64,000 nt of DNA from Lepiota brunneoincarnata (taxonomy: Eukaryota; Basidiomycota; Agaricomycetes; Agaricales; Agaricaceae). The stretch covers positions 186,001 to 250,000 of the forward strand of contig JAEBUN010000038.1 of assembly GCA_023014365.1 (NCBI GenBank). The letters are read 5' to 3'. Each line of letters opens with the position of its first letter. Position 1 is the stretch's first letter. The notes under the pieces are model-generated. The model made no database searches, was not told where the DNA came from, and worked only from the letters and a program-made list of their open reading frames with translations. Positions 1 to 64,000 of this stretch are shown in pieces. The position numbers and the translations under genes were made by a program.

Positions 1-535
1 CGTCACCGTCCTTGATCTTAGGGTCAGGTCCGGTGTGTATTCCTGTATTAGCTACTGATGAAGTGGCTAGGCCTCCCCTATGCCCAGGATGCCTTCCGTC
101 ACCGACATCGCAGTTGACTTTTTCTCTTCCTCTTCAGGAAGTTTACCTTGCTTCCTTGGTTTTTGTCCAACCACCTGGGCATTTACAGTGAATTAACACC
201 AACATGCTACGCGCATGGGGACCAGGGACCCTTGGCTATCTGGCAGGTTTTCCAACCTGCCCACCTGCATTAGGCTCCCAGGGCCTGCAGATTTTACTCC
301 CACAGGAACTCCTTGTGGTTTACGCTGGTGCTGTTTAAGTACTAGCATTTGTCCAGAGGGGAGTATGTACCACATGCTCCCTCCTCCAGCCACTGTCCTC
401 TGAGAAGGTGTGGTAGCAGAGTAGGCTACTTGGTGGGACCCTGTGTGTCTGGTGCCCTTCGGGTGCAGGCATGTGCTAACCACTGGGTAGATCCCCACTT
501 GTTTTTCTGCTTCTTTTGGGCAGTTCTCTCCTGAG
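1..535. other. unassigned sequence
   Basis: No feature could be supported here. A minus-strand open frame of about 100 codons (193-498) has no motif I recognise. The sequence does not match the repeats seen elsewhere in the window. It may be the flank of the first LINE fragment, or a diverged part of one. Confidence 0.4.
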
Positions 536-660
536 CTTGGGGTGACGCAAGCTCGTGTTGGCAGGCATGCCAGTATGTAGGGCAGACTTTGTAGCTACTT
601 GCCCCCTGTAGTAGGTAGTTGCACGCGGCCTCCCATCGCGGCCCGCGTTATAAATTGTAG
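536..660 (+). mobile_element. Tad-A-like LINE 3' end fragment
   Basis: The last 60 bases (GCACGCGGCCTCCC..., then GCCCGCGTTATAAATTG) match the 3' terminus shared by Tad-A copies ending at 3780, 28891 and 31340. The poly-A tail is missing, and the fragment abuts an inverted ORF1 copy at 661. The left boundary is approximate. This is a non-coding remnant of a retroposed copy. Confidence 0.6.
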
Positions 661-1811
661 ATTGGCTTGGTAGCCAAGTTGACGTGCGGAGGAGGGGGAC
701 CGGGGGGAGGCCTCGCAGCCAATTGAGCCCTGTCCACCGCCGACAGTGGAGGAACATTGGCGGCACGTGCCGCCCTGATGCGAGATGGCCGCTGCCCCGC
801 ACTGGGGTTACGAGCCACTGGGACAGGATTGCCCAACCCTGTGTGGGCCAGGTTCCTGAAGAATTGTTGGGTAGGCGCGGGATGCGCATACCCAGCAGGA
901 AAATGCCCCAGATCCTCCGCCGGGGCAGGAGGTAGGGGGAGGTTACCCTCCAAAGGAGAGCGGCGCGAGCCACTCGCCTGAGGAGCGCCATCCACCTCCA
1001 TAGGAGCCACAGAGGCCCTAGGAGAGGGGGCGTGCATACTGCCCGCCACCCCAACAGGAGCGGGAGGTGCAGCAGAGTCCGGCCGTTTGCCCTTCCCTTG
1101 CGCAGGGGTGGGGGTGCCTGGCCTGGACAAACCATACACCTCAGAGGCCCACTCATGGAGCCTCAGGGTGCGCTTGCCCTTGGAAAGCTTGCCGCGCTTG
1201 GCCCTCTCCAGCCACAGTGCGACTACGTCGAGCGCGTCCGCCACGACCCCAGCCTCACCCTCTGCATCCGTAGGATCGCGGGAAAGGGCGAGGAAGGTAG
1301 GGATGAACTCAGGATCCTCCTCCTCCTCCACAAAGGCGGGGCTGGGGGACGGCTCAGCTCCAGGGTCAATGGCCATCCTGGAGGAACCGGAGACCGATTC
1401 GAGGTCGAGCTCCTGTCTCAAGGGGGCGGAGGGCTTGGGCGTGCGGGTGCGCTTGGGACGAGGGGTCACCGGGGCGTCATCCGGGTAGACGGCGGACTCG
1501 CGAGGCCTTTTGGGGGCCTCGGCAGCCGGAGCAGGGACCACAGCCTGCGATGCAGAACTGTAGCCGGGTCAAGAGGAGCCAGGGGGGGCATCCTGAGTGC
1601 AGGAGATAGCCATAGCAAGGGGGTCCAGCGACGAAGGATCTGCCGGCGGAGGAGCCCCCGCTCCCTGAGAGGAACGAGTAGACCTAGGAGGCATGCACGT
1701 AGGAAGTTAAGATCGTAGATCAGACCACTAGAGCTCGTTGTATAGAACGATGAAGGGGTTGGCTTGTGGCTGTGCAAGCGAGTTGGTGGTGGTTGACTTC
1801 CAAGAAGTATT
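661..1811 (-). pseudogene. Tad-A ORF1 (gag-like) with 5' UTR, 3'-truncated
   Basis: Minus-strand copy of the Tad-A 5' region. It holds the short 5' UTR (1811 back to about 1700), the MPPRST-type start and about 300 codons of the Pro/Ala/Ser-rich ORF1 N-terminal half, with shared landmarks PDDAPVTP, DLESVSGS, FRNLA and NLATKP. ORF1 of Tad1-type LINEs is a nucleic-acid-binding gag-like protein; the zinc knuckles would lie downstream and are absent. Compared with the copies at 10027 and 19517, an in-frame stretch of about 35 codons is missing between LERAKRGKLS and LRLHEW. The frame ends by running into the inverted 3' end at 660. The 5' end abuts an LTR fragment at 1812. Confidence 0.75.
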
Positions 1812-2057
1812 GAAGCAGGAGCGTTGGGGGACTGGTAAGGAGTCCTAACAGCGAAGGAACGAGTGTATTACGCGAAGGGAACAACTAGAAACGAAAGGAA
1901 CAAGCTGTGGACAGCTGTGAGAGACTCGAGTGGAGATAGAACTAACTACTCACCTGTGGACAGCTGTGAGAGACTGGAAGTCCCAAAAGCATCCACAGGT
2001 GCAAGTCCATGTCTAGATCACATGACTAGCTACCAAAAGCGTCCAGGCCTATCTACA
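1812..2057 (-). repeat. truncated copia-type LTR
   Basis: About 246 bp nearly identical to the inner part of the copia LTRs at 36581-36949 and 41307-41675, from GAAGCAGGAGCG to GGCCTATCTACA. It lacks the first bases (TGTA) and the last 110 or so. Its orientation matches that of the minus-strand copia. It shows this LTR family has other copies in the locus and was cut by flanking LINE insertions or deletions. Confidence 0.85.
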
Positions 2058-2067
2058 TAAGTGCGGC

Positions 2068-2443
2068 CTCCCAGCGGGTTGGGACGTCTCTTTGCCGCTG
2101 TTGCTGGTGGTAGGGGCACCCAACTACTGTCTGCAGGGCTAGATTCCCAACCTGCCCCATCTGCTCCGAGCCCCACAGCGAGAACAATCATAGGTCAATG
2201 GCGGGGTGCTGCAAGGCCCGCCCCAACGCAAACCCACCGGTTGCCGGTACTGCTGAGGGCACTCCGTGCCCTCATCAGCCCCATTGTAGGAACTGTGGCA
2301 GCCCCCATGCCGCCCACGATAAGAAGTGCCCTTTCTGGCGCAAGCGTTTTGAAGATGGTTGGGCCAAGAAACATTATCAGGAGGTACGCGGTTCCCCTAC
2401 CGCCCCCAAGGTCTCGCTAACTCAGCCTAGGAGTAATGCCTAG
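2068..2443 (+). pseudogene. LINE ORF1 C-terminus, zinc knuckles
   Basis: In the frame ending at the TAG of 2441-2443 the translation contains a CCWW-stop-GHPTTVC knuckle, then CPICSEPHSENNH, then CRNCGSPHAAHDKKC. These are three CCHC-like knuckles typical of the nucleocapsid-like end of LINE ORF1. The in-frame TAG inside the first knuckle most likely replaced TGG. The ORF1 stop overlaps the ORF2 start (ATGCCTAG, 2436-2443), suggesting coupled termination and re-initiation as at 23368. The 5' two thirds are missing. Confidence 0.7.
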
Positions 2444-3543
2444 GTACTTGAACAAGTTACATATATGCTCTCAGAATGTAAACCGTAATTACATTCTGCT
2501 GGACTCTTATCTCGAATTGTATAAAAACGATTTTGACGTCTTTTTTGTGCAAGAACCCCCTTGGCGGAATCTCCGTAAGACTCCCTCTGCTGTCTCTAGG
2601 GATGGTGAGGATGTTGTAGGCACCCCACTCCACCCGGAGTGGGTGTGCATCTGGAACCCTCAGCTGGGCGATTTGTCCCCGCAGGTGCTGGCTTATGTCC
2701 ACTCGAGGCTGAAGCTGCTGCGATCGTCCCTCCATAGGGACCTGGTCGATCACCATGACATTATGGTTGTGTCCCTGTGGCAAGGGGGGCACACCTTTAA
2801 TCTTATGAATGTCTATTCGGACGACCGCCACACCGCCATTCTTGCCCTTCGGGGGCTGGTGGACTCCCTGCCTGCCATGACGTATATGGCGGGCGACTTC
2901 AATTGCCACTCGGAGCGATGGGATCCTAATCGGGTCTCGCATCCAGGGATCGCCCAGTCTCTTTTGGAGGTTGGGATGGATCTGGGCCTTGATTTGTTGC
3001 TCCCGGTGGTTCCGGGCCCGACTCACTTCCCACACGATACAAATCTGTCACATCGATTTGTTCCAGGATCCTGACCACCGCGGGCATGGTTTCCTCCAGC
3101 TTGCCAGGGACGATGGCCGTCCCCTTCGGCCCACGTATCTCCACGGTGGTGCCCGGATCCCGCATGCTCATTCGGTGTCACTTATGGCCCGGATGACGCG
3201 TGCTATACTTAATCACGCGCCGATAGGAGGCTATCAGAGGCGCTTTTTCCCACGGGAAGAGTATTCCTGTCGCTGCGGGTTTCGGGAGGAGACTTGTGAG
3301 CATGTGTTTCAGAGTTGCCCCAGGCACTCCATGGCGGGGGTCCCGGCCACAGTCGAGGCTCTCATTGCTTTCCTTGAGGCATCCCCGACCGCGTTCGCGT
3401 TTGCTGAGAGGGCCGGGCCCCCCCCTGGGGGGTATCGGCTAGTAGCTCTGCCTGGCGCCCGGTTGGGTCCGGGCTGGGGTGTTGGTTATTCCCCCGCTGC
3501 CTTCAGGTGGCATGTAGGGATTTACATGGGAATTGACCCCTAA
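2436..3543 (+). pseudogene. Tad-type ORF2 with endonuclease joined to C-terminal finger
   Basis: The first part (2436 to about 3050) is an APE-type endonuclease: SQNVNRNY, FVQEPPW near residue 40, YSDDRH and the catalytic-region motif GDFNCHSERWDPN near residue 155. After the deletion a different frame (2971-3543) gives the ORF2 C-terminus with FQDPDHRGHGFLQLARDD, the finger CRCGFREETCEHVFQSC and the terminal GIDP. The endonuclease nicks target DNA to prime reverse transcription. The finger follows RNase H in intact copies. This copy cannot make a working ORF2 because reverse transcriptase is gone. Confidence 0.8.
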
Positions 3544-4005
3544 CCCCCATTTGGGGGGACCTTGCTCCGGTCTTGTTCCCGCACCGCGCGCTGGGTGGCA
3601 GCCGTCTTCCCGCCTCCGTTCATTCAGGGCGGCTTTGTCCTGGGCATGGGGAAATGCATGCCTGCATCCACGGTCACGCGTTGTATGTGCAGATATCCTG
3701 TAGCTTACAGCTCGGGTTGTACCGTAGTTAGTAGCTGCACGTGGCCTCCCTACGTAGCCCGCATTATAAATTGGAGATTTAAAAAAAAAAAAAAAAAAAA
3801 AAAAAGAGGTGCGTGGCTCCGAGAAATCAGCCCCTGGATGTCTGTTGCTGGTACAGCGAGGGCCGCCCGCACTATACTCGGTTACGCCCCTATTGGGGAG
3901 TACCGCGCTAGATTCCATCCCCAGGAGGATTACTCCTGTCCTTGTGGGCTGCGGCTTGAAACCCGTACCCACATACTCACTTCTTGTCTGAAGTATACGT
4001 GGCGT

Positions 4006-5313
4006 TGATACGCTGATTTCACGCCTATACATGAATTCCGTACTCCGGAACGATTCTCTACATAGAATCATTGGCTATATCATTAAAGAACTCTATAGAG
4101 GATTGGTACTATATCCCATAGTAGCCAGTTCGACCGAACTGAGGATATTCAAGCCTCGGAAGTGTTCAAACCAGCTCATTATCACTAAGCTTAGTGAACC
4201 AAGCTATCAGAACGCTCTCTGGAGGGATTCAGGACTCTACATAGCCTATCGAGTATACCCCGGTCGCATCCAGGGACCTTACGAGCAGTTTTCTGATGAA
4301 CCCGAATGTGTTTGAACATAAAAGAATGTACCTAGCGGCTGTCGCAGGCGTATTACGTCTATAGCAAGTTCAATAATGATGACCGGACCACGGAACGGAA
4401 TGTTCAACGTTCGGGAGGCAATACCCGATGCCCAAAACCCTAGAAACATCAAAGACTCCTAATTAACGAGTGCTTTGTGGGTCCCGGCACTTCGGCATTC
4501 TGCTTAACTGAGATTAATTACAACGGATCAAGGGATTGTCCATCCACTATACATTCCGATCATAATTGATCCGGAAACTTAACGTGCTCGCGTGGACGCA
4601 GAATAATGCAGCCGAGCACGGAGCACGTCTGGCTGGATTGCCATTCGTTAATCAGAGAAAAACCCATAACCCAGGGTGAGGTAGAAATGCTGCCGAACCT
4701 TCCAAAATGTTCTACAGTGCCTGTAACAATTAAGCTTATTGTTTTCTATTTCATATTTACTATCTCTTGTATGTATCTAAACAATATAAATACGGTCGCA
4801 CTTGTTCGTGGAGAAGAGAGAGGTCTCACCCCCGCTTCCACACGCAAGTCTGCGAGCCGTGATCAAGAACGGTTTCAGAGGGCTATTTAGTGTGCGTTGT
4901 TAAGTGTGATTTCTTCGGTCGTCGACCAACCCAGGGACAGAGACAGAGACCAGAGTTCAGAGTTTAGAGTTCCAGAGTGCTAGAGACAGAGACAGAGACA
5001 GAGACCAGAGTTCAGAGACCAGAGACCAGAGACCAGAGACCAGAGACCCAGCGCTTTGAATTGACAGGGATTGTCCTTTCATTGTTGCACCGTACGGCTA
5101 AGATAACTTCAACGGCTGTTCGTTAACCTCTAAAAACACTACTCTCTTGAATTTCGCTGTCAGAACGCACCCCCAGAACACCCTAAAAGACGAAACTGTT
5201 CATTATCTATCTCATTCCACTTGTATTAGCTTAAGCTTATCGAATAGCGGCTAAGCTTAGTGAAAACGAGCCCCCTATCTATATTAAAACATACGAAAGT
5301 TTCTACCTTTTCA
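4006..5313 (+). repeat. solo LTR, 1.3 kb, TSD GCGT
   Basis: The element begins TGATAC and ends TTTTCA, flanked by GCGT on both sides (4002-4005 and 5314-5317), inside a Tad-B fragment whose two halves rejoin at the duplication. A second copy lies at 14275-15575. A TATA-like TATAAATA sits at 4785-4792, about 520 bp before the end, as in an LTR U3/R promoter. No coding sequence is seen. The TG..CA ends and 4-bp TSD favour a solo LTR of an element whose body is not in this window. A non-autonomous element remains possible. Strand is arbitrary, chosen from the TATA direction. Confidence 0.7.
4932..5048 (+). repeat. GAGACA/GAGACCA microsatellite inside the 1.3-kb LTR
   Basis: Tandem units of GAGACA and GAGACCA, interspersed with GAGTTCA. 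The copy at 14275-15575 has the same block with fewer GAGACCA units, which accounts for part of the length difference between the two LTR copies. Position downstream of the TATA box places it in the transcribed part of the LTR. Confidence 0.8.
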
Positions 5314-5494
5314 GCGTGGTGGCTTACCCTGCGACCTCGATGCCCTCCTGGGCTTTCTGGAACGTAACCCTTCTGCGTTTGCATTCCTATCCCAGCCCCA
5401 AGGGGTGGGATAGCTGGGGAGGGCCTTTGGGTTATTCCCCCCTCACAGCTTTGGTTTTGAGGGACCGGTGGTTATTCGCCCCCCGCCCTCGGGC

Positions 5495-6382
5495 GCATGA
5501 GGTGGCGCAAAAACGCGGAACACCCCAAACCTGTTGCTCTCCCAACTAGGTAATCCCCGGGGTAGCGGGTTGGCACAGAAGGCTTTCCTAAAGGGTGTAC
5601 AAGGTGGGCTAAACTCTGCCACTCAACTCACAGGCTCATGCTAGAACCACTGACATGGTAACAACTCAAAATGATAAACCTGGATCTTACCCAGGATCGA
5701 TCGACAGCAGATCTTGATCTCTCGAGCTGGTTCACCATTCTCTGAACGAACCGCTACGGCCCAGTGGCTACCCAGGGTGTGACCCCCGGACCACCTTCCC
5801 GTTATCCAGCAGCCAGTTTGTGATCGAGATCCGGTTGCCCAGATCCACAATAAGTACGGATCCCCGTATAACTGTCCAGGCTTACTATCTTGCAGGGGCC
5901 ACTACCGGGATGGAAGTCACAGCGTGAGAGCTGCCCCGGAGTTTGGGTGATCCCTACTAACGTTCTGCACCTGGCTGAGCTTTACTCGCTTGGAATGCAG
6001 GAGGGGGGTGGCCTGTCCTCTCGGTCGGCTTGTTTTCACGGCTATACCCCCTCTTACTATCCCCTATCCTCTCGGTCCCTTGCAGGTGTGCCCTCGTTTT
6101 CAAGCAGGAGACTCCCTACTCGCAAGGGGGTATTTGGGGGAAGCGCACTTGCTACAGGTTTCGCGAGAGCTTGGCGAGGAGTGCAGTTGTCCCACTGTGA
6201 ACCCACCCAGGACGTGCCCAGGGGGACTCCTAACCTATTTCAGCCAGCTAGGGATCCACTGACCCCAGCAGAGACCGCCCAGAATCGCCAGCTCATCAGG
6301 CAGCCAGCATACCCAGCCATTAAGCACCTTTGCCAAGGGTGCACCCAACTCCCCAACAACCCCAGACAGCCCCAGGATGCTC
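5495..6382. repeat. repeat X, left part, non-coding
   Basis: About 890 bp with no recognisable domain. An open frame on the plus strand (5890-6417) has no motif and runs into an inserted poly-T, so I do not call it a gene. The last 70 bases (TTAAGCACCTTTGCCAAGG to CCAGACAGCCCC) recur inverted at 19443-19516, continuous there with the sequence found here at 7126-7262. Repeat X was therefore one unit, split by a Tad-B insertion at 6383. Confidence 0.6.
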
Positions 6383-7125
6383 TTTTTTTTTTTTTTTTTG
6401 AAATCAACAATTTATAATGCAGTGCTTGAACGCAGTCCGCGTGCACTAACTACAACAAAGTAACTAGTACATGGTATAACTACCAATGAAGGTAGGGAAG
6501 AGAGTCCCGCTGACTCGAACGGCTACACTCCATAAAGAAGTGCGTGTGGGTGAAGAGTCTGCTACCCCGATGGAAACCAGGGCGTGGCAGACGAGGGGTG
6601 GATAGGGCCAACAGGTCCCCCCCCCGAAGGGGGTTAGGAGTCAGTTCTCCATAAATTCCTACACCCCGCAGACTAAGGCTCTAAGAACTTCGGGTCTCCG
6701 CCCTGACGGGCGCTAGGAGTCAATTCTCCATAAATTGCTACACCCTGCCCTAGGGCGGGGGGCGAATAACCACCGGTCCCTTAAAACCGAAGCCGTGAGG
6801 GGGGAATAACCCGAAGGCCCTCCCCAGCTATCCCACCCCTTGGGGCTGGGATAGGAACGCAAACACGGAAGGGTTGCATTCCAGAAAGCCCAGAAGGGCG
6901 TCGAGGTCGCGGGGTAAACCACCACGTCGCATGTACTTCGGACAGGAAGTGAGTATGTGGGTGCGGCTTTCAAGCTGCAGCCCACAGGGACAGGAGTGAT
7001 CCTCCTGGGGATGGAATCTAGCGCGGTACTCCCCGATAGGGGCGTGACCGAGTATGGTGTGGGCAGCCCTCACTGTACCAGCAACGGACATCTGGGGGCC
7101 GATTTCTCGGAGCCATGCACCTCCG
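6383..7125 (-). mobile_element. 5'-truncated Tad-B insertion in repeat X
   Basis: A minus-strand Tad-B 3' end: poly-T, TTGAAATCAACAATTTATAAT, the 3' UTR, then the ORF2 C-terminus (LREIGPQMSVAGTVRAA, CPCGLQLESRTHILTSC, SVFAFLSQPQGVG). Flanks are 13-bp duplications (CCCCAGGATGCTC, 6370-6382; CCCTGGGACGCTC, 7126-7138). The uninterrupted site CCCCGGGACGCTC survives, inverted, at 19443-19455, so this is an insertion with a known empty site. All differences between the three copies of the site are at CpG. Confidence 0.9.
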
Positions 7126-7262
7126 CCCTGGGACGCTCCAGAAGGGTGAAGAGAGGTGGAATAGTGTAGACAACCCACTAAAAATGGGACGGCTGCCTGT
7201 AGATTAGGAGTAGAAAATAATATAAGAGGGGGATGATGGTGGTAAGAGGGAAAGGAGTGGGT
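7126..7262. repeat. repeat X, right part
   Basis: Sequence from GGGACGCTCCAGAAGGG to GGGAAAGGAG that recurs inverted at 19321-19443. It joins the left part of repeat X once the Tad-B insertion is removed. It lies just upstream of a spliced gene start at 7422 and could include its promoter, but nothing in it is diagnostic. Confidence 0.65.
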
Positions 7263-7421
7263 GTATAGATCAACTTCTTGTTGCTACAGCTTAAATTTTT
7301 ATCTCGTTATTGGGTCTTTTAAATGTCCCAAGGTCTTATTTCATCTCCTTCATTCTCCCTCTCACTTCTCACTTGTCTATCCTGCTCTCAATTCACTTTT
7401 CAACACCCACTTTTATCAACA

Positions 7422-8364
7422 ATGGACAGAAACACGCGCAGCAGCAAATGTGCTCGCTACGAGGAGGACTCAGACTCTTCTTCCAGTAAGTAGAGTTTGA
7501 GTTACAGTTTTCTCTGTTTTCTTAACACTGTTTTCAGGCTACCCTGGGCCAAGCAATGCCTCAACGGCTTCCCAAGGCATGCCTTCATCATTGATTGCAC
7601 AACGTAAGTTGCGTTTTCCCCTGTTCTCGTTGTGTTTTCTCTACTTTTAGGTCTCACTATTTGCCTCCTAGCACATCGCAACCTCCTACCTCAATGGGAA
7701 CCACCAGCACTGCATACTAGGAGAGCTAGAGAAGGGCGAGGAGCTTGAGGAGCTTGTGGAAATTGTCAGGTGGGTGTGGCAAGGACCCCTCCTCCACCAT
7801 ACTCTCCACCTTGTGCACCAACTCCTCCGCCAGCCTCTCCCTTGTCCGCTCCAGTGCCAAGACACGTGATTTCCATCGCGTCATTGTGCAATCCAACCGA
7901 CGAGCGCTCTGCCGGATTTTCCACAGAACCCTTGTCAGGTATCCCTGTTGGTGGGCCCTCTGGTGGATTGTCTACAGAGGCCTCATCAAGTTTAATGTCG
8001 CTGCCCCCTCTTACCATCTCTCTGCGCTCCCTTGATGGTGAAGGCTCGCTGGTGCTCCCTCCCCTGGGTATTGCATCAGGTTCAGAGGTGCCGGGCCCTT
8101 CAACAAACCACCCCTCCTCTCCTGTAGCCTCTTCGACTGTTTCAACGCGTAAGCTTAGTCTTTTACAAGGTATATTTGTCCTTTCTGCTAACTTCCGCTT
8201 TAGCATGTATCCCAGCTGCCCTTAAAGGCAAACAGAAGGCGAAACCATCAATGCCGCCCCCTACACCTCTGTTCTTGGCAAATTCAAACTTGCCATCGTG
8301 TTCTCCAGTCCCTGAGGTCTCTCAAGCCGACCTCTTTAAAATCTTTAGCTGGTTCTCGTCTCTA
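7422..8364 (+). pseudogene. 5' part of an unidentified spliced gene
   Basis: A start at ATG 7422 (MDRNTRSSK...) opens a frame held across three short introns with GT-AG borders: 7486-7537 (GTAAGT..TTTTCAG), 7604-7650 (GTAAGT..TTTTAG) and 8149-8203 (GTAAGC..CTTTAG, with CTAAC before the acceptor). The spliced product is Pro/Ser-rich and low-complexity (ARTPPPPYSPP, TPCIPAALKGK, ending DLFKIFSWFSSLG). One in-frame TGA at 7746-7748 breaks it, probably from CGA. The last exon is cut at 8364, where SINE-T begins. No domain is recognised. It could be the start of a DNA-transposon gene linked to repeat X or of a host gene; I cannot decide. Confidence 0.55.
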
Positions 8365-9441
8365 GGGGGCCCCTCTAACCCAGTGGTTTCGATCACTAAA
8401 GATGGGGAGAGGTGGCTGCACATGGCTGCTGGAAAGGTTGGGGGTTCGATTCCCTCTCATCCTCCATACCTGTGAAGTGGAGAGAGGTCGCGCGGTTGTC
8501 ATTGGATACTACCATGTGCTTGGTTCTTCGGGTGGATAAACTATCTCCGAGGAAATTTGATGGTCTCCTTGATCTCAGTTCTCGATTTGGCGACTGGCAA
8601 TCACCGATCTGGGGTAAATCTGGGGGAGAGATTGTTGGAGCCCAAAGTGGCGGATCTGGATTGATCTTGATCGGACTAGATCGGCTGTGCCCAATAAGGG
8701 AGCGAAAGCACAGGGCGTGGTAAGCGGGGGAATTCTAACAAAAACAGATCAAACGTCCCAATAAGGGGCCAGGTAACCCCCCACATGGGAACACTTGGTC
8801 CGGGTGCCACCGGCTTAAGCCAAGTAAGTACCGGTCGTTAGTCCATGGTAGTAGGTATCCGGTCAGGTGGCAAAGGGTGGGGCACTGGGGCTTTGGGGTT
8901 ACCCACGGCTTCTCCCATAGGGGCTGCCGATTGGGGAGGTCCGCCGCCTGGACCTTGGAGCTCTGGGTGAGTCCGCATCTGGGCATGCCCTGGGGTTAGA
9001 TCCCCCATGGGTGTTCCGTCCGAAGTGGGCGGCGCAGGCTTAGGGTGCTGAAACAACTCCACGCCACTGGTCCATGGACCTCTGGAAGTGCAACGTGGTT
9101 GGCTGTGAGCGAGGCAGAGACCTGGGACAGGTGTGGATCCGCGCCAGTTGGCATCAGCGAACCACCTGCCCGGGAATGGGAAGCCCAGTAACCGGGGCTC
9201 TATACTAACTCCCTGGCGAAGCGTGAGCTGTAGCGGGCCGGGACAGTCTCCCACGACCCGGCTCGAGTGCACTAAATCCTCTGTCGGTTCTCCTGACTGA
9301 CTAAGCCAGGTTAGAGTCTAAGTTGATTCCGGGGTCCAGTGCATCCGGTGCTTGCCTCGCAAGAGCGCATAGCAATAGGGTCCTTCCTCACAGGAGGGCC
9401 CTATACCTCGTAAATTGTTGATTTCAAAAAAAAAAAAAAAA
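8365..9441 (+). mobile_element. SINE-T copy 1, full length (1,077 bp)
   Basis: It starts GGGGGCCCCTCTAACC with a tRNA-like head and ends CCTCGTAAATTGTTGATTTC plus poly-A. The body has no coding capacity I can support. The other full copy (23501-24580) has the same ends and nearly the same length, defining the element. The last 18 or so bases before the A-tail match Tad-B, which suggests mobilisation by Tad-B in trans. No clear TSD flanks this copy: left is gene sequence (7422-8364), right a Tad-A fragment, so rearrangement followed insertion. Confidence 0.85.
8376..8453 (+). promoter_or_regulatory. internal Pol III promoter (A and B boxes) of SINE-T copy 1
   Basis: A-box-like TAACCCAGTGG (8376-8386) and a perfect B box GGTTCGATTCC (8443-8453). 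The 67-nt spacing is wider than in a simple tRNA, as with a long variable arm or intron. Around the B box GGGGG and CCCTC can form a T-stem with loop TTCGATT. Copy 2 has the perfect A box but a B box damaged by one CpG transition. Confidence 0.75.
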
Positions 9442-9765
9442 GATCAGGCCTGCAATGGCCCCAACCCCCCCATTGGGTGACGTCCTAAAGGCACCAGTGA
9501 TCCAGAGTGCAGTCTGGCACTGCATCCGGCGAAAGTGGTCCAAAGCGCCCTTACACTTGGTGTCTTGGTAATACCACAAGCGAAAGCTGTACATAGCTAT
9601 AGGAACCATGCACAACTGATAAAGAAGGTGCTCCCGATCAGGCAGAAGCCCCCAGATGGAGTTACCAAGCATCCCCATGGCTTTGACCATGGAAATAGCC
9701 TTGGTAGAGTAAAAGCGAACATGCTCCTTAAATGTAAGGGCACAATCAAAATAGAAACCCAAGCA
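9442..9765 (-). mobile_element. Tad-A ORF2 fragment (thumb region)
   Basis: Minus-strand translation gives FYFDCALTFKEHVRFYSTKA, LLPDREHLLYQ, CKGALDHFRRMQ and WITGAFRTSPNGGVGAIAGL, the stretch between the reverse transcriptase palm and RNase H. It is truncated at both sides, by the SINE-T A-tail on the left and by the 5' end of the next Tad-A on the right. Confidence 0.85.
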
Positions 9766-11445
9766 TCCCTTCTTGGAAGTCAACCGCCACCAACTTGCTT
9801 GCACAGCCACAAGCCAACCCCTTCATCGTTCTATACAATGAGCTCAAATGGTCTGATCCTCAATCTTAACTTCCTACACACATGCCTCCTAGGTCTACTT
9901 GCTCTACTCAGGGAGTGGGGGTCCCTCCACCAGCAGATCCTTCGTCACCAGACCCCCTTGCTATGGCTATCTCCTGCACTCAGGACACCCCCCCCCAGCT
10001 CCTCTTGACCCGGCTACAGCTCTGCATTGCAAGCTGCTGCCCCTGCTCTGGCTGCCAAGGCCTCCAACAGGTCTTGCAAGTCTGTTGTCTACCCAGATGA
10101 CACTCCGGTGACCCCTCGTCCCAAGTGCACCCATACACCCGAGCCCTCCACCTCTTTCAGGCAGGATCTCAACCTCGAATTGGTCTCCGGTTCCGCTAGG
10201 ATGGCAGTCAACACACCTAGCCCTGAGCTGTCCCCTGGCCCCACCTTCGCCATGGATGAGAAGAAGGATCCCGACTTTGTCCCCACCGTTCTTGCTCTTT
10301 CCCACAGTCTTGCGGATGTAGAGGGTGAGACTGGGATCATGGCAGACGCACTCGACACGGTTGCTCTTTGGCTGGAGAGAGCCAAGAGGGCATGTCTTTC
10401 TGAGGGTGGCAGCGTGGAAGTCGCCCACTCTCTGGCCAGGCTCTTCCACAAGGTGGAGGAGCATGACTGGGATGATATCCCCTTTATGGAGGGCGAGCGC
10501 ACCCATAGGCTCCATGAGTGGGTCTCTGAGGTGTATGGTCTGTCCAGGCCGAGCACCCTTACTCCTGTATAAGGAAAGGGCAAATGGCCAGACTCTGCTG
10601 CAGCTGCTGCCCCTGTTGGGGTGGTGGGCAGTATGCAGGCCCCCTCTCCTAGGGCCTCTGTGGCTCCTATGGAGATGGATGGCACTTCGTGGGCTGGTAG
10701 CTCTCGCCGCCGCCCCATAGAGGGCAACTTCCCCCTACCTCCCCCCCCAGCGGAGGATTTGGGGCATTTCCCTGTGGGGTATGCATATCCTGCACCTACC
10801 CAGCAATTTTTCAGGAACCTGGCCTGCACGGGGTTGGGCAATCCTGTCCCAGTGGCTCGCAACCCCAGTGCGGGGCAGCGTCCATCTCACATCAGGGTAG
10901 CATGTGCTGCCCCTGTTCCCCCATTGTTGGCGGTGGACAGGGCTCGGTTGGCTGCTAGGCCACCCCTTGGTCCCCCCCCCACACATCAACTTGGCTACCA
11001 AGCCTCGTTCCCCGCCCTGTTCTTATGCAGCTGCAGCTGTCTCCTCCCCATTAGGTCTCATTGATCTGGTGCGTGCTCTCCCAGGGCTGCCTTCTCATAA
11101 GGTGGTCTTATTTCATTGGCAGGCGGCGGCCGCCCAGCAGCCACCCAAGGCTCCCAAGCCTAGGATGACCACATCCAGACCTTTGCGCAAGCAGGTCATG
11201 CTCACCCTTGCAGGGGGCAGTCTCCCAGTTAATCTGGGCCCCATCATCTGTGCAGAGATTCATCAGGTGGCTGCCACCACTCTGGCTTCTGCAGGCTCAC
11301 TTGTTTGCATTGAGCAGGTCCAGCAGATGGATGCACATGTAGCATGCTACACCACTACTGTGCCCAGTGAACTGGACATTGGCACTATCAGGAATGCAGT
11401 CCTGCATGAACTGGCCTCAGGCTGTCATGGACACGAACCTTCCTC
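9766..11445 (+). pseudogene. Tad-A 5' UTR and ORF1, broken
   Basis: Begins at the recurrent Tad-A 5' sequence ATCCCTTCTTGG, with about 115 bp of 5' UTR to ATG 9882 (MPPRST). ORF1 then shifts frame early, reads PDDTPVTP through HRLHEWVSEVYGL, hits TAA at about 10570 (CAA to TAA), continues through FRNLA, and shifts again in the C-run near 10977. The final part (HINLATKPRS to PSELDIGTIRNAV) is open to about 11440, where another Tad-A 5' end starts. The zinc knuckles and ORF2 are absent. It is a decayed gag-like protein. Confidence 0.8.
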
Positions 11446-11872
11446 ATCCCTTCTTGGACTTCAACCACCACAAACTCAGTGCACAGCCACAGCCTACCCC
11501 TACTCAATGTCCTCTGCAACAAGCTCTTGTAGTCTGATCGCCGATCTTAAAGTCTAACGCGCATGCCTCCTAGGTCCACTCACTCCACTCAGAGAGCGGG
11601 AGCTCCCCCGCTGGCGGTTCCTTCATCACCGGACCCTCTCGCCATGGCTATCGTCTGCACTCAGGATGCCCCCCCTGGCTCCTCTTGCCCTGGCTACAGC
11701 TCTGCATCACAGGCTGTGGCCCCTGCTCCGGCTGCCAAAGCCCCCAAAAGGCCTTGCGAGTCCGCTGTCTACCTGGATGATGCTCCGGTGACTCCCCATC
11801 CCAAGTGCACCCGCACGCCCGAGCTGTCTGCCTCCTTCGGGCAGGACCTTGACCTCAAATCAGTCTCCGGTT

Positions 11873-13456
11873 TTTTTTTTTTTTTTTTGTTTTTTAAATC
11901 TCCAATTTATAACACGGGCCACGTAGGGAGGCCGCGTGCAGCTACTAACTACGGTACAACCCGAGCCGTGAACTACAGGGTATCTGTACATACAACACGT
12001 GACCGTGGATGTGGGCATGCATTTCCCCATGCCCAGGGCGAAGCCGCCCCGAGTAAACGGAGGCGGGAAGACGGCTGCTGCCCAGCGCGCGGCACGGGAG
12101 CAGAGCCGAGGCGAGGTCCCCCCCCTTACTGGGGGTTAGGGGTCAATTCCTGCATAAATCCCTACACGCCACCTGAAGACAGCGGGGGAATAACCAACGC
12201 CCCGGCCCAGACCCAGCCAGGCGCCAGGCAGAGCTACTAGCCGATACCCCCCGGGGGGGGCCCGGCCCTCTCAGCGAATGCGAACGCCGTCGGCGACGCC
12301 TCGAGGAAAGCAATGAGGGCCTCGACCGTAGCCAGGACCCCCGCCATGGAGTGCCTAGGGCAGCTCCGAAACACATGCTCACAGGTCTCCTCCCGAAACC
12401 CACAGCGACAGGAATAATCTTCCTGTGGGAAAAAGCGCCTCCGATAGCCCCCTATCAGTGCGTGGTTAAGAATAGCATGCGTCATCCGGGCCATTAATGA
12501 CACCGAGTGAGCGTGCGGGATCCAGGCTCCACCGTGGAGATACGTGGGCCGAAGGGGACGGTCATCGTCCCTGGCGAGCTGGAGGAAACCATGCCCGCGA
12601 TGGTCAGGATCCTGGAACAAATCGATCCAGCGGTCCTGACACGACTGTACTTCCTCCTTGCGGAGGTAGTCAAGCGAGGCCTGGGGACGAGCCCCTACCC
12701 CAACAGGAGGCAACGACCGAGCAAAGTCGTGCACCTGAGTGTGGAAAGGCCACTTCGCACGTGAAGGGACCTCCCAGAAATGGACCGAGCAGGCCGGACC
12801 TCCAGCGAACCACTCGGCGAGAAGGCGGCAGACCATCAAGGAATGACCCTGGGCGGAGTGCACCGACGAGTCCACCGCCCGTCTGGCCGAGGCTATCGAG
12901 TCGGTGAACAAGATGAGACTAGCGGCGCCCTCGACAGAAACTGCCTTGGACACTGCCAGCCGAATGGCGAAAAGCTTGGCCTCGGGAGCCATAACCTTTC
13001 CCCCCGGAAGCCGGATCGCATGAATGCAATCCAGCCCCCGGAAAACCTGGGCAGCCGAAACTGCCTGGTGGACCCGGCGGGGCGGCAGACTCGCGTCCGT
13101 CGCTGCCACCAGAACCCCCAGATCGGCCCGCGCCCGGGCCAGAACCCGGTCGAGAGCCGCGACATGGGCCGCAAGGGCGTCCTCTGCCCCACGGTTGTAA
13201 GAATGGAAGCAGACCTGCTCGGGGTACACGTCCAAGAGACGACGCCCCGGCCAGGCCCCCAGCGCAACTGCGTCGAAGGGCCCAGCGAGGGCAGCAAGAC
13301 ACTGGTTAGCGTCGACAACAGGCCCCTTCACCTTGATCAGCTTGCGGGGAGGGAGCCTGGCTATAGACTGGACGTGGGACCGGAGATCACCGCTGTAGCC
13401 CCAGCCAAGGAGGGCACGAACGGGGTGGCCCGGAGCAAGCGTGGCGTACCGCAACT
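11873..13456 (-). mobile_element. 5'-truncated Tad-A insertion, TSD AATCAGTCTCCGGTT
   Basis: A 1.58-kb minus-strand insertion with poly-T, the Tad-A 3' end (AAATCTCCAATTTATAA), 3' UTR and the ORF2 C-terminal third. The 15-bp duplications (11858-11872 and 13457-13471) are identical, a direct mark of target-primed insertion. Its coding part is undamaged, which suggests one of the younger LINE insertions here. Confidence 0.92.
12237..13454 (-). CDS. Tad-A ORF2 C-terminal part: RNase H and finger (partial)
   Basis: An undamaged 405-codon frame with no start of its own, because the element is 5'-truncated. Near residue 145, AATDASLPP gives the first acidic residue of RNase H. EAKLFAIRL and LFTDSIAS give the next two. 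Then come HFWEVPSRAKWPFHTQVHDF, LFQDPDHRGHGFLQLARDD and the C-terminal finger CRCGFREETCEHVFRSC, ending in PPPGGIG. RNase H in Tad1-type elements removes RNA from the RNA-DNA hybrid; the finger probably helps bind RNA or target DNA. It is unlikely to be expressed alone, but it serves as the best reference for this end of ORF2. Confidence 0.8.
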   Translation of the reverse strand: MRYATLAPGHPVRALLGWGYSGDLRSHVQSIARLPPRKLIKVKGPVVDANQCLAALAGPFDAVALGAWPGRRLLDVYPEQVCFHSYNRGAEDALAAHVAALDRVLARARADLGVLVAATDASLPPRRVHQAVSAAQVFRGLDCIHAIRLPGGKVMAPEAKLFAIRLAVSKAVSVEGAASLILFTDSIASARRAVDSSVHSAQGHSLMVCRLLAEWFAGGPACSVHFWEVPSRAKWPFHTQVHDFARSLPPVGVGARPQASLDYLRKEEVQSCQDRWIDLFQDPDHRGHGFLQLARDDDRPLRPTYLHGGAWIPHAHSVSLMARMTHAILNHALIGGYRRRFFPQEDYSCRCGFREETCEHVFRSCPRHSMAGVLATVEALIAFLEASPTAFAFAERAGPPPGGIG

Positions 13457-13925
13457 AATCAGTCTCCGGTTCAGCCAGGATGGCGATCAACGCCCCTGGC
13501 CCTGAGCCATCCCCCAGCCCCGCTTTTGACATGGATGAGGAGGATCCTGACTTTGTCCCCACCTTTCTCACCCTCTCTTGTGGTCTTGCAAATGTGGAAG
13601 GTGAGGCTGGGATCATGGCGGACACACTTGACATAGTTGCCCTCTGGCTGGAGAGAGCCAGCAGGGCCCCTTTCTCTGAGGGCAGCAGGTCAGAGGTCGC
13701 CCGCTCCCTGGCCAGGCTCTTCCATGAGGTGGAGGAGCACGACTGGGATGATGTTCCCTTCACGGAGGGCAAGCGCACCCATAGGCTCCATGAGTGGGCC
13801 TCTGAGGTGTATGGTCTGTCCAGGCCGAGCACCCCTACCCCTGTGCAAGGGAAGGGCAAATGGCTGGACTCTGCTGTGGCAGCTGCCCCTGTTGGGGTGG
13901 TGGGCAGTATTGCACGCCCTCTCTC

Positions 13926-13956
<31 letters not shown>

Positions 13957-14274
13957 TAAATCTCCAATTTATTATGTGGGCCGCAAAGGAAGGCCATGTG
14001 CAGCAACATACTACAGTACAAACGACCGAGCTGTACACTACAGGGTATTTGTACATACAACACGTGATCGCGGATGTGGGCATGCATTTCCCCATGCCCA
14101 GGACAAAGCTGCCCTGAGCAAATGGAGGCGGGAAGACGGCTACCGCCCAGCGCGCGGCACGGAAGCCAGACCAGGGCATGGTCCCCCCCCTAATGGGGGT
14201 TAGGAGTCAGTTCCCATGTAAATCCCTACATGCCATCCAAAGACGGCAGGGGAATAACCAATGCCCCAGCCCGG

Positions 14275-15575
14275 TGATACACCGATTTCATGCCTATACA
14301 TGAATTCTGTACTCCAGAACGATTTTCTACATAGAATCATTGGCTATATCATTAAAGAACTCTATAGAGGATTGGTACTATATCCCATAGTAGCCAGTTC
14401 GACCAAATTGAGGATACTCGAGCCTTGGACATGTTCAAACCAGTTCATTATCATTAAGCTTAGTGAACCAAGCTATCAGAATGCTCTCCGGAGGGATTCA
14501 GGACTCTACATAGCCTATCGAGTATACCCCGGTCGCATCAAGGGACCTTATGAGCAGTTTTCTGATGAACCCGAATGCATTTGAACATAAAAGAATGTAC
14601 CTAGTGGCTGTCGCAGGCATATTACATCTATAGCGAGTTCAATAATGATGACCAGACCATGGAACAGAATGTCCAACATTCGGGAGGCAATACCTGATGC
14701 CCAAAACCCTAGAAATATCAAAGACTCCTAATTAACGAGTGCTTTGTGGGTCCCGGCACTTCAGTATACTGCTTAACTGAGATTAATTACAACAGATTAA
14801 GGGATTGTCCATCCGCTATACATCCCAATCATAATTGATCTGGAAACTTAACGCGCTCGCGTGGATGCAGAATAATGCAGACGAGCATGGAACATGTCTG
14901 GCTGGATTGCCATTCATTAATCAGAGAAAAACCTATAACCCAGGGTGAGGTAGAAATGCTGCCGAACCTTCCAAAATGTTCTATAGTGCCTGTAACAATT
15001 AAGCTTATTGTTTTCTATTTCATATTTACTATCTCTCATATGTATCTAAACAATATAAATACAATTGCACTTGTTCGTGGAGAAGCAAGAGGTCTCACCC
15101 CCGCTTCCACATGCAAGTCTGCGAGCCATGATCAAGAACGGTTTCAGAGGGCTATTTAGTGTGCGTCATTAAGTGTGATTTCTTCGGTCGTCGACCAACC
15201 CAGGGACAGAGACAGAGACCAGAGTTCAGAGTTTAGAGTTCCAGAGTGCTAGAGATAGAGACAGAGACAGAGACCAGAGTTCAGAGACCAGAGACCAGAG
15301 ACCAGAGACCCCGCGCTTTGAATTGACAGGGATTGTCCTTTCATTGTTGCACTGTACAGCTAAGATAACTTCAATGGCTGTTCGTTAACCTCTAAAAACA
15401 CTACTCTCTTAAATTTCACTGTCAGAATGCACCCCCAGAATACCCTAAAAGATGAAACTGTTTATTATCTATCTCATTCCACTTGTATTAGCTTAAGCTT
15501 ATTGAATTGTGGCTAAGCTTAGTGAAAACAAGCCCACTATCTATATTAAAACCTACGAAAGTTTCTACCTTTTCA
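14275..15575 (+). repeat. solo LTR, 1.3 kb, second copy
   Basis: Same element as 4006-5313: TGATAC..TTTTCA, TATAAATA at 15054-15061 and a shorter GAGACCA block. Flanks are CCGG (14271-14274) and CCAG (15576-15579), a 4-bp duplication with one CpG transition. It lies within a Tad-A 3' UTR whose halves rejoin. Many CpGs of the first copy are TpG or CpA here. Confidence 0.72.
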
Positions 15576-15605
15576 CCAGATCCAACCGGGCACCAGGCAG
15601 AGCCA

Positions 15606-17741
15606 CTAGCCGATACCCCTCAGGAGGGGCCCGGCCCTCTCAGCGAATGCAAATGCGGTCGGCGACGCCTCGAGGAAAGCAATGAGAGCCTTGACCGTAG
15701 CTGGGACCCCTGTCATAGAGTGCCTAGGGCAGCTCTGGAACACATGCTCACAGGTCTCCTCCCAAAACCCGCAGCAGCAGGAATAGTCCTCCTGTGGGAA
15801 AAAGTGCCTCCGATAGCTCCCTATCAGCGTGTGGTTAAGAATAGCACACATCATCCGGGCCATCAAAGACACTGAGTGAGTGTGTGGAATCCAGGCCCCA
15901 CTGTGGAGATACGTGGGCCGCAGGGGACAGTCATCGTCCCTGATGAGCTAGAGGAAACCATGTCCACGATGGTCAGGATCCTGGAACGAATCAATCCAGC
16001 GGTCCTGACACGAACATACTTCCTCTTTGTGGAGGTAGTCAAGCGAGGCCTGGTGATGCGCCCCTACCCCAATGGGAGGCAATGACCTTGCGAAGTTGTG
16101 CACTTGAGTATGGAAAGGCTACTTCGCACATGAAGGGACCTCCCAGAAGTGAGCCAAGTGGGCCAGACCCCCAGCAAACCACTTGGCAAGAAGGCGACAG
16201 ACCACCAAGGAATGACCCTGGGTGGAGTGTACTGACAGGTCCACCACCTGCCTGGCCGAAGCCATCGAGTCGGTGAACAGGACAAGGCCAGCAGCGCCCT
16301 TGACAGAAACTGCCTTGGACACTGCCAGTCGGATGGCGAAAAGCTCAGCCTCAGGAGCCGTGACCTTCCCCCCTGGAAGCTGGACCGCGTGGATGCAGTC
16401 CAGCCCCTGGAAAACTTGGGCAGCCGAAACTGCCTGGTGGACCCGACGGGACGGCAGACTCGCGTCTGTTGCTGCCACCAGGACCCCTGGATCAGCCTGT
16501 GCCCGGGTGAGAACCTGGTTGAAAGCCACGACGTGGGCTGTGAGAGCGTCATCTGCCCCATGGTCATAAGAATGGAAGCAAACCCGATCAGGGTACACAT
16601 CCAGGAGATGACGCCCCAGCCAGGCCTCCAACGCAACGGCGTTGAAATGCCTGGTGAGGGCGGCAAGATGCTGGTTAGCATCAACAACAGGCCCCTTCAC
16701 CTTGACCAACTCTTGGGGAGGGAGCCTGGCTATAGACTGGACGTGAGACTGGAGATTTCCGCTGTATCCCCAGCCAAGGAGGGCACGAACAGGATGGCCC
16801 AGTGCAAGTGTGGCGTACTGTAACTTGGCATGATCACGGAGCTTCCGGAGATGAAGATGAATGGGGATCAGGCCCACAATGGCCCCAACCCCCCCATTGG
16901 GTGATGTCCTAAAGGCGCCGGTGATCCAGAATGCAGCCTGGCGCTGCATCCGGTGAAGGTGGTCCAATGCGCCCTTACACCTGGCACCCCAGTAGTACCA
17001 CAAGCGGAAGCCGTACATAGCAATAGGAACCACGCACAACCGATAAAGAAGGTGCTTCTGATCTGGCAGAAGCCCCCTGACAGAGTTACCAAGCATCCCC
17101 ATGGCCTTAACCGTGGAGATAGCCTTGGTAGAGTAAAAGCGAATGTGCTTCTTAAACGTAAGGGCACGATCAAAATAGAAGCCCAGGTACCTCCAATAGG
17201 TCTTGGGCCGAAGAGGGGTGGTGCCAGTGAATGGGGGAAACCCCAAGTCCACTGGGGGGTTCTCACCAGAACGATCCCATGAGAAATGGAAGAGCTTGGA
17301 CTTATCATGCTTCACGACAAGTGTGAACCGAGTAAAGGTGTCATGGACAACCTCGTAAGATCTGCGGAGCAGGACGCAGTTCATGTCTAGGTCCCAGGCC
17401 TGCGCCACGATGGTACCATCGTCAACGTAAGACAGGAGCGAGAGGCCTGGCTGAGGGAGCCTCCACTCGATAATGTACATGGCAGGAGCCAGGTAGAGGC
17501 TGGATAGGACAGGTGAGAGGGTGGACCCCTGGCCCACCCCCACCTCTGCCTGGAATGGTTCTTTTTTTTTTTTTTTTTTGAAATCAACAATTTACGAGGT
17601 ATAGGGCCCGCCTGGAATGGTTCAGACAGGAAGGAGTTCCAGGTGTAGCTGGTGAACCTCCCTGTGAGATAAGAAGCAAAGAACCGGCCCACACAAGGGG
17701 AGAACCCCTGCTGAGCCAGAACCATGAGAAGCATTCTATGA
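15606..17741 (-). pseudogene. Tad-A ORF2: reverse transcriptase, RNase H, finger
   Basis: Read from 17741: FPSLNHRMLLMVLAQQGFSP and FLSEPFQ (palm entry), then after the SINE tail GVGQGSTLSPVLSSLYLAPA and LSLLSYVDDGTIV, the YVDD reverse transcriptase active site. The frame from 17543 runs 474 codons through the thumb, AATDASLPSRRVHQAVSAAQ (RNase H), EAELFAIRL and LFTDSMAS, then ends near 16119. The finger (CCCGFWEETCEHVFQSC) is in another frame at 15606-15872. Frameshifts near 16120 and the insertions inactivate it. Confidence 0.82.
17562..17609 (-). mobile_element. 48-bp SINE-T/Tad-B tail insertion, TSD 14 bp
   Basis: Only a T-run and AAATCAACAATTTACGAGG..ATAGGGCCC, the reverse complement of the last 30 bases of SINE-T. 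Perfect flanking duplications GCCTGGAATGGTTC (17548-17561 and 17610-17623). It shows target-primed reverse transcription aborted almost at once. Confidence 0.93.
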
Positions 17742-17757
17742 TTCAGGGATGGGAACA

Positions 17758-17861
17758 GCTCCTTTACCAGCAACCATTACCATATTTGGTCAGGTTGCAC
17801 CTCCTCTCAAGTTGGGAGGCCCATTCATGGCCTTCCTCTTGTCTGCTTTTCTTCTAATCTT
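17758..17861 (-). repeat. LTR fragment related to the copia LTR family
   Basis: Matches the reverse complement of 31432-31525 (CCTTTATCAGCAACCATTACC to TTTTCTTCTAATC). That longer copy continues into sequence shared with the copia LTR, so this is a piece of a sister LTR family. It lies between two Tad-A remnants and has no coding content. Confidence 0.65.
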
Positions 17862-18561
17862 TTTTTTTTTTTTTTTTTTTTTAAATCTCCAATTTATTAC
17901 AAGGGCCATGTGCAGCAACGTACTACAGTACAAATGACTGAGCCATACACTACAGGGTATCTGTACATACAACGCGTGACCGCAGACGCGGGCATGCGTT
18001 TCCCCATGCCCAGGACAAAGCCGCCCTGAATGAATGGAGGCAGGAGGACGGCTGCCACCTAGCACATGGCGCGGGAACCAGACTGGAGCAAGGTCCCCCC
18101 CCTAGTGGGGGTTAGGGGTCAATTCCCACGTAAATCCCTACATGCTGCCTGAAGGCGGCAGGGGAATAACCAACGCCCCAGCCTGGACCCAACCAGGCGC
18201 CAGGCAGAGCCACTAGCCAATACCCCCTGGGGGGGGCCCGGCCCTCTCAGCGAATGCGAACGCCATCGGGGACGCCTCGAGGAAAGCAATGAGGGCCTTG
18301 ACTGTAGCTGGGACCCCCACCATGGAGTGCCGAGGGCAGCTCTGGAACACATGCTCACGGGTCTCCTCCCAAAACCCGCAGCGACAGGAATAATCTTCCT
18401 GTGGGAAGAAGCACCTCCGATAGCCCCCTATCGGCGCATGATTGAGTATAGTGCGTGTCATCCAGGCCATCAGAGACACCGAATGAGCGTGCGGGATCCT
18501 GGCCCCACCATGGAGATATGTGGGCCGTAGGATCCCTGATGAGTTGGAGGAAACCATGCCT
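17862..18561 (-). mobile_element. 5'-truncated Tad-A 3' end
   Basis: Poly-T, Tad-A 3' end and 3' UTR, then the ORF2 tail with CRCGFWEETREHVFQSC and SVSLMAWMTRTILNHAPIGG. A 13-bp deletion relative to other copies lies near 18532. Its right end abuts the duplication of the SINE-T fragment at 18562. Confidence 0.82.
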
Positions 18562-18573
18562 GCGTCAGCTAGT

Positions 18574-18808
18574 TTTTTTTTTTTTTTTGAAATCAACAAT
18601 TTACAAGGTATAGGGCCCTTCCGTGAGGGAGGACCCTATTGCTATGCACTCTTGCGAGGCAAGCACCGGATGCACCGGACCCCAGAATCAACTTAGACTC
18701 TAACCTGGCTTAGTCAGTCAGGAGAACCAACAGAGGATTTAGTGCACTCAAGCCGGGTTGCGGGAGACTGTCCCGGCCCGCTACGGCTCACGCTTTGCCA
18801 GGGAGCCC
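18574..18808 (-). mobile_element. 5'-truncated SINE-T, TSD GCGTCAGCTAGT
   Basis: The reverse complement of the last 235 bp of SINE-T (compare 9207-9441). Identical 12-bp duplications at 18562-18573 and 18809-18820. Non-coding. Confidence 0.92.
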
Positions 18809-18820
18809 GCGTCAGCTAGT

Positions 18821-19320
18821 GGCTCTGCCTGGCGCCCGCCATGTACATTATCGAGTGGAGGCTCCCTCAGCTGGGCCTCTCACTCCTGTCTTACGTCGAC
18901 GATGGTACCATCATGGCGCAGGCCTGGGACCTGGACGCTAACTGCGTCCTGCTCCACAGATCTTACAAGGTTGTCCATGACACCTTTACTCAATTTGCGC
19001 TAGTCATGGAGCATGACAAGTCCGAACTCTTCCACTTCTCACAGGACTGTTCCGGTGAGAATCCCCCAGTGGACTTGGGGTTCCCCCTGTTCACTGGCAC
19101 CACTCCTCTTCGGCCCAAGACCTATTGGAGGTACTTGGGCTTCTATTTTGATCATGCCCTTACGTTTAAGGAGCATGTTCGTTTCTACTTTACTAAGGCT
19201 ATCTCCATGGTTAAGGCCATGGGAATGCTTGGTAATTCCATCTGGGGGCTTCTGCCAGATCAGAAGCACCTTCTATATTGGTCGTGTGTGGTTCCTATAG
19301 CCACGTACAGCTTTTGCTTG
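18821..19320 (+). mobile_element. Tad-A ORF2 fragment (palm and thumb)
   Basis: Plus-strand translation from 18841 gives MYIIEWRLPQLGLSLLSYVDDGT with the YVDD active site, then KYLGFYFDHALTFKEHVRF-type sequence to SFCLA. It is cut on the left by about 20 bases of ORF2-end sequence and on the right by inverted repeat X. A short, inactive remnant. Confidence 0.82.
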
Positions 19321-19516
19321 GCGCTCCTTTCCCTTTTACCACCATTATCCCCCTTTTATATTATTTTCTACTCCTAATCTACAGGCAGCCGTCCCGTTTT
19401 TAGTGGGTTGTCTACACTATTCCACCTCTCTTCACCCTTCTGGAGCGTCCCGGGGCTGTCTGGGGTTGTTGGGGAGTTGGGTGTGCCCTTGGCAAAGGTG
19501 CTTAATGGCTGGGTAT
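19321..19516. repeat. repeat X, inverted uninterrupted copy
   Basis: The reverse complement of 7126-7252 joined to about 6308-6382. It carries the unbroken target GAGCGTCCCGGGG (19443-19455) that was duplicated around the Tad-B insertion at 6383-7125. It is bounded by Tad-A sequence on both sides. Confidence 0.85.
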
Positions 19517-21209
19517 GCCATCCCTTCTTGGAAGTCAACCACCACCAACTTGCTTGCACAGCCACAAGCCAACCCCTTCATCGTTCTATACAACAAGCTC
19601 TAGTGGTCTGATCTATGATCTTAACTTCCTACGCACATGCCTCCTAGGTCTACTCGCTTTTCTCAGGGGGCAGGAGCTCCTCCGCTGGTGGATCCTTTGT
19701 CGCTGGACCCTCTTGCTATGGCTCCGATCCGCACTCAGGCTGCCCCCCCCTGGCACCTCCCAACCCCGCTACAGCTCTGCATCGCAGGCTGCTGCTCCTG
19801 CTCCGGCTGCTGAGGCCCCCAAAAGGCCTCACAAGTCCGCTGTTTACCCGGATGACGCCCCGGTGACCCCTCATCCCAAGCGCACCCGCACGCCCAAGCC
19901 CTCCGCCCCTTTGAGGCAGGAGCTTGACCTCGAATCGGTCTCCGGTTCCTCCAGGATGGCCATTGACCCTGGAGCTGAGCCGTCTCCCAGCCTTGCCTTC
20001 ACAGAGCAGGAGGACCCCAATTTCGTCCCCACCTTCCTCACCCTTTCCCGCAATCCTGCGGATGCAGAGGGTGAGACTGGGATCGTGGTGGATGCTCTCG
20101 ACATGGTAGCGCTGTGGCTGGAGAGGGCCAAGTGTGCCAAACTTTCTGACGGCGGCAGCGCGGAGGTCGCCTGCTCCCTGGCCAGGCTCTTTCACGAGGT
20201 GGAAGAGCATGACTGGGACAACATCCCCTTTTTAGAAGGCGAGTGCACCCAGAGGCTCCACGAGTGGGCCTCCAAGGTGTATGGTCCATCCGGGCCAGGC
20301 ACCCCTACCCCTGCACAAGGGAAGGGCAAACAGCCGGACTCTGCTGCACCTGCTGCCCCTGTTGGGGTGGTGGGCAGTATGCACGCCCCCTCTCCTAGGG
20401 CCTCGGTGGCTCCTATGGAGGTGGATGGCGCTCCTCAGGTGGGTGGCTCACGCCACACCCCCTGGGAGGGTAACCTCCCCCTGCCTCCTGCTCCGGCGGA
20501 GGATTTGGGGCATTTTCCTGCTGGGTATATGCGTCCTGCGCCTACCCAGCAATTCTTCAGGAACCTGGCCCGCACGGGGTTGGGCAGTCCTGTCCCAGTG
20601 GCTTGTAACCCCGGTGCGGGGCAGCAGCCATCTCACATCAGGGCGGCGCGGGCCACCCTTGTTCCTCTGCTGTTGGTGGCAGACAGGGCTCGGTTGGCTG
20701 CAAGGCTGCCCCCTGGTCCCCCCCCTCCATGCGTCAACCTGGCTACCAAGCCTCGTTCCCCGCCCTGCTCTTATGCAGCTGCAGCTGTCTCATCCCCATC
20801 AGGTCTCGTCGACCTGGCGTGTGCTCTCCTGGGGCTGCCTTCTCACAAGGTGGTCTCATTCCATCGGCAGGCGGCAGCCGCCCAACAGCCACCCAAGGCT
20901 CCCAAGCCTAGGATGACTACATCCAGACCCTCGCGCAAGCAGGTCATGCTCACCCTCGCAGGGGGCGGTCTCCCGGTTAATCTGGGCCCCATTGTCTGTG
21001 CGGAGATTCATCGGGTGATAGCCACCGCTCTGGCGTCTGCGGGCTTGCTCGTTTGCATCGAGCGGGTCCAGCAGATGGACTCACACATAGCTTGCTACAC
21101 CACCACCATGCCCAGCGAACTGGACATCGGCACCATCAGGAACGTGGTCTGCGTGAACTGGCCCCAGGCTGTCGTGGTCGCAAACCTTCCTCGGTCGAAG
21201 AGCTACCTC

Positions 21210-22666
21210 TTTTTTTTTTTTTTTTTTTTTTTGAAATCAACAATTTATAATGCGGTGCTCGAATGCAGTCCGTGTGCACTAGCTACGTACAAGGCAACTA
21301 ATACATGGTATAACTACCAATGAAGGTAGGGAAGAGAGTCCCGCTGACTCGAAAGGCTACACTCCATAAAGAAGTGCGCGTGGGTGAGGAGCCCGCTACC
21401 CCAACGGAAACCAGGGCGCGGCAGACGAGGGGTGGATAGGGCCAACAGGTCCCCCCCCCCAAAGGGGGTTAGGAGTCAGTTCTCCGTAAATCCCTACACC
21501 CCGCAAACTAAGGTTCTAAGAACTTCAGGTCTCCACCCTGACGGGCACTAGGAGTCAATTCTCCATAAATTGCTACACCCCGCCCTAGGGCAGGGGGTGA
21601 ATAACCACCAGTCCCTCGAAACCGGAGCTGCGAGGGGGGAATAACCCAAAGGCCCTCCCCAGTTATCCCACCCCTTGGGGCTGGGATAGGAATGCAAACA
21701 CGGACGGGTTGCGTTCCAGAAAGCCCAGGAGGGCATCGAGGTCACGGGGTAAGCCGCCACATCGTGTGTACTTTGGACAGGAAGTGAGTATGTGGGTGCA
21801 GGTTTCAAGCCGCAACCCACAGGGACAGGAGTGATCCTCCTGGGGGTGGAACCTAGCGCGGTACTCCCCAATAGGGACGTGACCAAGTATGGTGCGGGCG
21901 GCCCTCGCTGTACCAGCGACGGACATCCAGGGGCCGATTTCTCGGAGCCATGCACCTCCAGAGAGGTACGAGGGTTGAATTGGCTTCCCGAGGGAATCCA
22001 ACAGGGGGAGGAAATTCCTTCCCCTATAAAGGGGCGAGCGAAACATATTCACCCACTTGTCAATACACCCTCTTGTGACCTCAGCCCGGAGAGAGTCAAT
22101 AGTAGTTGCCGGGCGAATGCCCAGCGATACACGGAGTTCCTTTGCCATCGCGACGGCGTCAGAGTGAAGCTCTGCAACAGAGCCCGCAGGCACCTACCAG
22201 AAGGTAACAGTCCGCTGGGCCTTGGAAGACAACCAGCAGTCTAGGGACCAACACACCTCCAGGGAATGAACCTGGCCGGCGTGCACAGAGGGATCCACAG
22301 CTCTACGGGTGGAGCCCGCGGAGCTGGTGTAGATGAAGATGTGGTCAGTTTCCGCACAGTCCAAGACCATGCTTACTCCCAACCGAATGGAGTGGAGCTC
22401 TGCATCGGCGAGCAGAACCCTCCCTGCAGCCTTTCTGGCCTGCTTGACCAAACGCCCGCCTGCAAACATGCAAGCTGCTGAGACAGCCTGCAGCCTCCCG
22501 CACGGCAGCCGGTGGGCACCAGCCGCTATGCAGACAGACGACGGATCAGACTGCACCCTCCGAATGGAGGCATGCAGTCCGTCAAGGTGCTGTTGCTTCG
22601 AATCCCCCTCCGGATCAACGGTGTAAAGCCTAAACTTGATCTGCTCTGAGAAGCGGTCCAAGAGAC
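21210..22666 (-). mobile_element. 5'-truncated Tad-B, TSD CGAAGAGCTACCTC
   Basis: A 1.46-kb minus-strand Tad-B with poly-T, 3' end (AAATCAACAATTTATAATG) and 3' UTR. The ORF2 C-terminus is in two frames: 22661-22194 (RNase H-like LLADAELHSIRLGVSM, IYTSSAGSTRRAVDPSVH) and 22193-21663 (VAELHSDAVAMAKEL, finger CPCGLRLETCTHILTSC, end SQPQGVG). A TAG separates the two. The 14-bp duplications 21196-21209 and 22667-22680 are identical. It splits ORF1 of the host Tad-A. Confidence 0.92.
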
Positions 22667-22688
22667 CGAAGAGCTACCTCAAGCTCCT

Positions 22689-22745
22689 CTTTTTTTTTTT
22701 TTATGAAATCAACAATTTACGAGGTATAGGGCCCTCCCATGAGGG
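22689..22745 (-). mobile_element. 57-bp SINE-T tail insertion, TSD ACCTCAAGCTCCT
   Basis: T-run, then ATGAAATCAACAATTTACGA and ATAGGGCCCTCCCATGAGGG, the reverse complement of the SINE-T 3' end. The 13-bp duplications are at 22676-22688 and 22746-22758. The left duplication overlaps that of the Tad-B next to it, so two independent insertions hit sites a few bases apart. Confidence 0.9.
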
Positions 22746-23500
22746 ACCTCAAGCTCCTTGATGTGCCTATGTTCCGGGGTGGGCAGCCCTGGCTCACGCC
22801 CGACAGGGTGGTCGAGGCCATGCAGCATTCTGTGTGGTCTGAGTATTTTGTGTTGGCCACCAGGCCTCACATCGTCAAGAACTCGAGGGCCGCCAACACA
22901 GCCACCATGTTCTTTGAGATCTGGGACTCTCAACAGGGCTCCAATGCGAAGATGGTCTCCCAGCGCGTCATCACCATCGACGGCACTCCGTGCAGGATAA
23001 TTCCCGCGAAGGCCAATCCCGGTGTCCCCCTCTGCCAGCGGTGCTGGAAGTGGGGGCATCCCTCTCTGGCCTGCCGACGCGAGGCCATCCGCTGCTCTCA
23101 TTGCGGTGGTCCGCATTCCCCATCTAACCACTAGGCGTTTGCATCATGCTGCAAGGGCCAGCCCAATCACAGACCGCCCATTGCCCCTACCCCCGCTGAC
23201 CGTCCCTGCCCTCACACCCCTGTTTGCGTGAACTGTGGCGGTGCTCACGCTGCTTTGGCTTCGGCCTGCCCATTCTGGGCTCACCACTTCGATCGGGAGT
23301 GGATTGAGCGCCGGTATGATTCTCCAGTAAGGGTTCGTTCCCCACTGCGTCAACCCCACTTACCCCAATGAATAGGGACCATCAGGAACCTAGGAGATTG
23401 TGGAGAGTGTGTCATATCTGGTCGCAGAATGTATTCCGTAGTTACATTCTTGTTGACTCTATACTAGAACAATTCAAAGACGATGTGGATATATTCTTAT

Positions 23501-24580
23501 GGGGGCCCCTCTAGCCCAGTGGTTTCAATCACTAAAGATGGGGAGAGGTGGCTGCGCACGGCTGCTGGAAAGGTTGGGGGTTTGATTCCCTCTCATCCTC
23601 CATACCTGTGAAGTGGAGAGAGGTTGCGCAGTTGTCATTGGATACTACCATGTGCTCAGTTCTTCAGGTGGGTAAACTATCTCTGAGGAAGTTCGATGGT
23701 CTCCTTGATCTCAGTTCTCGATTTGGCAACTGGCAATCACCAATCTGGGGTAAATCTGGGGGAGAGATCGTTGGAGCCCAAAGTGGCGGATCTGGATCGA
23801 TCTTGATCGGACTAGATCGGCTGTGCCCGATAAGGGAGCGAAAGCACAGGGCGTGGTAAGCGGGGGAATTCTAACAAAAACAGATCGAACATCCCGATAA
23901 GGGGCCAGGTAACCCCCCACATAGGAACGCTTGGTCCGGGTGCCGCCGGCTTAAGCCAAGTAAGTACTGGTCGTTAGTCCATGGTAGTAGGTATCCGGTC
24001 GGGTGGCAAAGGGTGGGGCACTGGGGCTTTGGGGTTACCCATGGCTTCTCCCATAGGGGCTGCCGATTGGGGAGGTCTGCCACCCAGACCTTGGAGCTCT
24101 GGGTGAGTCCGCATCTGGGCATGCCCTGGGGTTAGATCCCCTGTGGGTGTTCTGTCCGAAGTGGGCGGCACAGGCTTAGGGTGCTGAAACAACTCCATGC
24201 CACTGGTCCACGGACCTCTGGGAGTGCAACATGGTTGGCTGTGGGCGAGGCAGAGACCTGGGACAGGTGGGGATCTGCACCAGTTGGCATCAGCGAACCA
24301 CCTGCCCGGGAACGGGAAGCCCAGTAACCGGGGCTCTATACTAACTCCCTGGCAAAGTGTGAGCCGTAGTGGGCCGGGACAGTCTCCCGCGACCTGGCTC
24401 GAGTGCACTAAATCCTCTGTCGGTTCTCCTGACTGACTAAGCCAGGTTAGAGTCTAAGTTGATTCCGGGGTCCAGTGCATCCGGTGCTTGCCTCACAAGA
24501 GTGCATAGCAATAGGGTCCTCCCTCATGGGAGGGCCCTATACCTCGTAAATTGTTGATTTCAAAAAAAAAAAAAAAAAAA
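23501..24580 (+). mobile_element. SINE-T copy 2, full length (1,080 bp)
   Basis: GGGGGCCCCTCTAGCC.. to CCTCGTAAATTGTTGATTTC plus A(19). It sits in the endonuclease coding region of Tad-A. The flanks ATATTCTTAT (23491-23500) and ATGTTCTTAC (24582-24591) are remnants of one duplicated target, since the ORF2 frame resumes across it. Length and ends agree with copy 1. No open frame of note. Confidence 0.9.
23512..23589 (+). promoter_or_regulatory. Pol III A and B boxes of SINE-T copy 2
   Basis: TAGCCCAGTGG (23512-23522) is a perfect A box. GGTTTGATTCC (23579-23589) is a B box with C-to-T at the CpG of GGTTCGATTCC, which should weaken TFIIIC binding. Spacing is the same as in copy 1. Confidence 0.75.
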
Positions 24581-27480
24581 ATATGTTCTTACTGCAGGAG
24601 CCGCCTTGGTGCTCCATCCGTCGCGTTCCGTCTTCCTCTGACCCTGACGGGGACAAGGTGGTCGGGGCGCCCAAGCATCCGGAGTGGCTGTGCCTGTTCC
24701 ACCCTCCTTTTTCCCCAGATCAGCCTCCTCGGGTTATGGCGTATGTACATAATCGGATGATGCGGCTCCGACCCTTGCTTCGACGTGACGTTGTCGACCA
24801 CCGTGATGTCATGGCCGTCTCCATGTTCCTGCATGGGGAGGCTGTGTACTTTCTCAACGTCTACTCAGATGACAGGCAGTCAGGCATTCGCTATCTTGCG
24901 AATGCTGTTGACTCTCTTCCGCAGTGTGCCCTCATGTCAGGGGACTTCAACTGCTGCTCGCTGCAGTGGGACCCGTGGGCTCCCCGCAACCCTGCTGCTG
25001 CTGCCTCCCTGCTGGAAATGGCGGATTTGTTGGGCCTGGACCTCTCGCTCCCTGAGAACCTGGGCCCCACGCATTTCCCCTTTGAGGAGGGGCTAGCTTC
25101 TACCGTGATCGACCTCGTGTTTGCGAGGGCAGCTGCGGGCCATCTGCCGCTTCCCACGCGGTGTCCCAATCTGCGGGGTCAATCTGATCATTGCCCCCTT
25201 CGGATCACTATCCCTCTGGAAGCCTTCAAGGAGGCTGTGCCCAGGCGCTTGCTGAAGCGGGATTCGGACGAGGAGGCCGAGTTCTTAGCTGAAGTATCGA
25301 CGGGGCTTATGGGCCTGGATTTTCCAGACCTGGGCTCATCCGACAGGATTGACGAGGTGGCCCTGGCTATCTCTGCGGTCTTCTCCGAGGCGTGGCTTGC
25401 CCACTTCAAGGAGGTCTGCGTCATCTCACGGTCCAAACTGTAGTGGGACAATGAGTGCTCGCGCACTTACGTGGCATATTCTCGGTCTTGGGGCCGAGAG
25501 GATGCTCGTACGTTCAAGTGGACCTGGAAGGCTGCCAAGCGCAGGTTCTTCAATGAGTGCATCGAGGAGATTGCTTCTACCAATAAGCGCCCCTGGGACC
25601 TGATGGACTGGGTTAGGGCATGCAAGTTGCCCCCCTGTGAGGCAATCCGCTATTGGGATCGCCCCTGCAACACTCTCAAGGAGCTCTGGGAAGGGCTCCA
25701 CGGTTCTTACAATGCCGCGAACGACCGCCCAGTCGATGTCAGGGTTCTTGATCAGATTGATCCGCTCCCACCGCGGGAGTGGCTGGTCTTCTCTGACCTG
25801 GAGATGCACGAGGCCCTGCATGCGTGCTCCTCTCTGTCTTCACCCGGTCCGGACCACATTATGTGGACGCACCTCAAGTCCGTTCTGGTGGGCCTGACGG
25901 TCACCCGTTTGGTCTGTCGGATCGCCGATGCCTGCATGGAGTGTGGGCATTGGCCTCGTCACTTTAAGGAGAGCGTGTCGGTTATCATACCGAAGCCTGG
26001 CAAGCCCTCCTATGCCACTCCAAAGGCGTTCAGACCGATCGTCCTTCTTAATACTCTTGGTAAACTTATTGAGAAAATGATCTCACGCCGCTTGCAGTTT
26101 GAGGCTGTCAAGTTTGGCGTGTTCCATCCGAACCAGTTTGGTGGTGTGATCCAACGGTCCACCAAGGATGCTAGTGCCTACCTCGTGCACCTTGTCCATG
26201 CCAGGTGGGCCTGCGGGTTGAAGATGAGTGTTCTCACCTTCGACATCGCACAGTTCTTCCCATCCCTGAACCATGGGATGCTTCTCGCAGTTCTGGCTTG
26301 GCAGGGGTTCTCCCCTTGCATGGGCCGGTTCTTTGCTTCTTATCTCACAGGAAGGTTTACCAGCTATGCCTGGAACTCCTTCCTGTCTGAACCGTTCCGG
26401 GCAGAGGTGGGGGTGGGCCAGGGGTCTGCCCTCTCACCCATCCTGTCTGGCCTCTATCTGGCTCCCGCCATGTACATCATCGAGCAGAGGCTCCCTCAGC
26501 CAGGCCTCTCACTCCTGTCTTACATTGATGATGGTACCATTGTGGCGCAGGCCCAGCTGGGACCTGGGCGCTAACTGCATCCTGCTCCGCAGATCTTACG
26601 AGGTGGTCCATGACACCTTCACTTGGTTCGCACTGGTCGTGGAGCACGATAAGTCCGAGCTCTTCCATTTCTCATGGGATCGCTCCGGTGAGAATCCCCC
26701 GGTGGACTTGGGGTTTCCCCCGTTCACTGGCGCTAACCCCCTGCGGCCCAAGACCTACTGGAGGTACCTGGGCTTTTATTTCGATCGTGCCCTTACGTTT
26801 AAGGAGCATGTTTGCTTCTACTCTACTAAGGCCATTTCCACGGTCAAGGCCATGGGGATGCTTGGTAACTCTGTCCAGGGGCTTCTGCCCGATCAGAAGC
26901 GCCTTCTTTATCGGTCGTGTGTGGTTCCTATAGCCACATATGGCTTTCGCTTGTGGTACTACCGGGACGCCAGATGTAAGGGCACTTTGGACCACCTTCG
27001 CTGGATGCAGCATTGGGCTGCACTCTGGATCACTGGTGCCTTTAGGACGTCACCCGATGGGGGGGTTGGGGCCATTGCAGGCCTGATCCCCATTCATCTT
27101 CATCTCCGGAAGCTTTGTGACCGTGCCAAGTTGCAGTACGCCATGCTTGCTCTGGGCCATCCCATCCGGGCCCTCCTTGGCTGGGGCTATAGCGGTGATC
27201 TCTGGTCTCACGTCCGGTCTATAGCCAGGCTCCCTCCCCGCAAGTTGATCAAGGTGAAGGGGCCTGTTGTCAACGCTGACCAGCGTCTTGCCGCCCTCAC
27301 CGGGCCTTTCGATGCTGTTGTGCCGGAGGCTTGGCCGGGGCGTCGTCTCTTGGACGTGTACCCAGGGCAGGTCCACTTCCATTCCTACGACCAGGGGGCG
27401 GAGGATGCCCTTGCGGCCCATGTTGCGGCTCTCGACCGGGTTCTCGCCTGGGCGCAGGCTGATCTGGAGGTTCTGGTGGC

Positions 27481-27665
27481 TTTTTTTTTTTTTTTTTTTT
27501 TTTAAATCAACAATTTATAACACGGTGCTCGAACGCAGTCCGCGTGCACTAACTACAACAAAGTAACTAGTACATGGTATAACTACCAATGAAGGTAGGG
27601 AAGAGAGTCCCGCTGACTTGAAAGGCTACACTCCATAAAGAAGTGCGTGTGGGTGAGGAGTCCGC
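27481..27665 (-). mobile_element. 185-bp Tad-B 3' end insertion, TSD GAGGTTCTGGTGGC
   Basis: T(23) then AAATCAACAATTTATAACAC and Tad-B 3' UTR to GAGGAGTCCGC. Identical 14-bp duplications at 27467-27480 and 27666-27679. It interrupts ORF2 of the large Tad-A between thumb and RNase H. Confidence 0.94.
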
Positions 27666-28915
27666 GAGGTTCTGGTGGCGGCGACGGACACGAGTCTGCC
27701 GCCCCGCCGGGTCCACCAGGCAGTTTCGGCCACCCAGATTTTCCAGGGGCTGGACTGTGTTCATGCGGTCTGGCTGCCAGGGGGGAAGGTCACAGCTCCT
27801 GAGGCCGAGCTTTTTGCCATCCGGCTGGCAGTGTCCAAGGCAGTTTCTGTCGAGGGCGCTGCTGGCCTAGTCCTGTTCACCGACTCGATGGCTTTGGCCA
27901 GGCGGGCAGTGGACCCATCGGTGCATTCCGCCCAGGGCCACTCCTTGGCGGTCTGTCACCTTCTTGCCGGGTGGTTTGCTGGAGGGCCAGCCCACTCTGT
28001 CCATTTCTGGGAGGTCCCTTTGCATGCAAAGTGGCCTTTCCACACTCAGGTACACGACTTCACAAAGTTGTTGCCTCCCGTTGGGGTAGGGGCTTGCCCC
28101 CGGGCCTTGCTTGACTACCTCTGTAAGAAGGAAGTACAGTCGTGTCAGGACCGCTGGATCGATCTGTTCCAGGATCCTGACCATCGTGGGCATGGTTTCC
28201 TCCAGCTTGCCAGGGACGATGACCGTCCCCTATGGCCCACGTATTTCCACAGTGGGGCCTGGATCCCGCATGCTCATTTGGTGTCTCTGATGGCCCGGAT
28301 GACACGTGCTATACTCAATCACGCGCCGATAGGGGGCTATCGGAGGTGCTTCTTCCCACAGGAAGATTATTCCTGTCGCTGCGGGTTTCGGGAGGAGACC
28401 CATGAGCATGTGTTCCAGAGCTGCCCTCAGCACTCCATGGCAGGGGTCCTGGCTATGGTTGAGGCCCTCATTGCTTTCCTCAAGGCATCCCCGACGGCGT
28501 TCGCGTTCGCTGAGAGGGCTGGGCCCCCCCCCAGGGGGTATTGGCTAGTGGCTTTGCCTGGCGCCCGGTTGGGTCCGGGCCAGGGTGTTGGTTATTCCCC
28601 CACTGCCTTCGGGTGGCGTGTAGGGATTTACGTGGGAATTGACCCCTAACCCCCACTAGGGGGGGGACCTTGCTCCGGTCTGGTTCCCATGCCGCACACT
28701 AGGCAGCAGCCGTCCTCCTGCCTCCGTTCATTTGGGGCAGCTTTGTCCTGGGCATGGGGAAACGCATGCCCATGTCTGTGGTCATGTGTTGTATGTACAG
28801 ATACCCTGTAGTGTACGGCTCAGTCGTTTGTACTGTAGTACGTTGCTGCACGCGGCCTCCCTACACGGCCCGCATTATAAATTGGAGATTTAAAAAAAAA
28901 AAAAAAAAAAAAAAA

Positions 28916-31358
28916 TGCATGACAAGTCCGAGCTCTTCCACTTCTTGTGGGATCGTTCCGGTGAGAACCCTCCAGTGGACTTTGGGTTTCCCCCATTCAC
29001 TGGCACTACCCCCTTTGGCCCAAGACCTATTGGAGGTACTTGGGCTTCTATTTTGATCATGCCCTTACGTTTAAGGAGCATGTTCGCTTCTACTCTACTA
29101 AGGCTATTTCCACGGTTAAGGCCATGGGAATGCTTGGTAATTCTGTCTGGGGGCTTCTGCCAGACCAGAAGCGCCTTCTATATTGGTCGTGTGTGGTTCC
29201 TATAGCCACGTACAGCTTTTGCTTGTGGTACTACCAGGGCGCCAGGTGTAAGGGCGCCTTGGACCACCTTCGCTGGATGCAGCATCGGGCTGCACTCTGG
29301 ATCACCAGCACCTTTAGGACGTCGCCTGATGGGGGGGTTGGGGCCATTGCGGGCCTGATCCCCATTCATCTTCATCTCTGGAAGCTTCACAACCATGCCG
29401 AGTTACAGTATGCCACGCTTGCTCCGGGTCACCCCATTTGTGCCCTACTTGGTTGGAGCTACAGCGGTGATCTCCGGTCTCATGTCCGGTCCATAGCCAG
29501 GCTCCCTCCCCGCAAGTTGATCAAGGTGAAGGGGCCTGTTGTCGATGCTAACCAGCGTCTTGCTGCCCTCGCCAGGCCTTTCAACACAGTTGCGCCAGAG
29601 GCTTGGCCAGGGCGCCATCTCTTAGATGTGCACCTGGACCGGGTCCACTTCCACTCATACAACTGGGGGGCAGAAGACACCCTTACGGCTCATGTCGCAG
29701 CCCTTGACCAGGTCTTGGCCTGGGCACAGGCTGATCCAGGGGTTCTGGTGGTGGCAATGGATGCAAATCTGCCACCCTGCCAGGTCCACCAGGTGGTTTT
29801 GGCCGCCCAAATTTTCCAGGGGCTGGGCTGCATTCATGTGGTCCGGCTTCTGGGGGGGAAGGTTATGGCTCCCGAGGCCAAGCTCTTCACCATCCTGTTG
29901 AGGGAGGAGAATAAAGGAGTGTAGGAAACACAAAAAGAGTGAGAGAATAGAGGATGATAAAAGGATATAGAGGAGAGAGTATTAGAAGAAGGAGACTCAG
30001 ACACTGACACTGACACAAAAGGAGGGAATGTCCTATTAGATTGGAGAGGAGGAAGCCTCCTTATATATGTACAGGACACAAGACAACTACCAAAAGAGGG
30101 ATAAAGGAGTTACCAAAAGAAGAACAAAGGTATTACTAAAATGGGAACAAAGAGATTACCAAAAAGGGAACAAAGGGAGATAATCTAATCAAGGGAGTGG
30201 ATAAGATAAGATAAGAGATGATGGGGGGGGGATAAGATAAGATAAGGTGTAGCTGGACAAAACCTAACACATCCGGCTGGCGGTGTCCAAGGCAGTTTCT
30301 GTCGAGGGTGCTGCTGGTCTCGTCTTGTTCACCGACTCGATGGCCTTGGCCAGGTGGGCGGTGGACCCTTCAGTACATTCCGCCCAGGGTCACTCCTTGG
30401 CAATCTGTCGCCTTCTCACCAAGTGGTTTGCTGGGGGTCTGGCCCGCTCAGTCCATTTCTGGGAGGTCCCTTCGCATGCAAAGTGGCCTTTCCACACTCA
30501 GGTGCACGACTTCGCGAAGTCGTTGCCTCCCATTGGGGTAGGGGCTCGCCCCTGGGCCTCGCTTGACTACCTCCGCAAGGAGGAAGTATGGTTGTGTCAG
30601 GACCACTGGGTCGACTTGTTCCAGGATCCTGACCATCGCGGGCATGGTTTCCTCCAGCTTGCCAGGGACGATGACCGTCCCCTGCAGCCCACGTATCTCC
30701 ACAGTGGGGCCTGGATCCTGCACGCTCATTCGGTGTCTCTGATGGCCCGGATGACGTGTGCTATACTTAACCATGCACCAATAGGGGGCTATCGGAGGTG
30801 CTTTTTCCCACAGGAGGATTATTCCTGTCGCTGTGGGTTTCAGGAGGAAACTTGTGAGCATGTGTTCCAGGGCTGCCCTAGGCACTCCATGGCGGGGGTC
30901 CCAGCTACAGTCGAGGCCCTCATTGCTTTCCTTAAGACGTCCCCAACCACGTTCGTGTTCGCTGAGAGGGCCGGGCCCCCCCCAGGGGGTATCGGCTAGT
31001 AGCTCTGCCTGGTGCCCGGTTGGGTCCAGGCCAGGGCGTTGGTTATTCCCCCGCCGCCTCAGGGCAGCGTGTAGGGATTTACGTGGGAATTGACCCCTAA
31101 CCCCCAGTAGGGGGGGGACCTCGCTCCGGTCTGGTTCCTGTGCCGCGCGCTGGGCAGCAGCTGTCTTTCCGCCTCCGTTCATTTGGGGTGGCTCCATCCT
31201 GGGCATGGGGAAACGCATGCCCACATCTGTGGTCATGTGTTGTATGTACAGATACCCTGTAGCTTACGGCTCAGGTTGTACCATAGTTAGTAGCTGCACG
31301 TGGCCTCCCTACGCGGCCCGTGTTATAAATTGGAGATTTAAAAAAAAAAAAAAAAAAA
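28916..31358 (+). mobile_element. second Tad-A copy, 5'-truncated, split by a solo LTR
   Basis: Starts abruptly in the reverse transcriptase (HDKSELFHFLWDRSGENP) right after the A-tail of the previous Tad-A. It runs through thumb and RNase H, is interrupted at 29896-30269, resumes at 30275 and ends with the full 3' UTR and poly-A (31341-31358). The two frames, 29040-29895 and 30283-30999, read VAMDANLPPCQ and FTDSMAL (RNase H), then the finger CRCGFQEETCEHVFQGC. Frameshift near 29020. Confidence 0.87.
29896..30269. repeat. 374-bp solo LTR, TSD CATCC
   Basis: Ends TGTTGAGGG and CCTAACA (TGTT..AACA). The 5-bp duplication CATCC is at 29891-29895 and 30270-30274. Removing the element and one duplication rejoins RNase H coding sequence (EAKLFTI with RLAVSKAV). 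AT-rich relative to the LINE, with TTATATATG near 30060 as a possible TATA. The family of its internal part is not in this window. Confidence 0.88.
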
Positions 31359-31664
31359 GTGACCCCCTCAATGGATTGACTCGAAATTTGGTCCATGGGA
31401 GCGCACACAGGGCCACTACTACCATGCTGGATTAGAAGAAAAACAGACAAGAGGAAGGCCATGAATGGGCCTCCCAACTTGAGAGGAGGTACAACCTGAT
31501 CAAATATGGTAATGGTTGCTGATAAAGGAGCTGAGTTAGTTCTATCTCCACCCCAGTCTCTCACAGCTGTCCATAGCTTGTCCCTTTTGTTTCTAGTCAT
31601 TCCCTTCGCATAATACACTCGTTCCTTCACTGTTAGAACTCCTTACCAGTCCCCCAATGCTCCC
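31359..31664 (-). repeat. LTR of a copia-related family, interrupted
   Basis: The reverse complement of 31535-31664 is close to the first 130 bp of the copia LTR (as read at 36581). The remainder to 31432 differs and matches 17758-17861, so this is a sister family. A short end piece continues at 32302-32330 after a Tad-B insertion. Positions 31359-31431 are unassigned. Confidence 0.68.
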
Positions 31665-32301
31665 CCCCAGGAGGATCACTCCTGTCCTTGTGGGTTGCGG
31701 CTTGAAACCTGCACTCACATTCTCACCTCCTGTCCAGAGTATACATGACATAGCGGCTTACCCCGCGACCTTGACGCCCTTCTGGGCTTTTTGGAACACA
31801 ATCCTTCCACGTTTGCATTCCTATCCCGGCCCCAAGGGATGGGATAACTGGGGAGGGCCTTCAGGTTATTCCCCCCTCGTGGGCCTTGGCCTCGAGGAGC
31901 CGATGGTTATTCGCCCTCCGCCCTTGGGTGGGGTGTAGCGATTTATGGAAAATTGACTCCTAACGCCCTTAGGGGTGGGGACCCAAAGCTCTTAGAGCCT
32001 TCACCTGCAGGGTGTAGGGATTTATGGAAAACTAACTCCTAACGCCCCTAGGGGCAGGGACCTGTTGGCCCTATCCACCCCTCGTCTGTTGTGCCCCGGT
32101 CTCTGTCAGGGTAGTGAGCTCTTCACTCACACGCACTTCTTTACAGAGTGTAGCCTTTCAAGTTAGCGGGACTCTCTTTCCTACCTTTATTGGTAGTTAT
32201 ACCATGTATTAGTTGCCTTGTACATAGCTAGTGCACGCGGACTGCGTTCGAGCACCGCATTATAAATTGTTGATTTCAAAAAAAAAAAAAAAAAAAAAAA
32301 A
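31665..32301 (+). mobile_element. 5'-truncated Tad-B, TSD GTCCCCCAATGCTCCC
   Basis: Starts in the finger (RRITPVLVGCGLKPA-type frame), includes the whole 3' UTR and ends GCATTATAAATTGTTGATTTC with A(20+). The 16-bp duplications are at 31649-31664 and 32302-32317. It interrupts an LTR and gives the clearest Tad-B 3' end in the window. Confidence 0.94.
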
Positions 32302-32330
32302 GTCCCCCAATGCTCCCGCTTCAACACTGG

Positions 32331-32500
32331 GATGCCTTCTCTGAGGAGGTGTTCATTGTCAGGTGATCTGGCCTGACTATTTCAAGGAGTCTAACTTAGT
32401 AGTTATACCAAAGCCAGGGAAGCCCTCATATTCTATGCCCAAGGCCTTTCGGCCTATTGTGCTTCTCAACATGTTGGGCAAGCTTGAGGAGAAAATGATC
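32331..32500 (+). pseudogene. LINE reverse transcriptase fragment
   Basis: The translation contains PDYFKESNLVVIPKPGKPSY and AFRPIVLLNMLGKLEEKM, the reverse transcriptase entry region also seen at 25960-26080. It is cut on both sides, and the frame runs into a Tad-A 5' end at 32501. Confidence 0.8.
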
Positions 32501-33575
32501 CATCCCTTCTTGGACTTCAACCATCAACAGCTTACTTGCACAGCCACAGCCTTTCCCCTACATCGTCCTCTGCAACAAACTCTATTGTCCTGATCAACAA
32601 TCTTAAAGTCCTACGCACATGCCTCCAAGGTCTACTTGCTCCACTCAGGGAACAGGGGCTCCTCTGCTGCCAGATCCTTCATCACTGGACCCTCTCGCCA
32701 TAGCTCCTTCCCACTCTCAAGTCACCCTCCCCAGCTCCTTTCCACTCAGCTACAGCTCTGCATCACAGGATGGCAGTCGACACCCCTAGCCCAAGCTATC
32801 CCCTGGCTCTGCCTTTGCTGCAGATGAGGAGGAAGATCCTGAGTTTGTCCCCGCCTTTCTTGCCCTTTCCCGCAATCCTGCAGATGCGGAGGGTGAGGTT
32901 GGGATTGTGGTGGACACACTCAACATGGTGGCCTTTTGGCTGGAGAGAGCTAAGAGGGTCAAGCTTTCTGAGGGTAGCAACGTGGAGGTTGCCCATTCCC
33001 TAGCCAGGCTCTTCCATGAGGTAGAGGAGCATAACTGGGATGATATTCCCTTCACGGAGGGCAAGTGCACTCATAAGCTCCATGAGTGGGCCTCTGAGGT
33101 GTATGGTCCATCCAGGCCAGACACCCCCACTCCTGTGCAAGGGAAGGGCAAATGGCTGGACTCTGCTGCAGCTGCTGCCCCTGCTGGGGTAGTGGGCAGT
33201 ATGCATACCCCCTCTCCTAGGGCCTCTGTGGCTCCTATGGAGGTGGATGGCACTTTGCAGGTGGGTAGCTCTAGGCATCCCCCTGCAAAGGGTAACTTCC
33301 CCCTCCTAGGGAGGATTTGGGGCATTTCCTTGTTAGATATGCATGTCCTACACCTACCCAGCAATTCTTCAGGAACCTGGCCTACATGGGGTTGAGCAAT
33401 CCTGTCTCAGTGGCTCACAACTCTGGTGTGGGATAGTGGCTATCTTGCATCAGAGTGGCTCATACTGCTCTTGTTTCTCTGCTGTCAGCAGTGGACAGGG
33501 CTCGGTTGGCCACTAGGCCTCCCCCTGGCCCCCCTCCACATGTCAACTTGGCTACCAAGCCTCATTCCCACGTAT

Positions 33576-33577
<2 letters not shown>
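32501..33577 (+). pseudogene. Tad-A 5' UTR and ORF1, with deletion
   Basis: 5' end CATCCCTTCTTGG at 32501, ATG at about 32619 (MPPRSTCSTQ). About 65 codons of the Lys/Pro-rich segment are deleted near 32768, and the frame shifts. Positions 32907-33300 read DTLNMVAFWLERAKRVKLSE, HEVEEHNWDDIPFTEGKC and PSRASVAPMEVDG. It ends near NLATKP at 33577, where another Tad-A was inserted. Confidence 0.8.
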
Positions 33578-33611
<34 letters not shown>

Positions 33612-34362
33612 TCCAATTTATAACGCGGGCCGCGTAGGGAGGCCACGTGCAGCTACTAACTACGGTACAACCCGAGCCGTAAGCTACAGGGTATCTGCAC
33701 ATACAACGCGTGACCGCGAATGCAGGCATGCGTTTCCCCATGCCCAGGACAAAGCCACCCCAAGTAAATGGAGGCGGGAAGATGGCTGCCGCCCAGCGCA
33801 CGGCGCGGGAACCAGACCGGAGCAAGGTCCCCCCCCAAATGGGGGTTAGGGGTCAATTCCCACGTAAATCCCTACACGCCACCCGGAGACAGCGGGGGAA
33901 TAACCAATGCCCCAGCCTGGCCCCAACCAGGCACCAGGCAGAGCTACTAGCTGATACCCCCCAGGGGGGGCCCAGCCCTCTCAGCGAATGCAAATGCGGT
34001 CAGGGACACCTCGAGGAAAGCAATGAGGGCCTCGACCGTAGCCGGGACCCCCGACATGGAGTGCCTAGGGCAACTCTGAAACACGTGCTCATAGGTCTCC
34101 TCCTGAAACCTGCAGCGACAGGAATAATCTTCCTGTGGGAAGAAGCACCTCCGATAGCCCCCTATCGGCGTGTGATTAAGAATAGCACACGTCATCCGGG
34201 CCATCAGAGACACCGAGTGAGCGTGCGGGATCCAGGCCCCACCGTGGAAATACGTGGGCCATAGGGGATGGTCATTGTCCTTAGCGAGCTGGAGGAAACC
34301 ATGCCTGCGATGGTCAGGATCCTGGAACAGATTGATCCAGCGGTCCTGACACAACCATACTT
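33578..34362 (-). mobile_element. 5'-truncated Tad-A 3' end
   Basis: T(24), Tad-A 3' end and UTR, then the ORF2 tail 34354-33947 (DRWINLFQDPDHRRHGFLQL, finger CRCRFQEETYEHVFQSC, one residue of the usual CRCGF changed). It is the last LINE fragment; GC content falls sharply beyond it. Confidence 0.85.
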
Positions 34363-34560
34363 CAGGCAGGGGGTTGGACTTGCAGCCTCAGCTTATGTGC
34401 TGTGCCCTCCTACTGTCCAAGTCTGTATTTCAGGAGATTGGGGCTGAAGCAGAGCGAGGCAGAAGAGAGGAGAGGATATGGAACAGGGAGCTAGTCTGCT
34501 GCTCAATTCAATTATCAGACTGCAGAGTACAAGCCAAGGACCTATGGTATATATACTACT
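34363..34560. other. unassigned flank, left of gypsy-1
   Basis: No coding or repeat signal recognised. It was continuous with 47857-48189 before gypsy-1 inserted at CTACT. GGTATATATACTACT at its end is AT-rich. Confidence 0.5.
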
Positions 34561-34944
34561 TGTTATCAGAATTCCATCAGAAGGACAGTTATTTTTAACT
34601 ACATTCCCATGTCACTATGAAACTATCAGTAGTGTACATCAGAAGGACGATTCTTATCATATGCCTCATGTCTCTTATCTCTGACTCATAGTTACCTTGG
34701 TCTGGACTATTATAGTAGGAGTATAGCCACACTTAGAAGTATATAAGGATACAGTACAATGCCTTGTATCCTTATCTTAGTGTTATACAGTTCTTGCCTC
34801 CTATACCTCTTTGCCCTTAAAACCGGCTGGACTATAGTGCTCCGTCATCTCTAAGTCACGCCTAGTAGGACAAGACCAAGTCTGTATAGACATCTTGCCT
34901 CGAACGCCGTGCTACTCAAGAGCAAACCCCTAACCCAGGTAACA
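34561..34944 (+). repeat. 5' LTR of gypsy-1
   Basis: TGTTATCAG..GGTAACA. Differs from the 3' LTR at five positions, all TpG/CpA here versus CpG in the other copy. Contains the TATA box and putative start described separately. Confidence 0.95.
34740..34784 (+). promoter_or_regulatory. gypsy-1 TATA box and self-primer at predicted RNA 5' end
   Basis: TATATAAG (34740-34747), then 34 nt on, ATCTTAGTGTT (34774-34784). That 11-mer is the exact reverse complement of 34946-34956, just inside the LTR. The distance from TATA fits the expected transcription start, so the first bases of the RNA could fold back and prime minus-strand DNA, as known for Tf1 of fission yeast. Confidence 0.75.
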
Positions 34945-34945
34945 A

Positions 34946-34956
34946 AACACTAAGAT
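34946..34956 (+). other. gypsy-1 primer binding site, self-primed type
   Basis: AACACTAAGAT begins one base after the LTR. It has no TGG start and I see no tRNA 3' end match, but it pairs perfectly with 34774-34784 (12 pairs counting A34957 with T34773). Same geometry as gypsy-3. Confidence 0.75.
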
Positions 34957-36580
34957 ACTCTGCTGCTTATCTCTTGCTTGCCCTCTACTCTGCTCTGCTC
35001 TGCCGACGTACTGAATGCGTCGAGGTACCCTGGTCGTCCAAAATGACGTGCGAAAGAAAACCGCCTCTCTGTGTAGCCATCGCTACATCCCTCAACCTCT
35101 CCCCGCCAGAAGATCTGGCTTACCTACTCATTTTTGTTTTCACCTCTACCACCACCCTCATCACCTATCGAATCATCACCCTAGAACTCGAACGTATCAC
35201 ATGCCCCTGTCACTGTTGTGTCATCAGATCGTGGAACCTATATTCAGGAATATCCATAATCGCCACCCAATTCTTCATACTTCTAGCGATAATCGATCGC
35301 TAGACAAATATCACCATGCCTCCAAAGAAATTCTTGGCCCGAGAATCCCCATCACCCCCTCCTCCTAAATCAAGAAGTAGAATCTCAGGATCAGGAACCC
35401 AGAACCCGGATCCCAGAAGAAACCCTATCCCCACTCAGACACCATCCCCATTCTATCCTCCATCTCCATTCGACTCACCCACTCCAAGTATGTACATCAA
35501 CACGTACAAGAACAAACTTTGCTGACGAACTAGCAGAGCGACAAAGACTACAACATGAAAGAGAATTAAAGGAACACTACGAAGAAGAAGAAAGAAGACG
35601 CAAACAAGCCGAAGAATACCGTGCTAAAGTAGACCCATTAAACGACTACAAACTCCAAAGACTTAAAAACGCCCTCAAACAACCAAGAGGACTTTCCATG
35701 TCAGAAGAGAACTTACTCACACGCCACGAATACGCCGTAAATCAGGGAAGAACTCCCCCAGCAGACAACGACTCCGATGTCTATATAACAGACGACAACC
35801 AATCAGATCCCGATCCACAACCACCCGCATTACCTGCACCAACCGTACCCTTAGCCCTACCAGCTCCACCTTTGCGACCAACGCAACCTCCATCACCACC
35901 ATCGCCACCGCCACCCGGACAATTACAAATAATGGCCACCGCAGCTACCCCAAAGGAGTTAGGACTCCTCAAACCCATCGCCTTCGATGGAACTAGAAGA
36001 CTATTCGAAGATTGGATCTTCCAATGTGAAGTTTACGTGCTCGCCAATGCGACCACTTACAACACCGACCTCGCTAGGACCCTATTTGTCCTTTCGACGA
36101 TGCAATCAGGAGATGCCCGAGCCTGGGCTAGACAATACCTCCATGAGAGAAACACCCAAACTCAACAAGGGCAACCCATAGCCATGGAGTCATGGGACAA
36201 CTTCACCGCTCGACTTAGAGCCGACTTCACCCCAGCAGACGAACATGCATACGCGCATACCTGACTTCAAACCCTGCACCAAGCAGGCAAACCAATGACC
36301 GAATTCAACGCTCAGTTCAAGGAACTTGTCCGACAATCCGGACTAAACGAAGATCGCACTCTAATCGATCTATACTGCAAGGCAATTGATCGCCGCATTG
36401 CCATGAAAATCAACGAATTGGAAAACCCTCCGACAACTATCACCGCTTGGTACACCCAAGCAAATAAACTCGACGACAATTTCCGCCAAATCAACGCCCT
36501 CTACGGCACCCCCAGAAACACGTTTCCCCAAAGAAACCAATACCAACCCAACCGCGGACCAAGCCGTCCAAACAATAACG

Positions 36581-36949
36581 TGTAGAAGCAGGAGCGTTGG
36601 GGGACTGGTAAGGAGTCCTAACAGCGAAGGAACGAGTGTATTACGCGAAGGGAACGACTAGAAACGAAAGGAACAAGCTGTGGACAGCTGTGAGAGACTA
36701 GAGTGGAGATAGAACTAACTACTCACCTGTGGACAGCTGTGAGAGACTGGAAGTCCCAAAAGCATCCACAGGTGCAAGTCCATGTCTAGATCACATGACT
36801 AGCTACCAAAAGTGTCCAGGCCTATCTACAAGTCCACAAACACAACAACAAACAAGTGGGACTGTTCAGAGCACAATAAGACAAGTGCACACTGCTCACC
36901 ACAGGAGTGCATATAGCACATCCTGGCATGTCACAGGGCACTCCTAACA
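36581..36949 (-). repeat. 3' LTR of copia (lower coordinate)
   Basis: 369 bp. Differs from the other LTR at two sites (CATCC versus CGTCC, GTGTCC versus GCGTCC), both CpG transitions. Two imperfect repeats of CTGTGGACAGCTGTGAGAGACT lie inside. Confidence 0.96.
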
Positions 36950-36960
36950 CACCCCCTTGA
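36950..36960 (-). other. copia polypurine tract
   Basis: On the minus strand TCAAGGGGGTG directly precedes the 3' LTR start TGTTAGGAG. Purine tracts in this position prime plus-strand DNA. Confidence 0.8.
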
Positions 36961-36979
36961 TCTGACAAGTCCTACTGCA

Positions 36980-39900
36980 TTAGACATGCCGTCGCAGACC
37001 TAAAAGAGGTACTGTGGACTCCACAATCGACACAGGAACAGGCTTGGTGAGGATGTCAGCCAACTGCACAGTGGTTGGTACATGCACTGGATCAATCATT
37101 CTAGCCTCCACTGCATCACGGAGCCAGTAGAGTCGAAGGTCTAGGTGCTTCATTCGTCCATGGTGTTCTGGATTCTTTGCAACCTGTATTCCTGACTTGT
37201 TGTCAACATAGAGTGTCGAAGGGAAGGAAATGATGTGTCCAATCTCTGAGAGAATGTTGCGCATCCACATGATCTCCTTGCCTGCTTCAACTGCTGCAAC
37301 ATACTCAGCTTCAGTAGTAGACAGTGTTACCAATCCCTGACGCTTTGAGGACCATCCTACAGCGCCACCACACACCAGAGTTACATATCCACCTGTTGCT
37401 CGTCCTGTCTCCTTGCAATCACCATGAGAGGCATCTGAGTAGGTTATAAACAACTCGTCATCATTGTTCCCTCTGTAGACTAGCTTGTAGTCAGCAGTGC
37501 CTTTGAGGTAACGGAAGAGGTGTTTGACAGCTGCCCAGTGCTGGGGGCCAGGATTGTGATTAAACCGCCCCAGATAAGCAACAGCAAATGCAATGTCGGG
37601 ACGAGTCATCGTGGCCAAGTACTGGAGTGCACCCACAGCACTGAGATAGGGAATAGAGCGCATCTGGTCTTGTTCTGCAGGGGAGATTGTGATGTTGGCT
37701 AAGTCAATTCCTGGACTCATAGGAGTCTTCACAGGATTGCAGTCATCCATACCAAACTGTTTGAGCATAGAATCAATATAGTGCGATTGGGAAAGGGAGA
37801 TGGTGCGGTTGGGGATATCCTGAGTGATCTGGATGTTGAGAAGAAAGGAGGTGAGACCAAGATCACGGAGTTTGAAGTGTTTTGACAGCTCAGCTACTGT
37901 TCTGTCCATGGCTTGATTGTTCTTGGACACAAGTGTGATGTCGTCAATGAAGATGGGAACAATAACACAAACGTCACCCTTGCTGTAAACATACACAGAG
38001 TTGTCTGACTTGAGCTTGGTGTAGTCCAAAGAGCTAAAGACGTCATGTAGCTTCTTGTTCCACTGTCTAGCAGCCTGTTTGAGGCCATAGAGTGACTTGG
38101 TGAGCTTGCAAACATGGTTAGGACCTCCCTCGTGGTAGCCTTCAGGTTGGCGCATGTAGATTTCTTCATCCAAGTCCCCATAGGTGAAGGCAGATGAAAT
38201 GTCGACAGAACGAAGTGAATAGCCTTCTTTGGCTGCCAAGGCCAGAATGAGGCGTAGGGATGCAGGGCGATATGTGGGAGCAAAGACTTCAGTATAGTCA
38301 AATCCAGGGCGTTGAGAGTACCCTTTTGCGACCAACCTAGCCTTGTAGCGCTCCACAGAGCCATCAGCCTTGAGCTTGACTCGGAACACCCAACCTGAGT
38401 TGATAGCTGTCTTGCCAGGAGGGAGCTCAACAATTTTCCAAGTGTTGTTACCCATTAAAGACATCATCTCGTCATTGCAAGCACCTCGCCATTGAGTCCC
38501 ATCAGGTGCAGACATTGCAGCCTTGAAGGTACGGAAGCCTGGGTCCTCTGTGTTGCCAGCAAACTCAACATTTTGAAAGCCATCCTCAACAGCTAGATCA
38601 GCTTCCTCCTCATCATCACTGTCAGGGACAGGAGGTGGAGGATCTCTGACCTTCCACCACTCACCAGGTGACCGTCTCACACGTGCAGAGCGTCGTGGAG
38701 CAGTTGGGAGCAATGGTGGTACAGGAGGCGGCGCAACATCAAGAGGAGGCGCAGAAACAGGAGGAATGATAGGAGGTGGAGCAGGGAGTGGTACATCTTG
38801 AGGAGGATGAATAGGAATGGATGGAATGACTGGAGACACCCCCTCATCGTCAAGAGGTGGTACTCCCTTAGAATGTGGAGAGGAGGGTGGTAATGGAGTT
38901 GGTGCAGTGGGTGGAGGAGTAAATCCTGGATTGGAGTTGGAATGTGAGGGAAAGTTAGACGGAGCAGATGGGACAGCCAGTGGACGTGGTGCAGTCATCT
39001 GCACACTAGACAGTCCAGGGAAGTGCCGTTCGTCAAAGTCGGCTCTCTCTGAGATCACAACTTGTTTAGTCACAGGATTGTAAAACCTCCATGCCTTGTA
39101 GCCAATAGGATAGCCAATGAATATACACCGTTGCATGTGTGGTCCAAGTGACGTCCGCTTGTCTCTCTGCACATGAACATACGCAGTGCACCCCCAGACT
39201 CGTAGGTGAGCAACATCAGGCTTACGTTTGTAAAAGGCCTCATAAGGAGTGGTGTTGGGAAGGGGAGCAGTAGGGAGGCGATTCCAGACATGAATCATTG
39301 CAGTAAGGCACTCGCCCCAAAATGAAGGAGGGAGATGGGCTTCAGCAAGCATCGCAGTGATACGCTCACCCATTGTCCGATTAGCGCGTTCAGCCAAACC
39401 ATTCTGTTGGGGCCGGTTGCGTGCAGAGTGTCTCCGCTCAATCCCACAGTCAGTGGTGAATTTGATGAAGGCATTAGACATGTATTCACCCCCTTTATCA
39501 TCCTGAAGTGCACGAATCTTGCGGGAGAGCTGGTTCTCTGCCCAAGACTTGAAAGTACGAAATGCATCAAATGCCTCCGATTTCTTCTTTAGGAAGTAAG
39601 CTGCTCGGAATCGTGTTGAGTCGTCAATGAACGTGATCCAGTACTTGTAACCTCGATTGGTAGGTACAGGGAGTGGTCCATGAAGATCTGAGTGCACAAG
39701 GTCAAGTGGTGCACGTGTATGATTGGTCGAGGGAGGAAATGAGGGAGCATGCATCTTGCCAGCCAAGCAAGGTTCACAAACAGGATCGGGAGGTGTCTGA
39801 GAGGTGAGAGTGAGACCAGTCACCAATTGCTGGGAGATCATCTTCTTCACATCAGCATAGTTCTGGTGGATGAGCCTTCTGTGCCAGAGCGACAAGTCAA

Positions 39901-41236
39901 GAGGGAGAGAGATAGAGGCTGCAGAAGCGAGCTGGGAAGCAATGGTGACTCTCTCAAGCACAGCAGTGTTGTTAGAACGGATCCTAGCACAGAACAGAGT
40001 CTTCCTATCCCTCTGGAAGTCCATAGACGAAGCAGAGATGTGTATATTAAGGCCTTTATGCCTAGTAAGGTAGAGGCAAGACAGGAGATTGCTCTGAAGC
40101 TGAGGAACATGGAGAACTTGTGAAAACTGCACTGCACTCGTCGCTTTTCCCCCTACAACTGGCTGAAACACCACAGAGCCCACCCCAGCTGAGTAAATGA
40201 CTGAATCATCAGCTAACCGGACAGGAATGCGAAGGGGAGCATAGGAATGCATCCAGTGACGATGTGGGGTCATATGAGAAGTAGCCCCTGAGTCTGCAAG
40301 CCAATCAACGTCAGAGGAGAGCTGGGAAGGTGTGGGGGAGGTTATACTCGCGTTTCCAGCGAATTCTGTGGTGCTGAGCGCGTTTTCGGATGCAGGAGAG
40401 GGCAGGGAGTCTTGTGACACGTCCTGGGCCTTGTTGGCACGGTTCCTGGGCCATCTAGAGCGCGATTTTGACGTGTTTTTGCGTGCACCCTTCTGGGCAT
40501 CCAAAAAGGAGTAGCACTTGAGCAGTGTGTGGCCAGGCTTGTCACAAAATTCGCATTTCCCGGATGAAGGAGTGGGTGCAGAGCGTGTTGCCAGTGCCTG
40601 GGAGGAGCCTGCAGTGTCCCCAGCATGTCTACGACGTTGAATATCCTCTGTGACGAAAGCCTGGTGCACAGAAGCCTTGTCAAGTTTGTCCATGAGCAGG
40701 AGGGAAGAGGTGAATGAGGAGAATTCCTCAGCAGGGAGGGCTCTAATGAGAGCCATGGAGGCCAGTTCTTCATCCAGCTGGGCTAGTGTGAATCCAGAGG
40801 GGCGGAGATTCGCGATTTTTCGAGTATTTTCGTCCACCCTGTTCATCAGAGCCTGCAGGGACTCGTCCTCTTGCTTCCTGATGCTGAATAAGTCGTCATA
40901 CGCGTTAAAACGCGTCCCAGCACGCTTTTGGAGGTGTATTTGCTCTAGGGCCTTCCACATCTTCACAGGATCGTCCTGAATTGAGTTGAAATGGATCCTT
41001 TGGTCAGGTTCCACCATTAGAAACAGCCAGCCAGCTGCCTTGTCCGCTTTAGCCTCCCAAGCTTCCTTAGCCTGATATTCTTCTTTGGTGGGGGGAGATG
41101 AGAGTGAGGGACTTAGCATAGAACCAGATACCACTCTCCACAGCCCAGAAGCTCGAAACCACGCCTCCATCTCTCCAGACCATGTGGGGTAGTTGGAAGC
41201 ATTCAATTTGTCGAAATGGGGAGTGCTGGAAGCCAT
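36980..41236 (-). CDS. copia Gag-Pol polyprotein, 1,418 aa, intact
   Basis: One uninterrupted frame starting 70 nt inside the 5' LTR. Domains: gag-like N-terminus (DKLNASNYPTWSGEMEAWF, 1-220), knuckle CEFCDKPGHTLLKC (228-241), protease WLADSGATSHM (Asp315), GAG-pre-integrase with WHRRLIHQNY and CEPCLAG (451-493), and integrase with D517, D580 and E616 (35 residues between the last two, the usual spacing). A Pro-rich linker (750-880) follows, then reverse transcriptase from about 930 (GWVFRVKLKADGSVERYKAR) with FIDD at 1096-1099, and RNase H near 1280-1410 (ITYSDASHGD, LSTTEAEYVA). The order integrase before reverse transcriptase defines Ty1/copia. Gag and Pol in one frame leave their ratio to RNA or protein processing. 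All catalytic residues I can check are present. Confidence 0.96.
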   Translation of the reverse strand: MASSTPHFDKLNASNYPTWSGEMEAWFRASGLWRVVSGSMLSPSLSSPPTKEEYQAKEAWEAKADKAAGWLFLMVEPDQRIHFNSIQDDPVKMWKALEQIHLQKRAGTRFNAYDDLFSIRKQEDESLQALMNRVDENTRKIANLRPSGFTLAQLDEELASMALIRALPAEEFSSFTSSLLLMDKLDKASVHQAFVTEDIQRRRHAGDTAGSSQALATRSAPTPSSGKCEFCDKPGHTLLKCYSFLDAQKGARKNTSKSRSRWPRNRANKAQDVSQDSLPSPASENALSTTEFAGNASITSPTPSQLSSDVDWLADSGATSHMTPHRHWMHSYAPLRIPVRLADDSVIYSAGVGSVVFQPVVGGKATSAVQFSQVLHVPQLQSNLLSCLYLTRHKGLNIHISASSMDFQRDRKTLFCARIRSNNTAVLERVTIASQLASAASISLPLDLSLWHRRLIHQNYADVKKMISQQLVTGLTLTSQTPPDPVCEPCLAGKMHAPSFPPSTNHTRAPLDLVHSDLHGPLPVPTNRGYKYWITFIDDSTRFRAAYFLKKKSEAFDAFRTFKSWAENQLSRKIRALQDDKGGEYMSNAFIKFTTDCGIERRHSARNRPQQNGLAERANRTMGERITAMLAEAHLPPSFWGECLTAMIHVWNRLPTAPLPNTTPYEAFYKRKPDVAHLRVWGCTAYVHVQRDKRTSLGPHMQRCIFIGYPIGYKAWRFYNPVTKQVVISERADFDERHFPGLSSVQMTAPRPLAVPSAPSNFPSHSNSNPGFTPPPTAPTPLPPSSPHSKGVPPLDDEGVSPVIPSIPIHPPQDVPLPAPPPIIPPVSAPPLDVAPPPVPPLLPTAPRRSARVRRSPGEWWKVRDPPPPVPDSDDEEEADLAVEDGFQNVEFAGNTEDPGFRTFKAAMSAPDGTQWRGACNDEMMSLMGNNTWKIVELPPGKTAINSGWVFRVKLKADGSVERYKARLVAKGYSQRPGFDYTEVFAPTYRPASLRLILALAAKEGYSLRSVDISSAFTYGDLDEEIYMRQPEGYHEGGPNHVCKLTKSLYGLKQAARQWNKKLHDVFSSLDYTKLKSDNSVYVYSKGDVCVIVPIFIDDITLVSKNNQAMDRTVAELSKHFKLRDLGLTSFLLNIQITQDIPNRTISLSQSHYIDSMLKQFGMDDCNPVKTPMSPGIDLANITISPAEQDQMRSIPYLSAVGALQYLATMTRPDIAFAVAYLGRFNHNPGPQHWAAVKHLFRYLKGTADYKLVYRGNNDDELFITYSDASHGDCKETGRATGGYVTLVCGGAVGWSSKRQGLVTLSTTEAEYVAAVEAGKEIMWMRNILSEIGHIISFPSTLYVDNKSGIQVAKNPEHHGRMKHLDLRLYWLRDAVEARMIDPVHVPTTVQLADILTKPVPVSIVESTVPLLGLRRHV

Positions 41237-41294
41237 TGGGAGAGGCAGAAATGAGTGAAAGGGTAAAAACGCGTTTTGAAGCTGTTATAGCCCG

Positions 41295-41306
41295 GGGCCC
41301 ATAACC
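41295..41306 (-). other. copia primer binding site (internal initiator-Met tRNA type)
   Basis: On the minus strand GGTTATGGGCCC follows the 5' LTR directly. As I recall it, this is the start of the primer site of Drosophila copia, which uses an internal cut of initiator Met tRNA rather than its 3' end. Confirm against a fungal initiator tRNA. Confidence 0.65.
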
Positions 41307-41675
41307 TGTAGAAGCAGGAGCGTTGGGGGACTGGTAAGGAGTCCTAACAGCGAAGGAACGAGTGTATTACGCGAAGGGAACGACTAGAAACGAAAGGAAC
41401 AAGCTGTGGACAGCTGTGAGAGACTAGAGTGGAGATAGAACTAACTACTCACCTGTGGACAGCTGTGAGAGACTGGAAGTCCCAAAAGCGTCCACAGGTG
41501 CAAGTCCATGTCTAGATCACATGACTAGCTACCAAAAGCGTCCAGGCCTATCTACAAGTCCACAAACACAACAACAAACAAGTGGGACTGTTCAGAGCAC
41601 AATAAGACAAGTGCACACTGCTCACCACAGGAGTGCATATAGCACATCCTGGCATGTCACAGGGCACTCCTAACA
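41307..41675 (-). repeat. 5' LTR of copia (higher coordinate)
   Basis: 369 bp, keeps CpG at both positions where the partner LTR has changed. Followed by the TAACG duplication and the rest of gypsy-1 gag. Confidence 0.96.
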
Positions 41676-42213
41676 TAACGTGCCCTACGCACAATTCTAC
41701 CAAAGGAGCAACGCTCCACGATTTACCCCACGCAACCCACACGCCATGGAAGTAGACCATGTCGCAATAGAAGAAGGATTCGAAGATCCTTATCCTGAAA
41801 TCCCACAACCGGAATATACCGAAGAAAACTCCACACAAGAACCGTTGGAGTTAGATGCCGTTGTCACTGGACAACAAATGAAATCATACCAAAACCAGGA
41901 ATGCTTCCGATGTGGAGCCAAAGATCATTGGGTCAGCAAATGCCCTCAACCACCACCAGCCAGATGCTTCCCAGGAATGCGCACCAATCCCCCTCGCCCT
42001 GCGAGAAACCCCAACCGTCCCTTCCCTGGACAACAAAACACTCGTCCCGGATTTCCAAACCGAAACACCCAACAATCACTGCAACACAAGTACTCCCTTG
42101 CCATCGCAGAAGTTGCATCTCAGATGCGCCAAATGGTCGATGACCTCGATCCAGAGCTCCAACAAGAACTCCACTCCGCGCTAGCCGAGGACCCGGAGAT
42201 GCGTCCATTCCAG

Positions 42214-45200
42214 GATTTTTAAAAAGGAACACTGTCGACAGATGTGCCCCTGCACGTTCCAGAACTCAGAAGGACATTTCATACTCTCACTCCCAGAAGG
42301 ACATTTTCTCGATAAACTCTGTACAATTACGACTATCCCCAAATAAACGATCCCTTTTTTTACCCATCGAGATTTGGAGTGAATGGACATCAAAACCCGT
42401 GGCCATCACCGCCCTGATAGATTCAGGAGCCCAAGGGAACTTTATCTCCCACAAAGTCGTTGAACGACATGGTTATCAAACCAAATGGCTGGACCAACCA
42501 ATTCCACTCAGTAACGTTGACGGAACTGACAATCAACATGGCAAGATCCATGAATACATCAAAATCAGAACCATCATTGACGGAAGAGACTGCACGCTAG
42601 AAGCGTACGTCACAAACACTGGTGAGAAGGATCTCATCATCGGATTTCCCTGGTTGGAACAATACAATCCCGACATCAACTGGAAAACCAAGACATTCTC
42701 TTGGAAACCTCAAATCGATCACCAGGACTTCTCAAAACTCCTCAGAACCCTACAACGACCCGTCGAACTTAACTCCATCGCCATGGACATAATGGCAGGA
42801 AAAACCTCTCAACCCGAGGAAAACCCTGAAGAATACGTCAACCTATCAAACGTTGACCTTGACACCTTTTCTCTAGAAAGAGAAATGAACCCCATGCTTC
42901 AAACCCCATTAGAAGTAAACGCCAAAGCGACACACGCTACAACGCTCCACAATGAGCAGCATAACCCGACAAAATCAGCAAACCAAAAAGGAAAACAACC
43001 GGAATCAAACAAGGAACCACCCGAGATCCCTCGGAGATTCACCCGATGGGCAAAAATATTCAACAAGAAAGCCTCCGAACGATTCCCACCATCAAGAACA
43101 TTTGATCACGAAATCGAACTAAAGCCGACATTCGAAGCAAAATCAATGAAACCCTATCAAGTGGCACCTGCCGAAGAAAAAGCACTAAAAGAATTCATAG
43201 ACGAAAACCTCCGAAAAGGCTACATCCGCCCTTCAAAATCCCCTATGGCATCACCCTTCTTTTTCGTTGCCAAGAAAGGAGGAGACCTCTGACCCTGCCA
43301 AGACTATCGTTATCTAAACGACCATACCGTCAAGAATGCCTACCCAATCCCCATGATTTCCTCTATCATGGACAAACTCAAAGGAGCTAAGTACTTCACC
43401 AAGCTCGATGTCCGCCTAGGATACAATAACGTCAGAATCAAAGATGGCGATCAATGGAAAGCAGCGTTCAAGACTCCCATGGGTCTTTTCGAACCGACTG
43501 TCATGTTTTTTGGACTTTGCAATAGTCCCGCGACGTTCCAACATATGATGGACACGTTATTCTCCAAAATAATGGAGAAAGGAGGAATCATCATCTACAT
43601 GGATGACATCCTAATCTATGGTAAAACCCAGGAAGAAACCGACCGACTTACGGAAAAAGTACTGCAAATCCTGCAGGAAAACGACCTCTACCTCAAAACG
43701 GAGAAATGCAAGTTCAACAAACAACAACTCGAATACCTAGGCATGATCATCACGCCAGATGAGATCAAAATGGATCCCGGAAAACTCAAAGGAATAGAAG
43801 ACTGGCCAGTGCCAAAAACAGTCCGACACGTTCAAAAATTCATTGGATTTTGTAACTTCTACCGGAAGTTCATCTGCAACTACTCCCACCACACCAAACC
43901 CCTGAACCAACTCCTTTCCAAATCAAACAAATTCGAATGGAAAGAAGAACAACAGAAAGCATTTGAAATGCTCAAGAATGAATTCCTAAAGGAACCGGTA
44001 CTCCTCATGCCCGACTCCACAAAACCTTTCGAAATAGAAGCCGATGCTTCTAAATTCGCATCAGGAGCCGTCCTGTATCAATACGACATCAACGGAATAC
44101 GGAAACCCGTATCATTCTATTCAAAGACGTTCGGACCAGCGGAATGCAATTACGACATCTATGACAGGGAACTCCTCGCTATTATCCGAGCCCTCGAAGA
44201 ATGGCGCCACTACCTCCTTGGCAGCCCCCATACTGTCCGTATCAGGACGGACCACCAAAACCTCACATACTGGCGTAAACCCCAGAAAATCAACCGCCGA
44301 CAAGCACAATGGGTCCAGACCCTCGCTGACTACAACTTCAAATTAGAACACGTCCCAGGATCAAAGATTCCTGCACCAGATGCCCTATCAAGACGTCCAG
44401 ACCACATCCCTGATGAGGACAATGATAACGAAGACGTCACCATGCTTCCAAACAACCTCTTTGTCACCACCGCTGACATAGAAAATCAAAACCTGATCAC
44501 AATACTCCCAGAACATCTCTTTATCACCACCGTCGATATGAAACTCCAAGAAAGAATCACGGAATCACCCAAATATGACGCTAGAACCACCGAAGCGTTT
44601 AAACTTCTCAAAGAAACCCACCCTAGCGCCGCCGATAAAGACTTCGGAACGGTTCCAACCCCAAATGGTTCACTCCTCATGTTCCAAGAACGTGTCATTA
44701 TTCCAGAAGACCTCCAACTCAGACACGATGTCATCGCAAGATACCACGACCACCCCACACGTGGCCACCCTGGAGAACAGGAAATGTACCGCCTCGCCAA
44801 GAAAGAAGTGTATTGGCCAGGAATGTCAACATTCATAAAGAACTATGTCAAAGGCTGTCCAGAGTGTCAGCAGCATAAAATCATACGCAGACCGGATCGC
44901 GCACTGACCCAACCGATTCCTCCACCAACGTCTAAATGCCCATTTGCCCAGATCTCATGGGATCTTATCACCGGTCTACCACCTAGTGCCGGCCATAATG
45001 CAATATTGTCCGTGGTGGACCACAGCCTTACAAAGGGGGTAATTTTCATCCCAACCTCAGATCGATCAAACACCGACGACATCGGATGACTATTAATAGA
45101 AAAAGTCTTCACCAGATTCGGACTACCCGACAAAATCATATCAGATCGAGACCCCAGATTCGCCGCCAACTCCCTCCGACAACTAGCCAAACGTCTAAAT

Positions 45201-46058
45201 ATCCAACAAGCATTCTCAACTGCATACCATCCCCAGACAGATGGTTCCACCGAACAATACAACCAAGAAATTGAAACCTACCTCGCCATATACTGCACCA
45301 GAAATCCCCTTGACTGGTCAGAAACCCTCCCCATCGCTGAGTTCGCACACAACTCCAAAATACATGCCTCGAGGCAGAAATCCCCATTTGAACTAATCAT
45401 GGGATACAACCCTCCACCGATACCCATGGTAATGGAAACATCAAACTTTCCATCAGTAGACGAATGCATCAGACTCCTTGATGATGCCAGAAAAGAAGCA
45501 CACGCAGCACATCAACTCTCCGCCGATATTATGAAACAAAGAACCAGAAGAACTGTCAAACCCCTTGAAACACGTCAAAAGGTATGGCTAGAAGCCAAGA
45601 ACCTCAAACTCCCCTTCATCTCCAACAAAATATCCCCAAAATGACTAGGACCTTTCCTTATCACAGAAGTCCTATCACCACTCACCTACAAACTAAAACT
45701 TCCGATCAAATGGAAGATACATCCAATATTCCACAGAAACCTTCTAACTCCATATACCGAAACAGAAGCATACGGATCTCATCCGACTCCACCACCACCA
45801 GACATCATCAATGAAGAAGAAGAATACGAAATAGAAGCCATTCTAAATCACCGCCAACACCGCGGAAAACTCCAATACTACGTCAAATGGAAAGGATACT
45901 CCCACACGGAGAACGAATGGATCACCGATGAAACACTTCATACAAACACCAAAGAATACTTAACCAAGTATAAAGAAGCTTATGGAATCCTCCAGAAAGA
46001 ACAGGAACCCACCAGAACCAGCCAAAGACAACTTTGCTCTCACACCAAACGTACTTAA
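42214..46058 (+). pseudogene. gypsy-1 Pol with chromodomain, four in-frame stops
   Basis: The pol frame is -1 to gag and overlaps its end. Protease ALIDSGAQGNFIS is near 42405. The entry region ([20 protein letters not shown]) leads to TGA 43290-43292, then CQDYRYLNDHTVKN, KLDVRLGYNNVRIKDGD and active site YMDDILIYG near 43600. RNase H: EADASKFASGA, YDRELLAII, TDHQNLTYW. Integrase: HPTRGHPGEQE..CPECQQ zinc region, SWDLITGLPP, SDRDPRF and TDGSTEQYNQE, all three acidic residues present. TGA lies at 45087 and 45642; the chromodomain (YEIEAILNHRQHRGKLQYY, VKWKGYSHTENEWI) spans 45811-45990, ending at TAA 46056. Each TGA sits where Arg is expected. The chromodomain should steer integration toward methylated histone H3. 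Confidence 0.9.
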
Positions 46059-46061
46059 AAG

Positions 46062-47186
46062 ATGCCCATGAACCTCAACCTCACTTGCCCCCAAACTACT
46101 CCCCCCTTTTCAACAACACCTTCACCAACCTCCTCATCATCCTCCGTCGTCATCATAAATAATGCAAGCATCGAACATACTACACTTCAAACAACTCCCG
46201 TTCCGGCCCCATCTCCCTACACCCCCTCTCACACCTTCGCCGCAACATACGCCTCCCCCAGGGACGAGACCCCCGACCCCAATGACACCCCAGAACCAAC
46301 AGCTGCCCCAGCCACCTCCCTTAGATACCATACAGCTGGAGTACGATCATATGGACCAGATCACCCTTCTGACGGAGATCTGCGCAAGGCTGCCACCGAC
46401 GGAGCCTTTATGACTAAATTGGAACACACTTCAATTTCAGAATACGACCGACAACTCTGGTACGACTATACCCACCACGTACGACAGACTAAGGCTCTCG
46501 CTACTGCGTACAATACGCAACGTGCCTGGGCAGAATCACTCGAGCGACTTCTCCGCTCAAGATCGGGCCTCATGTCCGAGGTGTCAAAGAACCTACCCAA
46601 GCAAGATGAGATACCTACCTCGCAGCCACCCACCACAACCGTCCCCACCACTACCACAACGACCACTGCCGCAATCATCACCACCGTCCCCAACAAGGGA
46701 AGAAAGCCCACCAGTATCAGAAATCCCTTCAGACTTCTCACCCCCACCAAGGACGCCACCCACACCGTCACCAGTAACAACGTCCTGGTTCGGAACTCCC
46801 CCAATCCCGTTCACCCACGAACCAACCCCCGAACCACCGACAGATCAGTCTGCATCCAATGCAGACACACAGGACACTGGGCTATGGATTGCCCCCAATT
46901 CGCTTGCCTCGGATGCAAGCAATATGCCCCAGGGCATTACTCATACGACTGCATCAAATATAGATGCCCCCACTGCGCTGTCTTCCAACTGCATCATAAA
47001 CGGACCAAGTGCCCAAGTCGAAAGACTCGACACGCCCCCTACTCCAGAAATTCGACAACCCGTCCCTCGATCACTCCCACAACTCATCATAGATACATCG
47101 ACCTCACTCACAACGACTACTACAAGGAATGCTACAACGACGTGGCCGAATCAAATATCACGGGAGAACCCTGCAGTTCTTTCTGA
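46062..47186 (+). CDS. gypsy-1 extra ORF: triple zinc-knuckle protein, 374 aa
   Basis: Begins six bases after the start of the pol stop and in the same frame (TAA AAG ATG), so it may be read by readthrough, by re-initiation, or have been part of Pol before CAA became TAA. The N-terminus is Thr/Pro/Ser-rich. A helical region (SEYDRQLWYDYTHHVRQTKA, ESLERLLRSRS) lies near residues 125-175, then a Thr run. The knuckles are CIQCRHTGHWAMDC, CLGCKQYAPGHYSYDC and CPHCAVFQLHHKRTKC near 266-325. No stop interrupts it, although pol has four. Role unknown; the knuckles suggest nucleic-acid binding. I know of no standard chromovirus gene in this place. Confidence 0.7.
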   Translation: MPMNLNLTCPQTTPPFSTTPSPTSSSSSVVIINNASIEHTTLQTTPVPAPSPYTPSHTFAATYASPRDETPDPNDTPEPTAAPATSLRYHTAGVRSYGPDHPSDGDLRKAATDGAFMTKLEHTSISEYDRQLWYDYTHHVRQTKALATAYNTQRAWAESLERLLRSRSGLMSEVSKNLPKQDEIPTSQPPTTTVPTTTTTTTAAIITTVPNKGRKPTSIRNPFRLLTPTKDATHTVTSNNVLVRNSPNPVHPRTNPRTTDRSVCIQCRHTGHWAMDCPQFACLGCKQYAPGHYSYDCIKYRCPHCAVFQLHHKRTKCPSRKTRHAPYSRNSTTRPSITPTTHHRYIDLTHNDYYKECYNDVAESNITGEPCSSF

Positions 47187-47430
47187 AGAAAACCCAACCA
47201 CTCCACCAGAAGAAAGAATAGAGAGTCCCCACTTCAGATGCCTGCTGTACGATATCTTCTACCCAGGACAACCCCCATCCCCAGAAACCGCCACTATACT
47301 CAATCTCCACAGAACTCCCACTCCTACCTTCTTTCCAGTCATTCCCCCTAGACCAGACTCTACCAACCAAACTCAGATCAAATATTACAAACCAAACTAC
47401 CTAGCTGAGTACCCGGAAGAAGGAAATTAA
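46522..47430 (+). CDS. gypsy-1 overlapping ORF, Pro/Ser/Thr-rich, 302 aa
   Basis: An open frame shifted relative to the zinc-knuckle ORF, overlapping it for 665 nt and running 244 nt beyond its stop, to 37 bp before the 3' LTR. The unique part reads SEENPTTPPEERIESPHFRC, LLYDIFYPGQPPSPETATI and IKYYKPNYLAEYPEEGN, which looks protein-like. The overlapping part is low-complexity, which can keep a shadow frame open. It could be a frameshift extension of the zinc-knuckle ORF, or one gene whose frames were separated by an indel. Confidence 0.45.
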   Translation: MPGQNHSSDFSAQDRASCPRCQRTYPSKMRYLPRSHPPQPSPPLPQRPLPQSSPPSPTREESPPVSEIPSDFSPPPRTPPTPSPVTTSWFGTPPIPFTHEPTPEPPTDQSASNADTQDTGLWIAPNSLASDASNMPQGITHTTASNIDAPTALSSNCIINGPSAQVERLDTPPTPEIRQPVPRSLPQLIIDTSTSLTTTTTRNATTTWPNQISRENPAVLSEENPTTPPEERIESPHFRCLLYDIFYPGQPPSPETATILNLHRTPTPTFFPVIPPRPDSTNQTQIKYYKPNYLAEYPEEGN

Positions 47431-47467
47431 CGAGTTGTATGGAAAACAACTCTAGAAACGGACCTAA

Positions 47468-47851
47468 TGTTATCAGAATTCCATCAGAAGGACAGTTATT
47501 TTTAACTACATTCCCATGTCACTATGAAACTATCAGTAGTGTACATCAGAAGGACGATTCTTATCATATGCCTCATGTCTCTTATCTCTGACTCATAGTT
47601 ACCTTGGTCCGGACTATTATAGTAGGAGTATAGCCACACTTAGAAGTATATAAGGATACAGTACAATGCCTTGTATCCTTATCTTAGTGTTATACAGTTC
47701 TTGCCTCCTATACCTCTTTGCCCTTAAAACCGGCTGGACTATAGTGCTCTGTCGTCTCTAAGTCACGCCTAGTAGGACAAGACCAAGTCTGTATAGACAT
47801 CTTGCCTCGAACGCCGTGCTACTCAAGAGCGAACCCCTAACCCGGGTAACA
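47468..47851 (+). repeat. 3' LTR of gypsy-1
   Basis: 384 bp, TGTTATCAG..GGTAACA, CpG kept at the five sites changed in the 5' LTR. A purine-rich stretch GGAAGAAGGAAATTA lies about 40 bp upstream but not adjacent, so the polypurine tract is uncertain. Confidence 0.95.
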
Positions 47852-47856
47852 CTACT

Positions 47857-48189
47857 GGCCTTACAAACTATGACTCATACTGACTACATGTGGAGTGAAG
47901 CAGAGACTGATATAGTTACAAATGGATTACAAATGGATTATGAATGGAATGGAAACCAGTACAGGTATGGAGACTGATAATGTATCTTGACTATGGACAG
48001 GAAATAGAGACTGGGAAATAGAGACACTGAGGGTCAGGTGACCATGGCACATGTGGAGGCAGTCATGTGATCGGAGCAGTGGGTTGTGGTCAGAGCAAGT
48101 CAGGGCCAAGTTGGAGGGCAGAGGATTGTTGTGTGGAGCACATGTGGAGTTGAGAAGCTGAAGTTTAAATGATTAGACTCTGAGTTGGC
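47857..48189. other. unassigned flank, right of gypsy-1
   Basis: Continuous with 34363-34560 before gypsy-1 inserted. No open frame or repeat is recognised; repeated ATGGATTACAAATGGATTA-like words occur near 47925. It may hold the lost 5' part of the integrase element that follows. Confidence 0.45.
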
Positions 48190-49188
48190 ATGGATATGAC
48201 AGTCCTTCATGCAGATACCTTACATATGAGCCCCAGTTCAAATGGGTGTGCTTATATTGTACATGGAAGATGTGCCCTGTCATCCTGGATGGAGGCTAAG
48301 GCCTTAAAGAAAGAAAGTGCCCATGCTATAGGACAATGGATATTTGAGGAGATAATTTGTAGATGGGGTGGACTTGTAAAAATAGTAACCGACAATGGAG
48401 CTCCCTTCAAGAAAGCTGTCAGATGGCTAGGGGAAAAATACAGAATTAAAGGAGTGGCTATATCCCTTTACAATTCCCAGGCTAATGGGATTATTGAACG
48501 TGCACATTGGGATGTTAGACAGATGCTATACAAAGCAACTGGTGGAGATGTCCAAAAATGGTACTGGCATCTGTACCATGTCATGTGGGCAGACAGAATC
48601 ACCATCAGAAGGGGTACTGGGTGTTCTCCATACTTCCTTGTCACTGGTGCACATCCCACATTGCCTCTAGATATCCAAGAGGCCACATGGTTAGTAAAAT
48701 ATCCAAACAAGTTCTTGAGTACTGCTGACTTGATTGGTTTGCATGCAAGAGCTTTAGCTAAACATACTAAACATGTGGAAGAGATGAGGCAAAAGATCAC
48801 AGAAGTAAAACAGCAAAGAGCAGCTCAAATAGAAGCAGACCAGGTCAACAAAATCAAAGATTATAATTTTGAACCTGGGTATTTGGTCTTAGTGAAAAAT
48901 ACTGCAGTGGAAATGTCTGCTAACAGAAAGATGAAATCTAGATATCTTGGGTCTATGGTAGTAATCTTCTGTAACCCAGGAGGAACTTATATCCTGGCTG
49001 AGTTGGATAGTTCAGTTTGGCAAAACAGAGTAGCCAAGTTTAGGGTAATACCTTATCTGGCTAGGAAAAGGATAACCCTGCCAACTGAATTGAAGGAAGT
49101 CTTAGATGTTTCCCAAGATACCATAAATAATCTAAGGAAGGAAGCTGAAGTAGCTCCTACTACAGACTCTGATCAAGAGTCTAATTAA
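48190..49188 (+). CDS. gypsy-type integrase, 5'-truncated pol remnant, 332 aa
   Basis: The open frame begins in the catalytic core: VLHADTLHMSPSSNGCAYIV (first Asp), KIVTDNGAPFKKAVRWLGEK (second Asp), NSQANGIIERAHWDVRQ (Glu). All three acidic residues are present. The C-terminal part (DYNFEPGYLVLVKNTAVEMS, RKMKSRYLGSMVV, YILAELDSSVWQNRVAKFRV) is the DNA-binding, GPY-like region. It resembles integrases of a large, separate group of basidiomycete gypsy elements, distinct from the chromoviruses here. No chromodomain follows. Protease, reverse transcriptase and the zinc-binding region are missing upstream, so it is a remnant, though undamaged over 332 codons. Base composition is AT-richer than gypsy-1. 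Confidence 0.8.
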   Translation: MDMTVLHADTLHMSPSSNGCAYIVHGRCALSSWMEAKALKKESAHAIGQWIFEEIICRWGGLVKIVTDNGAPFKKAVRWLGEKYRIKGVAISLYNSQANGIIERAHWDVRQMLYKATGGDVQKWYWHLYHVMWADRITIRRGTGCSPYFLVTGAHPTLPLDIQEATWLVKYPNKFLSTADLIGLHARALAKHTKHVEEMRQKITEVKQQRAAQIEADQVNKIKDYNFEPGYLVLVKNTAVEMSANRKMKSRYLGSMVVIFCNPGGTYILAELDSSVWQNRVAKFRVIPYLARKRITLPTELKEVLDVSQDTINNLRKEAEVAPTTDSDQESN

Positions 49189-49301
49189 ATCAGAAAAAGA
49201 AGGACAAGAAAAGGTTGCTTAGTTGTAAGCTTACTAAGCCCTAAGGTGAACTTTTTGGGCTTGCAAAATGGACATGAAACAAAAGCATACCTTAAACTGT
49301 T

Positions 49302-49487
49302 ATGGTTGATTCTTCCATTGCCATAGTCTTTGTGGCAGCTGCTTTGTTTTCAGGCCTGGCAGGCTTGCTTTGCCTTCAATATAGGAGTCTAATAAGAGAA
49401 GAAGAAGAACAGGAGGATTGGATGGAGATGGAAATAGTGTGCAGGATAAGGTCCCCTCCTGTAACAGAGACCTCACAGTTGAGGTGA
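49302..49487 (+). CDS. short single-pass membrane ORF, 61 aa
   Basis: ATG 49302. Residues 5-27 (SIAIVFVAAALFSGLAGLLCL) form one membrane segment, followed by YRSLIR and a very acidic stretch (EEEEQEDWMEME). It lies 113 bp after the integrase on the same strand. No family recognised. First of three small membrane ORFs in a row, which makes it more credible than a random short frame, but expression is unproven. Confidence 0.4.
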   Translation: MVDSSIAIVFVAAALFSGLAGLLCLQYRSLIREEEEQEDWMEMEIVCRIRSPPVTETSQLR

Positions 49488-49783
49488 CCTGAGCTGGCAC
49501 ATTTAGAAGGGTAGCAGACAGCAAAGAGTTGAGTAAGCAATCAAGACCAAGATGACTGAAGCAATGAGCTAACTAACATGGACAAGTAGAGTCCTCTACT
49601 GGAAAGACAGTCATTACTGAAGAAATAGGAAATGCCCTACATGCATATATCACAGAAAAGTGATCAATTTGTAATAAAGATAGATTAGCAAATTGATTGC
49701 TTAAGAAAGTGACATGGCAAGAAGTGTTACCTAAAAACACCCTCTCTTTATCCTACCACAAGTGTCCACTCCTCTAAAAATCC

Positions 49784-49897
49784 ATGCAACTTGGAATAGC
49801 AGTGTTTCTTATTGTAGGAGGGATACTATTCCTGGTCTGGATAGTAGGAGAGGTGGTGAAATGGTGTATGAGGCCAACCAGAAGTAGAGAGGTATAG
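49784..49897 (+). CDS. short single-pass membrane ORF, 37 aa
   Basis: ATG 49784, stop TAG 49895. MQLGIAVFLIVGGILFLVWI is one membrane segment, then a basic tail (KWCMRPTRSR). The next frame starts four bases after its stop, as in compact retroelement 3' regions. Function unknown; it could be chance. Confidence 0.35.
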   Translation: MQLGIAVFLIVGGILFLVWIVGEVVKWCMRPTRSREV

Positions 49898-49900
49898 GAA

Positions 49901-50068
49901 ATGGATGAAGTCTTGGAAGTGGTGTTCCAACAACCTAGGATACCACCAGCAGCCTACCTTAGGCCAGACATGAGGTGGATACTCCAGACAACAAGTTCTC
50001 CAGAGATCGGTGAGAATCCGCTTGCTTTGTTAAAGAAAATTAAACTAGAAGAAGAGAGAAGGGACTAA
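49901..50068 (+). CDS. short ORF, 55 aa, after the 37-aa membrane ORF
   Basis: ATG 49901, four bases after the previous stop. MDEVLEVVFQQPRIPPAAYL and a charged end (LLKKIKLEEERRD). No membrane segment, no motif recognised. Reported because of its tight spacing. Confidence 0.3.
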   Translation: MDEVLEVVFQQPRIPPAAYLRPDMRWILQTTSSPEIGENPLALLKKIKLEEERRD

Positions 50069-50236
50069 AATAGACAGGAAAATGGTGTTAGACAGAGGAA
50101 GAGCTACCATAAAGAGAACCAGAATTTGATGTCCAAATAAGAAGTGCAAAAATTGTGATGTACAATTAAAAAGGAAGTGGACAACAAAGAATGCTTTCTC
50201 AACCTTGCCCCATCACACCCACATTTACCCACTGTG

Positions 50237-50458
50237 ATGTCTTCTCCTCTTCTTCCCACTACTGATTATGAAGGAGGGCCATCCACTATAGCTGTGTTGG
50301 TCTCCTGCACTGTCTTCCTGGTATTGGTAGTCTGTGGGACTGCTTGGAGGATGGCTGGAAAAATACCAGCTGCTGGAAGGCAGAGACCTACTCTGCCCCC
50401 ACTAGACAGCATACCACTAAGAATGCAAAGACCAGACCCAGCCCAGCTGGAAGCCTGA
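50237..50458 (+). CDS. short single-pass membrane ORF, 73 aa
   Basis: ATG 50237 (the frame is open upstream to 50177 from a GTG). A 16-residue polar start, one membrane segment (TIAVLVSCTVFLVLVVCGTA), then a basic and Pro-rich tail (WRMAGKIPAAGRQRPTLPPL). Same plan as the 61- and 37-aa ORFs: short outside part, one segment, charged inside part. Role unknown. Confidence 0.42.
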   Translation: MSSPLLPTTDYEGGPSTIAVLVSCTVFLVLVVCGTAWRMAGKIPAAGRQRPTLPPLDSIPLRMQRPDPAQLEA

Positions 50459-50925
50459 AAAGAACCTAGGAGACAGTAAGCAAGGATAACCACCTTGGAA
50501 ATGAAATAGGGCTAAAATTAATACCAGTCAAAATAGCTTATAAAGAAGGACTTGGATATGATTATAAAAAACCTTTACCCATTGGCTATGACAAGTGTAT
50601 GGGTGACTGGATAAGATAGAACACATAATGACTGGGATAGGACTGGTATGGATAAGACCTGGTCAAAGGAAGAAACTAAGAAGAAAGTTAATTAATATGT
50701 TCAATAGGATCCCATGGTGGGAGCTGGATGCTTAAATAAGATAAGGGAACTCTCACATGGTGTCAGAACCCTGAAGAGACAGACATATTGGACATAAGGG
50801 CAAGATAAAAGGACTCTAAGGGCTAAAAATCCCATGTTATAAATACTACACAAACAAGTTAACTAGTATAGTATCTACAGAAGCAATGGGAGAAAACTAC
50901 CCTGGGAATCAGGGAGAAGGGTAAT
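50459..50925 (+). other. no gene; primer-site-like sequence at 50758
   Basis: AT-rich and non-coding. TGGTGTCAGAACCC (50758-50771) follows CTCACA and looks like a tRNA primer site directly after an LTR end (CA). If so, an LTR ends at 50757 and may start near TGTATGGG at 50596, but no second copy is in the window. Confidence 0.4.
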
Positions 50926-52588
50926 CTATTTAGAAAGGTTACATAGCATGAGAAAGAGACATTCCTGCTCCAAAGCAAGGGCCTTATGATGATGCCAGGC
51001 AGACTCTAAGTGAAGAGCAGCCTCTCCAAGATCAAAACCAACCTTGAGGAACTGCATCTGAAGGGCCAGGGGCACACAAAATTGACTATGGTTATGATAG
51101 AACTTGAATGCATTGGCAGCAAGCCCTTGTAACTTGCTGGCAACATCCACTAAAAATGAAATAGTTAGCTATCAAATTAGTCAATTAATACACAGAAAAA
51201 GACACAGACTAGGAGCTGGGGTCTCAGCATCATGACTTTTGCTGAGGACCTGAATAGCATGAATATATGAGCAACTCTTCAAGTCCATCCCAGGGACTTG
51301 TGAGTAGTGAAGACATATGGTAGAAGGATGACCAGGCTCTGGAACAGAAGCCTGCCAGGTGTCAGATAAATAAGCCAAAGAATAGAAAAAGAATGTACAG
51401 ACTCATGGAGTTGGCAAGCAAAGGGATCTGGGCAGCAGAACCTTTGGTAGAACCATCTGCCTTGGGGCTTGAAGACACCATGACCGCAACAAGAGAGGTA
51501 ACCTTCAGGGAGGCATCAGAGGAGGAAGGACCCTCCTCATTGATGATCATAGCCTTAGACAATATTAGAAACAAACAATTAATAAAGATCCTAGTGAAAG
51601 AACATACCTCAGTAATGGCCTTGGCTACAGGAGTGTCAGAAGGGCCAGTCTCTTCCTTGGAGTCGACCATAACAGGAGGAGAAGATACCTGTTTGACTCT
51701 ATGGTGCCGTTAGGACCGGTAGTTAGTCAAATACAGAACTAGAAAAGAGTAAAGACTTGCCTTTTGAATGGGCATTGCTTCAGCTGGAGCTGGAGAGTCA
51801 GACTTGACCTGGGAACCATTAAGGGCCCTAGAACAATGAACCTTGACACAAAACTTGTTTAACTGTTTATGACAGGAGGGGAAAGTGTATGCCTTGAAGT
51901 GCTGATTTTGAAAGACTTCAAAACACTTCCTAGCATGGAAGACAGGTCTTGGTGTTCAGGCATAGCCATTTCAACCCTATCAGGCAAGGCTTGAATGAAG
52001 AGCAACTATAATAAGGGAATATGGCATTAACTAAGATATTAGTCAAGGAAATAGATAACCCACAGCTGGACTAGTGATGGCATTGATGGCCTTTTGAGCC
52101 ATGACCTTGGTAATAGCCTTAGACCTGAGACATTCCATGCGATGGTTCATGATGGTCATAGCATCATCAAGGCTGGTAGCAAGTTCTGCAAGAGAAGACA
52201 TGATAAAAAAGAGTACTGAATAAATGCAAAGATTTTATGATAGAAATTAAAAATGATGCATCTCAGGAACCTTTATAGGAACCATAGGACCCACAAGTGA
52301 TTAATAGAACCCCTGAAACAAGAAGGAATTTGAAATTCAAGCCTCCACTAAAAACAGAAACTACAAGTAAAAAGAAGCAGGAACTGAGTAAAGAAGTTAG
52401 CAAGGAAACTCATTACATTTAAATTTTTCATTATGACCCATGGGGTGAGGGCACCCAGAGCAGCTAAAGAAAGGGGGAGGAGAAGCCCAGCCTTTGGGAC
52501 CCCACACTTTGGCCCTGCAAAAAAGACTCATGCTTGAAGCATGAATTTTTTCAGATATCACACTGAGAGACATGGCAGAACATGACAA
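50926..52588 (-). CDS. unidentified spliced gene, at least four introns near its 3' end
   Basis: From the stop (50926-50928) backward, exons 50926-51149, 51210-51351, 51403-51553 and one from 51608 join across introns 51150-51209, 51352-51402 and 51554-51607 (GT..AG, 51-60 nt, with CTAAC or CTAAT before acceptors). The joined end is open: EEGPSSSDASLKVTSLVAVM, SVPEPGHPSTICLHYSQVPG, DVASKLQGLAANAFKFYHNH, ALHLESAWHHHKALALEQEC. Upstream exons to about 52588 (MSCSAMSLSV, with CPHPMGH and KFKC) are likely but their borders are uncertain. No domain recognised. It may be a host gene, or cargo of the integrase element. Confidence 0.5.
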
Positions 52589-52722
52589 TTAAATTGACAA
52601 AAGTGACATTTTACTAGTAACACATCACAACTAGTAAAATAAGACAAGGACAATAGCAGACCACATGAGATGAACAAGACAGAGACAAGGGAAAGACAGC
52701 AGCAAAGACAACAAAAAGACTC

Positions 52723-54198
52723 CTAGATGGGAGTAGAGGGACGACAAGCTGAGGAGGGCACCACTTCAACCCTGTCAGTGAAAAGCACCACCACCTCCTC
52801 ACAACTTTCCACTGAATCAACATCTTCTGTAACTGTAACACAAACAGGGGGGACAATGACCTTGGCAATCTCCAGGGGCCTTCTGATAGAAACAGATGTG
52901 GGTAGGGAAGTGTTGATGTCCATAGGAGTGTCAACAGGAGTAGGCAACAGTGGGGATGAAGCACAAGGAGTGGTGACAGCAGGAAGATCAAGGACAGGGG
53001 GCATACCTGAAACCTCACCAGTAAGATGCCCAAGGAACTCATGAAGAACTTAATGAATATGAGCAGCATTGGCAGCAAATTGACCATGTTTGTCCACCAA
53101 AGGAAGGTGGGATTTGAGAACATCAAAGAAATGGATGGCATCCTTGGTGGTCTCAGCCATGCCAGTGCCCACCCAGATATCAGGATCATTGCCACCCCAA
53201 ATGGTGTGCAGATTAAGGAGATCATGCCCAAGCTCATAAACCTGTTGAACATATTGGGCATGGAGATACTGTGCTTGAGATTGCAGGTTACAGAAGCATG
53301 AAATGAGATCTACACAGAAAGAAAAAGAGGCATTAGCAAGAAAAAGGACCAGAAATAGGGATAAAAACTCACAGTTGGGGCTACCAAGTGCAAAGGGAAA
53401 TATTCCCTTGGAGAAATACTGTTGAAGCAGAGGGGGCTTGCTAAAAGTACAATTACTCTTGCTACCCTTAGAGCACTGCTTATGGTGGCAACCCATGCTG
53501 ATTGAGGTACAGGTTACCAAGCAAGCTGAGATACAATTGCTACAGAACAAGGATGCAATGGGTTCCTGAAAAGAACAGTTAGTTGAAACATCACAACAGA
53601 AATGACCAAACAACTTACCAGTGCCATGCCTCATTTAGAATAGGCTGTGGTATCTGAAGTAAGAATGGGATCATCCCAGGTACAGCCAAACTGTAAGACC
53701 AGCTGTGTGGTAGTATGAGACCCTAAGGCACATCTAGAATCAATTTAACTTAGAAAATATAGAGGGAACTTACAACCTTTGCCCAGAGCATGTTGCTCCA
53801 CCAAGACCTTCTCTTTGTCCTTTCAGGAAATTTTAGCTGAAGAGCAAGCAGTAGAATGAGAGGAGCAATGTGGAGGAGAGGAACCAGAATCCTCTGAAGA
53901 CTCAAGTTTGTCTTCCTCCTCATCTGAAGAATCTCCCCCCCCACTCTCACCAGAATTATCAGAGCTGTCAGTTTTCACAACCTGTGAGTGATGATGGCAG
54001 TTTCAAGTAGATTTGGCATGTACTGTAACAGCAACCTTGGCAACTTTGGCCTTGTTGCCTAAATCATTGTCACAGGAAAATAAGTAGATGTTGAGCTAGA
54101 TAAAGAAATATAAAGGAGCATAAAGATGTACCGGACCGTTTCTTGCAGTCATGCAAGGATGTCTTGGCCTTGGATGAAGTTTGTGAGTGCTTTGGCAT
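52723..54198 (-). pseudogene. unidentified spliced gene, decayed
   Basis: ATG 54198 starts MPKHSQTSSKAKTSLHDCKK. Intron 54059-54131 (GTACAT..TTTAG). Exon 2 keeps one frame (DNSGESGGGDSSDEEEDKLE, KDKEKVLVEQHALGK) apart from two TGA codons that fit CGA changes. Later exons read QFGCTWDDPILTSDTTAYSK, a Cys-rich stretch (FCSNCISACLVTC, GCHHKQCSKG) and YLHAQYVQQVYELGHDLLNL. A TAA at about 53049 (CAA change) precedes the last open part, which ends at TAG 52723. The acidic Ser-rich start and the Cys-rich middle suggest a nuclear protein. No family is recognised. Confidence 0.5.
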
Positions 54199-55563
54199 GA
54201 TGGAAGAGGACAGGAAAGAAAGAAATAGAGGGAGTTAACAAAGTTGATAAACAAATAACAAAGGGAAATTGATCATGCATGGACCCATCTGTGTGAAATT
54301 CAAATTCCATCTACTTAAGACAGACTCCTGGGAATTGGAAATACCTGGAAAATCAGAGATTGAAGTTTAAAATCATTCAGTAGGGAGGGAATTGCTGAAT
54401 TCTTGACTCATGGCCTCTGCCAAAATATGTGATTATCAAATGAGATTTGATAAGCCAGCCTGACCTACCATACCATTTCCAAGAACAAGGTGCAAATGAG
54501 GACAGACAAAAACTGTTAAAGACAGCCTAGAGTTCTATATCCTAGGCTAATATTAGACCTATTTGCATACATGGGCTTGGCATTACAAGGCCAGATCAAC
54601 AGGAACCATGCTAGTGCCAGTTCTGAGATGAGTGGCTGTGAAATCAATAAATCCCTATAAAGAAAAATAAATCTAAAGCCGGTCATGGTGACTAATAACC
54701 ACTGAAGAGACAAGCATGATAAAACTCCAATGAAAATAACAAAAATGGAGGCTTTTGGAGACTGAGGGCAGTCATTTAAAGAAAGGGGAAGATATTGCAC
54801 TGCAAAATCATTTCATTTGTGAAATCACTAGCTAATAAAGTAACTAACTCTCCGTTACCAAATAATATCAGTATATGGCCATGGTCAGACACTGGGTGCA
54901 AGAGATTAGAATACTATCTAAAATATGTGAAGGCAGACATCTCAGAAACAGAACCAGAACACCCAGACAAAGTAAAAGTGATGTTAACTAACTTATTAGT
55001 GATAAGGCTATGGAAGAATGACTAACTAGAAAATGAAGATTGATAAGAATGGAATAAGCTAATTAATTCTAGTATTAGTCTACTGCCCTCTGCTTTATCC
55101 TCTGACTGGGTGTCACATTCCATTTTCCACCTTGACAGTAGCAAAACCTCTAGTATATTACTCTATTGTATACTAGCAATTAATATTCATGTTTGCTATT
55201 CAAAAACATTCTACTAAAATTGTTGCACTTTCCTAAGTCATGAAAAATAATGGTATGTGTGGCTATACCCCATTCCCCTCCTTCAAGTTGCCTTATACCA
55301 CCCTCCAAATATTATGCCATTACACTGATGACATTTTCTGGTGTAAATGTCTAGATTTACCATTGAAACTCATCCTACAGAAAACACTATTTTTTCCTAC
55401 ATCCCAAGATACAACACTACCTGGCATAATTTACACAACTTACTCTTTAAGGTTGTATTTTACCACCCCTAGGGGTTCACAGTGCAAGGTTAGGTGGCAG
55501 GGCTGTGTTGTATTCCCCATGTGTGTCATTCTATTCTGCAGGCATTAGGAGGCTTGCATGAAA
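54199..55563. other. no gene or repeat recognised
   Basis: AT-rich. Frames shorter than 105 codons without motifs on both strands. The left end would contain the promoter of the minus-strand spliced gene. An LTR of gypsy-2 may lie near 55250-55563 but no partner copy is available. Confidence 0.4.
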
Positions 55564-56949
55564 CTTGTTGTGAATCTTCTATTTGATGGGTAATTTTAGC
55601 TCATAGGTGACAGGTCTGAGTTTCCTTGTTATGGTGAAGGGACCTTCTTGGTGTTGGGCCAGTTTCATTGAGGCATACTGAATTGGGAGGTTGTGGTTGT
55701 TTTGTCCAACTTTTAGATTGATATCTGGCCAGTTATGTCTTGCAGCCATTTTTAGTCTGGCCTGCTCATACACTTCTTGGCATATCTTGGCAAGGTATTT
55801 AAACTTCTCTCCTATTGCTGGAATGTTTGTTGGCTCCTTGGAGGTCAGAAATCCTTTGGGGCTTGATCCATAGAGCAGTTCAAATGGGGTATACTGGTGT
55901 TCAGCATGTGTCTTTGAGTTGTGGGCATATTCCAGAAGTGGAAGTACTTTTACCCATTTGTTTGGGTTTGATGAGCAATACATGCCAAGGTATATGTAGT
56001 TCAATTTCTTGGTTGAATTGCTCTGTTTGTCTGTCTGTCTGTGGGTGGTAGGCAGTAGAGAGTGCTTGTTCAATTCCAAGTTGTTTATAGAATTCTTTCA
56101 TGGATTTGGCAACAAATCTGGGGTTGCAATCACTGAGAACCTTTTCAGGGAGGCCAAATCTAGAGAACAGCCATTTGATAAGAATTTCAGCAATCTTGTC
56201 CACATTAGCAGTTTTCACAGTAGGTTCTAGAATTATCCCCTTCATAAGCTGGTTGACCATGACCAGTATAGAATCATGGGGTCCATCCAGGGGTAGGTCT
56301 GTGATGAGATCCATCGAGATATTCAAGAATGGATGGGTAGAACAGGGTCCAGGGATAGGTTGAAGTGGTGGCTTTAGAGGGTGGCAATTGATCTTGTATT
56401 GTTGGTGATCAGGTTGTCTTGAAAGAGCAACTGCTGGTCTGTTTTTCTTTCCAGGGATGTGTTGGATTTCAATGTCAAATCGTTGCATGTAGGCAATCCA
56501 TCAAGCTTGTCTTCTGCTAAGGTCTTCAGGTTTTCTCTAGCAGCAGAGGTTGTTGTGATCTGACCATACAATGGTTTTGTGGGATGATTCTTCTATATAG
56601 TGGTGCCATTCTTTGAGTACTCAGATTATGGTGAAGAGTTCTTGTTCTGAGCAACAATAGTTGTGTTCTGCTGGTGAGAATCCTTTTGAGAAGTAGGTGA
56701 TCAGGTGTTTAACTCCATTATTGTCATGTTGAAGTAGGACTGCTCCTGATGCAAATAGTGATGCATCACATTCAATTTTGAAGGGTTTGTCTCAGTCTGG
56801 AACCATTAGTACTGGTTCACTTTGGTGTATCCTGCTTGTATGTTGAGCTTGGTGAAGTATCTTGATCCTTGGAGTTTGTCAAGAATGTGTGAGATGAGGA
56901 GAAGATTGTACACATTGTTGACTGTGTGCTCATGGAGGTACCTGTAATC

Positions 56950-57480
56950 TGTAAGGGTGACCTGGTCACCATGTTGTGTCGGCTGAGCAGAGAGAAACCT
57001 TAGTGTCATTTCCAGACTTCTACCAAGTACATACCTGAGCAGGGAGAAACCTTAGAGAATTGAGTAAGGTTTCTCCAAGCTCACCTACACTACTTATACT
57101 ACCTGCTGTAAGGTCCAAGTTGAGTAATCTACTCTACATAAATGGCCATGAGGTGTCAGGGATGCCTAAAGTAAGTATAGTTGGAAATGGGCTTGGGATA
57201 GGGTCATGCATGCCAGTGAGGGTTCATGTCTGCATCGGAGGGGTGTAGGAGGGAATTCCGAGTACTGGGGTGTTGGGGGACAGATTTCTGGGCCCAAAGA
57301 GGCTGGAAATCGGATTTCCAAGCATTGGGAGGCTGGGGATCGGATTTCCAAGTGCAAGAGGGTTGAGGATTAGATTTCTGAGTGCAGGAAGGCTGGAGAT
57401 TGGATTTCTGGGTGCAGGGAGTCTGGGAATCAGAATTCCAAATCTGCAGTTGTGAGCAATGACCTGGAGTTCCCCTTACA
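56950..57480. mobile_element. 531-bp TG..CA element in gypsy-2, TSD TAATC
   Basis: Ends TGTAAGGGTGACC and its near inverse GGAGTTCCCCTTACA (eight perfect terminal bases). TAATC is duplicated at 56945-56949 and 57481-57485. It interrupts CQDY/DYRYLHEH of gypsy-2 reverse transcriptase. TG..CA with 5-bp TSD suggests a solo LTR; the longer inverted end would also suit a small DNA element. Confidence 0.75.
57285..57440. repeat. 30-bp tandem repeat, about five units
   Basis: Diverged units of GGCTGGRRATYGGATTTCYR plus about ten bases, lying inside the 531-bp element. They give a short repetitive open frame on the minus strand ([20 protein letters not shown]), a by-product rather than a gene. Confidence 0.75.
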
Positions 57481-58158
57481 TAATCTTGACAAGGGCATAG
57501 CTTTCCATCTTTCTTTCCTATGAAGAAGAAAGGGGAGGCCATTGGTGATTTGGATGGCCAGATGTATCCTTTTTGAAGGTTTTCTTCTAGGAATGTATCA
57601 AGTTCCTTTTCTTCATTGAGGGATAGTTGGTAAGACTTCATGGTGATTGGCTTGAATGATTCCTTGAGTTTGATTTTGTGATCCCATAGTTGTTGTGGGA
57701 GGAATCATTTGGCTTGTGTCTTGCTGAATACTGGAAGGTATTCATGGAATTCTGCAGGTACGACCTTTCTTGGGTCATTGTTTTTCTTTTCTCCATGTTG
57801 TACAGCAAGGAATTATGATGCTGAGGCTTTGAAGTTGATTTCTTCAAAACTCGTAGGCTTGAGGGTGGAGATGTAGTTGAGTTGATCATTGTAGATCTAG
57901 TTGGGTTCCATAGATTGGATGAGTTCTCAAAAGATAGTGTTATCCCAATGTTCATTTCTCCAGCATAGTTGTTTGGCATCCCAGTCAATGTCTGGGTTGT
58001 GTTCTGTGAGCCAGGGAAATCCAAGGATAAGTCTTGGGCTTCTAAGGGAGACTACTTTCAGTTTGATCTCCATGTGGTTGAGGGTTGTATAATGGGTAGC
58101 TATCCCATTTTCATTAATTGATCCATCAGCATTTTGTACTTTAATGGGTCAATCAAGG

Positions 58159-58510
58159 TGTTACCATTTTCCTTTTAGTCCGCCTGCCCACCTATTTTTA
58201 CTTAAACACATGTCACCACTCGTTGTCAGCGCCCGATTATATTTACTTATCACATGCCGCTGTTCATCTATAGTTAGTTATCTTTGGCCTGTGATTTCCA
58301 CCTGTTCGCATGTGATTTTCTTCTTTATCACATGCCCGTTGTCTCAGTAGTATATATAGACCTAAGTATTACTTGCAATCCTTAGCTTTGTCTTGTTATA
58401 CATCGTATTTGTTCCTGTTCATTGACATCGTCTTTGACTTGCTCGCATTACTCAATGGTTGACTTGTCGTTGACCGCATTGAGCCTTGCAGATGCCTAAC
58501 CAGCGTAACA
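58159..58510 (+). repeat. 5' LTR of gypsy-3
   Basis: 352 bp, TGTTACC..CGTAACA (TGTTAC and GTAACA are inverse). The preceding CAAGG would be the TSD. The 3' LTR is outside the window. Defined by its ends, TATA box, primer site and the gag that follows. Confidence 0.8.
58351..58394 (+). promoter_or_regulatory. gypsy-3 TATA box and self-primer
   Basis: TATATATA (58351-58358) and, 33 nt from its start, AGCTTTGTCTT (58384-58394), the exact reverse complement of 58512-58522. Same layout as gypsy-1 with a different sequence. Confidence 0.78.
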
Positions 58511-58511
58511 A

Positions 58512-58522
58512 AAGACAAAGCT
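58512..58522 (+). other. gypsy-3 primer binding site, self-primed type
   Basis: AAGACAAAGCT, starting one base after the LTR, pairs perfectly with 58384-58394. No tRNA-type TGG start. Confidence 0.78.
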
Positions 58523-58787
58523 ACTCGTTGCCTCTCTTCTCTTCTTGCCCTCCTTGGTTCGCACAGTACCGTTAACTGTGAGGTCTAGACAGAACCGTAA
58601 TCTGTTGAGGATCATCGCTTGTCTATTCAAGCATCTGACACAGTCCTCACCCTGAAGAACTCCAGCTGTTGTTCTTCTGAACCTTCGCACCCCAGCATCA
58701 CTATAGGTTCTCGGATTCCTCATTCGTCTTGTCGAACGTCTTAGTGGATCTTAGATTCTCGGAGGTTTCTCTTTACCGGAAAAGACA

Positions 58788-60425
58788 TTGTTGCCCATCA
58801 TGGGTAGTTATTTCAAGTCCAGGACTGACCATCCTAATCCTCGCATTTCCCAAACTGGTTCTGGATCTCCAGGACCCTCTCAACCGTCTGTTACCCCACA
58901 TGCCATTCCATCTACTCCTCACCCTACTCCTTCTTTTCACGTGCCTTTGTCTTCTCCTGAGTCCGACCAACCCGTATATGCAACCCCGCCTGAACCAGTG
59001 GATACCACCCTTCAGGTAGCCACCCAGATTACCGAACCATCACCCATCGAACCACCCCGACTCCCTTTTGGTCTACTGGAAGCAACCACAAGTACAGGAA
59101 GTCCCTTATGCTTTCCTATCCATCAGATTGAACCCGGACAGTACCAACTTCCCTGCAACCTACAACCCTTCCCACCACCTTCCCCTCCCTCTGAACCTAT
59201 GTCTGAAACTATGGGAGACCCACCGGCTAACCAGCCACCGCCAGGACCACCAGGACCACCTGGAGGACCACCAGGACCGCCCGGACCACCACCACAAGGT
59301 CCACCCCGTCCACCGTCACCACAACCGCAACACAATGGCTACAAAGAACTATCGTTCAAGAAACTGACACCGTTTGACGGCAACCGCAAGAACTTCCAAG
59401 AGTTCATTAACTCCGTAGCACTCTACCTTTATGGAAACGCAGATATCTACAACACCGACGACAAGAAGATCGTATTCTTCTTATCCCTGCTTAAATCTGG
59501 CGAAGCCAGCAACTGGAAGAACCAATACTTTCAGTCAAAACAAGTATGGGGAGAGTTCACCCCCGGAACTTACGACAAACTCATTGAAGAGTTCACCAAA
59601 GCATTCTCGCCCGTCGACGTCCCATCCCAAGCATTCCATGACCTCAACACCCTTTGCCAAGGATCTTGAAACGTCGAAGACGTCATCGCAGAATTTAAAA
59701 CCCTCGTCCATCGTTCAGGACTCCGTGAAGACTGCGCCCTCATAGAAAAGTTCCAAAACGTCATCAATCGGAACCTCGCTTACAAAATCCTCACTGATCC
59801 AAACCTGCCTAACACCATAAATGAATGGTACCGCCACGCTATCCAGATTGACCATAACTGGCGCACCACCTCCACAATCCTCGGACCCCATCCAGGAGTC
59901 CGTCCACGTCCCGCTCCCATCAATAACTACCGCCATACGCAACAACCGTATTGAAAACCGCAACAGCAGTCGTCCTACACAGGACCAAACCATCATTATC
60001 AATTTCACCCATTGCATGATCCGAACGCTATGGAGATCGACAACACATACCTTACTGAAGGTCCCAAATATTACCCTTCTTTTAATATCCCTGGTGATCT
60101 GCACCCCGATCATGAAGAAGCCGAAGAAGACCAACCAGATCATTTCCTTCACAATGATGACATCGATATCAACACCGTCTTTACACCCGAGGAAAAACGT
60201 GCCTACGAGAAAGGCTTATGTTTCTGTTGTTTCAAACCCGGTCACATTTCCCGTATCTGTCCCAACGTCGCCTGACCGCAACTGAAGGTCGATAAAGCAA
60301 CTAACATATGAAATGCGTCTCTTAAAATCTGTTCCATCATCGAATCCATTCCCGAAACTGAAGCCGTTGAAGTCTACGAGACTTGGTCCAAAGACCTGAC
60401 CATGCAACCGTTTGCAAATTTTTGA
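58788..60425 (+). pseudogene. gypsy-3 gag
   Basis: The open frame from about 58788 (ATG 58799 in another frame is a shadow) has a Pro-rich start and a collagen-like Pro-Pro-Gly block near 59240-59310, then the capsid core: KELSFKKLTPFDGNRKNFQE, VFFLSLLKSGEASNWKNQYF. TGA 59667 breaks it. Further frames cover DVIAEFKTLVHRSGL and the knuckle CFCCFKPGHISRIC (near 60216-60258), followed by TGA 60273 and TGA about 60309, then ETWSKDLTMQPFANF and TGA 60423. The final stop after a T5 run mirrors gypsy-1. The true start codon is uncertain. Confidence 0.75.
60416..60422 (+). promoter_or_regulatory. putative -1 frameshift site A-AAT-TTT
   Basis: In the gag frame the codons are GCA AAT TTT TGA, so A AAT TTT fits the X XXY YYZ slippery pattern immediately before the stop. 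The pol frame lies at -1. Gypsy-1 has G GAT TTT TAA at the same place (42213-42222). Confidence 0.55.
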
Positions 60426-63400
60426 TTCAGAGGTTCTGTTCAACGCCAGCCCCTCCCAGTTCCCCTCTCTCTTGTAACGTTGTAACTCTCGCATCTACAT
60501 CAAACAATAAATCCATATATCTTCCTTTAAAGGTGCAGAGCCTGAGAGAACAAAAAGATGTCCTGCTTATCGCCCTCCTTGACTCTGGAGCCCAAGGAAA
60601 TTTCATATCAGACGACTTCGTCACCAAGCACCGTTTATGGAAACAAGAGCTTCCCCGAGCAATCAGTATGCACAATTTCAATGGATCAAACAATTTGAAT
60701 GGAATGATTACCCACTATTCTACCTTCTGCACAATAATCGATGGTCAATTAACTCCCATCACCGCCTATGTCGCGGCAACAGGATCGAAACCAATGGTTC
60801 TTGGTTTCCTGTAGCTTAATGAAGTCAACCCAAAAATCGATTGGAAACGCCATACGTTCCAATGGAGAAAAGAGAAGAAGCACAACCACCACCCTGAGTA
60901 CTTAACGTACAACAACCGTCCGATCGATATCACTACCCTCGCCATGGACCAACTAAACGCGTTCGACCCCGAAGGAAAGTTCTCCTACACCCCGCACAAA
61001 CCGATCCATGAACCTCTCCTCGATGAGGACTATGAAGAGTTCTCTCTAGAGTCTGAGATGCGTCAGATCATTAGTACGCCCGTTGAACTTGCTTATGTTG
61101 AGTTCGAGATCAACCAAATTAGTCAGGCTACAGAACTTGCAATTAAACACGGAGACAAAAAGATCGACAACCCCGCCGTTAAAGTTCCCCGCCGATTCCA
61201 CCGATGGTTGAGTCGTTTCAGCAAGAAAGCTGCCGAACGATTCCCTCCCCGACGATCTTACGACCACGCAATCAAATTAAAGCCCGAATTCAAACCCGTT
61301 GCCATGAAAGCTTACAAACTTTCCCCGAATCAGGACAACTCTTTGAAAGAGTTCATATCCGAAAACCTCTGTAAAGGATACATCCGCCTGTCAAAATCCC
61401 CAATGGCCTCCCCATTCTTCTTTGTCGATAAGAAGGATGGCTCTCTCTGCCCCTGTCAAGATTACCGCTACATCAACAAACATACAGTCAAAAACATGTA
61501 CCACATCCTGATGGTTACCGAGATTATGGATAAGCTCAAAGGAGCCCGCATATTTTCCAAACTCGACATTCGTGCTGGATACAACAACATTCGTATCAAG
61601 AAAGGAGACGAATGGAAAGGAGCGTTCAACACCCCGCTTGGACTATTCGAACCAACTGTCATGTTCTTTGGGATGTGCAACTCCCCCACAACTTTTCAAG
61701 CATTTATGGATGACATCCTGACGTCCCCAATCCGTAAAGGAGGAGTTGTCGTATATATGGACAATATCCTCATCTTCGCTTGTACCCAAGAGGAACACAA
61801 CCGTATTATGGAAGAAGTTCTTGAGTGTTTGGCCTTGAACGACATCTATCTCAAAACCAAGAAATGCGAATTCTACTGCAATCGTATGGAATACCTCGGT
61901 ATGATCATCACGCCCGATAAAATCGAAATGGACCCTGTCAAACTAGCCGGAATCGCCCAATGGCCCATGCCAAAATGTACCAAAGACCTCCGTAAATTTA
62001 TAGGATTCTGCAACTTCTACCAGAAGTTTATTCACGGTTATTCCGCTATTGCCTGACCCCTTAACGCTCTCATGTTGACCAAACGACTATTTGAATGGAC
62101 CGACGAATGTCGAGACTCATTTGATGCTTTGAAACTTCAATTTTCAAAGCAACCCGTGCTTACAATGCCCGACCAATCAAAACCGTTCGAAATCGAATGT
62201 GACACTTTGAAATACGCTACCGGAGCCATACTTTATCAAACCAACATTAATAATCAACGCCACCCCGTAGCTTTCCTATCGAAAACCCTTACACCCGCTG
62301 AGCGAAACTATGATATTCACGACCGCAAATTACTTGCCATAATTCACGCCCTAGGAGAATGGCATCATTATCTAGAAGGAGGACCATTCCCCACTAAAGT
62401 TTGTACTGATCATCAGAACCTTACTTACTGGAAGAAACCGCAGGACATAAACCGACGCCAGGCCCGATGGCATCAACTCCTCTCTCGTTTTAATCTCCAA
62501 ATCAAACATGTCCCTGGTACGAAAATACCCGCTGCTGACACTCTTTCCAGACGTCCCAATCATATTCCCGATGAAGATGAGGATAACAAATCTGTAACCG
62601 TGTTACCCGAATCCGTATTTGTCAACACCGTCGACCAAGAAACCCGTGATGATATCCTCCGCCATAACACCTACAACCCACATACCACCAAACAAATTAC
62701 TGCCCTCTTGACTGCTCCTTACACCCCAATAGATTCCCGGTATTCCGTGACACGAACCCTGAATGGTCTAATCATTACCTACGATGGCAGAACCGTACCC
62801 CCGGAAGACCTTGAACTCCGCCAACGTATTATATGGAAATATCATAATTCTCCCACCACAGGACACCCTGGTATCAACACAACCCTTCACACATTGGAGC
62901 GTGATTTCTATTGGCCTGGTATGGCCAGTTTCACACGTGATTATGTCAAGGGATGCGCTGACTGTCAACAGTTTAAAATTAACTACCACCCTGCCAAGCC
63001 TGCCTTTACCCCTATCCCTGCACCTGAGTCAAACTGCCCATTTGCCCAGATTGCGATGGATCTCATCACCGACCTCCCTCCCTCCGCAGGTTTTGACTCG
63101 ATTCTGTCCATTGTGGACCATGGACTCTCGAAGGGGGTAATTCTCACCCCTACCAACAAATCTGCGACCGCCAATGACATAGCCAACATCATTCTCAACA
63201 AGGTTTACCCACGTTATGGCCTACCTGAACGTATCATATCCGACCATGACCCACGTTTTACTGCACAATCATTCCAGAAACTGTTGGAACAACTTGAAAT
63301 AACTCCAGCAATGACCACAGCCTACCATCCTGAAGCAGACAGAGCAACCAAACACTCACACTAGGAAACTTAGGCGTATCTCTCCATATTTTGTTCACAC

Positions 63401-64000
63401 CATCCCGAAAATTGGTCACAAGCCCTCCCCATCCTCGAATTTGCATACAATAGCTGACCACACGCCCTGCGTAAACAAACACTGTTCGAAATCATCATGG
63501 GAATACAACCAAAAGCACTTCCCACCGTTCTCCTTGAAACCGAATCTCCCACTGTCAACAACCGTATGGAACTAATCGACTTATACTGCCGAAACGCTAA
63601 AATCGCACACAAAACGGCCATGAAACACATGGAAAACCAACATCAATCAAAGTTTACCCCATTCCATGAAAATCAAAGGGTTTGGCTCGACACCCAGAAC
63701 TTAAGTACCCCGTATGTCACGCGCAAAATGGCCCCCAAATGTCTTGGACCATTCCACATCCTCGACGTTTTATCCCCTGTTTCATATCGACTCAAACTTC
63801 CCAAACGTTGGAAAATTCACCCTGTGTTCCACGCCCAACTCCTTATGCCATATATTGAAACTGAAATGTATGGACCCAATTACGTTCGACCACCACCCCT
63901 CACAGTTGAAGGCAAACAAGTATACGAAATCAAAGCCATATTAAACCACCGAAAATGACAAAACTGCCTTGAATACCTAGTCAAATGGCTCAGATGGCCC
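60426..64000 (+). pseudogene. gypsy-3 Pol with chromodomain, catalytic residues lost
   Basis: Protease: LLIALLDSGAQGNFISDDF. TAG at about 60812 (LGFL-stop-LNEVNPKIDW) replaces Trp. Reverse transcriptase runs 61300-62050 with KLDIRAGYNNIRIKKGDEW, but the active site reads YMDNILIF instead of YMDD. TGA 62055. RNase H: IECDTLKYATGA, HDRKLLAII (Glu to Lys), TDHQNLTYW. Integrase: HPGINTTLHTLERDFYWPG and CADCQQ, AMDLITDLPP, ISDHDPRF, then EADRATKHSH where the Glu is Lys. Stops at 63362, 63371 and near 63460. The last part (KMAPKCLGPFHIL) leads to a chromodomain start (YEIKAILNHRK, TGA 63956, LEYLVKWL) cut by the window end. Dead by several independent lesions. Confidence 0.86.

Follow-up and report, generated by a model that had tools for sequence, protein, structure and literature searches.

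How does gypsy-3, a Ty3/gypsy element at the end of the 64,000-nucleotide stretch of DNA analysed here (the window; C34:186001-250000 of a source genome of 55.6 Mb and 95 contigs, which was searched for relatives), begin its reverse transcription? A short sequence downstream of the TATA box in its 5' LTR is complementary to another that lies one base past the end of the same LTR, and we argue, with a probability that we put at roughly 0.93, that the two are the self-primer and the primer-binding site (PBS) of a Tf1-type self-priming Ty3/gypsy chromovirus. The argument draws on position, complementarity, conservation and covariation between families, as far as these can be read from the DNA; for where the RNA starts, how it anneals in particles, and how it is cut and primes synthesis, Tf1 would be the model. 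The parts of gypsy-3 that matter here are these.

58154..58158, forward strand: probable 5-bp target-site duplication CAAGG (the copy after the 3' LTR, beyond the window, is CGAGG, a 4/5 match)
58159..58510, forward strand: 5' LTR of 352 bp, TGTTACC...CGTAACA; other copies stop at 58510 and the 3' LTR matches
58351..58358, forward strand: TATA box TATATATA, 1 difference over 28 copies x 8 sites
58383..58394, forward strand: predicted self-primer at the start of R, one arm of the 12-nt helix (11 nt with an RNA start at A58384)
58511..58511, forward strand: one-base gap (A) from the LTR end to the 12-nt PBS
58512..58523, forward strand: putative PBS AAGACAAAGCTA
58788..59669, forward strand: gag ORF piece (DUF4939 slightly above the cut-off, Ty3_capsid under it)
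60944..62056, forward strand: reverse transcriptase ORF piece (RVT_1)
62072..63364, forward strand: RNase H and integrase ORF piece; a chromodomain comes next, beyond the window, at L002:13-294

Positions 58383-58394 (TAGCTTTGTCTT) are perfectly complementary to 58512-58523 over 12 nt. The original prediction had paired the 11-mer AGCTTTGTCTT at 58384-58394 with AAGACAAAGCT at 58512-58522, and this pairing is real and contained in the longer helix; its complementarity thus stands and its length does not, the helix being 12 bp in both gypsy-3 and the second element compared with it, gypsy-1. The predicted distance of 33 nt from the TATA box is correct when counted from the first base of TATATATA, and the predicted one-base gap after the LTR is base 58511 in gypsy-3 and likewise one base in gypsy-1. 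Both elements can also be read as having an 11-nt PBS after a 2-nt gap, the DNA leaving 11 or 12 and 1 or 2 ambiguous. The estimated chance of a given 11-mer finding its complement anywhere in a 352-bp LTR is about 8e-5. No further exact match to the motif was found on either strand of the 64-kb window, and in shuffled sequence the motif occurred 0.04 times on average, with none of 100 shuffles giving two.

If gypsy-3 behaves as Tf1 does, Pol II would start about 33 nt past the TATA box, and the first 11-12 nt of the RNA would be the primer sequence. These 5' nucleotides would fold back onto the PBS right after the LTR end, the element's own RNase H would cut the RNA after about nucleotide 11, and the freed 3' end would prime minus-strand DNA synthesis through U5 and R, replacing a tRNA primer.

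The remainder of gypsy-3 is that of a chromovirus. Its order is gag, reverse transcriptase, RNase H, integrase, chromodomain, a purine-rich stretch and the 3' LTR, the last lying past the window end at C34:251447-251798, with 352 nt, the same ends as the 5' LTR and 338/352 identical positions (14 differences). The order reverse transcriptase-RNase H-integrase, the TG...CA LTRs and the 5-bp duplication (4/5 in gypsy-3, 5/5 in gypsy-1) are those of Ty3/gypsy elements (Metaviridae), and the chromodomain at the integrase C-terminus (PF00385, E 9.2e-9; it covers residues 4-31 of a 94-residue frame, L002:13-294, that follows an in-frame stop) is the mark of a chromovirus. The RNase H/integrase piece has 934 relatives, and the named sources among the best 120 are Moniliophthora, Trametes and Rhodofomes, all Agaricomycetes; one relative, from Trametes pubescens, is annotated as a Tf2-12 polyprotein. 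In the PDB, the best relative with a name is Ty3-G Gag-Pol (7q5b), and the top chain is 4ol8, which we take to be the Ty3 reverse transcriptase. The reading frames of the window copy are broken, and the self-priming layout thus describes the gypsy-3 family.

The second element in the window, gypsy-1, carries another 12-mer in the same arrangement, and it is itself interrupted by a Ty1/copia element.

34561..34944, forward strand: gypsy-1 5' LTR, 384 bp
34740..34746, forward strand: gypsy-1 TATA box TATATAA
34773..34784, forward strand: gypsy-1 predicted self-primer TATCTTAGTGTT
34946..34957, forward strand: gypsy-1 putative PBS AACACTAAGATA, one base past the LTR
47468..47851, forward strand: gypsy-1 3' LTR, 5 differences from the 5' LTR
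36581..41675, reverse strand: Ty1/copia element nested in gypsy-1 (LTRs 41307-41675 and 36581-36949), an internal negative control

The ends of the gypsy-1 LTRs are fixed by the 5-bp target-site duplication CTACT (34556-34560 and 47852-47856), and its helix of 12 bp joins 34773-34784 with 34946-34957. That the two elements differ in sequence and keep the pairing, as had been predicted, is therefore borne out by a different 12-mer in each. The claim that they also share the same spacing holds for the distance from the TATA box to the first paired base (32 nt in gypsy-3, 33 nt in gypsy-1) and fails for the distance from arm to arm, which is 117 nt in gypsy-3 vs 161 nt in gypsy-1.

The comparison was extended to five families in the source genome: F1 (that of gypsy-1), F3 (that of gypsy-3), and FA, FB and FC. 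The latter three come from 20 matches of varied frame length, picked from 150 listed RVT_1 matches and taken with 3 kb upstream of each. All 20 of these 5' flanks (13 of FA, 3 of FB and 4 of FC) contain a sense-strand pair of at least 10 nt with a TATA box and CA; the pair is at least 11 nt in 17 of them and 10 nt in FB. Because the picked flanks belong to the best-scoring matches, families with other means of priming may exist beyond this sample. A 21st flank (L088), picked from a gag match, proved to be another gypsy-1 copy with the pair present. Among the rows listed, the full rule was found in antisense once, in L087, where it stems from an oppositely oriented gypsy-1 LTR; some flanks hold longer inverted pairs without a TATA box, for instance one of 17 nt in L069.

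In the order F1, F3, FA, FB, FC, the helix measures 12, 12, 11, 10 and 12 bp, and its first base lies 33, 32, 34, 34 and 35 nt from the TATA box; this distance becomes 33-35 nt if the RNA starts at an A common to all five (ATC.., AGC.., AGT.., ATC.., AAG..). The PBS follows the LTR at an offset of 1 in F1 and F3 and of 2 in FA, FB and FC, so that the one-base gap of the original prediction is confined to gypsy-1 and gypsy-3. These offsets depend on where the LTR is taken to end, which is supported in F3 by other copies stopping there and in F1 by the duplication. In FB the single partial match stops exactly at the assigned end, and in FC three of five do so, the other two running 1 and 4 bases further; in FA, 6 of 40 matches stop at query base 661, 3 at 662-663 and 2 at 670-673, and 29 continue to 687. 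One FA copy has LTRs that are 100% identical to each other.

A search of genome contigs for elements in other hosts yielded three loci (L089, L090 and L091), with the layout in L090. This contig of 5.2 kb is catalogued under a cyanobacterial MAG and has two identical ends of 55 nt; it encodes a Ty3/gypsy relative (33% identity), and we infer it to be a stray eukaryotic contig. In it, AAGGCGAACAA lies 32 nt past TATAAA and TTGTTCGCCTT two bases past GTGACA, the motif by which the LTR end was placed without a second LTR, and the two form an 11-bp helix. L089 gave one pair, without a TATA box, in a 10-mer scan and none in a 9-mer scan that required a TATA box, and L091 gave only runs of N among the matches listed. 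A scan of viral contigs found 90 stretches that fit the pattern and no relatives among them. The contigs L089-L091, as an observation apart, bear Ty3/gypsy elements and are filed under bacterial MAGs (Trichormus, Erythrobacter), which is probably eukaryotic contamination of the bins.

All six elements thus have different 10-12-nt pairs, with the primer arm 32-35 nt from a TATA box and the PBS arm 1-2 nt past the LTR end. Crossed primer-PBS combinations among the five families match over 3-6 nt, vs 10-12 nt for each family with its own partner, and a PBS compared with the whole LTR of another family matches over 4-7 nt. The prediction that the two sequences would covary across relatives is accordingly upheld by six different sequences with perfect pairing, in five families and one outside element; these relatives come from one genome and one contig, in place of the basidiomycete genomes that had been proposed, and, being related elements, they are not fully independent trials. 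The covariation is natural between families and does not extend within them, where no compensatory double change occurs in 76 copies.

Could a tRNA nonetheless prime reverse transcription, with the LTR complementarity being coincidental or serving another role? Priming by tRNA is the usual mechanism of Ty3/gypsy and copia elements, and the copia element nested in gypsy-1, which is bounded by its own duplication CGTTA (41676-41680 and 36576-36580), has GGTTATGGGCCC in its PBS region, which we take to be the complement of a half tRNA-Met. This same control, however, shows nothing beyond 4 nt of LTR complementarity at offsets 0-5 after its LTR, and neither the five families nor L090 have, in the bases that directly follow the LTR, the TGG that a tRNA 3' end needs. 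In addition, tRNA priming would leave the fixed position of the pair and its covariation between families unexplained, and we therefore consider it very improbable. What characterizes the PBS of the Tf1-type class, namely a place a few bases from the 5' LTR end and about 11 nt complementary to the LTR, was found in all five families, as expected of self-priming. The nested copia element, incidentally, has a single 1418-aa frame in 36581-41675 and near-identical LTRs (99%). The window itself yielded no tRNA gene.

A second alternative is an RNA structure, built from the two paired segments, that serves packaging, dimerisation or translation control and has no part in priming. The predicted folds of the leader RNA speak for a structure of some kind, and equally for self-priming, since, folded without constraint, they place the primer on the PBS in all five families, with a probability near 1 over the helix core and down to 0.24 at end pairs. 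Such a role, however, does not account for one arm lying 32-35 nt after the TATA box and the other 1-2 nt after the LTR, the latter sitting exactly where minus-strand synthesis must start, and we hold it to be just as remote as priming by tRNA. As for overall stability, the folding z-scores are unremarkable in F1 (-0.29), FA (-0.5) and FB (-1.31) and amount to -2.35 in F3 and -2.25 in FC.

With self-priming retained as the preferred reading, the folds can be compared with those of Tf1. The optimal folds of F3 and FC each join the stretch that follows the primer (GTTA and TGTTA, respectively) to TAACA at the end of the LTR, with a 2-nt bulge in between, and this predicted duplex upstream of the PBS resembles one of the two extra duplexes of Tf1. 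In F3 it competes with the 12th primer pair (the one with a probability of 0.24), which favours an 11-nt primer and a 2-nt gap. A duplex downstream of the PBS was no better than in shuffles in F1, F3, FB and FC (fraction of shuffles as good 0.68, 0.69, 0.36 and 0.95, respectively) and is only suggestive in FA (0.06). The longest Watson-Crick run downstream of the PBS in F1, F3, FB, FC and L090 is 3-6 nt, so that the third duplex of the Tf1 pretzel was not found in these. In FA, one of 13 copies (L071) has sequence just after the PBS that pairs with the LTR over 13 nt (0/100 among control windows), the remaining 12 copies reaching 6-7 nt. The 13-nt pair of L071, which lies some 100 nt past the FA primer and 4 nt past the PBS, is a candidate third pretzel duplex.

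Within families the pair is almost fixed, and the covariation is consequently one between families. It is identical to the reference in 26/28 copies of F3 (28 of 40 listed matches), 29/29 of F1 (29 of 41 listed), 13/13 of FA, 2/2 of FB and 4/4 of FC, or 74/76 copies in total, the two exceptions being F3 copies with one-sided changes, one of which leaves a G-U pair. This fixity is most telling in F3, whose copies diverge by an average of 12.9% of sites: over the 28 copies, 1 difference falls in the primer window and 1 in the PBS window, vs a median of 38 per 12-nt window, and of the 11 windows in 471 with at most 1 difference, 10 are the primer window and the LTR-end/PBS stretch. The 29 copies of F1 agree throughout in 74 of 489 windows, and the invariance of its 12-mers is weak evidence for that reason. 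We also considered, and rejected, the idea that the 12-mers diverge little merely for lack of CpG, which was prompted by the 13 of 14 gypsy-3 LTR differences that are readable as CpG changes. The least-changed of the 42 F3 windows free of CG, TG and CA has 2 differences vs 1 for the primer and for the PBS, so that CpG accounts for not all of the conservation, by a small margin.

That complementarity of this length might be equally common at random offsets was addressed with one copy per family, by matching the sequence at each downstream offset from 0 to 399 against the element's own LTR. At offsets 6-399, 10 nt were reached at 0/394 offsets in gypsy-3 and 0/1,970 over the five families (longest 9), vs 10-12 nt at offset 1-2 in 5/5 families; L090 gave 0/394, making 0/2,364 downstream offsets for the six elements together. 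The rule of TATA box, 11-mer and CA was matched 4 times in total in random sequence (297 kb, five draws, two strands each), and in the real 297 kb, some of whose loci overlap, each F3 row appeared 35 times, each F1 row 32 times, and the FA and FC pairs once each. Chance complementarity, which might appeal to the 39 overlapping 11-nt inverted pairs at 20-900 nt in the window and to a further eight rows in the real 297 kb in which a pair comes with TATA and CA, is the least credible explanation of all in the face of these empty offsets, the uniformly positive picked flanks and the near-identity of the pair among copies.

How primer and PBS could change together is a further question, and a PBS-like piece upstream of the primer may bear on it. 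Directly before the primer, in U3, L077:1525-1571 (FC) and L090:49-94 repeat a piece of the PBS that is 9-10 nt long. This piece is present in all five FC copies looked at and in L090, and absent in one copy each of F1, F3, FA and FB; in FC and L090, moreover, the primer forms half of a short palindrome that spans the presumed RNA start. The null for the upstream piece samples the same locus, true sites included, and its 1-2% is thus an upper bound. Conceivably, though we think it unlikely, the piece is a trace of a new primer-PBS pair arising in one step, in which the PBS end of strong-stop DNA, snapped back on the primer, would place a copy of one close to the other. Were this true, it would explain the joint change of primer and PBS, which is hard to achieve by single mutations; one-sided changes are rare, as noted (2/76 copies).

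Self-priming has been demonstrated for Tf1 and Tf2 of Schizosaccharomyces pombe (Levin 1995-1998, as cited in excerpts of PMC7175516 and PMC10085805), and gypsy-3 is like them in having a Ty3/gypsy pol with a chromodomain. It differs in that here primer and PBS sequences vary by family and the helix measures 10-12 bp (12 in gypsy-1 and gypsy-3), and in that Tf1 forms a three-duplex pretzel, of which the present elements, known from sequence alone, offer a third duplex only as the FA candidate. The excerpts of PMC10085805 treat seven fission-yeast elements and describe self-priming as a common feature of Tf1/sushi chromoviruses. For Tcn1 of Cryptococcus neoformans self-priming has been proposed, and Tcn2-5 may prime in other, novel ways (PMC7175516, in excerpt); like gypsy-3, Tcn1 is of the Ty3/gypsy kind and comes from a basidiomycete, a likeness of description. 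Tj1, Tosmo1-3 and Tcry1 of other fission yeasts are chromoviruses whose self-primers match their PBSs, and a comparison of primer and PBS between these elements is already published (excerpts of PMC4600332 and PMC10085805); they differ from ours in their hosts and, according to the same excerpts, in all being able to form the full pretzel. In the Tcn1 clade of non-seed plants, self-priming was predicted for most elements by a criterion of at least 10 bp at 0-5 bp from the LTR (PMC6317226, in excerpt), which resembles the one used here, the hosts being plants, and SM-Tcn1 of Selaginella is described as having neither a tRNA PBS nor a self-primer (PMC2864245, in excerpt).

Since the mechanism is already known, our result confirms the self-priming layout in new elements. 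In the literature searched, we recognised no paper on these very families, by which we do not claim that there is none. What is added are five co-occurring families with differing pairs, varying helix length (10-12 bp) and gap (1-2 nt), and the PBS-like piece upstream. Several apparently self-primed Ty3/gypsy families, each with a primer-PBS pair of its own, thus share one basidiomycete-like genome and form a clean set of naturally covarying pairs for a mechanism that was established in fission yeast.

Some minor observations deserve mention. Between the gypsy-3 chromodomain and 3' LTR, L002:294-1412 is a 372-aa open frame, an extra 3' ORF with two zinc-knuckle-like motifs, on which the zf-CCHC profile scores slightly under its cut-off. 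All 14 differences between the gypsy-3 LTRs (58159-58510 vs L002:1501-1852) are transitions, 7 of them at a CpG in one copy and 6 more forming three CA/TG doublets readable as two CpG changes each, which looks like methyl-CpG or RIP-like decay. Reverse transcriptase matches of the gypsy-3 family (identity at least 76%) have in-frame stops, mostly TGA, in 44 of 49 cases, and of those at 62-64% identity (the 1222-aa frame type, FC) 60 of 61 are without an in-frame stop across the matched stretch. Finally, positions 1-34000 of the window hold many direct and inverted repeats of 200-900 nt, of about 60-95% identity and in several copies.
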